From Orbilia blumenaviensis (Eukaryota; Ascomycota; Orbiliomycetes; Orbiliales; Orbiliaceae), in assembly GCA_036872755.1 (NCBI GenBank), contig JAVHNS010000006.1:1922001-1986000 (forward strand): DNA of 64,000 nucleotides, in the 5' to 3' direction. A program made the translations under genes and the position numbers. The notes beneath the pieces were generated by a model that made no database searches, was not told the origin of the DNA, and saw only the letters and a program-made list of their open reading frames with translations. Positions 1-64,000 of this stretch are shown piece by piece (within the stretch, counting starts at the first letter, position 1; every line of letters begins with the position of its first letter).

Positions 1-164
1 GCGCCTTTGTCTTTGCCGCCGTCTGCCTCTCCCTTTCTTTCTTCCTATTCTTCTTACTCTCTAATTCGTGCCATTCTCCTTCAATGTCTTTGAGGCTATG
101 TTGATACAAAAATGTCAGCTGGTGCACTGGGAACTGTTGAAATCCTGGGCTGTAGGGAAAGAAC
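1..164. other. Edge region downstream of the CDK gene
   Basis: This is pyrimidine-rich sequence lying 3' of the leftward kinase gene and cut by the window edge. It presumably holds that gene's 3' UTR. I see no coding signal in it. Confidence 0.5.
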
Positions 165-3132
165 TTACGCCGTCGTCCTTTCCATCTTGGGCTCATTAGC
201 CGTGAAGTACGGATCCTGTAGAACGTCCTCGGCCTTAGGCCGCTTCTTTGGATCGTACGTGAAAATACGCTGTGCTAAGGCAAGGGCATCGGCAGGAACA
301 ATGCTGTTGGAAACCTAGTTAGCATAGCTGACGATTGATGGATAAGCGAGAAGTTGCATACCTCCCAAATCTCCTCTCAAAACACGGCTCGTATTTCTGT
401 TCCGGTCGGAGCATCGAATACCATGCTGTTCTCTTCCAATCCGGCCACATCGACGGGTTTGGCGTACCCAATATGCTCCAAATAAAATCGAGCTGCGTAA
501 TCTCGTTCGTCCCGGTGAAAATCGCCTTCCGAGTAAAAAGTTCCATAAATACACAACCACCGCTCCAAACATCGGGTCCTGTTGTATACTCTGTTTCGCC
601 TAACAAAATTTCTACTGGCCGGTACCACAAAGTAATGATGCGGTTTGTAAAGTGCTGCTCAATGTTGAGTCTCTCTGACATCTTGTCATACTGGCGAGCA
701 AGGCCGAAGTCTGCGATCTTGAGCTGGCCTTCTGAGTTCACCAGAATGTTGGAGCTCTTGATATCTCGGTGCAGGATTCCAGCGCGATGAATATGGGCAA
801 GTCCACTGAAGAACTGGTGCGCGAGGTCCTTGATATTGGATGGGGAGAGGCGGAATGAGGGATGATTCAGAATACCGGTCAAATCGTGGTCCATGTATTC
901 GAAGATCATATAGAAGCCGTCTATAGTCCGTTAGTATTGGGAACAAATGGCGAGGATACATATTGAAACTTACTAGCTTCGACCATATTATCCAACAAAT
1001 GGATAATCTTGTCGTTATCTGTTCCTTTGCTCAGCCTTTGTAAAATCTTGATCTCTCTGGCAGCCGTAATGGGAAACTAAATTGGCCATGTTAGATGATG
1101 TGGGGAAATGCGTATATATTGAAGGGAAACTTACGCCATCCTTCTCTGACGCCATGCGCACTCTCTTGAGAGCGACTAACTCCTTACTCATCCAATTTCT
1201 TGCCTTGAAAACCTGGCCGTATGTTCCTTCGCCGACCAAACCAATCCGGTGAAAGGGTGTTTTGCGCGAGATAATGACGCGTGGGACAGGAGGGGCTGGT
1301 TTAACGGGAACCTTGACGGGAGGAGCCTCTGCGCGAGCCTCTGCGCGAGCCGGGGCAGATGTAACAGGTCCCTTCCTTTGTGCAACAGGTACGGAGTTGG
1401 CAGATGTGCCAAGGCGACGAGGGATACCGAATTCCTGACTCCGGGGCCCGGTAGGCATCTTGCCTTTCCCTCCGGCAATACCCATACTGAATCTGACTTT
1501 GCCCTTAGAAGTATCGATCGGTGCAGGCTTTGGCGGCTCGAGTGCCGACAATTCGCTTCTAGGGCCCCTTGGGGCGTTGGGTGGGGGCATCAAAGCAGCA
1601 TCTCTCTCGGCGCGAGCATCTGGGGGCGGGGGCGGGGGTGGGGAAGGTGGTGGCGGCGGGTGTTCTTCAGGGCGTTCACTAGGGCTTGGAGGGATTTCTG
1701 TGACACCCGTATCACCCTGAGGATTTAGTAAATCTTTACTGATGTTCTTGTATGGGTCCGGAGTATGTTGTTGAGAACTGATATCTTGCTCAGGTGTTCC
1801 GACGCTGGAGGCAGACTCGAAATCTTCTTGAGACTTGAAGCTTGTCGGATTAGCGTTAGGGCCTGTCGTCATTAATCGGGGGGAAGGTGATCGTCTATTG
1901 CGTGGATCTTCCGTTGTCCAGGAGTCGGCAGCCCGGCGCTGCTTGCGTCTGCGGGTGCGAGCGTTTGTGGGGCCTAGGCCCATGGGCGGTCCGCGGCGAT
2001 CTGGCTCCTTATCACGAACTTTACCAAATGGTGGTCGTCCTTGTTTCGGCCCATCCCTCGGACGTGGTTCTCGGGCAGATGGCTTGTCGGCAAGATGTCT
2101 CCGCTTAGAATATGGAGATAGTGAGCGAGTTCGAGCACGGGGAACATATCCAATTTCAGATGCAATTTCAGGCCTGGAATTAGTTGGCTCTGCAGCCGGC
2201 TGTTCACTAGCAGGGCCTTTAGGGGGATTGCGATTGGAGCTTTCGGATACTGAGGTTCTTTTGGCGAGGGATGACATCACATCGTCAGACGACTGCGTAG
2301 AACCACGTCGCCGAGCTGGGGAAGCACTACCAGCCGAGTTCGGCGAATGGTCACGGCGTCTTGGAGAACGGCGTCGACGTGGCCTTTTTTCTCCCTTGCT
2401 CTTGTAAGGTGGAGAACGGCTGCGACGGGGTGATGATATACGATTTCGGAGTTTTGAGAAATGTTCAGGGGACCTATGGCGGGACCCTCGAGGGCCGAAG
2501 TCGTTGTCGCGAGAGCGGGAACGGCGACGACGATCAGAGTCCCGACCCCTTGGGTCATCGAGATCTCGTTTCCCTCGCCTGTCAGGCGAGTCTTTCCGCG
2601 GACGGCGTATATCATCTGGCGAACGGTGCCTCGACCTAGACCTAGACCTTTTCGATCTATGTCGGTTACTCGGACCTCGAATATCAGGAGAGTGGCGTCT
2701 GGGAGATCTTGAACGGCCTTCGCGTCGAGATCTTTTAGTAGCTCTGCTGGGTGACGGGCTTCTGATCCTCTTTGGTGACTTGCCGCGGAAGTCGGCTTTA
2801 TGAGAGGGTTCCTGTCTTTCTCGACTCGGGCGGCGTGGAGAGGCTGACCTGCGACGTGGTGAAGCTGATCGTCTACGGTCCCGACTCCGTTCTCGGCGTT
2901 CTCGACCCCTATCACGATCATGATCTCGTGAGGACTCGCCAGGAATGTATGTATCAACAGCAACCTTTCGCTTTCGAGAAGCTGGATGGCGAGGAGGGGA
3001 CCGTCTGCGGTCCCGGCTAGGAGATCTGCTCCTGTTTCGAGGCTTTGTACGCTCGGGCCTTTCATCAGTAGAGGTGGGAGGCTTACCCGTCCCAGGACGA
3101 TAGGAATCGTGAGGACCTTTTGACTTTGTCAT
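165..3132 (-). CDS. CTD-kinase-type cyclin-dependent kinase (CTK1/Lsk1/CDK12-like) with RS-rich N-terminus
   Basis: Spliced by hand from four exons, 3132-1135, 1076-974, 920-362 and 303-165, with introns of 58, 53 and 58 bp; the product is 932 aa. The first ~290 residues are Arg/Ser-rich with SR dipeptides. A proline tract lies near residue 500. The kinase domain starts near residue 627 and shows the Gly loop GEGTYGQVF, the lysine in VALKRVRM, a PITAARE cyclin-binding helix (formed only after splicing), HRDIKSSNIL, DFGLAR and the T-loop NRIITLWYRP. PITAARE and the domain order fit CDKs that phosphorylate the RNA polymerase II C-terminal domain during elongation, and the RS region suggests a link to splicing. 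The motif usually reading PPE after WYR is PVE here. BUR1/CDK9 is the main alternative, but the long RS N-terminus favours the CTK1/CDK12 branch. Confidence 0.88.
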
Positions 3133-6100
3133 TGTATGTGTCGTATAGAGAAAGGGTAGTCGGGATATTGAGTTGGGAGGGACGATGTCGGTGTATCAAA
3201 GAAAGAGACTGATATAGGGACGACAGCAATTGATACCGAACAGATGAAGAAGAAGACGACGAAGGCAGAGATGGTATAGGAGTGAAGGAATAATGATAAG
3301 ACGAAGTAGAAGAAGGATAGGATGATGAGGGTGAAGGGGGAGTCGCGGAAGAGGTACAGAAACGACAGTCAATCGAGTGGATTGGTTGGTTGAAGGGGAA
3401 ACCCGTTGCTGTCTGAAGGCCGGTTTTGTGGGTTGTGTGGAGGAAACTTGCAGCTCCGCAGCGGCGAATTCCCCAGCACTTAGAAGAAAGGATATGAGAG
3501 AGAGGGGAGAAAGAGAAAAGGGCTAAGAAGTACCAGAAGGGAATCTCTTTCGTCTCTTAAAGAAAATAATGGCACTAGTGATGCCGATGATGCTGGTGGA
3601 GTGACTGGGAGGTTGAGATGTGGTGATGCGATGGGAGGTTGGTGAGGTGGGTTGAAGAGGCGAGAGAAGCAGACAGAGAGGTGGTGATTGATTGGGAGAA
3701 AGTGACGACGACGATAAGAAAGAGATGAAGAGCCGTGAAAGAAACAGGAATCGAATCAACTGTATTCACTTCCTCGACGGTAAGTCAAACCACAGTTTGA
3801 TACACGCCTTCTCGCTATCTCTTTCTCTCTTTCTTTTTCTTCAACCTCAAAACTCCAAATCTTCTCTCTCTCTCTCTCCAGCCCGTACCTATCCGGCTAA
3901 CTTCGAGTCGTTGACAGGATCCTGAGTAAATATAACTCCTGCACAAGAAGCCGCCTAAGAAAAGAAACTGTGATCTCGACGTTGGTCCCGTGGTGGCGGC
4001 GATACGGTATGATGCGATATCGTTGACAGAACGGGGCGAGGTTCTTCGTTTTCCTTCACGACAACAAGGGTCACGATGGACCAAAAATCCGTCTACACAA
4101 CACCAGCGATGTCGACGAGGGCATCGTCGAGCCGATAACCGAGATTCGAAAGGGTGAAACCCAAAAGCCAGTCCTACATGAACGATATAACTAGGATACT
4201 GTAGATGTCTGTCCGGAGTTTTGATGACACTGCCTCACACTAGTGCAAGAAAGCCAGAGAGTGCGAGGGAGAGATGGCGGCGATGATGGCGGCTGGATCG
4301 AATACAAGGACCTAGATACACCACACGCAAGACAGAAGATAACTATCAGTACACCCGAAAAGCCGTGCTCTCTATTCTGCGTCCGTATGCCGTTCTAGCA
4401 TAAGGTACCCTGTGCGGAGGGGATCTGTCGTACCAGACCGAAACTGACTGGACTGATGTCCCAAAGGCCGACTTGATTGATCAAAAGACCGCGACCAAAA
4501 GCTTTCACCAGCGCGACAAGAATAAAATAAAATAACTTCGCACTATCTGAATCGTTATTGTGGAGAGTCGATCTTCCGGTGGGTTGGGTGGCAGTACAAC
4601 CGATATTCTAGACACAATCCTGAGTCCCGATGGTACAAAAAAAAAACCGAATCTGAGACGGAATGGCGAAGTGGTCGAATGTTGAGTCGCGGGTTTTCCA
4701 AACCAGAAGAAATTCGAATTCCAGATTTTTGTTTGACCGGTTTGATTCGCAAGACTCCTTTTCGGGCCTGGCTCCGGGGACATCATCACCCCTGTTCCAG
4801 CCCGGTTTCCAGTTTCGGGGTCGTTAGGCGACTTCGCTTGTTCTCCGGGAGGCGTCCAAAGGTGTTCGTGGTCCCTTCTCTCCTCCGACTTGGATATGCT
4901 GCAGCTAGAAGTCTCCGCGGCTGGATAGAGCGAGATATTCAATCCTTTTTTTTTGCCAGCCAAAAGCGCAGTGCTTCGTTGTCCCCGGGTGCTGCTCGCC
5001 GACACCGATAGGTTCGGTCTGCAGCCGCCGAGTCCCTTCCGTCATAGCGGGACCACTTCCCTCAGCTCAGGACGGAGGGTGTTATTTACGGCATGTATCA
5101 CGACTATGACTACTATCTACAGGACATCGACCCGAAATAACATGATGTGCAACTATCCACCGCCGGTCGGAAACATCAGGGACACGTGTTTTGCGGTATT
5201 AGATGGCCTGAATATGCCAAACACCAGGCCAATGAAAGTAATGGCCACCCCGAACCCTAAGGGGCAACCAGGGTTGAGGTTGATCCGAAAGCACTTCAGA
5301 ATAGAGAGAAACGCTTGAACTGTCCATGTAGGACGAAATGCCATGCAGAAGAACTCCTGATGTGTCGACATGGACGACTCATGACCACCCTCCACAGTGG
5401 CGCTGGCCATGAGGCCGATTCATAGGGAACCATGTAACAACCACAGACTAGTTCGCCGTTGAACCCCAAATGTTGAATTATAAGCCATCGGTATGGCACT
5501 CCATGTTGTCATTGAATGGGATAGAGAATCCCGACCGTCCGGGCTTTCAGCGGCACTATAGACGTGTATGTCTACCACTCCAGCCGCACCCAATGATGTA
5601 ATTCGGAAGTTTTGCGATACAGTCGTGTATAGCATGCCATCCTCCGCAGCTCAGTCAAGAGCGTCCATTGAATCATCTCGTAGCCATTGATAAAAATGAT
5701 AAAATGCTACTCCGGTGGTTTTGGTGAAGCGTTCGTTTAAGAAAAGGGTCCTAGATTAGCCGGTTCGCGATTCGATGAGGCAGGCATTTCGTTGGAGCCT
5801 CCGACTTCCGATGCGATGCAGAGGTCCTGCGGTGAAGCCTTCCACAACCATCCCAGCGTAAGAAAATCCCACGGCTGCTCCCTCCGCGCCGGAGAAAACA
5901 TCTCTAAATTCGCCAGCCTTCATCATCCAAACCAGATCCGATCCGCTGCTGCCGTGCAAGGCGATAGTGATAATAATCCTGCGTTTGTTCCAGAAAGACA
6001 AGTGAGAGAGAAAAAAACTAACCAGGACATCCTTTTCGCTGGTTCCGGTTTTGCAGGCTTGCGCGCCTTGGCATTCCTCTGGTGGCGCCAAAACCCAAAC

Positions 6101-6187
6101 CACCAAACGAAACCTCGAAAAATTTCAATAGCTGCTTTGCGAAAATACCACATCTACGCTTTATAACCATCCACAGAACAAAACAAG
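3133..6187. other. Long divergent intergenic region (~3 kb) between the kinase and RRP15-like genes
   Basis: This region carries both promoters and probably a long 5' UTR for the kinase; CT/GA-rich stretches run from 3133 to 3900. Small open frames occur on both strands, but none has a recognisable domain or a plausible splice partner. I see no convincing gene or RNA in it. Confidence 0.5.
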
Positions 6188-7047
6188 ATGTCGATACCAC
6201 CAACCAAAAAGCGGAAAGTCGAAGGCGCGGCTGCCTCGGGCGCAAAGTTAACAAAGTCAATCCCTCTAAAACCTAGTCTAAAATCCTCCATCTCCAAGCC
6301 AAAACCCACAAAGAAGGAACTACCACCAGCTGCAGCATCATCGGACGAAGATGACGATGACAAAGTCTCGAATAACGAAGATTCCGAAGATGACTTCTCA
6401 AATGCTAGCGACGGCGACGTCTCTGATGCTGACAATCACACCGACTCTTCTTCCTACGATCTCTCCGACGACGAAGGCGATCTTGGAGGAACCGATGAAT
6501 TCCCCGCTGAACTCGTCGAATCTAAGAAGCGCAAACGAAACGACCCGACAACGTTCGCGACCTCCATGTCCAAAATTCTCTCCTCACATCTGACGACTCA
6601 AGCCCGTAAAGATCCTATTCTTATTCGGTCCAAAAAGACGGCCCACGATATCTCAGATCAGAAACTCGAGGCGAAGGCGAAGCGATTGATTTCGCAGCAG
6701 AAAAGAGAGGCTCTGGAGAAGGGAAGAGTAAAGGACATCATCCCGAAAGATGATGCCACCGGCGAGGAAGTTAAAAGTGTACTAGAAAAGGAAAAGGCCC
6801 TTCGGAAAATCGCGCAGAGAGGTGTGATCAAACTGTTTAATGCGGTCAGAGCAGCGCAGGTGAAGGGCGAGGAAGCGAGGAAAGAGGGAAAACTCAAGGG
6901 AACGCTAGGTATCGATACAAAGAATAAAAATGGTATGTCTAGAAAATACTGGGAAATTCTAGATCAAACAACTAACGAAGTGTCTTAGTAACCGAAATAT
7001 CGAAAGAAAGCTTCCTGGACATGATATCGAAATCCAAGGAGAAATAA
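6188..7047 (+). CDS. RRP15-like ribosomal RNA processing protein
   Basis: There are two exons, 6188-6932 and 6989-7047, with a 56-bp intron (GTATGT...TTAG); the product is 267 aa. The N-terminus has a KKRKVE nuclear-signal-like stretch, followed by an acidic Asp/Ser-rich region at about residues 50-110. The C-terminal half carries the Rrp15p signature: a Lys-rich helix, then ALRKIAQRGVIKLFNAVRAA, and after splicing an ending of the type VTEISKESFLDMI. Rrp15 proteins act in the nucleolus in pre-60S assembly and 27S pre-rRNA processing. The second exon restores the conserved end, so reading through the intron to the stop at 6988 would be wrong. Confidence 0.88.
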
Positions 7048-7362
7048 AAAATAATAACATCGAATACAAGCTTAGCGTCAGATTTAGAGTCCATTCGAAA
7101 CGATAGCCCGAGTGAAGATGGATATGAATCCTATATACAGTACCCGGAAAGGGTTGCGACGAAATACCTTTTTATATATACCCAATGCATATGATAAACT
7201 CCCATGAACATACACTACCTTTGAAATATAAATATGATACAGATGGCCAGTTTTCGGCCATACCCTGGTCCCCACCGCACCCCGAACCAACAAGTGCTCG
7301 CCAGCTATCCCCCCAATATCTTTCGTTTACAAATACGGGGCCGATTTCGCATGTAAACCTCA
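7048..7362. other. Convergent 3' intergenic region
   Basis: This is AT-rich sequence between the converging RRP15-like and ferredoxin genes and presumably holds both 3' UTRs. No further gene is visible. Confidence 0.5.
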
Positions 7363-8065
7363 TCACTTGAAATCGCTTGCCTGTAGATTCCTCGTCATAG
7401 CTGGTAACTTGACTTTCAATCCATCAATATCTTTCTTCATTTTCACCTGACACCCCAGTCTCGACCTATCATCTTCCGCCATTAGTAATCATTCCCCAAA
7501 AATTTCAACCAAAGAAGAGATGAGGTATTAAAGACAAGAGAAAAACAAAAACTCACGTCTCGGTCAAACCAAAAGCCAAATCCAACATATCGTTTTCATC
7601 ATCATCCGGCTCCTCCAGTAAATCATACATATCCTGATCCTCCACAATTACATGACAAGTACTGCATGCGCAGCTACCGCCACAAGCACCTTCCATCTCG
7701 AGATCGTTTGCCTGCCCTATATCTAGCAGATTATCACCCTCTGCGACTTCGAATGTAAATTCGTTCCCCTCCTTGGTCACAAATGTAACTTTGAGCTCTT
7801 CGCCGGGTTTCGGGGTGTGGAGGTGTCCGTGGGACAGGCATGGTGTGGTGCTGAATAACCGACGGGATGTAGACGGTGGAAATTGTAGTCGGGGACGGAG
7901 AATGTGAGTGGTGAAGGTTTTGCTATGTGCGCCGGAGCGAATCGGTGTTCTTGTGGGCAGGCACCATGGTAGTGCTGTGCTATCCGCGGCAGTAGTGTGG
8001 AAAAGTCGGGCTCGACTCTGAGACTGTAGATTCCGGAATATCGAAAAGCCACGAGGCGGAGGCAT
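7363..8065 (-). CDS. Mitochondrial [2Fe-2S] ferredoxin (adrenodoxin/Yah1 type)
   Basis: There are two exons, 8065-7557 and 7465-7363, with a 91-bp intron; the product is 203 aa. I start at the ATG at 8065 (MPPPRG); the frame stays open 5' of it but has only a TTG. Residues 1-80 are rich in Arg, Ser and Thr and poor in acidic residues, as in a mitochondrial presequence. The ferredoxin domain covers about 88-195, with ligands C128, C134 and C137 (C-X5-C-X2-C) and the fourth, C175, encoded just after the splice in TSRLGCQV. Proteins of this type pass electrons from ferredoxin reductase to mitochondrial Fe-S cluster assembly and haem A synthesis. There is no fused COX15-like domain, unlike S. pombe Etp1. 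Confidence 0.93.
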
Positions 8066-8743
8066 CTTTCCAAAAAAATCAACCTCCTCCCTTTTTCTCA
8101 ATTCAAAAAAAAAAAGAAGCTTGAGTGAAGTAGCTTCGAAAGGAGCCGGAGAAGCTGGAGATGATGAGGATGAGGTAACGAGCGAATGAGAAGCTGGTGG
8201 AAAAAGGTCCCCAAGGCTATTGAGCAGAAAGAAACTTGGAAGGTATCAAAATTGCAACCTTGAAATCTGCGTTGGGGGCCGGCGATAATTATAGCCAGTC
8301 GGTGATAATAATTTGTCACCAACTCGGTTCCAGAACGCGGGCCGACCTCGAAATTCGAACGGGAACTCGGATTCCAACGGCTTCTTCGGAACATTGTAAC
8401 CTGATCCCGCCAAAATCCTGAATTAGGATAAGATAGTAGCAAAATACTCGAGCCCCGAATCATCCTTAGTTAATCCCGCCGAGTGTCATGGCATGCATGC
8501 GCATAAGCCACCAGCATATGTCAGACAGCACCAGCTAGCAATTCACCAAAATGCATGTACAAAAAGTACATCCTGGAGCTAACATCCCCGCTGTTCGACG
8601 GAAAATGGTGTAGCTGTATGCTCAAGCGCGATGGGAGGTAAAGTATAAAATATATCAAGTGGTCACCTTTGATTGAGTTATTCAGACTACTTTGTAACTT
8701 GGTTCGCTATAATTTTCTATATTTATCTGGACCGCACTGTGCA
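8066..8743. other. Divergent promoter region at the left border of the accessory island
   Basis: This region separates the ferredoxin gene from the first F-box gene. A TATA-like tract (TATAAAATATAT) at 8644-8655 lies about 90 bp before the F-box start codon. Nothing else is recognisable. Confidence 0.4.
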
Positions 8744-10327
8744 ATGGCTTCGATATACTCCCTCCCCGCCGAAGTGCTTCTCCAAATCTTTGCAGAGGGG
8801 ATACTGACCGCCGCTGATTTCGCCTGCTGCGCACTCACTTGCAAGCTATTCCACGACATTACATCCCAAAGCAAAGTCCATTATATCTTCAAAGTAGACC
8901 ACCCTTCCCATCCTACTTTCAAACTCATCCGGTGCCTCCTGAAAAAACCCAGCATTGGGGAACGATTCAAAAGCATCACTGTTACATGGCATCGTCGACG
9001 GCCTCGTAAGCCCCAGACATGGGCGGCTAAATGGCAATGGACTCCTGAGGAGCATGTCGCGATCAAAAAGTTCTGCAAAACCTGGGACATATTAGATACA
9101 TACAACGCCATTACATCCGGCTGGAATTCTGAAGCCCTACTCCCTCTTTTACTAGGGTTTGCTTCCCATCTGGAGTCCCTCGACTATGGCCGAACAGTAC
9201 TCTACCTAATGTACCCCAAACCCAGTTATCAGGAAGGTATCAGGATCCATGACTACTGCGAAGGTCATACGACATCTACATGGGAGCCCCAGTGTAGAGA
9301 GGATGATGGAGGCGACTATTATGACGCTTGTTGGTTTGGTCAAAGTCTCGGTGCATCATGGTTCTATTCTGCCCTTTATATGGATAAACCTGTGCCTGGT
9401 CTAGCGAACCTTAAACATTTCTCCCACAGCGGGTGTATAGACGATACATTTTGGCCGGGCCCATACCTTTCAAAAGTCCTCTTACTCCCCCAACTGGAAA
9501 GTGCGAGTATCCACAGAAGCCCAAGCGCGGGTTCACCACACTCCATTTTATCTTATCAAAGGCCCACAGAGCCTCGATTCCCAGCTGGCAAGAAATCTTT
9601 GGTTAAAAATCTAGACCTCGTTAATTGTTTATTTACACAAGAGGATTATAAGGCCCTTGCTGGGTTTACTGGATCTTTGGAGAAGTTTAAGTGTGTCGTG
9701 GAAGACATCGAATTTTGCAAGGAAGTCGCGGATATATTTCTACAGAGAAACAGGGAAAAACTTGTTGAGGAGAGTATAATTACGGCGTGCTCCCCACCTC
9801 TATCTGATCCCGTCGTCAGAAGTGAGGATTTCGGAACAGATGATGATTCTTATTTCCACGAATCATATCCTTCTGATATAGAGGAGGAGGAGGAAGAGAA
9901 AGAGGAAGGGGCGGAGGAAATAGAACAGGAAGGAGCCAGCGATGACGATGACGGTGAAGAAGCGCTAGTTATCCAAAACATGAGAAATATGAGAGAGAAA
10001 CTAAGGGGTAGCAAAAGCGGAGGGGAAGAGCTAACTGCGGACCTAAAGATACTGCAGAGGATAATTGGCGAAGACCGCGACAAAGAAGAGAAGGTCGAGA
10101 GGAATGGGGTCGATCAGGATAGCCAAAGCTCAGAGGATGAAGAACCATTGATTATCAGGAGTATGAGGAGAAGAAAGGGTAAAGAAATCGTAGGCAACCA
10201 TGATGGTGATAGGGAAAACGGAGAAGACAAGGTAGGCACCTACAATATGAAAAAGCTTAAGAGGAATAAGAAGAGGCTAATTGATAGCGAAAGTAAATCC
10301 GAGGATGAAGAGGAATATAGAGCCTAG
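8744..10327 (+). CDS. F-box protein, tandem family member 1, with acidic repeat tail
   Basis: This is a single exon of 527 aa. The frame is open from 8669, but the first ATG is at 8744 (MASIYSLPAEV), directly before the F-box. Residues ~5-45 form an F-box (SLPAEVLLQIF...CALTCKLFHDIT). A family-specific region follows, with VDH, LIRCLL and WHRRRP (W82), then SEALLPLLL and LESLD. F-box proteins usually recruit substrates to SCF ubiquitin ligases through Skp1; the substrate here is unknown. From about residue 378 the chain becomes an acidic, probably disordered tail in which a short motif occurs twice (EEALVIQNMR near 405 and EEPLIIRSMR near 465). The next two genes are paralogues. Confidence 0.82.
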   Translation: MASIYSLPAEVLLQIFAEGILTAADFACCALTCKLFHDITSQSKVHYIFKVDHPSHPTFKLIRCLLKKPSIGERFKSITVTWHRRRPRKPQTWAAKWQWTPEEHVAIKKFCKTWDILDTYNAITSGWNSEALLPLLLGFASHLESLDYGRTVLYLMYPKPSYQEGIRIHDYCEGHTTSTWEPQCREDDGGDYYDACWFGQSLGASWFYSALYMDKPVPGLANLKHFSHSGCIDDTFWPGPYLSKVLLLPQLESASIHRSPSAGSPHSILSYQRPTEPRFPAGKKSLVKNLDLVNCLFTQEDYKALAGFTGSLEKFKCVVEDIEFCKEVADIFLQRNREKLVEESIITACSPPLSDPVVRSEDFGTDDDSYFHESYPSDIEEEEEEKEEGAEEIEQEGASDDDDGEEALVIQNMRNMREKLRGSKSGGEELTADLKILQRIIGEDRDKEEKVERNGVDQDSQSSEDEEPLIIRSMRRRKGKEIVGNHDGDRENGEDKVGTYNMKKLKRNKKRLIDSESKSEDEEEYRA

Positions 10328-10901
10328 TGTCGGGGCCGTGTATAAACAACCCTGCCACAATTCGTATATCTTCAAAAAAAAAACGACTCAAGTAGGTACT
10401 AGTATGCAGGTTAGGGGTTTGCAATATGGGGCTTTGATTGAGTTGTTTATTTATACGTACCCCGCGCGTAATTGATTAACTATATGCCTAATTACCTATT
10501 GGTATCGTGATATCATGATATATCTGTCTAATAATAGAATTCCTTAAAACTTCCGATACCTGGCAAGCTATAGATAATTCGAAAATGCCTATGGAGGTAA
10601 TATAAACTCGGTTAACCTCATGGTGACGAAAAGGAAGAATTTCAAGGAATCAAATGTTGCAAACCTTATAGGGCTGGGGTTGAGGCTTGCAATTGCGTTT
10701 GTGGTTGACCGGGGGTGAGGCTGGTGGATGTATATAATACCCTGGATCCTCCCCAGCTTATGTCGTGACACTTGAACGGCCAACTGCAGCTGCTCGCCAC
10801 CTTACTTATCTTATACGGATATTCGCATCTAAGCGTCTAAGAAGGACTAAATCCCAAATAGTAATAAATAGATTTGAGAGGAAGAAGCAAAACTTATTGC
10901 A
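10328..10901. promoter_or_regulatory. Intergenic region with TATA-like box before F-box gene 2
   Basis: The spacer is AT-rich. TATATAATAC at 10731-10740 lies about 165 bp before the ATG of F-box gene 2. The same TATATAATACC string occurs about 200 bp before F-box gene 3, so it may be a duplicated core promoter. Confidence 0.4.
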
Positions 10902-12242
10902 ATGGATTCCCTCCCAACCGAGCTTCTATTACAAATCTTCAAATGCAAAGAGCTATCCCCCGTCGACCTCGTCCGTTGCGGGCGAACATGCCGCAGATAC
11001 CACGATATCACAAACTCATCCGAATTTAAAATCGATTACACATTCCAAGTAGATCATATATCTCACTCTGGCTGGAGGCTCATTAGATGCCTCTTGCTCA
11101 ACCCCGCTCTTGGCGAACGCTTTCAAAGCTTACAAATCGCGTGGCATCGCCGACGACGTCGGGATAAAACAACTTGGACCACAAAATGGAACTGGACGGA
11201 GGAGGAATTAGCCCATATTTCCGCTGTATTAAATAAATGGGGTATTGATGATTCCGGCACTCTTTACCGCGCCATCGAAATCGGACTTAATTCCGAGGCA
11301 CTCATTCCCTTGCTGCTCTGCTTTACCACGACGCTCGAATCCTTAGACATCGGGGAGGTGGCTCATGATATGATCTCCGATGAATACGGTCACACAATTC
11401 TCGATGCGGCCCAAATATTCAGCCACTGCATGGGATTGTCGTCTGGCAGCCCTCAGCCTGGTGCCCGCGACTCAAAGGGTGAAAGAATATCTAGAACTTC
11501 TCGGCGCCGCCCTCTTGACCCTTCGGGCACCTATAAAGTAGACCTTAGTGAGTGGTATCACAGTGGAGCTGGTCACTACAACCCCGGGGGCAGGCTTGTA
11601 GAGCCACTTAGGCATATCCCATGGATATACAACGCCTTCAACCCCAAAGCCTGGCCGCCAGGACTAGTCAGCCTCAAAGAGTTCTCTCACGGTAGTTCAA
11701 ATAGTGCGGCTCTAAGGTATAGACCTCGATCCCTGAACACATGGCCCAATAGGAACCTTTCGACGGTCCTCCAGCTGCCGAACTTGGAAACTCTCAAGCT
11801 CTCACATATCAATGCTTTGATGGGGACTCCAATACACACTCAAATAAAACCCCCTCACAAGCTCAAGCATTTAGAAATCTTCCACTACAGATTCTACAGA
11901 ACTGACTTCGAAAAAGTGGCAATCCTGACCGGCGGCTCCCTCGAAAGTGTAAAATGTGTCCTCTCAGAAGAGAACTTCACACCATGGGATATGAGCCCCG
12001 AAGACAAGATTCGAATAATCACCGACTTTTTCCATGATAACAGCAAAGAAACGCTTAAGAAGGAAAATATATCTGTGTATCGGAGTTTCAAGGGCTTCTT
12101 CGATGATTTTAGGTTCGATGCGAATGAGAATGCGGCTATGGTAGAGCAGTTGAATGCGCACTATGGGTCTCTGGATAGAGAGTGCCATGTATGCGACCAT
12201 CCCTACGAGGATGATGACGATCTTGAATTTTATCCTTATTAA
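10902..12242 (+). CDS. F-box protein, tandem family member 2
   Basis: This is a single exon of 446 aa starting at MDSLPTELLLQIF, so the F-box is at the very N-terminus (residues ~2-40). The block shared with its neighbours follows: VDH near 50, LIRCLL near 60, WHRRRR at 81-86, NSEALIPLLL, LESLDIGE, and later a GGSLESVKCV segment equivalent to GSLEKFKCV in gene 1. The acidic repeat tail of gene 1 is absent; the protein ends in a short acidic stretch. The role is probably SCF substrate recognition, with the target unknown. It is colinear with two paralogues, which indicates local tandem duplication. Confidence 0.82.
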   Translation: MDSLPTELLLQIFKCKELSPVDLVRCGRTCRRYHDITNSSEFKIDYTFQVDHISHSGWRLIRCLLLNPALGERFQSLQIAWHRRRRRDKTTWTTKWNWTEEELAHISAVLNKWGIDDSGTLYRAIEIGLNSEALIPLLLCFTTTLESLDIGEVAHDMISDEYGHTILDAAQIFSHCMGLSSGSPQPGARDSKGERISRTSRRRPLDPSGTYKVDLSEWYHSGAGHYNPGGRLVEPLRHIPWIYNAFNPKAWPPGLVSLKEFSHGSSNSAALRYRPRSLNTWPNRNLSTVLQLPNLETLKLSHINALMGTPIHTQIKPPHKLKHLEIFHYRFYRTDFEKVAILTGGSLESVKCVLSEENFTPWDMSPEDKIRIITDFFHDNSKETLKKENISVYRSFKGFFDDFRFDANENAAMVEQLNAHYGSLDRECHVCDHPYEDDDDLEFYPY

Positions 12243-12426
12243 CCATGGTTATGGAGGGATCGTTGGATTGAGGCGAATTTATGAAAGATTTAGATTGTAT
12301 TTCGTTTTGATTGAAGCACTAGTTCTTGGCGATATAGCATTAACTATGGGATGAAAAATGTTAATATATAACTATACTTACTTACTTATTGCAACGAAGA
12401 TATAAAGGAGGGAAACGTATGTATGT
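12243..12426. other. 3' flank of F-box gene 2
   Basis: AT-rich sequence between the F-box gene 2 stop codon and the terminal-inverted-repeat element. No gene is seen. Confidence 0.4.
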
Positions 12427-12450
12427 CGGACAAAAGGGGTCAGAACACGC

Positions 12451-12545
12451 TGAACTCAGAAACACACACTGAACTCAGAAACACACACTGAACTCAGAAA
12501 CACACACTGAACTCAGAAACACACACTGAACTCAGAAACACACAC
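12451..12545. repeat. 19-bp tandem repeat, five perfect copies
   Basis: The unit TGAACTCAGAAACACACAC is repeated five times without spacer inside the left arm of the inverted-repeat element. The right arm has a single equivalent unit, so the array probably expanded after insertion. The lack of spacers rules out CRISPR. Confidence 0.95.
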
Positions 12546-12794
12546 TGGACTTTAAGCGAAATCTTGGCCAACGGGAAGCATAAGTACGTTAATTTAACAT
12601 ATTTATGTTTGCTTGTCTGCATGCCTGCTGGCTCTAAACTAGCATCTGGTTTGGCAACTGGTCTGGCAGCTGGCTTCGTTAATACGTGGGTTAATAGTCG
12701 TGCCAGTAGCTGAGCAAGAAGACAAGCAAGCTAACTGAAACCCATTAACAATTCCCTTAAGAAAAATCCCCCCAAAAAATATTCTTTGATGGTA

Positions 12795-12821
12795 ATAAGT
12801 ATGCTAAATTAGCATACTTAT
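12795..12821. repeat. Perfect 27-bp palindrome in the TIR element
   Basis: Two 13-nt arms (ATAAGTATGCTAA and its reverse complement) surround one central base. A degenerate relative lies at 12580-12606 in the opposite arm. Confidence 0.9.
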
Positions 12822-12905
12822 GTCAGATTTCTGTCGTGCCAAGGTCTCGCTTAAACGTTCAGTGTGTGTGTTTTGTGAGTTCAGTGGGTTCTGGCCCCTT
12901 TCGTA

Positions 12906-13435
12906 TGGTATAAAGTCAGATCTAACAATTATAACCAGGTAGAAAGGATATTTAATTTAGCATTTTGGGTTCATGAACTAGAGCATATACGGATCGTGAC
13001 TAACGAAGTTTTCTGCTTCGTTGAGGCTGGTTTACGAGACCAGGCCGTGACAATTTGAACGGATTATGACAACAAAAATACAAAATTTTGTATTGTTTGG
13101 ATTGCCTAGAGGCCTAGGGGTTGACTCATGATCGCGGCCTCCCCACCCAGTCGCGCCGCCTGCACCCGCCCTGACTTGGCGATATCAATTGAAAGCGCCA
13201 GGCACCCAGGTAAGTAGGTACTTAGGTATATAATACCTTACTTTCCGTCGAGTAAATGGTATTGACACTGTGTACTCGACTTGTATTATTTCGGCTTCAA
13301 ACATTCCTTTACAATTCCCCACTTTCAAGATCTAAGCAGCTAAAGTGTGACTTCAGGGTACACCAACATTAGCCATAAATTTCGAATATATCAAATTGAA
13401 GGGAATCTAGAAATTGGTTTGGGTGGCTATTTAAG
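12906..13435. promoter_or_regulatory. Upstream region of F-box gene 3 with TATA-like box
   Basis: TATATAATACC at 13227-13237 lies about 200 bp before the ATG of F-box gene 3 and matches the string before gene 2. A copy of a dispersed repeat lies at 13008-13060 (described separately). Confidence 0.4.
13008..13060 (-). repeat. Dispersed repeat copy (GGTCTCGTAAACCAGCC family)
   Basis: On the minus strand this reads CTGGTCTCGTAAACCAGCC followed by TCAACGAAGCAGAAAACTTC. Near-identical stretches occur at 20749-20796 (+) and 31724-31766 (+). It includes short hairpins (CTGGT/ACCAG and AACGAAG/CTTCGTT). Confidence 0.7.
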
Positions 13436-14914
13436 ATGGTAGCCTCTCTAACGACCCTCCCCGCCGAGCTTCTCGCCCAAATCCTCTCCCGTGAAACAGG
13501 GATTACCTCATTGGATATTTCCAACTGCTCGCTTGTCTGCCGGCGCCTCTACAACCTCACTGTCGATCGTAAGACAAAATACAGCTTCCATGTCGACCAC
13601 CGCTCCCAGTCAGCCTGGCATTTGATCCGCTGTATCCTATCGAACCCCACAGTCGGTACCCGGATCCAGACTATAGTGTTAACATGGCACCGTCGCCGTC
13701 CTGGACAATCCACAACATGGACTCCGCAATGGATCTGGAGATCCCAGGAATCCGCACAGATCCGAGAAATTTGTAAAAAATGGGGCATATACGAGTTTTT
13801 ATACCCGGTTATAGAAGACGGGTTTGATTCTGAGGCTCTGCTACCATTATTGCTGTGCTTGACGCCGAATTTGGAGTCATTGGATCTGGGTAATATTTCA
13901 CCGGGTGTCATATATGGCAGGTTCTCGGCCAACGCAGCCGTGAAAGTTTTCAAAGCCTGTGATCGGGGTCATTTGGCGCAGAACTACAAAGTACGACATA
14001 ATGCCGACGAAGGCGTTTATTTCGACTGCCGCTGGGGCGCCTCCTATCGCAGAAAGGTCCTCTGGTTCCACACAATTTTGAGCTTAAACATCTGTCTCCC
14101 TGGAATGTCGAATCTAAAGCACTTTTGTCATGGTTACGTAGCTTCCGCGCAGACGGGTGGGGAACGTCAGGGCTGGCCGGCGAAGTATGTTATAAAAGTT
14201 CTGCTACTGCCGAAAATTGAAACCGCATATTTCCATGGAGCAGCCCGATCTGAGCATACCCGGATTGAGCGCCAGCGCCAGCCACTATCCGCTGCCATTC
14301 CGAGGTCTTTAGCCGGCAAGAAATCCACAATCAAAAACCTTGAATTTGTGTATTGCGACCTTGAGGACGAAGATTACTCAACAATCGCAAAACTCACAGG
14401 CTCTCTGGAGAAACTCGTGTGTCCTATTCCCCCCCCTCTGTGGTTTCACCTGAGAACGCGAGGGGCGTACGTTGCAAAAGTCTTCGCAGAGAACAATAAG
14501 GACACGCTAAAACGCTCTAACATCTCTACCCCTCAGCTTGGGCATCGGTCCAGACGCCTTTCCTACATCACAGATGTTTACTTTCCATTTAAAGAATCTG
14601 ACGAACGGGAGGATAGGGAAGCTGCAGCGAAGCAACATCAAGAAAATAAAGAAGGGCTGGATTACATAGCAAGTCGGATATGGAACGATGACGAATACGC
14701 TGACGACGAATACGAGGAGGAGGGTGATTGGGAGCCGTGCGATCATGAGTTTGAGTGCCATTGCGAAGATTTCTTGTTCGACGAGTCGTCTAGTGAAGGA
14801 TATGAGATGGAGGGTGAGGACTGGTGGCAGCAGCAGCGTGCGATTGATGCTGAGGTAGCTCTGCGGACGAGAGATGTGAAGGGCACGAAGAAGAGGAGTC
14901 ACTTTGTTAACTAG
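13436..14914 (+). CDS. F-box protein, tandem family member 3
   Basis: This is a single exon of 492 aa. The F-box is at residues ~6-43 (LTTLPAELLAQIL...CSLVCRRLYNLT). The tandem-family block follows: VDH near 53, LIRCIL, WHRRRP at 84-89, then SEALLPLLL, LESLDLGN, an AGKKS...NLEFVYC segment and GSLEKLVCP. The tail is acidic with a Cys/His cluster (CDHEFECHCEDF, around residues 435-446) that could bind metal but matches no motif I know. The role is probably substrate recruitment to an SCF ligase; the target is unknown. It is the third paralogue in a row on the same strand. Confidence 0.82.
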   Translation: MVASLTTLPAELLAQILSRETGITSLDISNCSLVCRRLYNLTVDRKTKYSFHVDHRSQSAWHLIRCILSNPTVGTRIQTIVLTWHRRRPGQSTTWTPQWIWRSQESAQIREICKKWGIYEFLYPVIEDGFDSEALLPLLLCLTPNLESLDLGNISPGVIYGRFSANAAVKVFKACDRGHLAQNYKVRHNADEGVYFDCRWGASYRRKVLWFHTILSLNICLPGMSNLKHFCHGYVASAQTGGERQGWPAKYVIKVLLLPKIETAYFHGAARSEHTRIERQRQPLSAAIPRSLAGKKSTIKNLEFVYCDLEDEDYSTIAKLTGSLEKLVCPIPPPLWFHLRTRGAYVAKVFAENNKDTLKRSNISTPQLGHRSRRLSYITDVYFPFKESDEREDREAAAKQHQENKEGLDYIASRIWNDDEYADDEYEEEGDWEPCDHEFECHCEDFLFDESSSEGYEMEGEDWWQQQRAIDAEVALRTRDVKGTKKRSHFVN

Positions 14915-16764
14915 CCTTTTACATTGCTTCCTAAACGTGTAAAAAGATCTTGAGATTCGCCTTTGGAGCGGAGTATGTTGCCTAGAATGCCTACACCTCA
15001 AATTTCTCATTGTCATATATAGCACCTAAAATTATTATAATGTCTTCCACTGGAACTGGTACAAACTAGAGTCAAAATGATATGTTAAAAAAGATTATCA
15101 AAAATAACTGAATTTATAGATCGCCGTTTAAGTGGCCCAGCGAGTCCACCCGCATAACCCATGAATACATCGATGTAAGAACACAGGCAGCGCAGTTCAC
15201 ACAGCTTTTCAGTGAGGTTTAGGCTTAAAATTTTAGTGATTCTCTCTGGGGATAGTTTCGCGGCGCAGACCTAGTAGCATGACGCACTAGATCACTAGGC
15301 TGAAGATATTAGAGTTGGTGTGCACTCCATTGGTGCCACTAGAAATGGTGAAACAGCATTTAATTGATACCATATGCTATGAACAGTATGCAGTCAACCA
15401 TATACGAGAACCAATCCTCTTATATCACCAATTGCCTTGTCCCTAATAGGTCCAAAATATGCTCCTTAGCTATATGGTTTGTATTTCTATCAGCATCTGG
15501 TATAACTTTCTTGACAATTTATAATCGTTTTGGAAGCGTACATCTTTAAAGCTTTGAGAGGGCTGTACCTTGTAAACCCCCCCCCCCCCCCCCCCCCCCC
15601 CCCCAAGAGAAACAACAATCTAGCACCACAACTACACAAAAACCATATGCCAGCTTAAACCTAACTTAACCATGCAAACTAAGCTGGTAACCTGTCAAGG
15701 TGAGGTATATAAAACTTTGGTAGTTACTAGCGCAGCATTACAAATCAAGCCACCATAACTCATCGCTTTTCCATGTATCACCTCCTTTTATTGAATACTG
15801 TAACCAGAAAACTCGATGTATACATGTATGCAAATCTATTAAACTTTATTTACTTTTCCATAATATATAGTTGGCACATTATATATATAAAATGTGTGCG
15901 CGTCTGGCCCCCGAAACTAATGTAATGCAAAGACAGTTCTATCACCGGCTCAGCAGGTACCAAAATGTATTGTTTCTTCTTTGGCCTTCCATAGTCAGAC
16001 CAGAGCTGCAGAGTATCGAGGGAAGAAAAAAAAAAAAAAAAAAAGAAAAGAATCGATAAATGCCTTGAAAGGCAACACATAAATACAGCATGTTGTACGA
16101 AAGGAGGTGTCAAAAATTCTGGAAAAGGGCGTTCAAACCCGTCGCCATCTGACATAGCCTAGATGTAGTCTCAGTGCCAGATCCCAGGTAGCTGTTAGGT
16201 AGATGCCCGCTCGCCCAATAGCTCCGAGACTACCACAGATTAAATATCCTCCATTGAGCACCTCTTATCCACTCTGTATTTCCATCATACAGAAACAAAG
16301 CCATGTCGTCCGAGTTTTAATTTCTATCACTGATTTAATGCTCGCTAGCTCACGCTCACCATGAGACCCTGGATCACCTTTAATATTTGGGATACGTTTA
16401 CCGCTCAATAGACTAATTTGCCAATGGCTTATCGTTTACATAAAAATATATCCTACACCGAACCTATGTGGACCCTCTTGTTTTGGCTATACGTACATCA
16501 ATATATCCCGTAATTTATTCATAAAATCTTTTATGATGCACTAAGGCTTGCCCAGTTCTATTTACATACGGATTTAGGAGGCTGCATGACAAACTCTGAC
16601 CACTCCAGCATCTTTCTAATAGCTATGCATGTCCGTCAGAGGCTCTTACTGCCCATCAGTCTTTGTAATTCATAATTCGTTATTTCATAATTCGTCCTTC
16701 GTGACAAATAAATAATCCCTTCTCAGATCCTCTTTCTTTTTAAAAGGCCGCCGAGATCTACAAA
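14915..16764. other. AT-rich intergenic region
   Basis: No gene is visible. It holds a 28-base C homopolymer (15577-15604) and an A-rich run near 16027-16050. The sequence just before 16765 is the 3' flank of the leftward Egh16-like gene. Confidence 0.5.
15577..15604. repeat. Poly-C run, 28 bases
   Basis: An uninterrupted run of 28 C. Its true length is uncertain because homopolymers of this size are hard to assemble. Confidence 0.9.
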
Positions 16765-17868
16765 CTAGTAGTATGTCTCCTCCATGGCTTCATTTTCATC
16801 TTTCTTAGCAGTTTCCTGGTTTACCTCTTTAGCCTCGGCAAGAACCTCTTTTTCAGTCACAGGGAGCTTCTGTTCCATAATGGCCTCTGTTTCCTCCTTG
16901 GAGTACTCTTCTCCGCCCATGGCTACTTTAAGCTCCTCCTTAGTAGGAGGAGCTACTGGGACTGGTTTAACAGGTACCGGTGTGGCAACAGGCTTGGGGA
17001 GGGGCTTAGGCTTTGGTGCCTCAGTAATAATTTGCTGGACTGCGACACAGCCACCGAACGGACCATTTTTAGCAGTGTTTTCGCAGCGCATCAGGCACAT
17101 ATTCCTCCTGCTCCCAGAAACACCCGTGCATTTAAGAGTCGTTGGAATTACCGCGGTAATCCAAAGATTTGGCTTGTGGACAGTACCAGCATTGATGGAC
17201 CACGTATTACCGGGAACGTTCTCTTTAAGGGTTAACCACGAGCCGAAACTTCTCCCCGTACCAGTAGGATCTATCTTGCATTTGTATGGGCCAGCGCCGT
17301 CAGCATTAACCTACCGGTCATGGGTTAGTGATATTGTTTATGTATATACTTTTATTTTTACGGAGTAATGAGAGTCTTTGGATGGGAAAATATTATTACT
17401 TACCTGATGAATCCTCATTCTTAACCAGCCCCCTGCTGATATTTGTGGAATCGCATTGCTTGCTACAAATTTGGAGGTTTCCCCGGGGACATCCAGCGAA
17501 TAGGAGCGTTGAGCTTGAAAAACATTCTGAATGGTAAGACTATGCCAGCCGTGAAGCATAAGCCACGCGCTAGGTTTGATTTCGTGTCTCCAGACTAGAC
17601 CTAGGCTCAAACCGCAACCTTGGGCTTGATACACACGCGGTTTATGGCAACAAGGAATAACTGTATTTGCAAAAACAGAAACTTCGCTTTGCCAAGGGTG
17701 CAGATCTGTGCCGTAGGGGCCCTTATTGAAACTCCAACTTGTACCCAGGCCTCGGCCGCGAATGCCTTGATTTACGTTTCCGTATGCATCAGCAATGGTT
17801 GCGTGGCCATAGATTGAGCTGACACAGCTCAAGAGGGTAACGACAGAGGTGCTGGTAATAAGGTGCAT
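16765..17868 (-). CDS. Secreted Egh16-like (gEgh16/Mas/GAS family) protein
   Basis: There are two exons, 17868-17404 and 17310-16765, with a 93-bp intron; the product is 336 aa. A hydrophobic signal peptide covers about residues 1-21 and would leave His22 as the mature N-terminus. The family signature is clear: a HATIADAYGN start, a Cys-containing middle, and near the end of the conserved domain LKCTGVSGSRRNMCLMRCEN followed by GPFGGCVAVQQ. This family (Egh16-like) includes appressorium-expressed secreted proteins of plant and insect pathogens; the biochemical function is not established. After the domain comes a Pro/Lys/Val-rich linker (KPKPLPKPV) and a ~55-residue charged, Glu-rich tail, an unusual extension. 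A TATAAAAAG box lies about 200 bp upstream (18063-18071). Confidence 0.85.
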
Positions 17869-18062
17869 CTTGAGGAATGTTTGAAGGAGATAGGACTCAA
17901 GTACTCGTTTGAGTAATAATTGCTCGAAATAATGAGGAAAGAGCGTGGGAAGAGAAAGTCTAAAGAGTGTGGTGCTCAGAGCGATACAGCTGGAGCTTAA
18001 GGAGTGACAATGCTGTGAGGGCAGGTTGCTGATGAACTTTTTCCTGTCCGTCCCCAAACCCG

Positions 18063-18071
18063 CTTTTTATA
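18063..18071 (-). promoter_or_regulatory. TATA box of the Egh16-like gene
   Basis: TATAAAAAG on the minus strand, about 200 bp upstream of the start codon at 17868. It is canonical in sequence, but its position is only plausible because the transcription start is not known. Confidence 0.45.
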
Positions 18072-19125
18072 ATGTCGACGCTCTTTTTTCTTTGTTTTTT
18101 CTTTGTTCAGATATCTTTCATTTCTATTGTCCGAGTTCGCGGCCCAATCCATATAGTTCATCTCTGTTTTTCTTTTTACGCTGTCAACTACCACTTTGAT
18201 ATGACCGTGTGATGTGTTGATATGTTGTTTTTTTAATGCTATACCCTTTCAGCATCTGGATATTTATTATGTGACCAGGTTATTTTAGCGGTTTATCATG
18301 CCACCTTGTGTAGCTAGAGAAACATATGCACAAACAAGTCTCAAAAGCTGCGTCGATACGATTTCTAACATTTAAACCGCTTACGAGTACCGACCATGGT
18401 TAATACAAGTATGCAAGATCTTGGCTCAACACTATAATCTGGCTCTAATTAAGACTAGGAATAAACATGCGGGCTAAGGATCTCGGCTGTTCCCGGCAGT
18501 CAAAAGCAAGTGGCGAACTTTCCGATTGAGTTCTTCTAAGCTTTGCCTAATGTCGAGTCTCAAAACCCACGAAAAATCCCATCTAGATGCCCCTAAATAC
18601 CATCTATTTGTAACAGATTTTCGAAAATTTCCCGATGTATAAATTCATAGACTCAAGCCCGCCACTCCCCCCAAAGTATACAAGCTGGTTATGTTTACTA
18701 AAACCGTAACTATCAAATGTACTGGTCCCTCTTTATGGCTAATGTAAGCCATTGTTCAGAATACTGTTGGCAATGGATATTGGGACGAAGTTAGAATACC
18801 TATTAACTTTGAGTTAGACATTAATATTGGTTATATTAATTTTGAGGTAATGGTATCTTACGTCCCCATCTGTGACGATTCAGGCCATCATTTTATGAAA
18901 TCTTATGGCTGTCCCAACCGGTACCGCAGCCAATTTTTAGTAACGTTGAGGTATATGAGGGGCAATGGCCACAAACGCGCATTCGCCTAGTTTCTGACGC
19001 AAAATACTAGGTAGTATATAGTATATATGGTAAACATTATCTTAAGAGCAACATGTCAGACATACCTATTGGAATAGTTTGGGTAGTGAAAAGGCAGTCG
19101 ATCGCGCCATGTCAGGAGCCGGACC

Positions 19126-19212
19126 CTGGCACTCGGGTGACATGAAAAAGAGAGCAAGAATATACGGCGTGTTGGTAGATTCTTACTCTCTTTTTCGTGT
19201 CACCCAAGTGCC
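19126..19212. mobile_element. Foldback MITE, family A, copy 1
   Basis: Inverted ends run from CACTCGGGTGACA and GAAAAAGAGAGCAAGAAT to their complement ATTCTTACTCTCTTTTTC...TGTCACCCAAGTG, around a core containing CGTGTTGGTAGA. The element is almost entirely a hairpin. Copy 2 follows directly in the same orientation. Confidence 0.82.
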
Positions 19213-19308
19213 TGGCAACCGGGTGACAGGAGAAAGAGAGACCAAGAAAGGTATATAACGTGTTGGTAGATTCTTGCTTCTTTTTGTTCCGTTACCCGGG
19301 TGCCTGGG
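19213..19308. mobile_element. Foldback MITE, family A, copy 2
   Basis: Inverted ends run from CAACCGGGTGACAGGAGAAA to TTCTTTTTG...GTTACCCGGGTGCC. The core TATATAACGTGTTGGTAGAT matches copy 1 and, in part, the copies near 33.0 and 33.2 kb. The side-by-side arrangement suggests nested or tandem insertion. Confidence 0.8.
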
Positions 19309-20748
19309 CAGATGTTGGTCTTGAAAAGACGGGAATGGAAAAGCGAAAGGCTTGCAGCACCCCGAAAGAGTGCGATATGCGATGCCGGAGACATCGTCTC
19401 ACGTTGAATGCAAAGATAGGGTCAGTAATCGATATCGCCGCGTGATAGATATTCTAGTAGCTGGCTGGAAACGACCACAATGAGACAGGAGGACGTAGAG
19501 CTCGCATTCTTTTTATTCTTTTGCTGCCAATTTACCAGGTCTAGCTCTGGGCTGCCGGCTGTGCAAAAACCAAGAGCTAGAGGGGCATCGGCCGCTAGCC
19601 ACTTCGCCTGCAATAAACCGTTGCACTTAACCCGTACTAAACTCGCACCAAGGGGAGCTCCACAAAACACGTTTGATGCCATAGTTAGCGAGGAAAACTG
19701 TGTTATGCATAATTATATCGCCCGGCAGGGACCATGGTACTGGTTTCGTCATAGTACCGTTTAATCATTCACAAGCAATTCGTTGGGTGTTCCTTTCCAA
19801 CACATTCTTTGCTCGAGGAGTTTTTCAGATCACTCTGATCTGGACGCAAACAACAGTAACGCATTCAGCTCCAGGCAAACTAATAATATTCGAACAGACT
19901 AAACATGCAAATCGCCTCCTAGTCTTTTTTAGGCTTCCTTTTTGTACGAGTTTTTTTATCTATACTTCTAACCAACTAGGTCTCTTTTTGCAGGGACAAT
20001 GTCATTTTACCGCTGAAGTGAACAAGGTTGACGGCTGGGGTCGGAAATAGCTAATGGTTGGGCAGCCAGGTGTTACACCCGTGTAACCATCATTCCTAAT
20101 TCGGCCTCTTTCCTGTTCCATCCTAGTGCTCCAGGAAGCATTTGACTTCCAAGGTATTCTTTCTTTAATATTGTCTACGTATCGCAGTTCGTCAAAATAA
20201 TTTTAGCTAAATAAATAAATATCCTGCAAGCATAAGGCTTATCTCGTACCTAACCCTTCTACACAAAAGTGACGTAGGTACAAAGTTACATAAAAAGCCC
20301 TATAGTATGGAAATCCCGCTCAAATAAAGTCTGCCACAACATCAATACTTTCTGTGGCCTGCCCGGCGGACTCTGTACTGTATTGAACCAGTACTACGCA
20401 CTCAACTCATCTCAAAATCTATTTTTTAGCGGGCGAACAATCTTGGGACATGGGGTTAATTATGGGATGCATTCTGCATCGTTACAATGGCGAGCTAGAA
20501 AGCAGTTGTATGTCGATCATACAATTGTACTTTCGGCGCAAGTGCGTTAGCATCGAAAATCTATAATAGCCTCGAATTCAACGAATTATTACAGCCTTAA
20601 ATCCAGGCGGACGTGAATTATTATGAGCGTAGAGGGCTGGCGCTTTGTAATTAGTAATCTAAGCGTGGTAACCTAATACCTCTTGTAGTTGCGGTCAAGT
20701 GGCAGCCTCAGCAACAAGTGCGCGTATTAAAAGGAAATTGTAAATGGA

Positions 20749-20796
20749 ACTGGTCTCGTAAACCAGCCTCAACGAACCAGAACAATTCGTTAGAAA
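20749..20796 (+). repeat. Dispersed repeat copy (GGTCTCGTAAACCAGCC family)
   Basis: Reads CTGGTCTCGTAAACCAGCC then TCAACGAACCAGAACAATTC and GTTAG. It matches the 13.0 kb copy over about 45 bp with few differences. Confidence 0.7.
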
Positions 20797-22601
20797 CGGA
20801 ACCCGACTTAAAGTCAATCGCGCACAGCAACTGGTGCAGCATGTATGTACTTTGCAGGAAATGCCGGCGCCAACTGGCAAAGTGTTCCAAATGGCAACCT
20901 TCGAAGCTTCTGGAATGGTTGTCCAAGTACTATCTTACAACCGACAATCCAAGCCCAGCGGATGTGCTTGCGGAAACTGGCTGGAGTGAACCATTCTACA
21001 TCATAAGGTTAGGTAAAAATAAGGGTTCGGTTAAATGCTATGGTACCAATTCAAAAGCCTAATCTGATATTCTTAAGGATATGTGTTTTTTTTTTTCCCT
21101 GATATTAATATTATAATTATTATATCAGTGCTTATTGTAGTTAAATTCCATACGCATGGACGGTATTTTAATTTAACTTATAATTATTAAACTTGAGCAA
21201 GAGGTCTACTGGTGGGGTGTATCTGCCGCCAGTTGTCTCATATGCAAACCTTGCAGCAGGCTCATTTCATCATGAATTTAGTTCAAGTTTGGGCCTAGTC
21301 CATCGAAGATGTAGTCTCCTATCTATTGGAGCCCGACGTACATATTCGAGGAGATGAATTCACAAGAAGCGATATCTATAACAGTTTTGTAGACCAGGAG
21401 CTGATTATAGCCAAAGGTTCTCAGGCTCTCATCACAACTACCGGCAGCCAGCCAACCAGCTAGGTGCACGTCATGGACAGTGCGGGGTTATTTGAACAAC
21501 GAGGCCGATAGGTAACTTATATGCATATACTTATATATACGTTTAATTTACGTACGCTATAGCTATGGTGCGTATCCTTCGAAAGCTGGAACTGGTGCGA
21601 ACTCTCCAGTCTCCTCGACTCCCGTGCATCGAAATTGAGCCGAAATTTTTCTATCAGTCCACAAATGCATGCATGCGCACTGATCACGAGCTCCTACAAT
21701 TAATCGGCGAGCCAGCTAAATGTGTACGTACCTAATGGAATACTGACTTATCGGTAGGTATCTCGTTTCAAGTTATCTTTCGGGGGATTGGCGTGTGGCC
21801 TGGTGGTCAATTGGTATGCATCAAAAGCACAACTTCTATTCGTTAGTAGTAAGCGAAATGGTTAAATATCTTGTGCTAGTTAGCCATGATAGTTGAAGGT
21901 CTTGCTCTTTCCTGATAGTTACCTTCTCGAGCCCTCCAGCTTCTCCGTTCCAACTGGCCCCCTTTTTTAAAGAGGGGGGACAAAAAAAGAGGAGGGATAA
22001 TGATATGTGCTGTCATCTATAGCCAATTCTGTCTAGTTTCCGGGAGCCAGCCCAGGCGCACACAAAGCCGAAGGGCTGACATGTCGTGCCGACTCAAGGT
22101 CAAGTACTTAAAAACCTGCCTGATAACCAGTTTATTAGATATAATCTTGTAGACTGGTCTCCCCAAAAGGACAGATCTCAAATTTGCAAATACGATAGCC
22201 AAACTAGTATCAAGAAACTTCTGCGTTCTCACCATGCCCCTCATCAATATAAATATTATCTCTGCCTAGTATCGCATGCTAATTTTTAGACTATCACTAC
22301 TATTCTCATATTCTCAAGTGTGTACACACAATATACATACTGATATTGATAAAACATCTTCAAAAATCAAAACTTGCTTCGATCGCCTCATAACCTGGGT
22401 ACCTAAGTACTCCAAGCCTCTCCCACGCGCACAAATACGCATACGCGCGCACACATACACATTTTTGCTCTCTTGTACATATATATTGCCTTATTGTTCC
22501 GAGTGCCTTTTCGTGGCTGGTGTGGAAACAACCGAATGTAAGGATCCATATCTATCCATGGTGTGGTGCTACCTAACTCCTGACTATTCGAAAGCGCTAT
22601 T

Positions 22602-24782
22602 ATGGCTGCACCGGCTCAGAAGTGGGCGGTACTCATCGGTATAAATGATTACGGTGAAGGGGGGTTGTATGAGAAACAATGGCACAACTTCGATAAAAAG
22701 GAGATCACGTTCAGCAACTTGAGAGGCTGCGTCAATGATATCATCAAGGTAAAGAAGTACCTTGTCGAGGTCCACGAGGTCCCCGAGCAAAATATCAAAA
22801 TCTTGGCCAAACCCTGCCCTGAGCACCCGAATGATAACGGAGGCTCCAAATGTTCTGAGTGTTCTATAGAGAGGCCAACTTATGATAATATTATGAAGGC
22901 GCTATGCAACATAACCGAAGACGCCAGGAAGGATGGCTCCAACTACAAGCGGAATGATCTCGTCTACATACACTATTCTGGCCACGGAGCTAGGACCACG
23001 ACAATATATCCGGGGCTTAAAAACCTGTCAGACTCGAGAAACAGCACTTGTCAACGCATCAATCCAGACCCGGAAGATGATGCAATAGTGCCTTGTGATA
23101 TAATGACTCGGAGACGCTTTCTCCGTGATGTCGAGTTCGCTGATATTCTGGACAGTATAGCTGAAGAAGGACTATTCCCGACTATCGTGCTCGACTGCTG
23201 CCACGCCGGTGGGGCTAATCGAAGCACGAACGACTGGAAAGACAACAAAGATGTGATGGTGCGAGGTATTGAGGATGTAATACAGTCGGAACTAGTCGAC
23301 CCTCTCGATTCTGAATACCCCCAAAAGATTAAAGAACGTCAAGATTATAGTCCCAACTGGCTCTACAGCAAAAAAAGAAAGTATGTGATTTTCGCTGCAT
23401 GCCAAAAGTTTGAGAAAGCTAGCGAGAAAAACGGGAAAGGTGCCTTCACATCATGGCTACTTGATGGTCTTCGTATCCTCAGCGAACAAGGCCACATAAT
23501 ATCGGCCGAATCAACATTTGATCTAATCAACAGCATTCACGGCAGCGCCGGAATCCAAAAATATAATATGCAAAACCAGAAACCACTTTTCCTCGGAAAC
23601 AAGGAAAAATCGTTCTTCAGTGAAGCTCAGATCAACACGCAAATTATCGAAGTCCTAAGTGTGCAAAAAGAAAAAAGAACGGTCCAACTAAACAGAGGTC
23701 GCACCCTCTACGTACAGATAGGTTCGGTGTACAACATCGTGCCTCTCGGTTCAGGTCTTGATTGTAAAAGCCCTATTGCGCAAGTAAGAGTTACCGAGAT
23801 TGATTGTGGGTGGTCTCGAGCAATTTTCGAACCCAGTGGCCTTAGCGAGTGCGACGCAGACCACATATTGGATTCAATGAAAGGCTGTCAGGCTGTCTTG
23901 CATAGTCTACCCCAGGAGAAGAAATACACTGTTCGGCTCAAAACGGATAATGAGGCGCTACGGGGACAGTTTAACGATATTTGGAACAAAAACCATAAAA
24001 ACAACGCCGTGCTTACCTTAAAAGAGGACAAGGACAGTGTCGTAAAGTTTGAAATCGTCACTGAAGGCTCCAAATTTGTGGTTCATAGCAAGGACGTTGA
24101 AATCGCCGCCATGATGCGAAATATATCATCCCTATCTATATCGACAGAAGAAGACATATCGCCGGCCGTGGAAAAACTCGTACTCATTCTCGAGCACTTA
24201 ACGGAATACCAAAGATCAATGGTAGAGACAGGTGAAACGTCTGACCTCATTGAAGTGGTGCCTCAAAAGGACCTCAGCGGTCAGGGTATACAGCCAGACG
24301 GCACGGGCCGATTTCAGGCAGAAAACAAACAGTGTATTCACCTGAGGATCTCTAACAAGTCCAATCAGGAAGTATATTTCGCCTTTTTGGCCTATACCGC
24401 TGAGTTTGGGATCAAAATATACAATGAGGATTCATCCTATGACACTTTGGCTGGGAATCTCGACAACGGGGTTGAAGCCCGTTTTCACGACGTAGAGGTT
24501 ACAGTCGAGGTACAAGAACACTTGCAAGAGGCTTTTAAACAGGGTTGGAAGCCGGTAGAGACGTACAAGATAATTGCATCCGTCGACACAGCTGATGTCG
24601 CCGGGCTAAACAAATCGGGACTCAAGCCATTGCTCGACATAGTGTCTGAGCCTGCCCCTGAACCAGGGAGCTCTCGGAATAGTACGTTCCAGAGAAAGGT
24701 ACTACAGCGTCGCTGGCAGACGAAGGAAATCAAGGTTGAAATACACCCCAGCCGAGAAAAGGATCTCACGGAAAATAACTGA
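22602..24782 (+). CDS. Caspase-like (metacaspase-type) protease 1 of the gasdermin-like cluster
   Basis: This is a single exon of 726 aa. The caspase-fold domain covers about residues 5-330: strand WAVLIGIND at the N-terminus, then DLVYIHYSGHGAR with catalytic His128, and PTIVLDCCHAGG with catalytic Cys200. Between them DPEDDAIVPCD resembles the acidic stretch that gives metacaspases their Arg/Lys preference. The domain ends around SWLLDGL...QKPLFLGN. The remaining ~390 residues contain a small beta-rich segment with regularly spaced glycines (about 345-400), and a predicted beta-sandwich near 585-700 that vaguely recalls DUF4384. A divergent paralogue lies 1.1 kb downstream, and a gasdermin-like gene follows that. 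I infer that it activates the gasdermin-like protein or its neighbour protease; this is not proven. Confidence 0.8.
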   Translation: MAAPAQKWAVLIGINDYGEGGLYEKQWHNFDKKEITFSNLRGCVNDIIKVKKYLVEVHEVPEQNIKILAKPCPEHPNDNGGSKCSECSIERPTYDNIMKALCNITEDARKDGSNYKRNDLVYIHYSGHGARTTTIYPGLKNLSDSRNSTCQRINPDPEDDAIVPCDIMTRRRFLRDVEFADILDSIAEEGLFPTIVLDCCHAGGANRSTNDWKDNKDVMVRGIEDVIQSELVDPLDSEYPQKIKERQDYSPNWLYSKKRKYVIFAACQKFEKASEKNGKGAFTSWLLDGLRILSEQGHIISAESTFDLINSIHGSAGIQKYNMQNQKPLFLGNKEKSFFSEAQINTQIIEVLSVQKEKRTVQLNRGRTLYVQIGSVYNIVPLGSGLDCKSPIAQVRVTEIDCGWSRAIFEPSGLSECDADHILDSMKGCQAVLHSLPQEKKYTVRLKTDNEALRGQFNDIWNKNHKNNAVLTLKEDKDSVVKFEIVTEGSKFVVHSKDVEIAAMMRNISSLSISTEEDISPAVEKLVLILEHLTEYQRSMVETGETSDLIEVVPQKDLSGQGIQPDGTGRFQAENKQCIHLRISNKSNQEVYFAFLAYTAEFGIKIYNEDSSYDTLAGNLDNGVEARFHDVEVTVEVQEHLQEAFKQGWKPVETYKIIASVDTADVAGLNKSGLKPLLDIVSEPAPEPGSSRNSTFQRKVLQRRWQTKEIKVEIHPSREKDLTENN

Positions 24783-25903
24783 CCGTCGTTTCGACGCGTC
24801 GCCTCGTGTTTTTAGTCTAGTTATAAGGACGTGCGTGCGCTGATCATAACATCATGTTGGGAGTCGTCCTCGTTTTGACTTTAGACTTCCCTTATTTACG
24901 TCGCTTCTAGGTGCTATAGCTTTTATGTAAAGTGCCTAAGCTTGGTACCTATATTAATATATTTTCGCGCCATTCCTACATGTTTCTCCAATACACTACC
25001 TCATCACATAGCTAAGTGCCTGAGACCAGCTAACTACTTAAATGTATATAAAGTAGTACTTACTATGCTAGTTGTTTAGCTTAGGCTGGCTACGAGGCTC
25101 AGGTGTGCTGAGGGTTGATTTGTGCATGTACTGGTATCTTTTTGTACCTATTATACTACAATTAACCATACATCCCTACTATTCTATATACTGGTGTTAT
25201 CTTTGCGATACATATTTAAAACTGCGTTTTGATGTAGTATCGGGGCCAAAATGTCCTTATATAACTACTTAGCTATCTAGGCACTTATTGGGTACCTACT
25301 TAGATTAGGATTCATGATCAATACTTAGAGTTCCAAAACAGCGCGGCCCCAACATGGTATGCATGTGGCTGTATGACAATGTACCTGAGCCGAACACGAA
25401 CTAAGGAATTTGTATATCCTGCCACCCATATATTCATCTAACAACGCCACACTCGTAGACGTATCCAAATCGCATAGCCCAGGAAGAGATGTTTGGTAGC
25501 CGCAAACCCTCCAAAATTGCAAGTTCCGTCGGTCTACTCCAGGTCTATGTGATTGCTCTTAAAATTGCTAGAGCCATTTTAAGTCAAGCTTTTGCTTAAC
25601 TTACCAACTTTAGGTACCCAGTATGCTCTTATTTAGTAGCTAACTTAAGCTTATCGACCTAGGACACCTAACTAAGGCGCTTAGCTAACTTCCGAACGAC
25701 AGGGTCTGCGATTATCCCCGCCCGCGGCCGTTAACTACCGCATTAACCAAGTATCGTTAGCCTTGCGAATTAAGGTTCTATTGTTACCCGCGACCGAACT
25801 AAACTTCTCTAAAATAAGCTTATAAGTGCTTAGCTATATTTTGCAAAAGGGAGCGATATCCGAAGTGGTTAGCGGGAAGGTTTAAAATCGTCGGCAAGAT
25901 AAG
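24783..25903. other. Intergenic region between the two caspase-like genes
   Basis: 1.1 kb, AT-rich, with several CTAGGTA/TACCTA-type short repeats. It should hold the terminator of protease 1 and the promoter of protease 2. No gene is seen. Confidence 0.5.
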
Positions 25904-28024
25904 ATGGCGAGGGTCAACTCAAGCGCTCTTCTAATAGGCTGCGACTTCTATTTCCCCGGCACATCAAGAAACACCGAGAGCAACCAGATCACTTTCCCGC
26001 ATCTCCTGGGGGCAGTAAGTGATGTTAACCGAGTTGAAGATTTTTTACTCAGCTTAGATGTTCAGAGAGCCAATATCATCAAGTTAACGGCTTCATACGA
26101 CCCACTCTCTCCCGAGGCGCCGGTCGAAAAGGATCCGGCGAAATGGCCTACTCACGCAAATATAATTCGCGAACTGGACTCTATAGAGAAGCGAATGGAG
26201 CCCGGTGGGCTCGTATATATCCACTTTTCCGGCCACGGCATCCAACGAGGGGAAGTGGAACTAGAGAAAACAGCTAATGGCGGTGATTCACTTCGTGGTG
26301 CTGCGTTGGCGACCACCGACGTCCTGCTAGATGGAGGGACATACCTAACAGGCTATCAACTCGGTCTGCATATCAAAACCATGACTACAGTACTCGGCCT
26401 TCGTGTAACCTTGGTGCTGGATTGCTGTTTCTCTGGGCGGGGGCTGCGAGATGTCGTTATCTCAGGGACATACACACCTAGAACCATTATAGACTGTCGG
26501 GATACAAGTGTGCTGGATATCGATCGCAAAGCAGATTGCGCAGCCGAGGAACACGCTGCGGACTTATCAGGATTAAGGCACTCGACAGTACGGGAAAACT
26601 GGCTATCGCATCCAGTTGGATGCACAGTGATCACCGCGTGTGGTATCGGCCAGACGGCCGGAGAATCCACTTTCAGCGACGCTACAACTGGCCCCGGCAA
26701 AAAATATGGCGTTCTCACCTACTGGATGCTCAAGAACCTCACACAGGTTCGAACCAAATCACTCCCATCGTATGCTACCTTGAAAGATTATATCATCGGA
26801 ATGATCAAAAATTCGAAATCTCGCGCCGAACAGGTGCCAGTTCTCTATGGCGATATTGACTTCGAATTTTTCGGTAATAAAAAGCATGTTCGAAGACCAG
26901 CTTGCCGCGTGATTGAAGTCCGGGAGGACAAAGTCCGACTGAATGTTGGTAGTGCCCAGGGGGTCGCCAAAAATGCGGTTTACGATGTTTACCCGCCTGG
27001 TGTAAATGTTGACGATATCTATTCCTCGCATCACGCATGGGAGGCTCGTGTTGTTAAGGTGGACGACTTCTGCTCAGAAGCGCTGCTTTCTGAAGCTAAT
27101 AAGGCGGAAGAAGGGAGACTCGTCCCCAGCGATCATCATATTTACGCTGGTGGTTTGGCTGTTCTTCGCTCATGGGCGCTTAAAATCCCGCGCAAAGTCA
27201 GGACAACCATTGAAGATCATAATATGAGGAAGCTTCTTAAGGTCGCTCTAGAAAACACTTACAATTTGTCCCTGCTGGACGATGGGGCTGGTGCAGAACA
27301 ATTTGTCATCGAGACGGGCAATAACATTTTTGAAATACATGAACGAACTGGTCGGACATGGTCTAGGCTGCAGAGACTTCCTGCGGTAGCAGTGGACTCC
27401 GAGCTTGCACCGCAACAACTTGCACATCTTATCCGCCATGTCTGCCGCTACCGAGAGATCGAGAACCTCATAGACCACATGAGGTCCAGGCGGGTGCGCG
27501 AGGAGAAATTCGACATGTTGTTTTACAGGAGTAATGAATTAATAGAACCCACTGAAACTGACGGGGTTAAAACGTTTAAGGTAACGGCTGGGGAGCCATT
27601 GCAGCTCAGACTACTCTATAACGGCCCAATTTCATTTGTATGGGTCGTCTTATTTGAGCTGAATAAAGCATGGGGCGTTTCTAAAAAGCTCGCGCTCAAG
27701 CTGTCCAAAGGTGCGATGGAGCCAGATAAAGATAGCTGGCCCATTGGGTTCTCAACAGCGATCCCCCCGAAGTGCACTGATAGTGATTCGGATGATACTA
27801 TGGACATTTTTATGGCTTTCATTGTGGAGGGAGAGGACGAAGTATCATGGGACGAGCTCGCGCTCGAGGATTTGCCAACCGATATTAGAGAGTTGCGGCT
27901 GGACTTTGATACAGACCAGGAATCCGAGTCCGAAAGATCAAGCCGGGTACAAAAATCCACGTCAGGCCGACATTGGGGGGTCACGTCATTTGTTGTCCAC
28001 TCGATCCCAAATAAACTAGTATAA
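25904..28024 (+). CDS. Caspase-like protease 2 of the gasdermin-like cluster
   Basis: This is a single exon of 706 aa. The caspase-fold domain lies at about residues 6-300: SALLIGCDFY, then GLVYIHFSGHGIQ with catalytic His111 and VTLVLDCCFSGRG with catalytic Cys175, and later TVITACGIGQTAGES and a GVLTYWML helix. Unlike protease 1 it lacks the acidic DPEDD stretch between His and Cys (it has GGDSLRGAALATTD), so cleavage preference may differ. The same overall plan follows: a small beta-rich segment near 320-390, a helical region, a beta-sandwich near 550-650, and a Ser/Glu-rich C-terminus. It converges on the gasdermin-like gene with 258 bp between stop codons. Probable role: proteolytic trigger in a regulated cell-death module, inferred from fungal protease/gasdermin pairs. 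Confidence 0.8.
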   Translation: MARVNSSALLIGCDFYFPGTSRNTESNQITFPHLLGAVSDVNRVEDFLLSLDVQRANIIKLTASYDPLSPEAPVEKDPAKWPTHANIIRELDSIEKRMEPGGLVYIHFSGHGIQRGEVELEKTANGGDSLRGAALATTDVLLDGGTYLTGYQLGLHIKTMTTVLGLRVTLVLDCCFSGRGLRDVVISGTYTPRTIIDCRDTSVLDIDRKADCAAEEHAADLSGLRHSTVRENWLSHPVGCTVITACGIGQTAGESTFSDATTGPGKKYGVLTYWMLKNLTQVRTKSLPSYATLKDYIIGMIKNSKSRAEQVPVLYGDIDFEFFGNKKHVRRPACRVIEVREDKVRLNVGSAQGVAKNAVYDVYPPGVNVDDIYSSHHAWEARVVKVDDFCSEALLSEANKAEEGRLVPSDHHIYAGGLAVLRSWALKIPRKVRTTIEDHNMRKLLKVALENTYNLSLLDDGAGAEQFVIETGNNIFEIHERTGRTWSRLQRLPAVAVDSELAPQQLAHLIRHVCRYREIENLIDHMRSRRVREEKFDMLFYRSNELIEPTETDGVKTFKVTAGEPLQLRLLYNGPISFVWVVLFELNKAWGVSKKLALKLSKGAMEPDKDSWPIGFSTAIPPKCTDSDSDDTMDIFMAFIVEGEDEVSWDELALEDLPTDIRELRLDFDTDQESESERSSRVQKSTSGRHWGVTSFVVHSIPNKLV

Positions 28025-28282
28025 ACGTCGATCTACCGCTAGATCTACCACTAGATCGAAGTAACTTGGACGTTCAAATTTCTCGGAGCACCACCAACCA
28101 ACCACGGGGTGACAGAAAAACAGGGGCAAGAATACAAATTTTGGCTAGATTTTTGCCTCGCCTTTAGTGTCACCCCCGTACCGGCATACAATAGGGGAAA
28201 ATGTTTTTTCATTGATACTTGAATACTCAACAAAAAAAATTGGTATCATAAATCGTTAGGTCATGGTGTATCGTATTAAAAA
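28025..28282. other. Convergent spacer between protease 2 and the gasdermin-like gene
   Basis: 258 bp holding both 3' ends and one foldback MITE (28102-28180). Converging transcripts could overlap here. A short CTAGATC repeat occurs near 28039-28055. Confidence 0.5.
28102..28180. mobile_element. Foldback MITE, family A, copy 3 (between protease 2 and the gasdermin-like gene)
   Basis: Inverted ends run from CACGGGGTGACAGAAAAACA and GGGGCAAGAAT to TTTTTGCCTCG...TGTCACCCCCGT. It has the same terminal GGGTGACA and CAAGAAT motifs as the other copies but a diverged core. It could act as a shared hairpin terminator for the convergent genes. Confidence 0.7.
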
Positions 28283-29303
28283 TTACAAATATCTATCTAA
28301 CTCTTCCCAATCCACATCCTGCATCAATTCAAGAAGATCCTCCCCTTCTAGTTGCTCATCATCATCATTCGTTTTACCACTTGCCACTATCTCTGCTATT
28401 TCGCCACTGATATTAATGGGGCGACCACCAGCTCGAATACCTCTGTTTTTGTGATTCGGCAAATCATGTAGCCGGATCCACGTTCCAGGGCTATCTCCAT
28501 AGCAAAGGCCCGAGCCCTTAGGCTTAAATTTCACTGAAAGCTCTGTAAATTGTGCCGCCCATACCCTCGAATCGGTATGTCCGTACATTGTGGAAGTGGA
28601 CCGGCTAATTGTATTGGTCATACCAACAGAAACCATGCCCCCTTGGCCCGTCAGAACTGTGACCGCTGCAATAATGGGATCTGGAGCCGGCGCGGTTGCC
28701 GAAAAACCAAGCTGCTTGTCTTGACGGTCCACGATGCTAATTTTTGCATCCACGACTGTTTGGATGCCTGTTACTAGCCAGATGCGGGTGCCCTTGCCGA
28801 AGGTTCTATGTAGATGCTCAAGATGCCGTGAGACGGAGAGGTAGTTCGCCAACCACGCTCGTGCACCCTCCGACTTAAGCACCACATTATTCAAGAAGGT
28901 CTCTGGTTTTCTGATTTCGAAGCGGGTACCAGATTTACCAGATATTATAATATCTTTCGATCTTCCACGGCCTATTTCGCCGTCGAGGAGACTGAAAATA
29001 CCTGAAGCGACTGTCCACTGGCGGGAGGCGGAGAATGATAAAGTAAGGGGTGCATTGACATCAGGCTTTCCAACCCAGTTCGCCAATTCAGATTCACTCG
29101 TAATCTGTCAGCACATTCGGAACGATCATATGTATCTGTTACAGGCCAAAACATACGTAAGCCTACCTCAGTGACGATTCAAATCGTTTTCTTTCACCAT
29201 CCAGAGGGTTAGCTGGATCGATGTATAGACTTCCAAGCTTGAGATCTTCAGGTAATAGGCCCCTGCTGTAAACCAGATAGGTCTTTTTCTGCTTTCCGAC
29301 CAT
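28283..29303 (-). CDS. Gasdermin-like pore-forming cell-death protein (putative)
   Basis: There are two exons, 29303-29167 and 29096-28283, with a 70-bp intron; the product is 316 aa. I start at the ATG at 29303, since upstream in frame there is only a GTG. The acceptor is ACGAG: the CTGAC branch site is followed too closely by a CAG, and only the next AG keeps frame. Features resembling fungal gasdermins are LKLGSLYIDPANP near the N-terminus, a beta-strand RIWLVTGIQTV (150-160), a Gly/Ser-rich stretch that could form a membrane hairpin, and RVWAAQF (223-229) closing the core. A basic linker (261-271) and an acidic tail (289-316) follow, matching the short C-terminal regulatory segment of fungal gasdermins. 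It has no signal peptide. Location beside two caspase-like proteases supports the call; similarity is at motif level only. Confidence 0.62.
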
Positions 29304-31723
29304 TGTGGTCAAAACTATATATTGTTGGATTGTCTCGCGCCCAAACACCGACGTGATATGAGTTTTTTTTTTTAAAAAAAAAAAAAAAGAATAATAATAA
29401 TAAAAATAAAAATAAAAAATAAAATAAAAAAGATAAATAAAAAATATAATAAAATAAAGAATTAAATAAACTGGGAGTTGGTAGACTTTCCGCCGCTATC
29501 GTAAAATGTGGTGCTGGATCGTTAGGTTCGTGTAAGAAGGCTTTCCTAAAATGTGGGATCCGAGCGAATAAGTAACCATGGCGTAGAAGACGTCCGTCGA
29601 GGAAAGTTTGTATTACCATTAATATTAAATTTCGAATTAAACGTAAGGAGCAGTGACGAGCAGCTGTATTACATAAGTATGAGGTGGACGAATTCTACTA
29701 CTTTTTGTGTAAGAATTAAACCGGTGTCACCCTCAAACCAGCTAAGCAAGTCTCATTTTGTCCCGGTACCTCAAACTCCTCTTTATATAGAGTCAAAGGT
29801 GAGAGTGCATTGCTGCCCAGGCTAACTAGCCTTGGTACCAAGTATCTTCTGTGCGGCCGTGTTGGAAAGCTGTGGCGGGTATACCGGTATTCGCGATGCA
29901 AGGTTCGGTAGGTGCATTCTAAGCCTGTATGTAAACGTAGTCTATAAAAACCATAGGTCAATCCCGACGGGCAGTGCATATGTCGCAGTTATTGGTTATC
30001 GCTAGGCAAAAACTGGTTTAAAACCCCGCTTAAACCTGGTCTGGTAATTTTACTTTAAGAGAATAAATGATTTATACCTGTCGTATATTTTGCTCGTGCG
30101 TCAACTACTGCGAGTGTGATCTTCTATGCGTATATCGAATTGAACCAGACCCCATTACACTTTGTGTCTTAAGTCACATGTACGAATACAACCTGTACAA
30201 CATGCCCATGCTGCGTACTTGTGGTCCGTGCTGGCGGCTATGTGAATTTGTGGAGCCATAATGCGCATTATTCTGTGAAATGATATATGTTTTGCTGTAA
30301 ATTCGGGGCCAACCAGCCCCCATAAACCCGATAAATTCGTTTTTTTCCTTTATCCCCCTCCTCGTTCGATGACTTTTCAGAGGCACCGATTTCTATTTAT
30401 TTGAGACTACACCGCCACTTACTCTTCAGTTATCAATAATCTGTAGGTCGGTATATATGTACGTGCATGGGTATATCGATAGAGATATATTGAATACCCC
30501 CTTTCGCTGACCAAATCCTCGGCTAAACTAAACCACATTTTTTATTCACGGACTAGTTAGCACACTCCGCCATTCGATCTTCCAATGCGTGCAGTTGGCA
30601 AGTTTTGTGGAAAAAGCAAAAACGGTACGTAAATTATCCAGGATTGTGCGACATATATGCATAAACCGCTTGCGCAACATACCTTTTGAAGTTTCGCTAT
30701 TGAACCTGGTAATATAGGATCTGTCACATTATCTATGTCAGGATATCTTTTCCAACGGAGATCGGCTAAATCAAGAAGCTAAGCTTATTCCCAACCCGAA
30801 AAAAAAAAAAAATCGTATACAAAAAGCGAAGCGCCAATTCGAAAGCATTACCCCGCCCCTTAGAGGCCGGTTTACGAGATTGTATGCCGACTGTACATGT
30901 CAAGAACGGGCTTTAGTTCTCGTGGGGCGAGGCTCACACGCTACATATTAAAACCCGTCTTAAGTACCTAGGTACCCAGATACTTCAGGAAACTAGTACC
31001 TACTTCTAAAGAAAGAAAAAAGGTATATGACCATGACCGTGTCACCCTGGAATTCTCCAAAACTACGTATAAATCAACAATAATGAAAAAAATATTAAAA
31101 AATCAAATGTATTGAGGCTGGATCTCCAAGGAAGAAAGATAACCGAGACCGTAGCACTTAATGCTGCAAGCCTTTTCAACGATATAAATAGACTTGGACA
31201 GACAGAACCCTTCTCGCTTAAACTTTGTAGTTAACTAGGGCCAACCTAGTTAAGACTCGGGTTCGGGCACTAGTAATTAACTAAGGCCTAAATGCACGTT
31301 TTATATATTAGTTTCCGATCGTGCGATTTTGACATTTGATGTTTAGTGTCAGCCCTGCAGCTTTGAAAAATCTATGATCATATGAACGCAATGCAGCCAC
31401 CATAAAACATATATTTGTATCTGACCCCTCAGCCTTGCCGAAGGCTTCCTTAACCCGATAGCCGGAATGAATGAAGGAAGACAATTTCTTACATCGCATC
31501 GCGTGGATATCGGGCTTCTCGAACATGCACCTGACGGAATGTATTGAGGCGCAGATTTTATGCGTACTGGAGGATTACTGCAGGCTCTCTATAAGCAGAG
31601 CTCCCAGTTTTTAACCCCAAGCGCCCTTCGAATCGGAAGTAGTACCGGCACCTGTACGAGCCACAAAAATGCTGTCACTTTTGAGCTAGCATAAACCTAC
31701 AAAAGTATACTGCCTATTGGTCT

Positions 31724-31766
31724 CGTAAACCAGCCCCAACGAAGCAGAACACCTGCTTGTGCTAGC
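31724..31766 (+). repeat. Dispersed repeat copy (GGTCTCGTAAACCAGCC family)
   Basis: Reads TTGGTCTCGTAAACCAGCCC then CAACGAAGCAGAACACCTG. It is the third copy of the repeat also seen at 13.0 and 20.8 kb. Confidence 0.7.
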
Positions 31767-32660
31767 TTGGAACCGCTAGTTACTGCGCTCCAGTCTATGG
31801 GAGCTTGTCAGCCATCGACTTATACATTTTTGTGGTTTCACAATTAATCGACACAAACTTGAAGGGCTTAAGGATCTACTAGTAACCAAAATACATTTCT
31901 GAATCTTTGTCATTATAACCGCAATGGAAGCAAAAGTAACATATTTTTTCAATACCACTCATACTGTAGCGGGGCGAATAATGGCAGCCCCGAAGATAAC
32001 GTTAAAGCGGCTAGATAACAGAGCTCAAAAGTACCCCCCCCCCCCACGTTAAATTTATTCTGTTACGTAATAGTTCCCGAATAAAAAAAGGTATCCTCAG
32101 AGCATTAATGCAAGGGATGGATTTTTATGAATTGCCCTTACAGTCGGGCTTGCCTCGTCCCCACACTGTGGAACACAGCGAGTAATCAAGCTGCTTACAA
32201 AATATCATATGAAATACCCACGAATTACAAGACTCCCACGGCCCTATAACAGAGAGGGCCCTAAAATTTGGCGTTTCTCCCATGAGTCTTTATGCTACTG
32301 AGATTAGGAATCGTTGGTATAAACTTAAACTGAGGTAGCTATGGGGTCCAAAATGGCCTAACCCCTTGCTTCGTAAGTAGAGATTTAAGCAAATATGCTT
32401 GCAAAGAGGGTTTCCCTCATTCAAACTGCCAATTAGCTTGGTAAAAAGGTGTCTCTCTTCACACTTCACAAATACACAACAGAGTCGTGCATAGATGCAA
32501 AGTTTACAGCTGTACGGGCTGGTAGGCAGGAGGTTCGCGGACTAGTAGTCTATGTTGTAGGTGTATTGTCTCGTAAACTCGTTCTCCGACTTTGTTTATG
32601 TCAAGAAGAGAGATATACATATCAAAGAGTGTGATCAAAATGCCATTACAATGTTACTGT

Positions 32661-32788
32661 GGTGTCATTGAAGTGTCATTGAAGTGTCATTGAAGCGCCA
32701 TTGAGGTGTCATTGAAGTGTCATTGAAGTGTCATTGAGGTGTCATTGAGGTGTCATTGAGGTGTCATTGAGGTGTCATTGAAGTGTTA
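32661..32788. repeat. 12-bp minisatellite, ~10.5 copies
   Basis: The unit GTGTCATTGARG is repeated almost perfectly about ten times, with one variant unit (GCGCCATTGAGG). The flanks decay into TGCCATTACAATGTTACTGT and GTGTTATTTACAACGTCG, which look like diverged units. Confidence 0.93.
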
Positions 32789-33006
32789 TTTACAACGTCG
32801 TTGCGGTGTCGCTACAACGGCACTCCTTTCGCCCAATTATACAGTAAATACCTAGTGATATATAATAGATTAAATTAGCTAGTTGATTGATTAGTAGGCC
32901 GGTGCTTTGTGGTGGCCAGAATGTGCCAGAACAATATATGATATAAAACTACGTGAAATATACATTAGAATTTAGCAAAACATACATATTTACAATTTAA
33001 GCAAGC

Positions 33007-33094
33007 ACATGCGGGTGACCAAAAAATAGAAGCAAGAATTGAAAAATTATATAGTGTGTCGTTCGATTCTTGTTTCTATTTTTTTGCCACTTGC
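33007..33094. mobile_element. Foldback MITE, family A, copy 4
   Basis: Inverted ends run from CATGCGGGTGACCAAAAAAT and AGAAGCAAGAAT to ATTCTTGTTTCTATTTTTTT...GCCACTTGCGTGG. The core has TATATAGTGTGTCGTTCGAT, close to copies 1, 2 and 5. Confidence 0.8.
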
Positions 33095-33170
33095 GTGGCA
33101 AGGCATTAGTACATATTACTTTTCATAATATTTAATTCTATAGGCCAAATTGTAATTGATCCCGATTGGC

Positions 33171-33247
33171 CACGCGGGTGTCAAAACAGAAGCGAGATTC
33201 GACCAACACACTATATAATCTTGCTTCTGTTTTTTGTCACCCGCATG
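33171..33247. mobile_element. Foldback MITE, family A, copy 5
   Basis: Inverted ends run from CACGCGGGTGTCAAAACAGA and AGCGAGATTCG to TCTTGCTTCTGTTTTTTGTC and ACCCGCATG. Its core matches copy 4 on the opposite strand. Confidence 0.8.
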
Positions 33248-35336
33248 TCGTGTAGCTCGCTGTTGGCCATGACCTGCCACCAGCCTACCACCAGCCTGCC
33301 CGCCTATTTAAAGGTGAGACAAAAGCCAGACAGCCAGACAGCCAGACGTCAATTGAACAGCACACCAACTCAGAATCATTCCACACACCCAGCCGTTCAG
33401 AACAAACACACTGGCACGCACACATTATTAACTACAATTACGTATATTAAAAAAAAAAACAATAACCTGAACCTTTCGCCGCTTAACTGTCTAGCTGTCT
33501 AGTTATCTAGCTGTCTAGATTTTTCTAAACTTTTAACAGACCAGGCGGGCAGGTTAATAACAGGCCAATAACAAACTAATAGTAAAGTTAATGGTCAAGC
33601 ATAATTATGAAAATTTAACACACTTATGCCTTGCTTAAGTTGTAATGTATATATTTTGCATGGTTTGTATTAAATATTGTTTTGACACATTTTGGCCGCC
33701 ATAGTGCTTCAAATGTTACTAGCTAGTACATAGATAGTTAGCCAATTATTCAGACATAGAGCGGTTGACTTCTAAACTAGGCTGGGCGAAACGTGGTTTG
33801 CGTTGAGTATCAACCATAAAATTGACATTGTGGGCGGGGAATTAAACTGCTAAAACTCTGACTATTGACGACCTCATGAAGCAGCTACTGAGCTAGCAGT
33901 TGGGTGAACGTGCGGCGGCAGATGCCTGCTCTAGTTATCAAAGTAAGTGATTGTGGCTGTTTCGGAGTGCTCTAATCACTTCAAGCGCGGATTATTTCCT
34001 ACTAACATTACTACCACTACTATAACTACGATAATTACTACTACCATTACAACAAGCCTTTGAGATCCCGGAAACCGTTTTCCGTGTATCGAAAAATAAG
34101 GTACGATCCTGGTATACCGCTCCCTCCCAAACCATTAATATTTTTAGAAATACCTACGTGTTAGGGTTTTAGGGTTTCTGACCCTTCATAATCCTTCGAA
34201 CAAGACAGTATATTTACTGCTTTGCATATATATACGTAAATAGCCTATGCGCAATCCCGTAATTGAACTGGTCTTTACGACACCGGGTGTGACACCAGAG
34301 ATGGCGTTTACTTCCGCACATTCACCCGACTGCTAGCTCAATAGCCAGAGCTTTTGCAATTGGCAGTTGATTCTCTGCCTACAGCGCCAGCTTGTGCTTA
34401 GTACCCAATGCAAGCCGCGTTACATCCAGTTCAGACCAGGAATTGACTGCTCTGTCTGTGCCCGAATGAATTAGCTGGCTACATATCTGTGTAGCAGCTG
34501 GTAGCCTGCGAATCTGCTACCTGCCCGCGAACCAGCTAATAACCCAGTCTCGTAGTATCGACGCTTCGTTGCTGATAACCTACGAACCAACTGCCAGCCT
34601 ATAAACTAACTTCCAACCTGTAAACTAGTTTCTAGTTCGCGAATTAGCTATTAGTCCATAACCAGCTTGCTTATCTATTTGTTAACCACCGCACAGGGTT
34701 TTGGCAAGTTTCTCAAGACGGTTTCTAAAAAAAAGGAATTTGGAGCAGCATAAATAATGATTAAATCTTTTAATATTAGGAAAGAATCCCAGAAAAGTAC
34801 CCAAAGCCGATACGGCACTAACCTATAAATTACCGCAGGGGAAAGGGGTTCGTTTTTTCGGGCCCGTCTTCAAATGCAAATCAGTTTTACATTAGCTTTC
34901 GCAGTGGTAAAGACATATTTAAAGAGACATTAAAGCGTCTTCTAGTAGACACATCAGGGTCCTCAAAAAACACACTACTCTCCCCTGCGGCAATTACTAT
35001 ATCCGCTTGCTTATTGTTAGCTTGTAAATTAGTTAGCTACTGTACTTGGATACTTGCTACTAACCTGTAAACCACTACATACTTGCTTAACTAACATGTA
35101 GTTATTTAATATGTGACTTTTTTTAAGTAAATTAAGTTATCTTGAAAAGATATCTGCATGTGAAGCCAGCCTAGCGGCCATACATCCTTCTCCATACAAA
35201 ATCCTTCACCTGCCTACAAGATTACTCTATTCCAGTCGCTCTTAAAAAAGCAGCCGGGCAAAAGCTATATATACATACTTAGGTAGACAACACATCTCCA
35301 CCTGTTGCATTTCCCCCAAGACCGATGCTACTCACC

Positions 35337-35448
35337 GTGTTGTCTGGTTCCAACGAGACCAATGCTACTCAATCTGGTCGTGCTGTCTACCTAGGTACAT
35401 ATAGTCCAAACGACCAGCCCTTCTCGTCTCGTTGGAACTAGACAACAC
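35337..35448. repeat. Inverted repeat upstream of thymidylate kinase
   Basis: GTGTTGTCTGGTTCCAACGA (35337 on) is repeated in reverse complement at 35427-35448 with one mismatch over 22 bp. Just downstream, ACAACACAAAG occurs three times as a direct repeat (35442, 35480 and 35499). It might be a diverged element end or a regulatory repeat. Confidence 0.75.
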
Positions 35449-35746
35449 AAAGTTGAAGCCCTTCCGGGGTTTTAATCAAACAACACAAAGTGGAAGACAC
35501 AACACAAAGTGGAAAACTCTTCTTTTGGTGTCCTTGGAAGGCACGTGGAAGAGTCCAAAATCTGGAACCAAACCCACAAAAAACACCAAATCACATGACC
35601 GTCTATAGACACTTTTCCACATTGGAGTTCCTCAAACCTTCAACCCCTCCTCTACACCACTATCCACAAACCCCCTCCCTTCACCTCCCCTCAAAAATAT
35701 TCCACGAAAGAGAGTATAATCTTTGAAAGAAAAAAAAAGAGAAAAG

Positions 35747-36535
35747 ATGACAACCCCTCGAGGCGCCCTAATAGCAATCGAAGGCCTCGACCGAGCCGGA
35801 AAATCCACACAATGCGATATCCTGCTAAACCGTCTACGTGCAGCCGGTATCCCCGCCAAACTCCAGAAGTTTCCTGGTATTAACCACCCCTCCCCAAGTC
35901 ATCACTCAATAGTAGTAATAACATCTTTTTAATAAGAATGAAATCGAACCAAAAAATTTTATAAGAAAATATATACAGACAGAACAACTCCCATAGGCCA
36001 CATGATAAACTCCTACCTAACCACCACATCTACAAACCTGGACGACCAATCAATCCACCTCCTCTTCTCCGCCAACCGCTGGGAATCCCGCGATTCAATC
36101 CTATCAACCTTACAAGCCGGCACAACCCTCCTTCTGGACCGATACGTCTACTCCGGCATAGTCTTCTCCGCCGCAAAACCTGCCGAAGTAATCCCTGATC
36201 CGAAACCGCTATCGATCTCGTGGTGTAAAGCTCCGGATGTGGGGCTTCCCAGGCCGGATATTATTATTTTCTTGAATATTGGGCAGGAGGAGGCGGAGAA
36301 GAGGGCTGGGTTTGGGGAGGAGAGGTATGAGAAGAGGGAGATGCAGGAGAAGGTTAGAGGGTTGTTTGAGCGGTTGAGGGGGGAGGGGAGTGGTAGTAGT
36401 ACTGATAAGGAAGATTGGTGGGTTGTGGATGCTGGGGGGAGTATTGAGGAAGTGGCGGGGGAGGTGTGGAAGGGGGTTGAGGAGGGGCTGAGGAGGGTTA
36501 GGGAGGGAAGTGGGGAGGTTAGGAGTATCGAGTAG
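35747..36535 (+). CDS. Thymidylate kinase (dTMP kinase)
   Basis: There are two exons, 35747-35876 and 35979-36535, with a 102-bp intron; the product is 228 aa. I start at the ATG giving MTTPRG; the frame is open further 5' but starts only at TTG. The P-loop is GLDRAGKST (13-21). After splicing, FPDRTTPIG supplies the dTMP-binding Asp-Arg segment. DRYVYSG is the second conserved block, and RAGFGEERYEK is the LID region. The enzyme phosphorylates dTMP to dTDP in the DNA precursor pathway. Exon 2 changes from C-rich to G-rich codons half way along its length, an odd base-composition shift also visible in other genes here. Confidence 0.93.
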
Positions 36536-37732
36536 ATACCTACCCATCCCCCCTTTCTCTTTATCATTGGTCTTAGAGAGTAGCATTGGTTTTTGATAGA
36601 CTGTTCAACTACCAGCTGTAGATACTACTAAAACATAAAAAGTATATGGATAGAAGAGGAAGAAATGAATAGTTGTGATAGGAGAGACACTGAGAAGTCT
36701 CCCTTGAATTGGCCGGGTTTTAATATTAGATACATCCCATTGCCACCACCCCCCGAGTTTCCTCTCCCCTCTACTACGGCCCTGTAACCTGATTCACACA
36801 GTACGCCGTAACCGGGAAGCAAGAACCCACGGAATGACCTTATCAGGCAAAATAATAATAGTAGTACCCCATCCGCATCATCATCATCATCATCTCCGTT
36901 CCGCAGATCCTTTTAAATCTATACCCCCCTTTCCTCAAACGCTTCTTTTAGTTCACCTCCCGTCTTTTCGTGGCCCGAATCCGCCTTTCGTATATATATA
37001 AAAAGAAAAAGTCGTCCTTAGAAAGTGAACTCATCGGCCAAAGAGCTTCCTCCCGACCTTTCGAGCACTCAAATGATCCTTCTTCTTCAAGAAGGAACAC
37101 CCCCCTCCCGCCTTCTCGATCCGTTTTGCAAACAAAAGCAAGCACAGCGTTAGAAGTGAAAGCGTAAAGGGAAAAAGGCGAATCATAAAAACGTGTCTGA
37201 AAAAGAAAAAGAAGAAAAAGAGTTTCGAAAATAATAGTAGTAGGAAGAAAAAACTACTAACAAAGATCAGTAACTCCGATTTTTGTATGAAGGGCGACTA
37301 TAATACACAAGACATGAAATCGAAAAAGGGAAGAAAACGCAGCATCGCGTATTCAAAAAAAAGTAATAAGCCCCCTGGATATTGATTCTGAAGAATAAGG
37401 GAAGAGAAGTTCGTAAAATAATAAAATCATAGGGAAATCGCTTCAAAAGCTCGAGAAAAAAAAAGGAGAAAAGAATAGCAGGCAATGGATATAGACAGGA
37501 AAGAAGAGGCAAAAAAGGGATGGGCAGCTGTCGAGTGATAGGTGATCCAGTTGGTTCGGTTCTTCTATCGCAGAAAAATTCGATCTGGATTCTAGTTTGA
37601 GGCGGGCATAGAGAGTATCCATTAAAGAGATTCGTGACAAGGGCGTTGCTTTAAGAAAAAATTATTAAAGATGCCGGTGCTGCATAAGCATGCTCACCGG
37701 CCGCGACCAGGTCTAAAGGAGGAAGCGGATCT
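36536..37732. other. Convergent intergenic region
   Basis: 1.2 kb between the converging thymidylate kinase and eIF4E-like genes, rich in purine tracts. There is a CAT repeat near 36878-36892. No gene is seen. Confidence 0.5.
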
Positions 37733-39010
37733 CTAATCACGCTTGTCCATTTGCTGGTTCTGCTGTTGGTTGTTATTGTTGTTATTGTAGTGATTGTTGT
37801 TGTTATTGTTGTAGTGCTGCTTGTTCTGCTGGCGGTCCTGCTTGTTGTACTGGCCTTGATGTCGTTGAGTCTGGTTCTGGCTCTGGTTCTGGCCTTGGGT
37901 TTGATTGCGTTCATTGGCGATTGATTCGTCATGGGTCTTGAACAGGATGACGGTCTCTGGGGGGTAGTTGAGGACACGCTTGATAGTTTCACTATAGTTT
38001 TGCAGGTTAGCATTATATGTATAATCCTTAGTTCCCTGGGGAAGGGGGGTCGGGAGTGCATACCGAATCTTGAGGGTGACGGCGGTATCAGTTCTGGTCC
38101 AAACACTCAGAACGTCCTCCGCATTGCGGATACTGAGAACAGCACCGCAGACGTCGTCACCGACATCGCCGAATTGATCACCAATGATCGCCAAAACAAG
38201 GTCCTCCCAATAGCGAGTGCTCACGCCTTTCTTAAGGCGAATGATCCATTTCCCGCCCTTGCGATTCTCGTTATCCTCCCAGACGGGTCTGATACCTTGC
38301 TTGAAAAGATGGTAGTCGGAAACGTGTGGGAGACTTCGAGGTTTACGAAGGTGAGAGTATATCATCCAGAATTCTTCGACGGTAGAAAAAGCAGCGATCT
38401 TCTGGGTCGACTTTTCGTAGTCTTGAAATTTGGTGCCGGGAGCGCGGTACCAGACGACCCAAGTGTGTCGCAAGGGTGACCTCGTAACCTCGACGGGAGC
38501 CTTCTTCTGGGTAGCAGCGGCGACAGCAGATGCAAAGGTGGGTCCGTTGATACCGGGAGTGACAGCCGTGGAAGGGGTTGGAGTGGGTCCCTGGATTTCC
38601 TTCACAGGGTTGGCCGAGGCCATGGGATCACCGGTAGGCGGCTTGGTGGGGGTTTTCACAGAACCGAACGATGCGAAAGCTCCAGAACCGAGACTGAATG
38701 CAGTACTAGGTGATTGCAGGGTGCTGAAGGTGCCGCTGGCGCTCGATGGAACCCCAGCGCTGAGCGGTTCGAAACGGGCACTACCATCCCTACCGGCCCC
38801 TCCCCTTCCCCCGCGTCCCGAACCAAACCCTCGGGCGGACTGGGGACCGTTAATATCGTTACTGCCGTCGGAGTTAGATGGTAGGGAAAGCTTTCCAGGG
38901 CTGTTGATACGGCAAGTAAGTTAGAATTTGTTCGGAAATCTTGTTTATAGGGAAGGTGGTTTTTGAGGAAAGACCTACGTTGGTCGACGGTTCCATAGTG
39001 TAGAACTCAT
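37733..39010 (-). CDS. Class II eIF4E-like cap-binding protein (4EHP type)
   Basis: There are three exons, 39010-38979, 38900-38064 and 37991-37733, with introns of 78 and 72 bp; the product is 375 aa. The tiny first exon (MSSTLWNRRP) is chosen because it alone gives the right phase; an overlapping ATG (MEPSTN) does not. A Gly/Ser/Thr-rich N-terminus covers 1-150. The eIF4E fold begins at HTWVVWYR (156-163). The cap-binding residue equivalent to human Trp56 is Tyr172, while the second cap tryptophan is kept at Trp218 (PVWEDNEN). That pattern is typical of class II eIF4E proteins, which often repress or specialise translation. The C-terminus is an Asn/Gln-rich tail of about 70 residues. Confidence 0.88.
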
Positions 39011-42000
39011 TGGTTTAGATTAGCGGGAAAAATGGGTAAAAAAAGCTTTTGACAGCAGGTGAGTGCAGAAAAGAACAAAAAAAAGACAGAAACCCTGACA
39101 AAGAACCCCTGATGAAAATGCTTGAGAACGAATAACAGGCAAAAAAATAAAATAAAGGAGAACGTCGAGATTGATTATCGAGGAAAGGAAACTCGTAGCA
39201 GAAATCGTAGGTTGGGCTATAGTTCCAGTTTGCAAAGCACTGGAGCTAAAGTGGATTCTTTTTGGAGTCCGAAAACAGGAGACCCACAATGAAAAGCGAG
39301 AGGGAAGATGAAAAAGTTTGAAAAGAGAAAAGAGAAAGCTCGGGTATATTTCGGAGGAAGGGTTTATAGAAATTTCATATAAAAAATAAAAAATATAGGA
39401 AGGGAAGGGAAGGGAAGAATTATAGGACGCTCGATCTATGGAATTGCTTGAGAAGAATTGGAGGAGACGGAGTCGAGGGAGAAGGAATCGGTGGATGTCG
39501 ATGTCGGTTGATGTCAGTCGAAGGAGAGAATATTTTTGGTGATAGCGGGGAGTTGATACTGATGTAGGGATGAATTTGATGGCCAGGCTCGGTTAGGTGA
39601 AGCGACGATTAGGTTTTTTCTTCTTCTTTTCTTTTCCTTCTAGAAGGATTCCCTGTGGCAGGTGGCGGAATTTAGAACCCTGGTCGGTTTGGAGTTTTAA
39701 AAGGTGATAAGGGAAAGGAGGAGGAGGAGGAGGGGGCGTCGGTGTGGTTGGTAGTGGTCGTGGTGGTGTCGTCGACGGGCAGTGTGCATGCAGCAAGCGT
39801 CAAGCAAGCGGGTTGCAGGAGAAGAAAAAAAAAAAAAAAAAAAAACCTACCCAGACCGATGGGAGGAGGGGAGGGAAGGGGAGAAGAGACCAGGGAGTCC
39901 TTATGGGCGGCAGACGTCGATGCCGATAATCGATATCGATGGTCCGATGCAGGAGGGTCGGTTTGGAGATGTGAATGGATGGGAAGATCGGTGTTTTTGC
40001 GGGGGTAGTGATGGTGGTGATGATGCCAGAAGTAGAGAGTCGGAGATTGTTTCCCTTTAGAAATGCGACAAGGCCAGAGAGAGAAAAATTGGAAGAGGGA
40101 AGTCCTCTGGAGGGGTTAGGGTTGTGATTATGGATTAATCGTAGCAGTAGCAAGCAAGCAAGCAGGTAGTGTATAGTTATGGTGTATATACTAGTATTGT
40201 GTACAGTTATTGTAATGCTAGGGGAAGTTCGGAGAGAAAGAAACCGGACGATCTGTCGGACGGTTCTGTCGGAGCTGCTTAGTCAGCCAGAAGCAGTAGT
40301 AGTGATAATAAGGGTATGTATATAAGGTATATATACGATGGTGATGTGTGAAAATGTCCGATTGAGGATGGGGTTGGTAGGCGGTGGAGATGTCCGTTGA
40401 AATGGAAATGGAGAGCGATGGTTGTTGATGTGGTGTTTGATTTGATTTTAATCGAAAGAGAAGAGGGAGAGAGAAGGGGAGGAGGAGGAGGAGGGTCTTG
40501 GGGGAGGAGCAAGGAAAGAAAGAAAGAGTTGGTCCGGGCCCCAACCTTACCTAGTTACCCAGATCGAAAGACAGCTCGAAAAAGAACCTGCTCAATCGGC
40601 CCAATTCATAACGGTTTTTTTTTAAAAAAGGGGATAAAATAAGATAGAAGATAAAAAATAAAAATAGAATAAAATAAAATAAAATATAAGAAGAAAGGGG
40701 AAATGTATACACTTGGTATTTTCAGCCTTATACAGAAGGCGTTAACTTTTAGTATCTCGACCTGCTCCAGTTGGGGGATTTTTATATGGTGACAGTGGTG
40801 GTGGTGTGCGTTTGAGTGCCGGGACCCGAATAAACTATAAATTAGAAAAAACCCTTTCTCGCTTCTTTCGATTCTTTCTTTTCTTTCTTTCCTTTCATCA
40901 ACAAGACACCCAAACTACTCAAATCATCGCCTGCTCGGATCTTCCCCCACTCGGTTGGCGATTCCGATGATACTTTTCTTCATGAATTTATCGGGGTGTC
41001 GAGATGGATTAAACTGTAGAATACCCTCCTTAAAACCGTTGCTACGAGTGTCGCGATTTTTTGTATAAAAAACAGAGAATCTGCAGACGCCATGAAGCTG
41101 GTGACGACCTGAAGCGACGGGACATCCCTCCTCCTTATCCTTTTATCCATATATTATTATTATTATCATTACTGTTATTATGTTTATATCGTTATCAATT
41201 GTCCGCTCTTGTGGTTCTTTTGCTTGCGACTGATCACTAGCCGCGATTCTTGTCCATTCGAACATGTTCGTTTTGTATGCGTATAAAATTAAGAAGTCGC
41301 GTTCGTTCGACTAATGGCAAACGATGATGAAAAAAAAAAAAATTATATCCCTGCATTGTTTCAACCGATCCATCAACATGGCACTTGGGCACATGATCAT
41401 GACGACAAGCTTCCACGGCTAAGGTGAGCCATCTCCCTCCACCCCATTATCTACCCAGGTACCTACCTGGACACGTACTTTCATACTGTGCGATTGTATA
41501 TATATATATATATATGTATACATGGAGAAGAGCGCGCGACCTGATGAAAACCCCTCGTTATGGTAAACCGATTCAGCCTGACTGGATCCATCAATTGAAA
41601 AAATATCAATTGTGTACCCAGTATGTGGTTGAACCTGACGTCGAACCGACAGGCCTATAAAAATTTTTTCTGAACCCCAGCGCGCTTCTTCGATTAAATA
41701 AAAAAAAAATTAAAAATTTTTGCTATTATGGCAATGCGCCCATGATTGAGAAATATGCACAATACTTCATCCTGCATGAAAGCACAAAATCGCTAAAATT
41801 TTTTTTTATCTTTTATTTTTATTATTTTTTTTTTCTTTCGAGCCCCACCAAGGTAGCTAACTAGTGGCTTCGGCGAGATATCTGATAGGATCGATGTATT
41901 ATCGGATCGATATCGTAGACTTTGCATACCTAGGTAGGTACCTAGCTATAGAGGTGGGTACCTAGCTAGGGATCCCATTGACACGTACATATACGCTGCA

Positions 42001-43081
42001 TTCAATATAATTTATACTCCCAACATGCTGCCCCCTCGGTACCTATAATCTCTCAATACAGTGCCTGCTGCTTTACCCCAGCATATATGCCCAATTGATA
42101 TCGACATTAATATTATGGACGTCACAAGTTGCCTACCCCGCTACAATAGCCATAGCGGGGTGGGGGAAGAATGAGCAATTAGGGGGGGAGCGTTATAAAG
42201 TCTACTATAATAATATCTATATTGTGATATACGCCCCAGTACCGGCCTCCTAGCCAGTATCGAATACACCATATTCAACCAATCCCACCCGCAGTTTGCT
42301 TCCATCCCGACCAATCAATCAAAAATTCCACAGGCCTGATACATCTGTCCAAGTACCTCTGTTCATCCACATGTTGTACAAGAAAGCTTTTCAGAAAAAT
42401 ATGATATTTCAAGCTGTATGTTCTTGGGGAATCGATATATGGGGACGTAATGCAGCTTTTTTCAGCTGGGAGGGGACGGTTAAGTTTTTTCCTTTTCTGC
42501 AGTATATCACATGAACTGCAGCTAGCTGCGGCCCTGAGTCAAGTCCCAGTCCTGGTCCCCGGTAGATAGCAGTTGGTCCAATCGAGGCCAATCGCCAGCC
42601 AGCCAGCCAGCTAGCTGCTTAATCTTTTACATTCCAACGATTTCAAGAAAACCCCACAGCTACAAGATCTGGATCCATCTCTTGTCATATCCGCGGTATT
42701 ACGTTATCAGGGCAATATTGGGTTTTTCCCCTTGACTAGTGCCAATTGCTCAGATCCCTTCTTTTTTTTCTTCCTACGAAGTACTTAAAGCTACCGGATT
42801 CCTTCCCTCCTTTTTTTATTGTCTTGAATGCTGCTTGGTTACGTAGCTAAGCTTAGGGGAGATCGATCTGATTTTATTATCTCTGATTCTTGGTCGGGAT
42901 ATCCCCAGTACGTCAGTCCAACTTCCAACAAAGCCTAGCTTTGGCTCAAGCAGAATATCAAACACCTACTTCGAACTACCTATCTCAACCCTCAACTCCT
43001 CCAGAGCATTTCTCGACCTTCTTCTTCCCACACCATCCATCCCCTTCAACATTAAAAAAATAAAAATAAAAATATCCAACA
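39011..43081. other. Long divergent intergenic region (~4 kb)
   Basis: This region carries the promoters of the eIF4E-like and MTHFR genes and probably long 5' UTRs. It has GA-rich and GT-rich tracts, A-runs (39825-39844, 41331-41342), a (TA)n tract near 41497-41514 and CTAGGTA-type repeats near 41930-41970. No gene is seen. Confidence 0.5.
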
Positions 43082-45513
43082 ATGCAGGAGAAGGTCACAG
43101 ACAAAATCAAGGCTCTTCCCAAAGATGCCACCTACTTTTCCCTCGAATTCTTCCCTCCAAAGACACCGGCGGTATGTATATATCCCCCCCTCGCTTCCCT
43201 TATCACCCCTCCACTATCTATCTATCTATATATCCCCCACTACCTACCCACCTATCCACAAAAAAACTATACATAAATGTAACTAACTAACACTGAACCA
43301 CCACCACCACCAGGGCCTCCAAAACCTCCATGCCCGTCTCGACCGCATGGCCAAAGGCCTCCGTCCCCTCTTCGTAAACGTAACATGGGGCGCCGGCGGC
43401 TCCACAGCCACCAAATCCCTCGAACTCGCCTCCCTCTGCCAATCCCTAGGCCTGACCACCGTCCTCCACCTAACCTGCACCAACATGTCCAAATCCGTAC
43501 TCGACGACGCCCTCGAAAACGCAAAACTCATGGGTATCCGTAACGTCCTCGCCCTCCGTGGTGACGAACCGCGACAGCACGAATACCTCGATGTTACGGA
43601 GCAAGTACGCAATGGTACCGGTGAGGATAACAGTGAGTTTGTGTATGCGATTGATCTGGTTAAGTATATTAGAAAACAGTACGGAGAGTACTTTGCCATC
43701 GGGGTGGCGGCTTATCCTGAGGGTTATGCTGAAACCGCGTACCCCATTGCTCAGGATGTAGCCAGGGATTTACCGTATCTTAGGGAGAAAACGGCTGCTG
43801 GTGTGGATTTTATCATGACGCAGTTCTTTTATGATGTTGATGCCTACCTGTCGTTCGAGAAGACGTTACGGAACGATGAGAGTGGTGTGTTTAGGGATAT
43901 TCCGATTATCCCCGGTTTGATGCCTGTGCAGTCATATCAAATCTTCAGACGGACGACAAAGCTATGCAGTGTGAAGGTTCCGGCTGGTATATCCGACAGA
44001 GTCGAATCCGTCAAGGTGGACGATGAGATGGTGAAGGAGAAGGGAATACAGATCCTTACGGAGATGATTGATAAGATCAAAGGTTCTACGGAGACAAGTG
44101 GTGGTTTACCGCGAGGGTTTCATTTCTACACGTTGAATTTGGAGAAGGCGGTGGCTTTTATCGTTGAGAGGTGTAATCTGATACCTGAACTACCGACTTC
44201 AGATGAAGTTGCTGTGGAGGACGAGGATGATGAAGGACCAGCATTGTTAACGGTAAACGGCGGCGGTGCATCCATCCCAAGAAGGAACCGTAGAACGAGT
44301 TCCATAATCTCGGACCCTCACAACCGTGTCATCGTCGACACTGTCTCCTCAGCCAGAAGCGAACTCCAAGCCGAAGCCGGAGAAGCCGGTGTTCCCAAAA
44401 TCCTCGATCCGGGTAGCCAGGAAGGCAACCTCGCCATATCTGAGGGTGAAGGTTCTCTCGGTCGTGAAGCCACATGGGATGATTTCCCCAACGGCCGTTG
44501 GGGAGACGCAAGATCACCCGGTTAGTGATCACAATTTTCATTAAAACCCCCCCCCCCCCCCCCCCCCCAAACCCCTTGTCAAAAAACATTCCTACGTTGC
44601 TGATATTTAGACCGTATTTTCCAGCTTTCGGCGAAATAGACGGATATGGTGTTTCCCTGCACCGCACTCCTACCGAAGCGCTCAGGCTGTGGGGGAAGCC
44701 CACATCGACAAGGGATATTTCCGACCTGTTCGTCAAGAACGCGAAGGGCGAGTTAGAGGCTATGCCGTGGAGCGAGGATAGTTTGAACCCGGAGTCCTTC
44801 CTGATCACGCAGGAACTGGTGAAGATGAACGATAAAGGTTGGTGGACGGTGGCCAGTCAGCCGGCGGTCAACAGTGCCAAGAGCGATCATCCGACGTTCG
44901 GATGGGGTCCGAAGAACGGATTCGTCTTTCAGAAGGCTTTCGTGGAGTTCTTCATCTTGAACGACGAGTGGGTGGAGCTGAGGAAGAAGCTGGAGACGGA
45001 TGGCAAAGAGGATGTGTCGTTTTATGCGGGTAATAAGGCGGTAAGTGATCTATCTCTTTCCCTCCCCCCCATTTTTTTTTTAAAAAAAAAGAGTTGAGGA
45101 AAGAAATGCTAATGGTAGACAGGGCGAGTTTGCGACCAACATGACTTCAGATTCCTCGTTGAATGCTGTCACTTGGGGAGCCTTCCCCGGTAAGGAAATT
45201 GTCACACCGACGATAATCGAAGAGGTTTCGTTCCGCGCGTGGAGAGTACGTTCCATCCAACCCCCCTTACTAACAATACTCCCGTCCCCCAGTGAAATGG
45301 TACCGGCTCTCCTTTTAAAAATATATATAAGCTAACGGGCCGACACAGGACGAGGCATTCGACATCTGGAGTGAGTGGCAGAGGATATACCCGCTATCCT
45401 CGGCAACATCGAAGCTGCTGGGCGAGCTCAAGAACAAGCTATGGCTGGTAACGATCATACACCATGACTTTGTAAACGCGGATGGACTGTGGAAGGACAT
45501 TCTGGGGTTATAG
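43082..45513 (+). CDS. Methylenetetrahydrofolate reductase
   Basis: There are five exons, 43082-43171, 43314-44520, 44625-45040, 45123-45245 and 45349-45513; the product is 666 aa. The N-terminal TIM-barrel catalytic domain shows FSLEFFPPKT, FVNVTWGAGGST, LHLTCTNMS, ALRGDEPR, IGVAAYPEGY, FIMTQFFYD and IPIIPGLMPV. The C-terminal eukaryotic regulatory domain runs from FGEIDGYGVSLHRTPTEALR to FVNADGLWKDI. The enzyme makes 5-methyl-THF from 5,10-methylene-THF for methionine synthesis. Between the domains (about 320-430) lies a long acidic and Ser-rich linker, where phosphorylation-based control would be expected. Intron 2 contains a 22-C run (44547-44568). The fungus could hold a second MTHFR, as yeasts do; I cannot say which of the two this is. 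Confidence 0.94.
44547..44568. repeat. Poly-C run (22) inside MTHFR intron 2
   Basis: An uninterrupted 22-C homopolymer about 25 bp after the 5' splice site. It is the second long poly-C run of the window and is prone to length error. Confidence 0.9.
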
Positions 45514-45912
45514 AGAGAGCCTTTAGATGGCCTTCTTTTTTTTATTATCGTTACTTTTTTTTTTTATTTATACTTGTGTAATACAGGCATTGCATCTGAA
45601 GGGCGTTTGAGAATATTTTGGACAGAAAGTGTATGTGCGTACCCAGGTACATTAACCTATTGAATAGGATAGTTTACTAGTGGTGATCATTCTACTATAC
45701 CATTCTGCTGGTGGAGATTCCTTTTTTTTTTTTTTTCTTTGTTTCTTTAATTAGTATTTCACTCGAGGGTATGTCTTAACCATAAGCACCCTGTGTATGT
45801 ACATACATCGGACCGCGATGTAGTCTGTAATGCATCCATCTCTATCGTACAACTCCCCCTCCCTCCAATCTATGCGAATTCAATAATACTACCATCCCCA
45901 AAAAAAACCACA
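45514..45912. other. Convergent 3' region
   Basis: T-rich sequence between the MTHFR and ISA2-like stop codons. No gene is seen. Confidence 0.5.
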
Positions 45913-46503
45913 TCAAAACTTAACATCAAAACTAGTACCACACCCACAACTACTAGTCGCCGCGGGATTATCCACAATCTTAAACTGACTGCCAATCAAC
46001 GCCGTCTCATAGTCCACTTTACTACCGTTCAGCAATTCCAGACTGGGTAGATCCATAACCACCTTCGCACCGGTGGTTTCTTCCTCGAATACCGTGTCTT
46101 CCTCCGGATCGATGTCGTCGGTTAGGGACATTGTGTATTGAAACCCATGGCAGCCGCCGGATTCGACGAGGACGCGGAGGGCTGATGTTGTTGTTGTTGC
46201 TGTTGTTGTGTTTTTTTGTTGGTTTTGGTTTTGAGTTTTTGAGGGTTCGGAGCGGAGGATTTGGGATAGACGAGCTGATGCGGCGGGGGTTATGGAGATT
46301 GTGAGCGGGTTGCCGTCGGCGTCGGATTGGGGGTTGTGGATTTGGAGATGGAGGGGTTGGTGGGTGTGGAAGCTTGAGCTTGCGGGTTGTATTAACCGCT
46401 GTGACGGTACTCGTGATTGCGCTTGAAGCCGACGGGTGGCTCGGAGTAGATGAGGCTGTAGTTGCAGCTGTAGGCGTCTGGTGAAGGCTGCTGTGGATGC
46501 CAT
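45913..46503 (-). CDS. Mitochondrial iron-sulfur assembly protein, ISA2-like
   Basis: This is a single exon of 196 aa. Residues 1-50 are rich in Arg, Gln and Ser and lack acids, consistent with a mitochondrial presequence. The A-type scaffold domain covers about 66-196 with the three conserved cysteines C118 (ESGGCHGFQY), C186 and C188 (CGCG). Residues 88-107 form a Gln/Asn/Thr-rich insertion inside the domain. A-type proteins help mature mitochondrial [4Fe-4S] enzymes such as aconitase; the SGGCHGFQY form is closer to ISA2 than ISA1. Together with the ferredoxin at 7.4 kb it is the second Fe-S biogenesis gene of the window, though the two are 38 kb apart. Confidence 0.9.
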   Translation of the reverse strand: MASTAAFTRRLQLQLQPHLLRATRRLQAQSRVPSQRLIQPASSSFHTHQPLHLQIHNPQSDADGNPLTISITPAASARLSQILRSEPSKTQNQNQQKNTTTATTTTSALRVLVESGGCHGFQYTMSLTDDIDPEEDTVFEEETTGAKVVMDLPSLELLNGSKVDYETALIGSQFKIVDNPAATSSCGCGTSFDVKF

Positions 46504-47021
46504 TATTATTTTTTATTTTTTTATTTTTATTTTTGATGGAAGGGGCTCTGCGGCTACCCGTCGGGGTATGGCTATCGCATGTCGGGTGGATATTATAGTT
46601 ATAAGCTTTTTTTTTTTTATGGGTTGGGTTGTGATGGGAGACCAGGATCGGGTTTTTCTGGAGTTTGGATAAAGATAAACCAATTTATAAGCAGAAAGGT
46701 CGTCGTCTCGAGCCGCGGTTCGGCCGGTTAGCTGCTGCTGCTGCTTGTTTAGCTCAAGTAGTTAGTCTAGTCGGCTTTTAACGAGAGATCTGATAGTTAA
46801 CCTGCATTATCTTATGGATGGATGGCAGGCAAAGGCGAAAGCTAGGTGGGTTGGGTAGCTAGGTATATAAACCGTGCGTCATCCCCCTTCCTCAATTCCT
46901 CATCTCTTTTATTTCTTTATTATAGAGTAACTTCTTCGATTCCGACAACCATAGGTCCACACTATCGCTTTCTGTGATAGTAAAATACAGAATTTTAAAT
47001 AAAGTAGTGAGTGGGGAAAAA
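46504..47021. promoter_or_regulatory. Divergent promoter between ISA2-like and NADH pyrophosphatase genes
   Basis: A 518-bp shared upstream region. TATATAA at 46864-46870 lies about 150 bp before the pyrophosphatase start codon. A GCTGCTGCTGCTGCTT microsatellite occurs near 46731. Confidence 0.4.
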
Positions 47022-48558
<1,537 letters not shown>

Positions 48559-49174
48559 CGCCTCCCCTTTATATATACCAATATCAAATCAGTCTGCTAA
48601 CTAGGTGGATGTGTATATACGATACCAGTATATCAACCTTGATATACTATACCTTAGACACGTGCCAGTTTAGAAGCTAGAATCAAACGAAGTCTCGCAT
48701 ACATATGAAAAGAAAAAAACCATTGGACAACCCGTCGCGCCAAGCGGGTGGCTTCATGCATGAAAATACTTTAATTGGGCAGTAGTTAGAGGGGGTGGAG
48801 TGGTGCTGCTGGTATCCGAAATGTTGGATTTTTAAGGATGAGTCGACGGGAAAATATCGAGGCTGAGTCAGCCCTTCCTCCCTCCCTCCCTCCCTGAGCT
48901 GTTACTCTATTCTCTGGCATTGCATTGCATAACATAACATGACGGCCTTATAATTCAGGATCCAGGCACCTATTGCATGGATTATGTATGACACCTCGTT
49001 CCGGTGACTAGGGGATATCCATCCATACCTACATACAACGTGGCCTTATTTAGTACTTTACTAAGTAGTTACCTAAACTATATATAAGCTCCCCGCGACC
49101 TTATATCTAATTCTCGTGGAACAATACACCCTCTCTGACTAAACCCCATACCGAAACGGCAACCCCCCCAAAAA
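48559..49174. other. Intergenic region before the large F-box-like gene
   Basis: Contains a CCTCCCTCCCTCCCTC tract near 48879 and a TATATATAAG box at about 49078-49087, about 90 bp before the next start codon. No gene is seen. Confidence 0.45.
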
Positions 49175-51520
49175 ATGCAACAAGACAACACCACTACCAC
49201 CAAGAATAATAACGATAATGAACCCGAACCCCTCGGCCTCCACTCCCTCCCCAATGAGATCTGGTACCTAATGCTCACATTCCTGACCGACAAGAAAGAC
49301 AAATTCAACTTCGTAAGATGTTCAAAATACTATTACTTCCTATCATTCCCGCTGAGGGTCCGCGGGATCAGGTTTCCGAGGGATCTTGAACGGGTCGAGT
49401 GGGTGATTAGCCTGTTTTTTGGTGATGATGGTAGAAAGAAGGAAGGGTTATTGGCGCCTGTTCGGCATTGTGTCAGGTACTTACCTTCTATGTTGATATA
49501 TATATATATATATATACACCCAGGTTATATAACTAGGCACTAATACATAAAATCATTAAAAAAAAAAAACAGATCCATAACCATCGATGTATGGAACATA
49601 GTCGACGTCCCCGACTTCCTCCCCTACGCCGCAAGATTCTCACCACTACCACCATCGTCCTCAAATATAACATCCCTAAAAATCTCCATTTATTACACAG
49701 CCTACTTCGAATACAACCTCTTCGCCGGCCTGCCCCCGCTCTTCAAATCCACACTCCCGTTCTACGACAACCTAACCTACCTGGACATCGAATTGGTCGG
49801 CATGACCAGGATCAATGGCCATCCGAGGAGAAGCCGTTATCTTGATGGCCCCGGGCGGACTTGCTGGATGTTTGATGATGCTTCTGACGAAATGTGGGAT
49901 ATACCAGAATCAGACTCCGATTCCTCGATTATCATGTTTTCCACCCAAGAAGGAGAACAACAAGGAGAGGAAGAAGAAGAAGAAGAAGAAGAAGAAGAAG
50001 GAGAAGGAGGTGCCGATAGAGCTCACCGACCACCACGAATCCGCACGATAAAACCAGAGCCCACCCTCTCAGAACTCCACGACTACAGACTATCACGGCT
50101 ATCACCCAAAGAACGACCCATAATCGGCCCTTTCATCTTCAACAAGGATTATACATATCTGATCTCAGACACCGTCCATCTCCCAAAAGCACTTCGAACT
50201 TTCAGATTCCGCACCGGGGGGTTATGGCATCATTCATTCCTCATCCCGATAAAATTATGCGATTCTATCGAATCGTTGGCATTGGAGGGTGTAGACCCTT
50301 CATCTTTCTGGAAAGATTCCAATGAAAAAAAAGTAGAGGAAGAGGAAGAAGAACAAGAGAAACCACCGGCATTCTGGGGGGAGGAACCACCGGTATTCCC
50401 CAGAATAACCTCACTAACCCTCTCCCTCTTCGACAGAGCCAAAAACCTGGACTCCACCTTTTCAATCCTTTTCCCAAATATCACCTTGTTAAAAATAATA
50501 ATAACAACAAACGAATTCGCACGCCTCCCAGATATATGGATAACGGATCTTCCCGACTTTCGGTATCTAAAACATTTGTATATGCCATGGCCGTTAAACA
50601 ATTACGAATCTGCCGGTATGAAAATAAAGGATATGAGCCCTGAGATCGAAGAGTGGCTTGGTGGCGGCGAGGAATGGAGGGGGAGGAGGGGGAAGCTGCC
50701 GGCTCTAACAACCATCAAGTTGAAGGGACCTCTGGAGATTGAGCGATCGACCGAAAGATTCGTGGAAAAGGAAGCATGCTGCACCATATCACGCATTCCA
50801 AAATCCAACTTCAACTCCAAAACCGAGGATAATAATGATAATAATAATGAAACCGGAATCTCCCTATCCTGGACCGGCGACCTCATACCCCCAAAAGATC
50901 CAGATGGTCTCGATGATTATTCAGGCTACTCCTCGGAGGCATCAGATACACAAGAAGGAAACACCGCATTCCAACCCTTTACAAACCATGTAGCTGAAGG
51001 AGAAGACAGTGATGACGTAGCCGACACAGATAACGACGCAGTATCCTCCTCCCCATCTTCAGACGAAGATGATAACAAATACACCCGAAAATACAACCCC
51101 CTTCCGCGCATAACCAACAACCCGCAAGCACCATACCCAAATTGGGGACCCTCACAAATCGAAGAAGACGAAGACGAAGAAGAGAGAGAAAGAGAAAGAG
51201 AAAGAGAAAGAGAACAAAGAGAAGACGACATCTACCCCGAAGACCCAACCGAATACATCCCACTCAGCCAACCGGACGACGACGACACCCAACAGACCAT
51301 AGACGACTATGAGTCAAAAATGGAAATGCAACCGGAGTTGGACGTTTCTTGTAATAATCCCTATCGTACGCAGTATGAAGAACAGGAGGAGTATGACGAA
51401 TATTACGAAGGCGAAGACGAACGAATTGGGGACCAAATTGAGGGGGGGCAGCTTAATTCGCAGCATCTACGGCTAGATTCCCAGGGGTATCCAATCTACC
51501 CTGGTAGCTCTTATAATTAA
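49175..51520 (+). CDS. Large F-box-like protein with acidic low-complexity regions
   Basis: There are two exons, 49175-49476 and 49573-51520, with a 96-bp intron containing (TA)n; the product is 749 aa. An F-box-like segment lies at residues ~26-60 (HSLPNEIWYLMLTFL...KFNFVRCSKYYY). The middle looks like irregular beta/alpha repeats with leucine-rich stretches (SLALEGV, ITSLTLSLF), as in many fungal F-box proteins. There is a poly-Glu run encoded near 49962-50004, and an (ER)n-like run followed by a strongly acidic C-terminus. It does not carry the WHRRR block of the tandem F-box genes at 8.7-14.9 kb, so it is a separate family. The substrate is unknown. Confidence 0.7.
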
Positions 51521-51620
51521 CCATGCAAGGTAGAAGAGAGAAAGAAATCGAAGGGAAATGGTGCTAGTACATTTATCTATATCTTCAATGAAACCCCCCC
51601 CCCAAAAAAAAAAAAAAAAA

Positions 51621-51651
<31 letters not shown>

Positions 51652-52292
51652 TCTAAAGGAAAAACTCCCCATTCTAGTAACTTTCTTACAGGAATCTGCT
51701 TGAGTACATGTAATGCATGCAGTATGTATAAATAAACGGTTGATAGTACAGATAGTCCCTCCTCCTCCCACATGACCCTTTTCCCAATTAATTAAATAAC
51801 CCGTTTTATCAAAACCAAGCCCTAAGGAAGGAAAGAAGAAGAAAGAAAGATAGAGAAGAGAAAAACGCCGGCGCCATAAAGCTTACAAGCTTATATTTTA
51901 AGAAAACAAAAAAAAAAGCGACCAAGGCTAAGCTTGCAGAGGTGCAATAGTGTAATAACAGACTCCAAAACAGGCCGAGCGTTCTAATTCCACATGCATG
52001 CCGTATACAAAGGAAAAACACAAAATATGATGGTTTTGGTGGTGGGTGGTGGGTGGTGGTAGTGATATTAAAAAGCCATTATGAAAAAAACAAAAAACTC
52101 CCCATCCAGACGCCATTAACCCACCCCCCTTCCTCGCCCTCGCATGATCTTTTTTTTTGTTCGGTTCAGTAAAAGCAAAAAACCTCAATGAAAAACGTGT
52201 GCTTGTAAAGTAGTATTAATGGAAAGGTATTATATACCCGACCCCTTCCGCATCTTTCAGCGATCAAGAGCCATCAAGTATGAATGCTGGAT
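51521..52292. other. Convergent 3' region with microsatellites
   Basis: Holds C7-A22 and (GAA)n tracts at 51594-51650 and purine-rich stretches. No gene is seen. Confidence 0.5.
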
Positions 52293-55200
52293 CTACTGCG
52301 TCGCCGCGGCTGCCTCCTCCTCCGCCTCCCGCACTAAACTCTTCCTCGCCATATCTTCTGGGAAGCCGCACACATTGATCAAATAGTCCAACCTACGCAC
52401 TCCAATTAGCCAAAGTTCTCATACACACAAACTTCAACGGTATATGCATTGTATACTCACTTAGCCTCGTAAACGTGCGCCGTTTTCACCTCCTCGTACT
52501 TCTTCTCCACGCTCTTCATAACCTCCTCCCTCTTCCTCTTGTTCACCGTCTTAACCCTTAGCTGGAACACAGCGCTGACGGGTCTATGATCCGAAGTATG
52601 CACCTCATGTCTCCTATAATCGATCTGCCTGATCCTGCCCAAACCCCGATACAAAATACGATCACACCAACTCGGCATCCGCCTTTTCTCAGAAGTATCA
52701 AAGGTATCCGTCCCCACATCATATTTATACGTCGGTGCAAAAGTAATCGGCGCCTCGTTGAAAGACCTCAGCCGGAACCCAGGGTTTCGCTTACGCTCCA
52801 TAAGGAGCTGATCCCGTTCAAGGAGTTTCTCGTGGTCGTTGTGCTTAATCGTATTGATGACGCTATCGCGGTGCTGATGGTCGATACGGTAGTTGAGATC
52901 ACCGTTTAGAACACAAATTTCGTGATCCAGAATACGACTGCCATCACCGCCGCCAACGAAGGAGAAGGCGCGGATGCTGGCGTCGGTTTCGACAGAAAGG
53001 TTGTTCGCCTCCAAGATATCCGCAATATCATTGTTACGACTCCGAGTGCCGGATTGACCAGCCGCCAGATGGCAATTGACGAAACAGAGCGAGCTGTCGT
53101 CAAGGAAGAAACGGGTCACGAGGGCACCCTTGTTGCCGTGAATACCTCCCAAGCCAGTCTTGACAGTACAAGCTCCGAAATTTCGGATATTTAAACGCTC
53201 CTCAGCCTTCACAAATATGCAAGTGAACAGACCAACCATGTTTGCGGAATGCAAATGTTGGTATTTGACCTCGCCCTGCATAAACTTGTCGATGCAGTCA
53301 CCCAAGTATTCCTGCCAGACCCTGTATTGCCGGCTCATGTGCTCCTGGACGCCGGCATTGAGATGCTTCTCGGACTTTTTGCCCTTGAAAAGGGATTCTA
53401 AGAATAATATTAGCTCCGGATGGTACAAATCAATAAATCGCTACTTACTGGCAGTCAGCTTCTTGTTCTCAAGGTCGACGAGCTCCTGGAAGCCAAAGAC
53501 AATGATATCGGGATCTGTGTCGCACGAGCTCAAAACATTCGCAATGAACTTGTCGTCGTCGCGGTAGCTCCTAAGGTCATACGGCTTAGAAGCACCAGCG
53601 TTCCATGTACAAACTAACGCCTTGAGCTGCCTGAAATCGCAAAAGTCGATATCCCGTCTTTGCATCTCATCCTCTGCAGAAACCCCCCTTAAATTAGCGA
53701 GCCACTCACAATTTCCAAACCCTCGTTTTAAACTTACCGAGCCAGTCGTCTTCCATCATCCCGTCCCATACCCTGATAACCATCTCCGAGCTCAACGATG
53801 CGACTTGTAGCCGATCAATCTTCCAAATGCTACTTCGGTCCACAATCAACTCTGTCACCGGCTTTTCGTGCGCCTTCCAGTCTTTGATAACTTTCCACGG
53901 TTTCGAGCTGACATCGTACACATATATCATCCCTGTCTGGTACCCAGCCCACAAATAATCCCCAACTCCGGACATGGTATTGATCTTGTAAAGGCTCACG
54001 CTTACCACCTCCAAGCACGTCAGCATCGACCTTGAGTAAATCGACACTTTCCCATCGCTATGCCCGAAGAACACCTTGTCCGGTTCCGAGTTCACCAAAG
54101 CTCCGGAAGTAATCTCTCCGACGTGTCTTAGCGGTGCAATTGGCCTGTCCACCAGATGGAAACCAACTCCGGGGTCGGCACTAGGCTGGTACACCATCAC
54201 ATCTCGCCCAGTCGCAAGCCATAGCTGCGATCCAGCGACTAGCGAATGGGTGTGACCAGCCTTGACTCTGAAAGTCCTGGGCGTACCCCGCAAGTTCGGC
54301 TCCTTCGTTACGGGGTCTGGCGGCCAAACTTGTAGCTTCCCACTATCGTCCAAGCTCCATAATTCGTAGCCATGTCGGTGGATCTTTACGATTTCACGTT
54401 TAGTATGCGCACTGGAACGGGATTCCACAAGCCGGCGGGATCGGATGTCGATTTCCATCAATTCGCCGAATTGGTTACCTAGCCAAAGAACCGAGCCTTC
54501 AGTGCTGATGTCAGCCGAAGGTTTGAAAGCGATGGCGGTAATCCTAGTAGTTTCGCCGTGGTTGAGAGCCATTATTTGTTCGCCAGTTCGGAGGTTCCAG
54601 ACAGTCGTAACGTGGGAAGTGGTACAGACGTATTGTCCGCAGACGTCGAAGAGCTTAACATCATTTTTGCAGAAAATCTGGGATGGTCCTGATTTGAAAA
54701 CTGGTCGTCGGCGATTGGCGCCGGTTGAGTCGGGATATTCGTTGTTATCGGAGGAGGATGGAGCTCCAGGGTCTGAATCGTCGTCATCGTCTCTCGTATA
54801 AGTCGTTGTCGCAGTTCTCGTTGTCATGGTAGTCGTGGTCGAGCTGATTGACGCACTACGAGTGGATGCCAGCGATGAAGGTTGGTGCATAGCGGCGACA
54901 TCCATTGAATGGCTATGGATATGGCTGGTCGAAGCTCGAGCTGGACTAGAGGCCTTGAGGTTCGATTGTATCCTTTTCGGAGGCGGTGGCATTTTAAGAA
55001 GCTCGTTAGGGTCAACATTTGGAGATGCTATCAACGATGGTTTCGGTGGGGATGAGCTACGGCCCCGGTTGGCCATCGGCCGTCCAGCATCCATAGATGG
55101 GCGAGGTGGTAGCGAAGGTCGAAACTCTGTAGCTACAACACCATCTGACCGGGATCTTTCCTGGGGAATTGAAGCTCTCGATATATCCCTAGGCGACGGT

Positions 55201-56340
55201 TGGGGAGGTGCGAACGAAGGTTTCGGTGCTGTCGGCCTGGTAACCGGAGGCGGGGGCGGAGGAGGCAGCTTAGCTCGTTTTTCAGCAGGTGCAGGTGGTG
55301 GTGGTGGTGGATTCGAGAATGGCGAGTAGCCTTCGAACTGCTTTGACAGCCGGCTTGTAGGAATAGGAATTGGTACGTCCGCGGAAGCTTCATCTTCGCT
55401 AGGAGGAGTGCTGAACGGCGACAACCGTTCGTCTTCGCTACAGACTGACGCCGCCTTGCTTCGAGTGCCATTTGTCTTGACTGATAATCTAGCTGGTGGA
55501 GGCGGTGGCGCAGGAGCTTGTCTTGGTTCCTGAACAGGCTCGGTGCTCGACCTGGCCAACAGCGATTCCCGGGACCTGGCGGGTCGTGGAGGTGGTATCG
55601 GAGCTAGAGGTTCGCTGGTCGAGCCGTTTCTCCTAGCATTTAAAGCACTGGGTGTCGGATAGTCTCGTAAAGCTTGCATCGTCTGGCTCAACGGAGCCTT
55701 TTTCTGCGATATACTGAATTCCGTTCCTGTAGATTCCTGTGCAAAATAGCCATCTGGTTTTGCAGCTAACGACTTCGGCCGGGGTGCTACCGGCGGCGGA
55801 GGCGTCCTGGAAGGAGACGGATTTTTGGATCCCCGGGGAGAAGGGACGGGTGGTACACCTGGAGCGCCATGGGTCAAAGGTTGTTTTGGTGGCGATTTCG
55901 GGGATTCGACGGTGACAGTCGGCGGAACGGCGGATTTGAAACCAGCAATTGACAGGGGACGAGCCCTCGGAACGGGTGCCTTGAGGGTGGTATCCGGTCT
56001 TGAAGGAACAGCCGGCTTTTCGGAGTCCCTACGAATGTCCACTGAAGGTCGGCCGGTTCTCGTCTCCTGCACCACTTGAGCTGTCTGGTCGAACCTGGAC
56101 CGCAGGGGAGTTTCGACGACGGGTGTCGAAGCACCAGAGTCTCGAGCTAGGGGAGTTGTGGGGCTTGAGGTAGACGGGCTGTTGACGTTTATGGATTCGA
56201 AACGAGAGCGCAGGCTTGATACGGACTTCTACAAGGAAAACGAAAAGCGTAAGCAGGAAAAGGTCAGCATCTCACCCAGACGATATATCAGCCGGGATAT
56301 TTGGAGAGAAAGCCAGCCGTACCTGAGGTGAATCGTCCAT
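52293..56340 (-). CDS. Beta-propeller/inositol-polyphosphate 5-phosphatase fusion protein
   Basis: There are five exons, 56340-56323, 56228-53738, 53673-53449, 53397-52461 and 52392-52293, with introns of 94, 64, 51 and 68 bp; the product is 1256 aa. Residues 1-510 are Pro/Ser-rich and probably disordered, with many PPPPP and PxxP stretches. A WD40-like beta-propeller follows at about 515-837 (VTTVWNLRTGEQ, LWLGNQFGEL, VIRVWDG). The 5-phosphatase domain covers about 853-1195 with FGFQELVDLE, GNKGALVTRF, CVLNGDLNYRID, PSWCDRILYRG and TSDHRPVSAVF, so the catalytic set is complete. It should remove the 5-phosphate from PI(4,5)P2 or related lipids. Propeller-phosphatase order resembles plant 5PTase12-14. 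The protein lacks a Sac1 domain, unlike yeast synaptojanins. Confidence 0.92.
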
Positions 56341-56756
56341 GATGGCGGTGGATATGAACGGAACAGTAACATCTACAAGGAAAGAGAGTCGTCTATGCTA
56401 TTGGGAGATTCCACGATGGCAGGTAGCAAAGGTGGCAGTAATGGTTGTTGTCGTGGCTAATTGTTGTAGTAATTTTGAAATAGTTCGATGACGTGAATTG
56501 GATAAATTGGGGGGGACCCGGTTAACTATAGATTTCCGTTGAGAGAGCGAGAGGATAGTCGAAGCGTGGGAGAGTTGATAGGAGAAGTTATGCCCCGGTT
56601 TTCTTTCCTCCTACAGACCAGCTGAGTAATTCTGAGACGGCGACGACGAAGAAGATGATGATAATGATAATGATGATGGCGATGCTGACGGCAAGAATGA
56701 GAAGAGACGAAGAGAGAAGAGAAAAGAGGGAAAAAAAGGAGGTATTAGATTATATT

Positions 56757-56774
56757 ACTAGTAGTAGTAGTAGT

Positions 56775-56806
<32 letters not shown>

Positions 56807-56815
56807 TAGTAGTAG
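56757..56815. repeat. Compound trinucleotide microsatellite (TAG)n(CAG)n
   Basis: A TAG run changes into at least eight CAG units and back to AGTAG units. It lies upstream of the phosphatase gene, outside its coding sequence. Confidence 0.9.
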
Positions 56816-57523
56816 GTGGGTACTAAGGAAGTGTATTGGTTGGTGGTTGTCGTAATTAAGGTGTGCGTGTGTTTCGCTAGATCAAAGGATATGGTGGATC
56901 CCAAAACAACCCCAACCAGACAGAAGGAAATAAAAAATAGAAAGAAAAACAAGGATATTACTAAGAATAAGAAACAGTAAAGCCGGTCGGAGTTATTGTC
57001 GGAAAAGAGAGAATGCGCATGCGTGTTAATATTTGTGCGCGTACGTGCGTGTGAATTCGAAATGAGGCGGAAGAAGAAGAAGAGGAGGAAGAAAAGAACG
57101 AAAAAGAAGCAATAGTATTAGGGCGAACGACAACCAGGAGAAGAAGGCGGCAAAGCTAAAATTAATATTAGTTAGGGGGAAAGGAAGAAAAAAAAGTTGC
57201 TGATCAGGAGCAGGAGCAGGAATCGAAGGTCGTGCCAGTCCAGGTCAAAGCGAGATCGATCAGGAATGCATCCGCTGGTAGCTTTGCTTGGGTGCTTGGG
57301 TGAGGCTAGCCGGAAACGAGTCTTCAGATCGGGAAGGATCGATACCGCTGGCATGTAAGCAGCAAGTAGGTATTTGGCACCACTTACGGAGAGTACTAGT
57401 TACTGCCTGATATCAGCAGGAGGAAGTAGTGTGAGGTTGCAACGTTGAAGTCAATATAATGGATGTTGAAGTTGAAGTTGATGATGTCGGATCAAAGGAT
57501 AGACGGGATAGGATGAAGGAAGA

Positions 57524-57555
57524 AAGAAGAAGAAGAAGAAGAAGAAGAAGAAGAA
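57524..57555. repeat. (AAG)n microsatellite
   Basis: About ten AAG/GAA units in non-coding sequence upstream of the phosphatase gene. Confidence 0.9.
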
Positions 57556-59863
57556 ATTCAAAAGCGAAAGCGAAAGGGAGATGACGACTGGTCTATGGCT
57601 CTCCCCCCGGATTAGAATAATAACAGTGGCGTCCTATTGCCTCTTTTTAATATCACCATCAATTATACATGCTTAACTCAGCCCAGCACTTCTGCTGCTT
57701 CACTGGCTAATCTATAGCTCATACAGAGACCAAACTAAGAGTGCTAGTTATACATGTAATATAAATACCGGGGTCAGGCATGAGCAGCTTCATCTATCCG
57801 GGGCAGACGGACGCTCACGCGCAGGACCGCGCATGTCGGAATCATCCACTCGGATCTGGTTCCACAGCTAATTAAAAGCAATATCCTACCCCCTACTCTC
57901 TCGCCTACGCATACATCAGCCCATGAAACAGATCCCCAATATATTCGTGCAGATGGAGAAACAAGAAAAAAAAATATTCAACGAAAGTCGTACACGGGTA
58001 AGTGTCTTGTATGTAACAGATATACAAACTGTCTATCCCGATATCCAGAATAAGTCATTAGCGCGTTGTCGGAAAGACGACGTCCAAAACTTTTTATGCC
58101 ACCTGCAACCTTTTAGGGATGACATCGACAGTTCTAAATTTAAATTTAAATACAAAAAAAAACCGTTGTATTATTCTGGAAGGCAACCTGCAGGACAACC
58201 TTCCTTCCTTCGTGTCGAACAGACAGACGCGCACGCAACACTCAGAAAGCACGCTAGCTAACTAACGCCCAAATTGGGTTTGTTATCCCGACTAAATCGC
58301 AGCTGTCGGCGTTGGACCAACACATGCCCTTGCTCTGGTAGGGTACTTGGAATATTGCCAGAGGAGGCATCGAGGACGAGAAATCTCAAAAATCACTGTT
58401 GATGAAGTATGCCAAGGAAGGAAAGAAGGAAGGAGAGAAAGGAGGGAGGAAGGAAGGAAGGTTTCACCCGAAAGAATCAACGTTGATTCCAATGCAGAGT
58501 CTTGTTCAGGCACAATGTGGAATTCAATAGCATAGACCCCGCGGGCTTCCAAATACTATCTACCCATATAAACTACATTCTTGATGTAATAACATACTAA
58601 CAGACGGCGAATTACAAATAGCCCCCCCCCTTGCAGCAGTTGCTTACCCACCCAAACGCTAGCCTAAAGTACCTTAGGTAGGTATATACCGAGAAGTAGT
58701 TATGGTCGTTGTCAAGTGGGGATATAAACGTTATAACTAGATGCACTAGCTAGCTAAGCTGCAGTTGGCTCGGTTCCCCTGCTTAATTAAGCTTATTTCT
58801 GGGCCAGCTGTAGAGAGACCACGGGACTACCGACCTGGGAGTATACAAAACGGCTAAGAGACTAGTCGATATCCAGATCGTTCGGACGATCATCGTTATA
58901 GATATCGACATCAATTTAGCAGCCGGGAGAGCAGCCTGCAGCTAGCTAACTAGCTCGAACTCAGCCTTCTGTCTGAAGCATGACGTTGGGGCACGTGCGC
59001 ACTCAATATATACATATCGAATCAAATCCACAAACCCCCCCTCCTCCTCGTCGTCGTCTCCACTACAAAGGATTTAAAAAGGATATATAGGATGTCGTCG
59101 GGCGCTAAGAATAGACTGACCCAGCGTAATACCTCTTACTCTCTCTTATCGTGGACATATGGAGACATGTCATGTCATCCTGATATACCGGCATGAACGT
59201 TAGGGCTTGATACTATACAGGAGCCAATTGAATTAAGTGGCGCCTCGGCAGTCCTGCTTTTTCTTTTGTCGTCTCGTCTAGGTACCTACCTAGTAGCAGT
59301 CGCATTGCGCATGCAAGTCTATTTTCCCCCTCGGGTAGGTAGCCCTTCGAATCGAAAAGGCTGGCGAACCCGGTCGGCCTTTTTATTTTATTTTTTTTCT
59401 TGTTCTGTTGGAAAATGGTCTATCAACGCACTTGCACACCCCAACACTTTAAACAAAAAAAAACTTCACCCACCAGGTCCACTAACAGATACCTTCTACC
59501 TAGTACATACTAATACTGCATCAGGCCTGGGTGGTAGGTATCCTCTTATCCACTATCGATACGACGTCCCTATCAATTGGCATCCCCCCTCGATACAGGC
59601 AGGGTACACACGCTTCACTGTGCTTGTACCTGTATACACCTGTACCCGGTCTCTTCCCAGCCGACCCATACAAATATATATATACCATGGAACCATCCAA
59701 CCGAGCTCCGACACCCAGTCACCGGTAGCAATTCACCCAAACCTTGAAGCACTCGGCTTCAAATATATAAATAAACACGCTAGTGCATATATCCAATAAT
59801 ATACCATCGTCGGTCAGAGCGGGTGGCTGTCGACAATTGACAATTGGACAATTGACAACTATA

Positions 59864-62611
59864 ATGGCGAGCGTCCGGGCTCTCACCTGCAGGCTCCCGC
59901 TGCGCAAGCTCCAACCCGTCCTGCTGTCCACCATCCGCCTGCTCACCACCACCACCACAACAACAACAACATCTCAAGCTCATACCGACCGCCTGGACCT
60001 ACGTCGCACCGATGCTGGGGTTACAGGCCGAAAACACCGTCTGGACGGTATAAGACCGTATAGCACCGACAACCACACATCCGCTGAATCTCGCGACGAT
60101 CTACCACCAAGTCTAAACTTCCCGGACACCTCCCAGACTAATACCAATGCTTCAACTTCCACACCGACCTCAAACACCTCAAACACCGGCCGGCGTGCCA
60201 AGAAGCGCAGTAAAAAGAATGCTAAAGCCGTCGTGCTCTCAGAGGAAGATGCGAACTGGCAGCGTACGGTTGACGACGTAGTGGACAGTGTATTCGATAC
60301 CACGACGGAATTACTACCGAGAAACCCGGATGGTTTACCAGAGGAGGTGGCGCGGGCTAAGGATGTGGAGGATTCTACGGAATATATAGAAACAGCGCGG
60401 GGGTGGGACGTGGAGGACCTAGGGAAGAAGAAGAAAAAGAAGAAAAAGAAGAATAAAGCTGCGACGGCATTGGCTGGGGAGGAGGAGGAGGAGGAGGCTG
60501 TCGTTGCGGATGGACCCGCTCCTATTACATCTATCCTTGACTTCGGACTGCCGAACAGATCGAAATCGGAGTCTACAACCTCTCCAGCAGTAGATAGCTT
60601 CATTCCTGACAGAATACTGGAGAAAACTCAGCGGGAACATACGATCGCTCGAATAACGAAAGACCCTATCGCAGACAAGCCATCCAAAAAACAAAAGAAG
60701 GGCCCTGGTGCCAAACCGGCACCGGCACCTCCACCACCTACAAAAGAGATCAGCCTCGAGGATCTATTCCTTAAATACGAATCATCCATCAAAGCCAACA
60801 AGCAAAGAGACCTGGAAACCCTCGACTCTCTGGTCACGGACCAGGAAAGACGCCTTGAAGAGCACAACCTAGCCGTACAGCGGGGAGCGGAGAGGTTGAG
60901 AGAAGAAAAGCAGCGAAAGCTCGATGAGGAATGGGAGCACAACGAGGATATATTCGCAGAGGGGGAACCCGTGGAAGAAACTCTAGAGAATATTGAACCA
61001 GCCAGATCAGAGGCAGCACCAGCAGTCCCACTCGAGAACGACAAACCGGGTCTAAACACAGGGGAACCAGTGGTGGAACCCAGCGCGGACTGGTTAGAGC
61101 GACTTGAAAGACGGCGCGCGGAACGCAAAAAGGTGGCAGATGAAGCGCGGCAGAAGGCGGAGGCGGAAGCCTGGTCATCTGAAGGGCGGGGACTCAATAC
61201 ATCCGTCCTATTTACTCAGAGCGCGCCAGAGCCATGCGATGTAGACCTGGTCTGGCATAATAATGACAACTACACGCCTACCCAGAGCTACAACCGACCT
61301 ACACCCCTTGAGCCCGAGACCATCCTTGGCCGGCGGATAGGGGACCCCAGTCAACTGCTATCTGCCTTATCAAACGGCCGCAACGAATACCAATATTCCC
61401 TCGAAAACCTCAGACTGATGAGGCAAGGAATGGAAGTCGCTGGTCTCCACGAGCGTTTACGGCGAACGAAGCTACCTTTTCAATTCCCCGCCATTAAATA
61501 TGAGGATATTGAAAACATCTTCCGCCCCCGACTGCCCGCAGGGGTAGCAACCGCATACGAACCCTTCCCACTAATCGAACCTCAAGAATCCGCCGTAGGA
61601 ATCCCATTCCTATGGCTCCTCCTAGAGAACAACTCACAAAGCCAAGCCCTCTACGGCCCCGTCAAGAACTGCCAGGGCTACCACCCGGCACCCACCCGGT
61701 TCTTCGACCCCTTCTTAATGTCCTTCATGGGTTATCTAAAACCCACATCTATAATCACCGACGCGAACTACCGTCAACCCTACCCGAGACAACAAACAAT
61801 AGTTAGCTACATGGGAATCCCCACCATGGTACTCCTCACCGTCCCTAGCCTACCATACTCCGAAGCCATGAAACCCCGCAACATCATCGCTCAGCTGATC
61901 GCAGAACTATTCTCCTGTCACTACTATAACCGTGAAATCATGCAAGCCCAAGCACCAATAATCGGATTATTACACCACGACGCCAAACTATGGGTGGTCC
62001 TCTACGACCCGATAGCAGATATTCCATACGTCTCCGAACCTATCGGGTTAGACCTGGACCTGCCGCGATCTCACCACGTAGCCGGCGAGCTAAAATACCC
62101 GGCCGCGGTAACAATGGACGCATTCACCTGCGCAGCCATAAACGGCATCGAAGCTATGAGACATCGTATCCGGCAGGAAGGCGAAACGGATAAAGAACAA
62201 GACTGGCGTCTCGCTTCATCCGAGCTATGGAATTTTTTGGAAACGAAAAGAACAATACATTTAAAATACCCAGATCCGAAGGATTTACCGGTGAGGGTTT
62301 ATATCAAGCTGACTAAGGAGTTGGATGTGACGAGGAAGATGTTGCCGATGGGGTTGCAGGCTGTGCCTGGGGAGTATTTGCTGCCGGTTGAAGGGGAGGC
62401 TGGGGCGGGGTATGCGGAGAGGTGGTGGATTGATACTAAGAGGCCGGGGTTTGATGATTTGAAGATGACGCAGGGGACTCCTAAGCAGGTAAGGAGTCAT
62501 AAGGGAAAGGGTACGGAGAAGAAGAAGGATAGGTCTGGCCATAGGTCGGAGCCGGAGCCGAAGCCGAAGCCGGAGTCGGGAATGGGCGGGTATGAGTATT
62601 TGAAGAGATAG
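59864..62611 (+). CDS. Conserved-looking protein of unknown function, probably mitochondrial
   Basis: This is a single exon of 915 aa. I start at the ATG giving MASVRALTCRLPLRK; upstream only a GTG is available. Residues 1-50 are Arg/Leu/Thr-rich without acids, consistent with a mitochondrial presequence. There is a (KKK)n basic run at about 188-198, an acidic run, and a helical charged segment (about 295-450, coiled coil likely). From about 465 the sequence becomes well folded in character, with Trp/Tyr/Pro-rich blocks such as FDPFLMSFMGYLKP and LWVVLYDPIADIPY. The C-terminus is Lys/Pro/Glu-rich. I do not recognise the family and assign no function. Confidence 0.75.
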   Translation: MASVRALTCRLPLRKLQPVLLSTIRLLTTTTTTTTTSQAHTDRLDLRRTDAGVTGRKHRLDGIRPYSTDNHTSAESRDDLPPSLNFPDTSQTNTNASTSTPTSNTSNTGRRAKKRSKKNAKAVVLSEEDANWQRTVDDVVDSVFDTTTELLPRNPDGLPEEVARAKDVEDSTEYIETARGWDVEDLGKKKKKKKKKNKAATALAGEEEEEEAVVADGPAPITSILDFGLPNRSKSESTTSPAVDSFIPDRILEKTQREHTIARITKDPIADKPSKKQKKGPGAKPAPAPPPPTKEISLEDLFLKYESSIKANKQRDLETLDSLVTDQERRLEEHNLAVQRGAERLREEKQRKLDEEWEHNEDIFAEGEPVEETLENIEPARSEAAPAVPLENDKPGLNTGEPVVEPSADWLERLERRRAERKKVADEARQKAEAEAWSSEGRGLNTSVLFTQSAPEPCDVDLVWHNNDNYTPTQSYNRPTPLEPETILGRRIGDPSQLLSALSNGRNEYQYSLENLRLMRQGMEVAGLHERLRRTKLPFQFPAIKYEDIENIFRPRLPAGVATAYEPFPLIEPQESAVGIPFLWLLLENNSQSQALYGPVKNCQGYHPAPTRFFDPFLMSFMGYLKPTSIITDANYRQPYPRQQTIVSYMGIPTMVLLTVPSLPYSEAMKPRNIIAQLIAELFSCHYYNREIMQAQAPIIGLLHHDAKLWVVLYDPIADIPYVSEPIGLDLDLPRSHHVAGELKYPAAVTMDAFTCAAINGIEAMRHRIRQEGETDKEQDWRLASSELWNFLETKRTIHLKYPDPKDLPVRVYIKLTKELDVTRKMLPMGLQAVPGEYLLPVEGEAGAGYAERWWIDTKRPGFDDLKMTQGTPKQVRSHKGKGTEKKKDRSGHRSEPEPKPKPESGMGGYEYLKR

Positions 62612-64000
62612 TCAAGATGTAGGTGTATGTATATAGTAGAGGTCTGGGGAGGTGTGTATATATGTTCTACTATTTCTGTTTCTTCTTTTACTTTTGTTTA
62701 TGTCTGTTTCGCACTTCAGCTATATATCGGATACATGCGTGTACCCTATCTGGGATGTTCTAGTGTAAAAAAAAAGCATCGACATCTTGTACCATTTACT
62801 TTTGTGGGGTATACTTGTGCCCTGTGTTTATTGACGGCGCCCTCTCGGAAATTGTACAACTACGATGATATCATCACCGTCTTAAACATTACTAAAATAA
62901 TAATATCCTCCGAGAATAGTATAACAATTTAACTGTTCAATATAGATCTGGGCCAGATGATACCATGGAATATAAATCCTAAGATGTTTCTCAGTATCTC
63001 GATATATATTTCGAAATTAAGAAGGGGGAAGGAGGGGGGGGCGAGAAACAAAATGCGAAGAAACGAAAGCCGGAATTCCGGCGTGCATGATTGGTATCCC
63101 TTCCCGATAGCCCTTTTAATACTAATATTGATATTTACAGATTAGAACAGTGTCACCATGAACACATACCTAGCTACGCGGCCAATACATCTAGATAGTT
63201 AGCCTTAGCTTAGGCTGACACCAAAAAAAAGGTATACCATACGCATCCCCCTCCGGCGGCACCGAGCAGCTGTAGCGGTCTAGCTTGTGGTATTTTTGGC
63301 CCTTAAATGTCACACTCCGAAACGTGTTGCATCCTACAAAAAAAATCCCGGATATCAAAGATAAAATAAAAAGGCTAGTAAAAAAAAAATCACAAGGCCA
63401 AGGGCACGATCGATAAAACCAAAGCTTCAGAAACAAACAAACAAAAAAAGAGTTAGTGCAGTACATAACTCGGAATACCGGCACTTCCCTGGGTGGCAGT
63501 GCCGCACCTTTTTATATATATACCAGCCGGCTTTTTTCAGACGGATTTTGTTTCTTTTAAGGCTCCGGTTTCTAGTGGATTATTACCTTTTATAATGATA
63601 AATAGTTTTATTATTGATGCCGCAGAATGGCGATAGTTATCGTAATAATGGTGATAGTACTTTCTTATTAAGATAGATCTAGCTAATTCCTCTGCTTGAG
63701 GGATCTAAGGAAAAGAGCTGGTGAAGATTATCCAGGAGATCGGAAACCCCAGAACCTAAGCTACAGCGACGTGCGTACATACGTGCGCCACAGACGTCCC
63801 GTTTTCATAGCTGGGCGTCTAGCTATGCAATAGTAAACGAAACAAATACTGCTAAATAAAAAAAAAAAACATTCCTTTTTGTTCTCCCTGTGTTATATAA
63901 CATATGCGTTCGCACTTTCTTCCAGATAGAGTAATTCCATGCGATCAATTATACTATGTTTGGTTTAGCGTTATCCTGAAATTACTCCAAGGGGTAAAAC
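62612..64000. other. Right-edge intergenic region
   Basis: 3' flank of the preceding gene, then AT-rich sequence with A-runs. Small frames exist but none is supported. A TTTTTATATATATA stretch lies at 63510-63523. Confidence 0.5.

Follow-up and report, generated by a model that had tools for sequence, protein, structure and literature searches.

The stretch of Orbilia blumenaviensis DNA that was analysed (the window, 64,000 nucleotides) lies on C6 (1922001-1986000) of the 42.5-Mb host genome assembly and carries two protease genes followed tail-to-tail by a third gene, for which a gasdermin-like product is predicted:

22602..24782, + strand: casp1, 726-aa C14 protease, apparently metacaspase-like; dyad H128 (22983-22985) and C200 (23199-23201)
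25904..28024, + strand: casp2, 706-aa C14 protease, apparently metacaspase-like; dyad H111 (26234-26236) and C175 (26426-26428)
28025..28282, no strand: intergenic gap that separates casp2 from the gasdermin-like gene, tail to tail, 258 bp from stop to stop
28283..29303, - strand: gasdermin-like gene, 316 aa (splice model identical to a deposited protein; predicted fold)
29303-29167, 29166-29097 and 29096-28283, - strand: exon 1, intron (70 bp) and exon 2 of the gasdermin-like gene
28286..28435, - strand: R267 codon and 49-aa acidic C-terminal tail (residues 268-316), a possible regulatory tail

As the initial annotation had it, casp1 and casp2 are intron-less genes, each an uninterrupted ATG-to-stop open reading frame, and both His/Cys dyads are intact with the residues that it named. 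The spliced product of the third gene is identical along its full length to the deposited protein TWF730_009402 (Orbilia blumenaviensis), and the 316-aa length and the 258-bp tail-to-tail spacing given earlier stand with it. An adjoining protease gene is a trait of fungal gasdermins, and here casp2 supplies it. The chance that a random 1-kb gene would lie less than 300 bp from any of the seven C14 loci of this genome is about 0.0007 under naive uniform placement, and on that basis the proximity exceeds chance. The observation made at the locus is confirmed and its interpretation as a cell-death module is partly supported.

Peptidase_C14 was the sole Pfam match in both proteases (casp1 46.4 bits, E 5.1e-12; casp2 29.0 bits, E 1.1e-6; both above the curated cut-off of 21.4 bits) and the PADLOC ‘caspase’ model recognised them as well (E 5.9e-23 and 3.9e-16 respectively). 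In neither was there an S8 subtilisin-type domain or a match to the CHAT domain (PF12770), Pfam recognised no TPR, WD40 or ANK repeats, and the C-terminal regions (390 residues in casp1, 387 in casp2) hold no Pfam domain above cut-off. The C14 match starts at residue 7 or 8, leaving no N-terminal prodomain of the kind that type I metacaspases have. Among solved structures the best relatives of the protease domain are metacaspases, with which casp1 and casp2 share the dyad and two acidic positions assigned to the S1 pocket but from which they differ in the missing prodomain and in the C-terminal region of about 390 aa without a Pfam match. The S1 pocket of TbMCA2 consists of Cys92, Asp95, Ser156 and Asp211 and that of MALT1 uses Asp365, Asp462 and Glu500 (PMC4357240, excerpt). 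The residues at the TbMCA2-type positions are C43, D46, S126 and D198 in casp1 and A37, D40, S109 and D173 in casp2, i.e. two Asp and one Ser are kept in both proteases and Ala replaces the pocket Cys in casp2; this placement comes from common motifs and from alignments to Metacaspase-1, -4 and -9, TbMCA2 itself being among the matches, and covers two of the three sides of the pocket. Metacaspases cleave after Lys and Arg (PMC9622860, excerpt), and the two acidic pocket residues predict the same Arg/Lys cleavage for casp1 and casp2, which from their sequences appear to be metacaspase-like rather than Asp-cutting caspases. The earlier description of them as caspase-like holds for the C14 domain and the dyads and is corrected as to the predicted cleavage, which would not be after Asp. 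Many fungi have C14 relatives; on the prokaryote side, cyanobacteria account for most of the best 80 out of 357 loci. Bacterial CHAT neighbours were also seen, a sighting without base-rate control, and casp2 itself is missing among the 120 of 420 C14 matches listed.

The 316-aa protein had been called gasdermin-like on the strength of sequence motifs, and sequence searches did not confirm these: neither the protein nor its family gave anything relevant in Pfam, NCBIfam, PADLOC or the PDB (a profile set without RCD-1 or HET-Q1 models). The weak Pfam matches, for example Autoind_bind at 3.5e-5 in one family member, are presumably due to chance or a foreign reading frame. It is the predicted fold that carries the name. 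The structure model (pLDDT 64.0, pTM 0.65, i.e. of moderate confidence; 56.7 and 0.57 when built with 12 sequences) was compared with known structures, as the initial annotation had proposed; gasdermin entries take ranks 1-12, cytolysins follow from rank 13 and the first match that is neither comes at rank 29 with a probability of 0.03. RCD-1 came first in the two VIA runs and again in a second Foldseek run. The model thus places the protein in the gasdermin-type pore-forming fold, nearest to the fungal RCD-1, and this assignment is supported at the level of a prediction; the model can be aligned to solved gasdermins up to about residue 285-290, and the gasdermin-type domain would span approximately residues 4-288. 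The family has at least 23 members (the scored set was the 7996 candidates with most words in common), is single copy in the host genome and includes an O. brochopaga homologue (TWF696_000440) with 69% identity over the full length. Its other members come from Rutstroemia, Cadophora, Acephala, two species of Aspergillus and metagenome contigs. No relative was found in the viral and prokaryote contigs scanned, both of which are non-fungal collections. As to linkage in other fungi, the name of a Rutstroemia record is a hint in favour, and a hint against is that the other family members share no apparent contig with C14 relatives (judged by eye among 120 of 420 matches listed).

The C-terminal tail is the other conserved feature of this family. 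Position 267 is R in 21 of the 23 members, K in one and Q in one (R/K in 22/23), whereas downstream of it K or R occurs at any single position in at most six of the 23; in two members R267 is the sole basic residue of the tail. The 49 residues past R267 amount to 5.46 kDa with a pI of 4.05, and near the C-terminus a ‘MQDVDW’ stretch is conserved (M304 in 17/23, D308 in 21/23, W309 in 20/22). From these sequence properties the acidic tail is a possible regulatory tail. R267 as a settled cut site was rejected because the last predicted strand (279-284), which is within the region aligned to solved gasdermins, comes after it.

The C14 family was then considered across the host genome. There are 11 C14 matches, two of which (C2:1285891 and C1:2068821) were dropped as presumed true metacaspases on account of proline/glutamine-rich starts, judged by reading; the remaining nine group as seven loci, the relic in the window (see below) being excluded. 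A CHAT gene lies within 5 kb at five of these seven loci: the genome has nine CHAT matches, and five of them are separated from a C14 locus by 1.2-5.0 kb (at C1, C3, C7, C8 and C9), for which p is about 1.5e-11 assuming uniform and independent placement and with a 6-kb limit chosen after the distances had been seen. The gene pairs are divergent at C1, C3 and C7 and convergent at C9. TPR repeats next to CHAT exceed the Pfam cut-off only at C1, are below it at C7 and C9, and were not found next to the C3 CHAT gene. The C8 CHAT match carries stops and this locus also holds a frame-broken C14 gene; its two C14 genes are consecutive and one belongs to the casp2 clade. In the window there are two C14 genes and none of the nine CHAT matches. 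No third gene common to the C14 neighbourhoods was found other than C14 and CHAT, PNP_UDP recurring at C8 and C9 only. Side-by-side clan-CD proteases are hence the usual arrangement in this genome. As the C14 paralogues usually adjoin a second clan-CD protease gene, the two-protease reading advanced earlier is strengthened, in terms of adjacency rather than of function. The adjacency of C14 and CHAT genes was rejected as proof of a cascade; it concerns position only, and C8 and C9 have duplicated genes in common.

In a quick tree of 50 C14 sequences (stop-to-stop frames trimmed at 420 aa), casp1 clusters with Orbilia ellipsospora and the paralogue at C3, and casp2 with the paralogues C8b and C9, with a support of 99 for each four-sequence set and 86 for the casp1/C3 and casp2/C9/C8b forks themselves. 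Since casp1 and casp2 are in different clades, a recent tandem duplication was rejected. The terminal branch of casp1 is 0.89 compared with 0.14 for its sister.

No large open reading frames were found in the flanks of the locus. The description of this region as a repeat-rich island stands on one side, where, within 29.7-35.8 kb, the region around 33.3-33.7 kb is a dispersed repeat (a search with the whole segment gave 111 matches, many falling on this repeat), but not on the other, where 18.1-22.5 kb has short repeats only (49 matches). A broken C14 fragment (the relic) is present in the window at 15366-15823; tblastn with four CHAT proteins of the same genome found no CHAT remnants in the window.

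Known protease-gasdermin systems give the locus its context. About 80% of fungal gasdermin genes adjoin protease genes, approximately 63% S8 and 19% CHAT (PMC10197012, excerpt), and a second estimate of these neighbours is approximately 60% S8 and 17% CHAT; HET-Q1 has 278 aa and sheds its C-terminal 40 residues, about 5 kDa (PMC10989679, excerpt). The Orbilia locus resembles HET-Q1/HET-Q2 of Podospora anserina in having a small gasdermin-type protein next to a protease gene, and the 40 residues lost from HET-Q1 may be set beside the 49-aa tail past R267 of the 316-aa protein. It differs in that HET-Q2 is a single S8 subtilisin-type protease whereas here there are two C14 cysteine proteases, in that HET-Q1 is cleaved whereas the Orbilia protein is a putative substrate, and in that the two gasdermin families have no visible sequence match. 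In P. anserina a TPR-bearing CHAT protease also activates a gasdermin (PMC12881547, excerpt). Such fungal CHAT clusters (Q2-L type) likewise have a gene for a caspase-fold clan CD protease adjoining a gasdermin-type gene, but the Orbilia proteases match Peptidase_C14 and not CHAT, have no recognised TPR, WD40 or ANK repeats and are paired. Bacterial gasdermins adjoin C14 or CHAT caspase-like proteases, which cleave them after a Leu or Arg residue located about 20 positions before the end (PMC9612521, excerpt); compared with these operons, in which Peptidase C14 or CHAT genes likewise adjoin gasdermins, the Orbilia genes are eukaryotic, are separate transcription units on opposite strands, encode a larger tail and show no sequence match. 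RCD-1 of Neurospora crassa is the best structural match, but the Orbilia family has the conserved tail in addition. The step that follows the CHAT protease in the bacterial SAVED-CHAT cascade is a C14 caspase. SAVED-CHAT proteases act in immunity through a proteolytic cascade (PMC11229360, excerpt). Fungal gasdermin clusters with caspase-related (CHAT) proteases are already known, and S8 and CHAT are the proteases that the reviews name; C14 proteases beside fungal gasdermins were not named in the literature searched, which comprised reviews without the Clave et al. 2022 survey, and two distantly related, metacaspase-like C14 proteases beside a fungal gasdermin-type gene look, on that literature, like an unusual variant of a known fungal cell-death switch.

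A variant form of the protease-activated gasdermin module is the most likely reading of the locus, and we give an even chance to the specific form in which it is a fungal cell-death switch thrown by tail removal through a neighbouring C14 protease. The 316-aa protein would be a pore-former held inactive, with its gasdermin-type domain followed by the short acidic tail. A neighbouring metacaspase-like protease, perhaps casp2, which is favoured because it is nearest to the gasdermin-like gene, would cut off the tail or cut near it, and the freed domain would form oligomers in the plasma membrane and bring about cell death. The other C14 protease might be a second trigger or, possibly, the upstream activator in a two-step cascade. 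The fullest version, in which such a cascade of Arg/Lys-cutting metacaspase-type C14 proteases activates a gasdermin unrecognised by sequence and is one variant among a larger set of paired clan-CD (C14/CHAT, C14/C14) modules dispersed in this genome, is a tentative one that we regard as doubtful.

The main rival is that the gasdermin-like protein is real but independent of its neighbours, being RCD-1-like or the substrate of a distant protease, and that the C14 pair is a module of its own with other targets. The CHAT genes at five of seven C14 loci and the single gasdermin-like copy suggest that the C14 family mostly works without such a protein; C8 also has a consecutive C14 pair with one gene in the casp2 clade, and RCD-1, the top structural match, acts through two co-expressed variants and is described as uncleaved (PMC12881547, excerpt). 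Against this are the 258-bp placement with its naive p of about 0.0007, the finding that a majority of fungal gasdermins adjoin their own protease (PMC10197012, excerpt), the conservation of the tail across the family, and the possibility that gasdermins too diverged for sequence search are hidden at the other C14 loci, and we consider independence unlikely.

Less probable again is that the 316-aa protein is another MACPF/CDC-type pore-former or an unrelated fold misdrawn by the model. Both models are of modest confidence, cholesterol-dependent cytolysins occupy many of the lower structural ranks and gasdermins are not matched by sequence; yet the unbroken run of gasdermins ahead of the cytolysins, with anything else so far below, argues for a gasdermin, and 316 aa with a short tail fits the microbial gasdermins, HET-Q1 at 278 aa being an example (PMC10989679, excerpt). 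That the three genes are what remains of a larger, decaying immunity cluster and have no present function as a unit is very improbable: although the broken fragment in the window, the damaged CHAT and C14 genes at C8 and the long casp1 branch would suit decay, all three genes are intact with their catalytic residues retained, and the gasdermin-like gene is preserved at full length in O. brochopaga.

A 2026 review (PMC13304501, excerpt) calls for the cleavage targets to be identified and for the cleavage residues of gasdermins to be mutated in a range of fungi, and on the substrates of fungal metacaspase-type proteases in cell death the locus gives a concrete hypothesis that can be tested in yeast. 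A family of at least 23 members that has the predicted fold without a recognised domain suggests that surveys by sequence may under-count fungal gasdermins. In the two proteases the C-terminal regions are candidates for the sensor part, and the repeated pairing of C14 and CHAT genes in one genome suggests that in fungi a series of proteases may be at work instead of a single sensor-protease. If true, this would be a fungal counterpart of caspase cascades, in a pyroptosis-like eukaryotic module.

In a quick tree of 50 rows of the Peptidase_C14 family (C14, PF00656), the end branch of casp1 (22602-24782, the 726-aa protease gene of the trio with casp2 and the gasdermin-like gene) was 0.89 versus 0.14 in the paralogue on contig C3. 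The catalytic dyad of casp1 is intact, and the long end branch points to fast evolution of the gene. The 706-aa product of casp2 (25904-28024) is absent from the 120 listed of 420 C14-matching database proteins, although it was part of the query alignment; its annotation in the public records may differ. The surroundings of the trio in the window include the following features.

8642-14911 and 16768-17310, three consecutive F-box-like ORFs and one Egh16-like ORF, upstream of the trio
15366-15823 on the minus strand, a broken, casp2-related piece of a C14 gene with stop codons, 7 kb upstream of casp1
about 33275-33705, dispersed repeat matching many places in the genome on both strands

C14 relatives were also seen in other settings. 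Three metagenome proteins of 1081-1088 aa (P0072, P0082 and P0102) carry both PF00656 and PF00079 (serpin), and so combine a protease and a protease inhibitor in a single chain. A profile from four fungal sequences of CHAT, another caspase-fold (clan CD) family, detected CHAT-like ORFs (E 0.01 or better) in the fetched stretch at 10 of the 80 best of 357 prokaryote loci with C14 relatives (L029, L031, L066, L084, L085, L095, L098, L100, L101 and L107), a raw count without a base rate.

In the O. blumenaviensis genome itself, CHAT genes adjoin C14 genes at five loci (fetched stretches L010-L015 and L021-L026).

C1:2908510-2915703
C3:1288489-1296679
C7:1481168-1486716
C8:483369-495601
C9:1863783-1867695

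Further features lie in the fetched stretches.

L024:1378-3390 and L026:968-2902, PNP_UDP_1 genes adjoining the C9 and C8 C14 loci
L014:2430-4633, C14 paralogue C8a, reading frame broken close to the catalytic Cys
L016:4373-7023, truncated C14 fragment adjoining an NB-ARC-type ORF (Pfam E 1.1e-4, slightly under the cut-off)

The PNP_UDP_1 genes share 57% identity, and their presence at both loci is a sign of cluster duplication. Trial introns gave no convincing join across the C8a frame break. At the five loci the genes mostly form divergent pairs, and the C14 and CHAT neighbours are possible two-protease modules.
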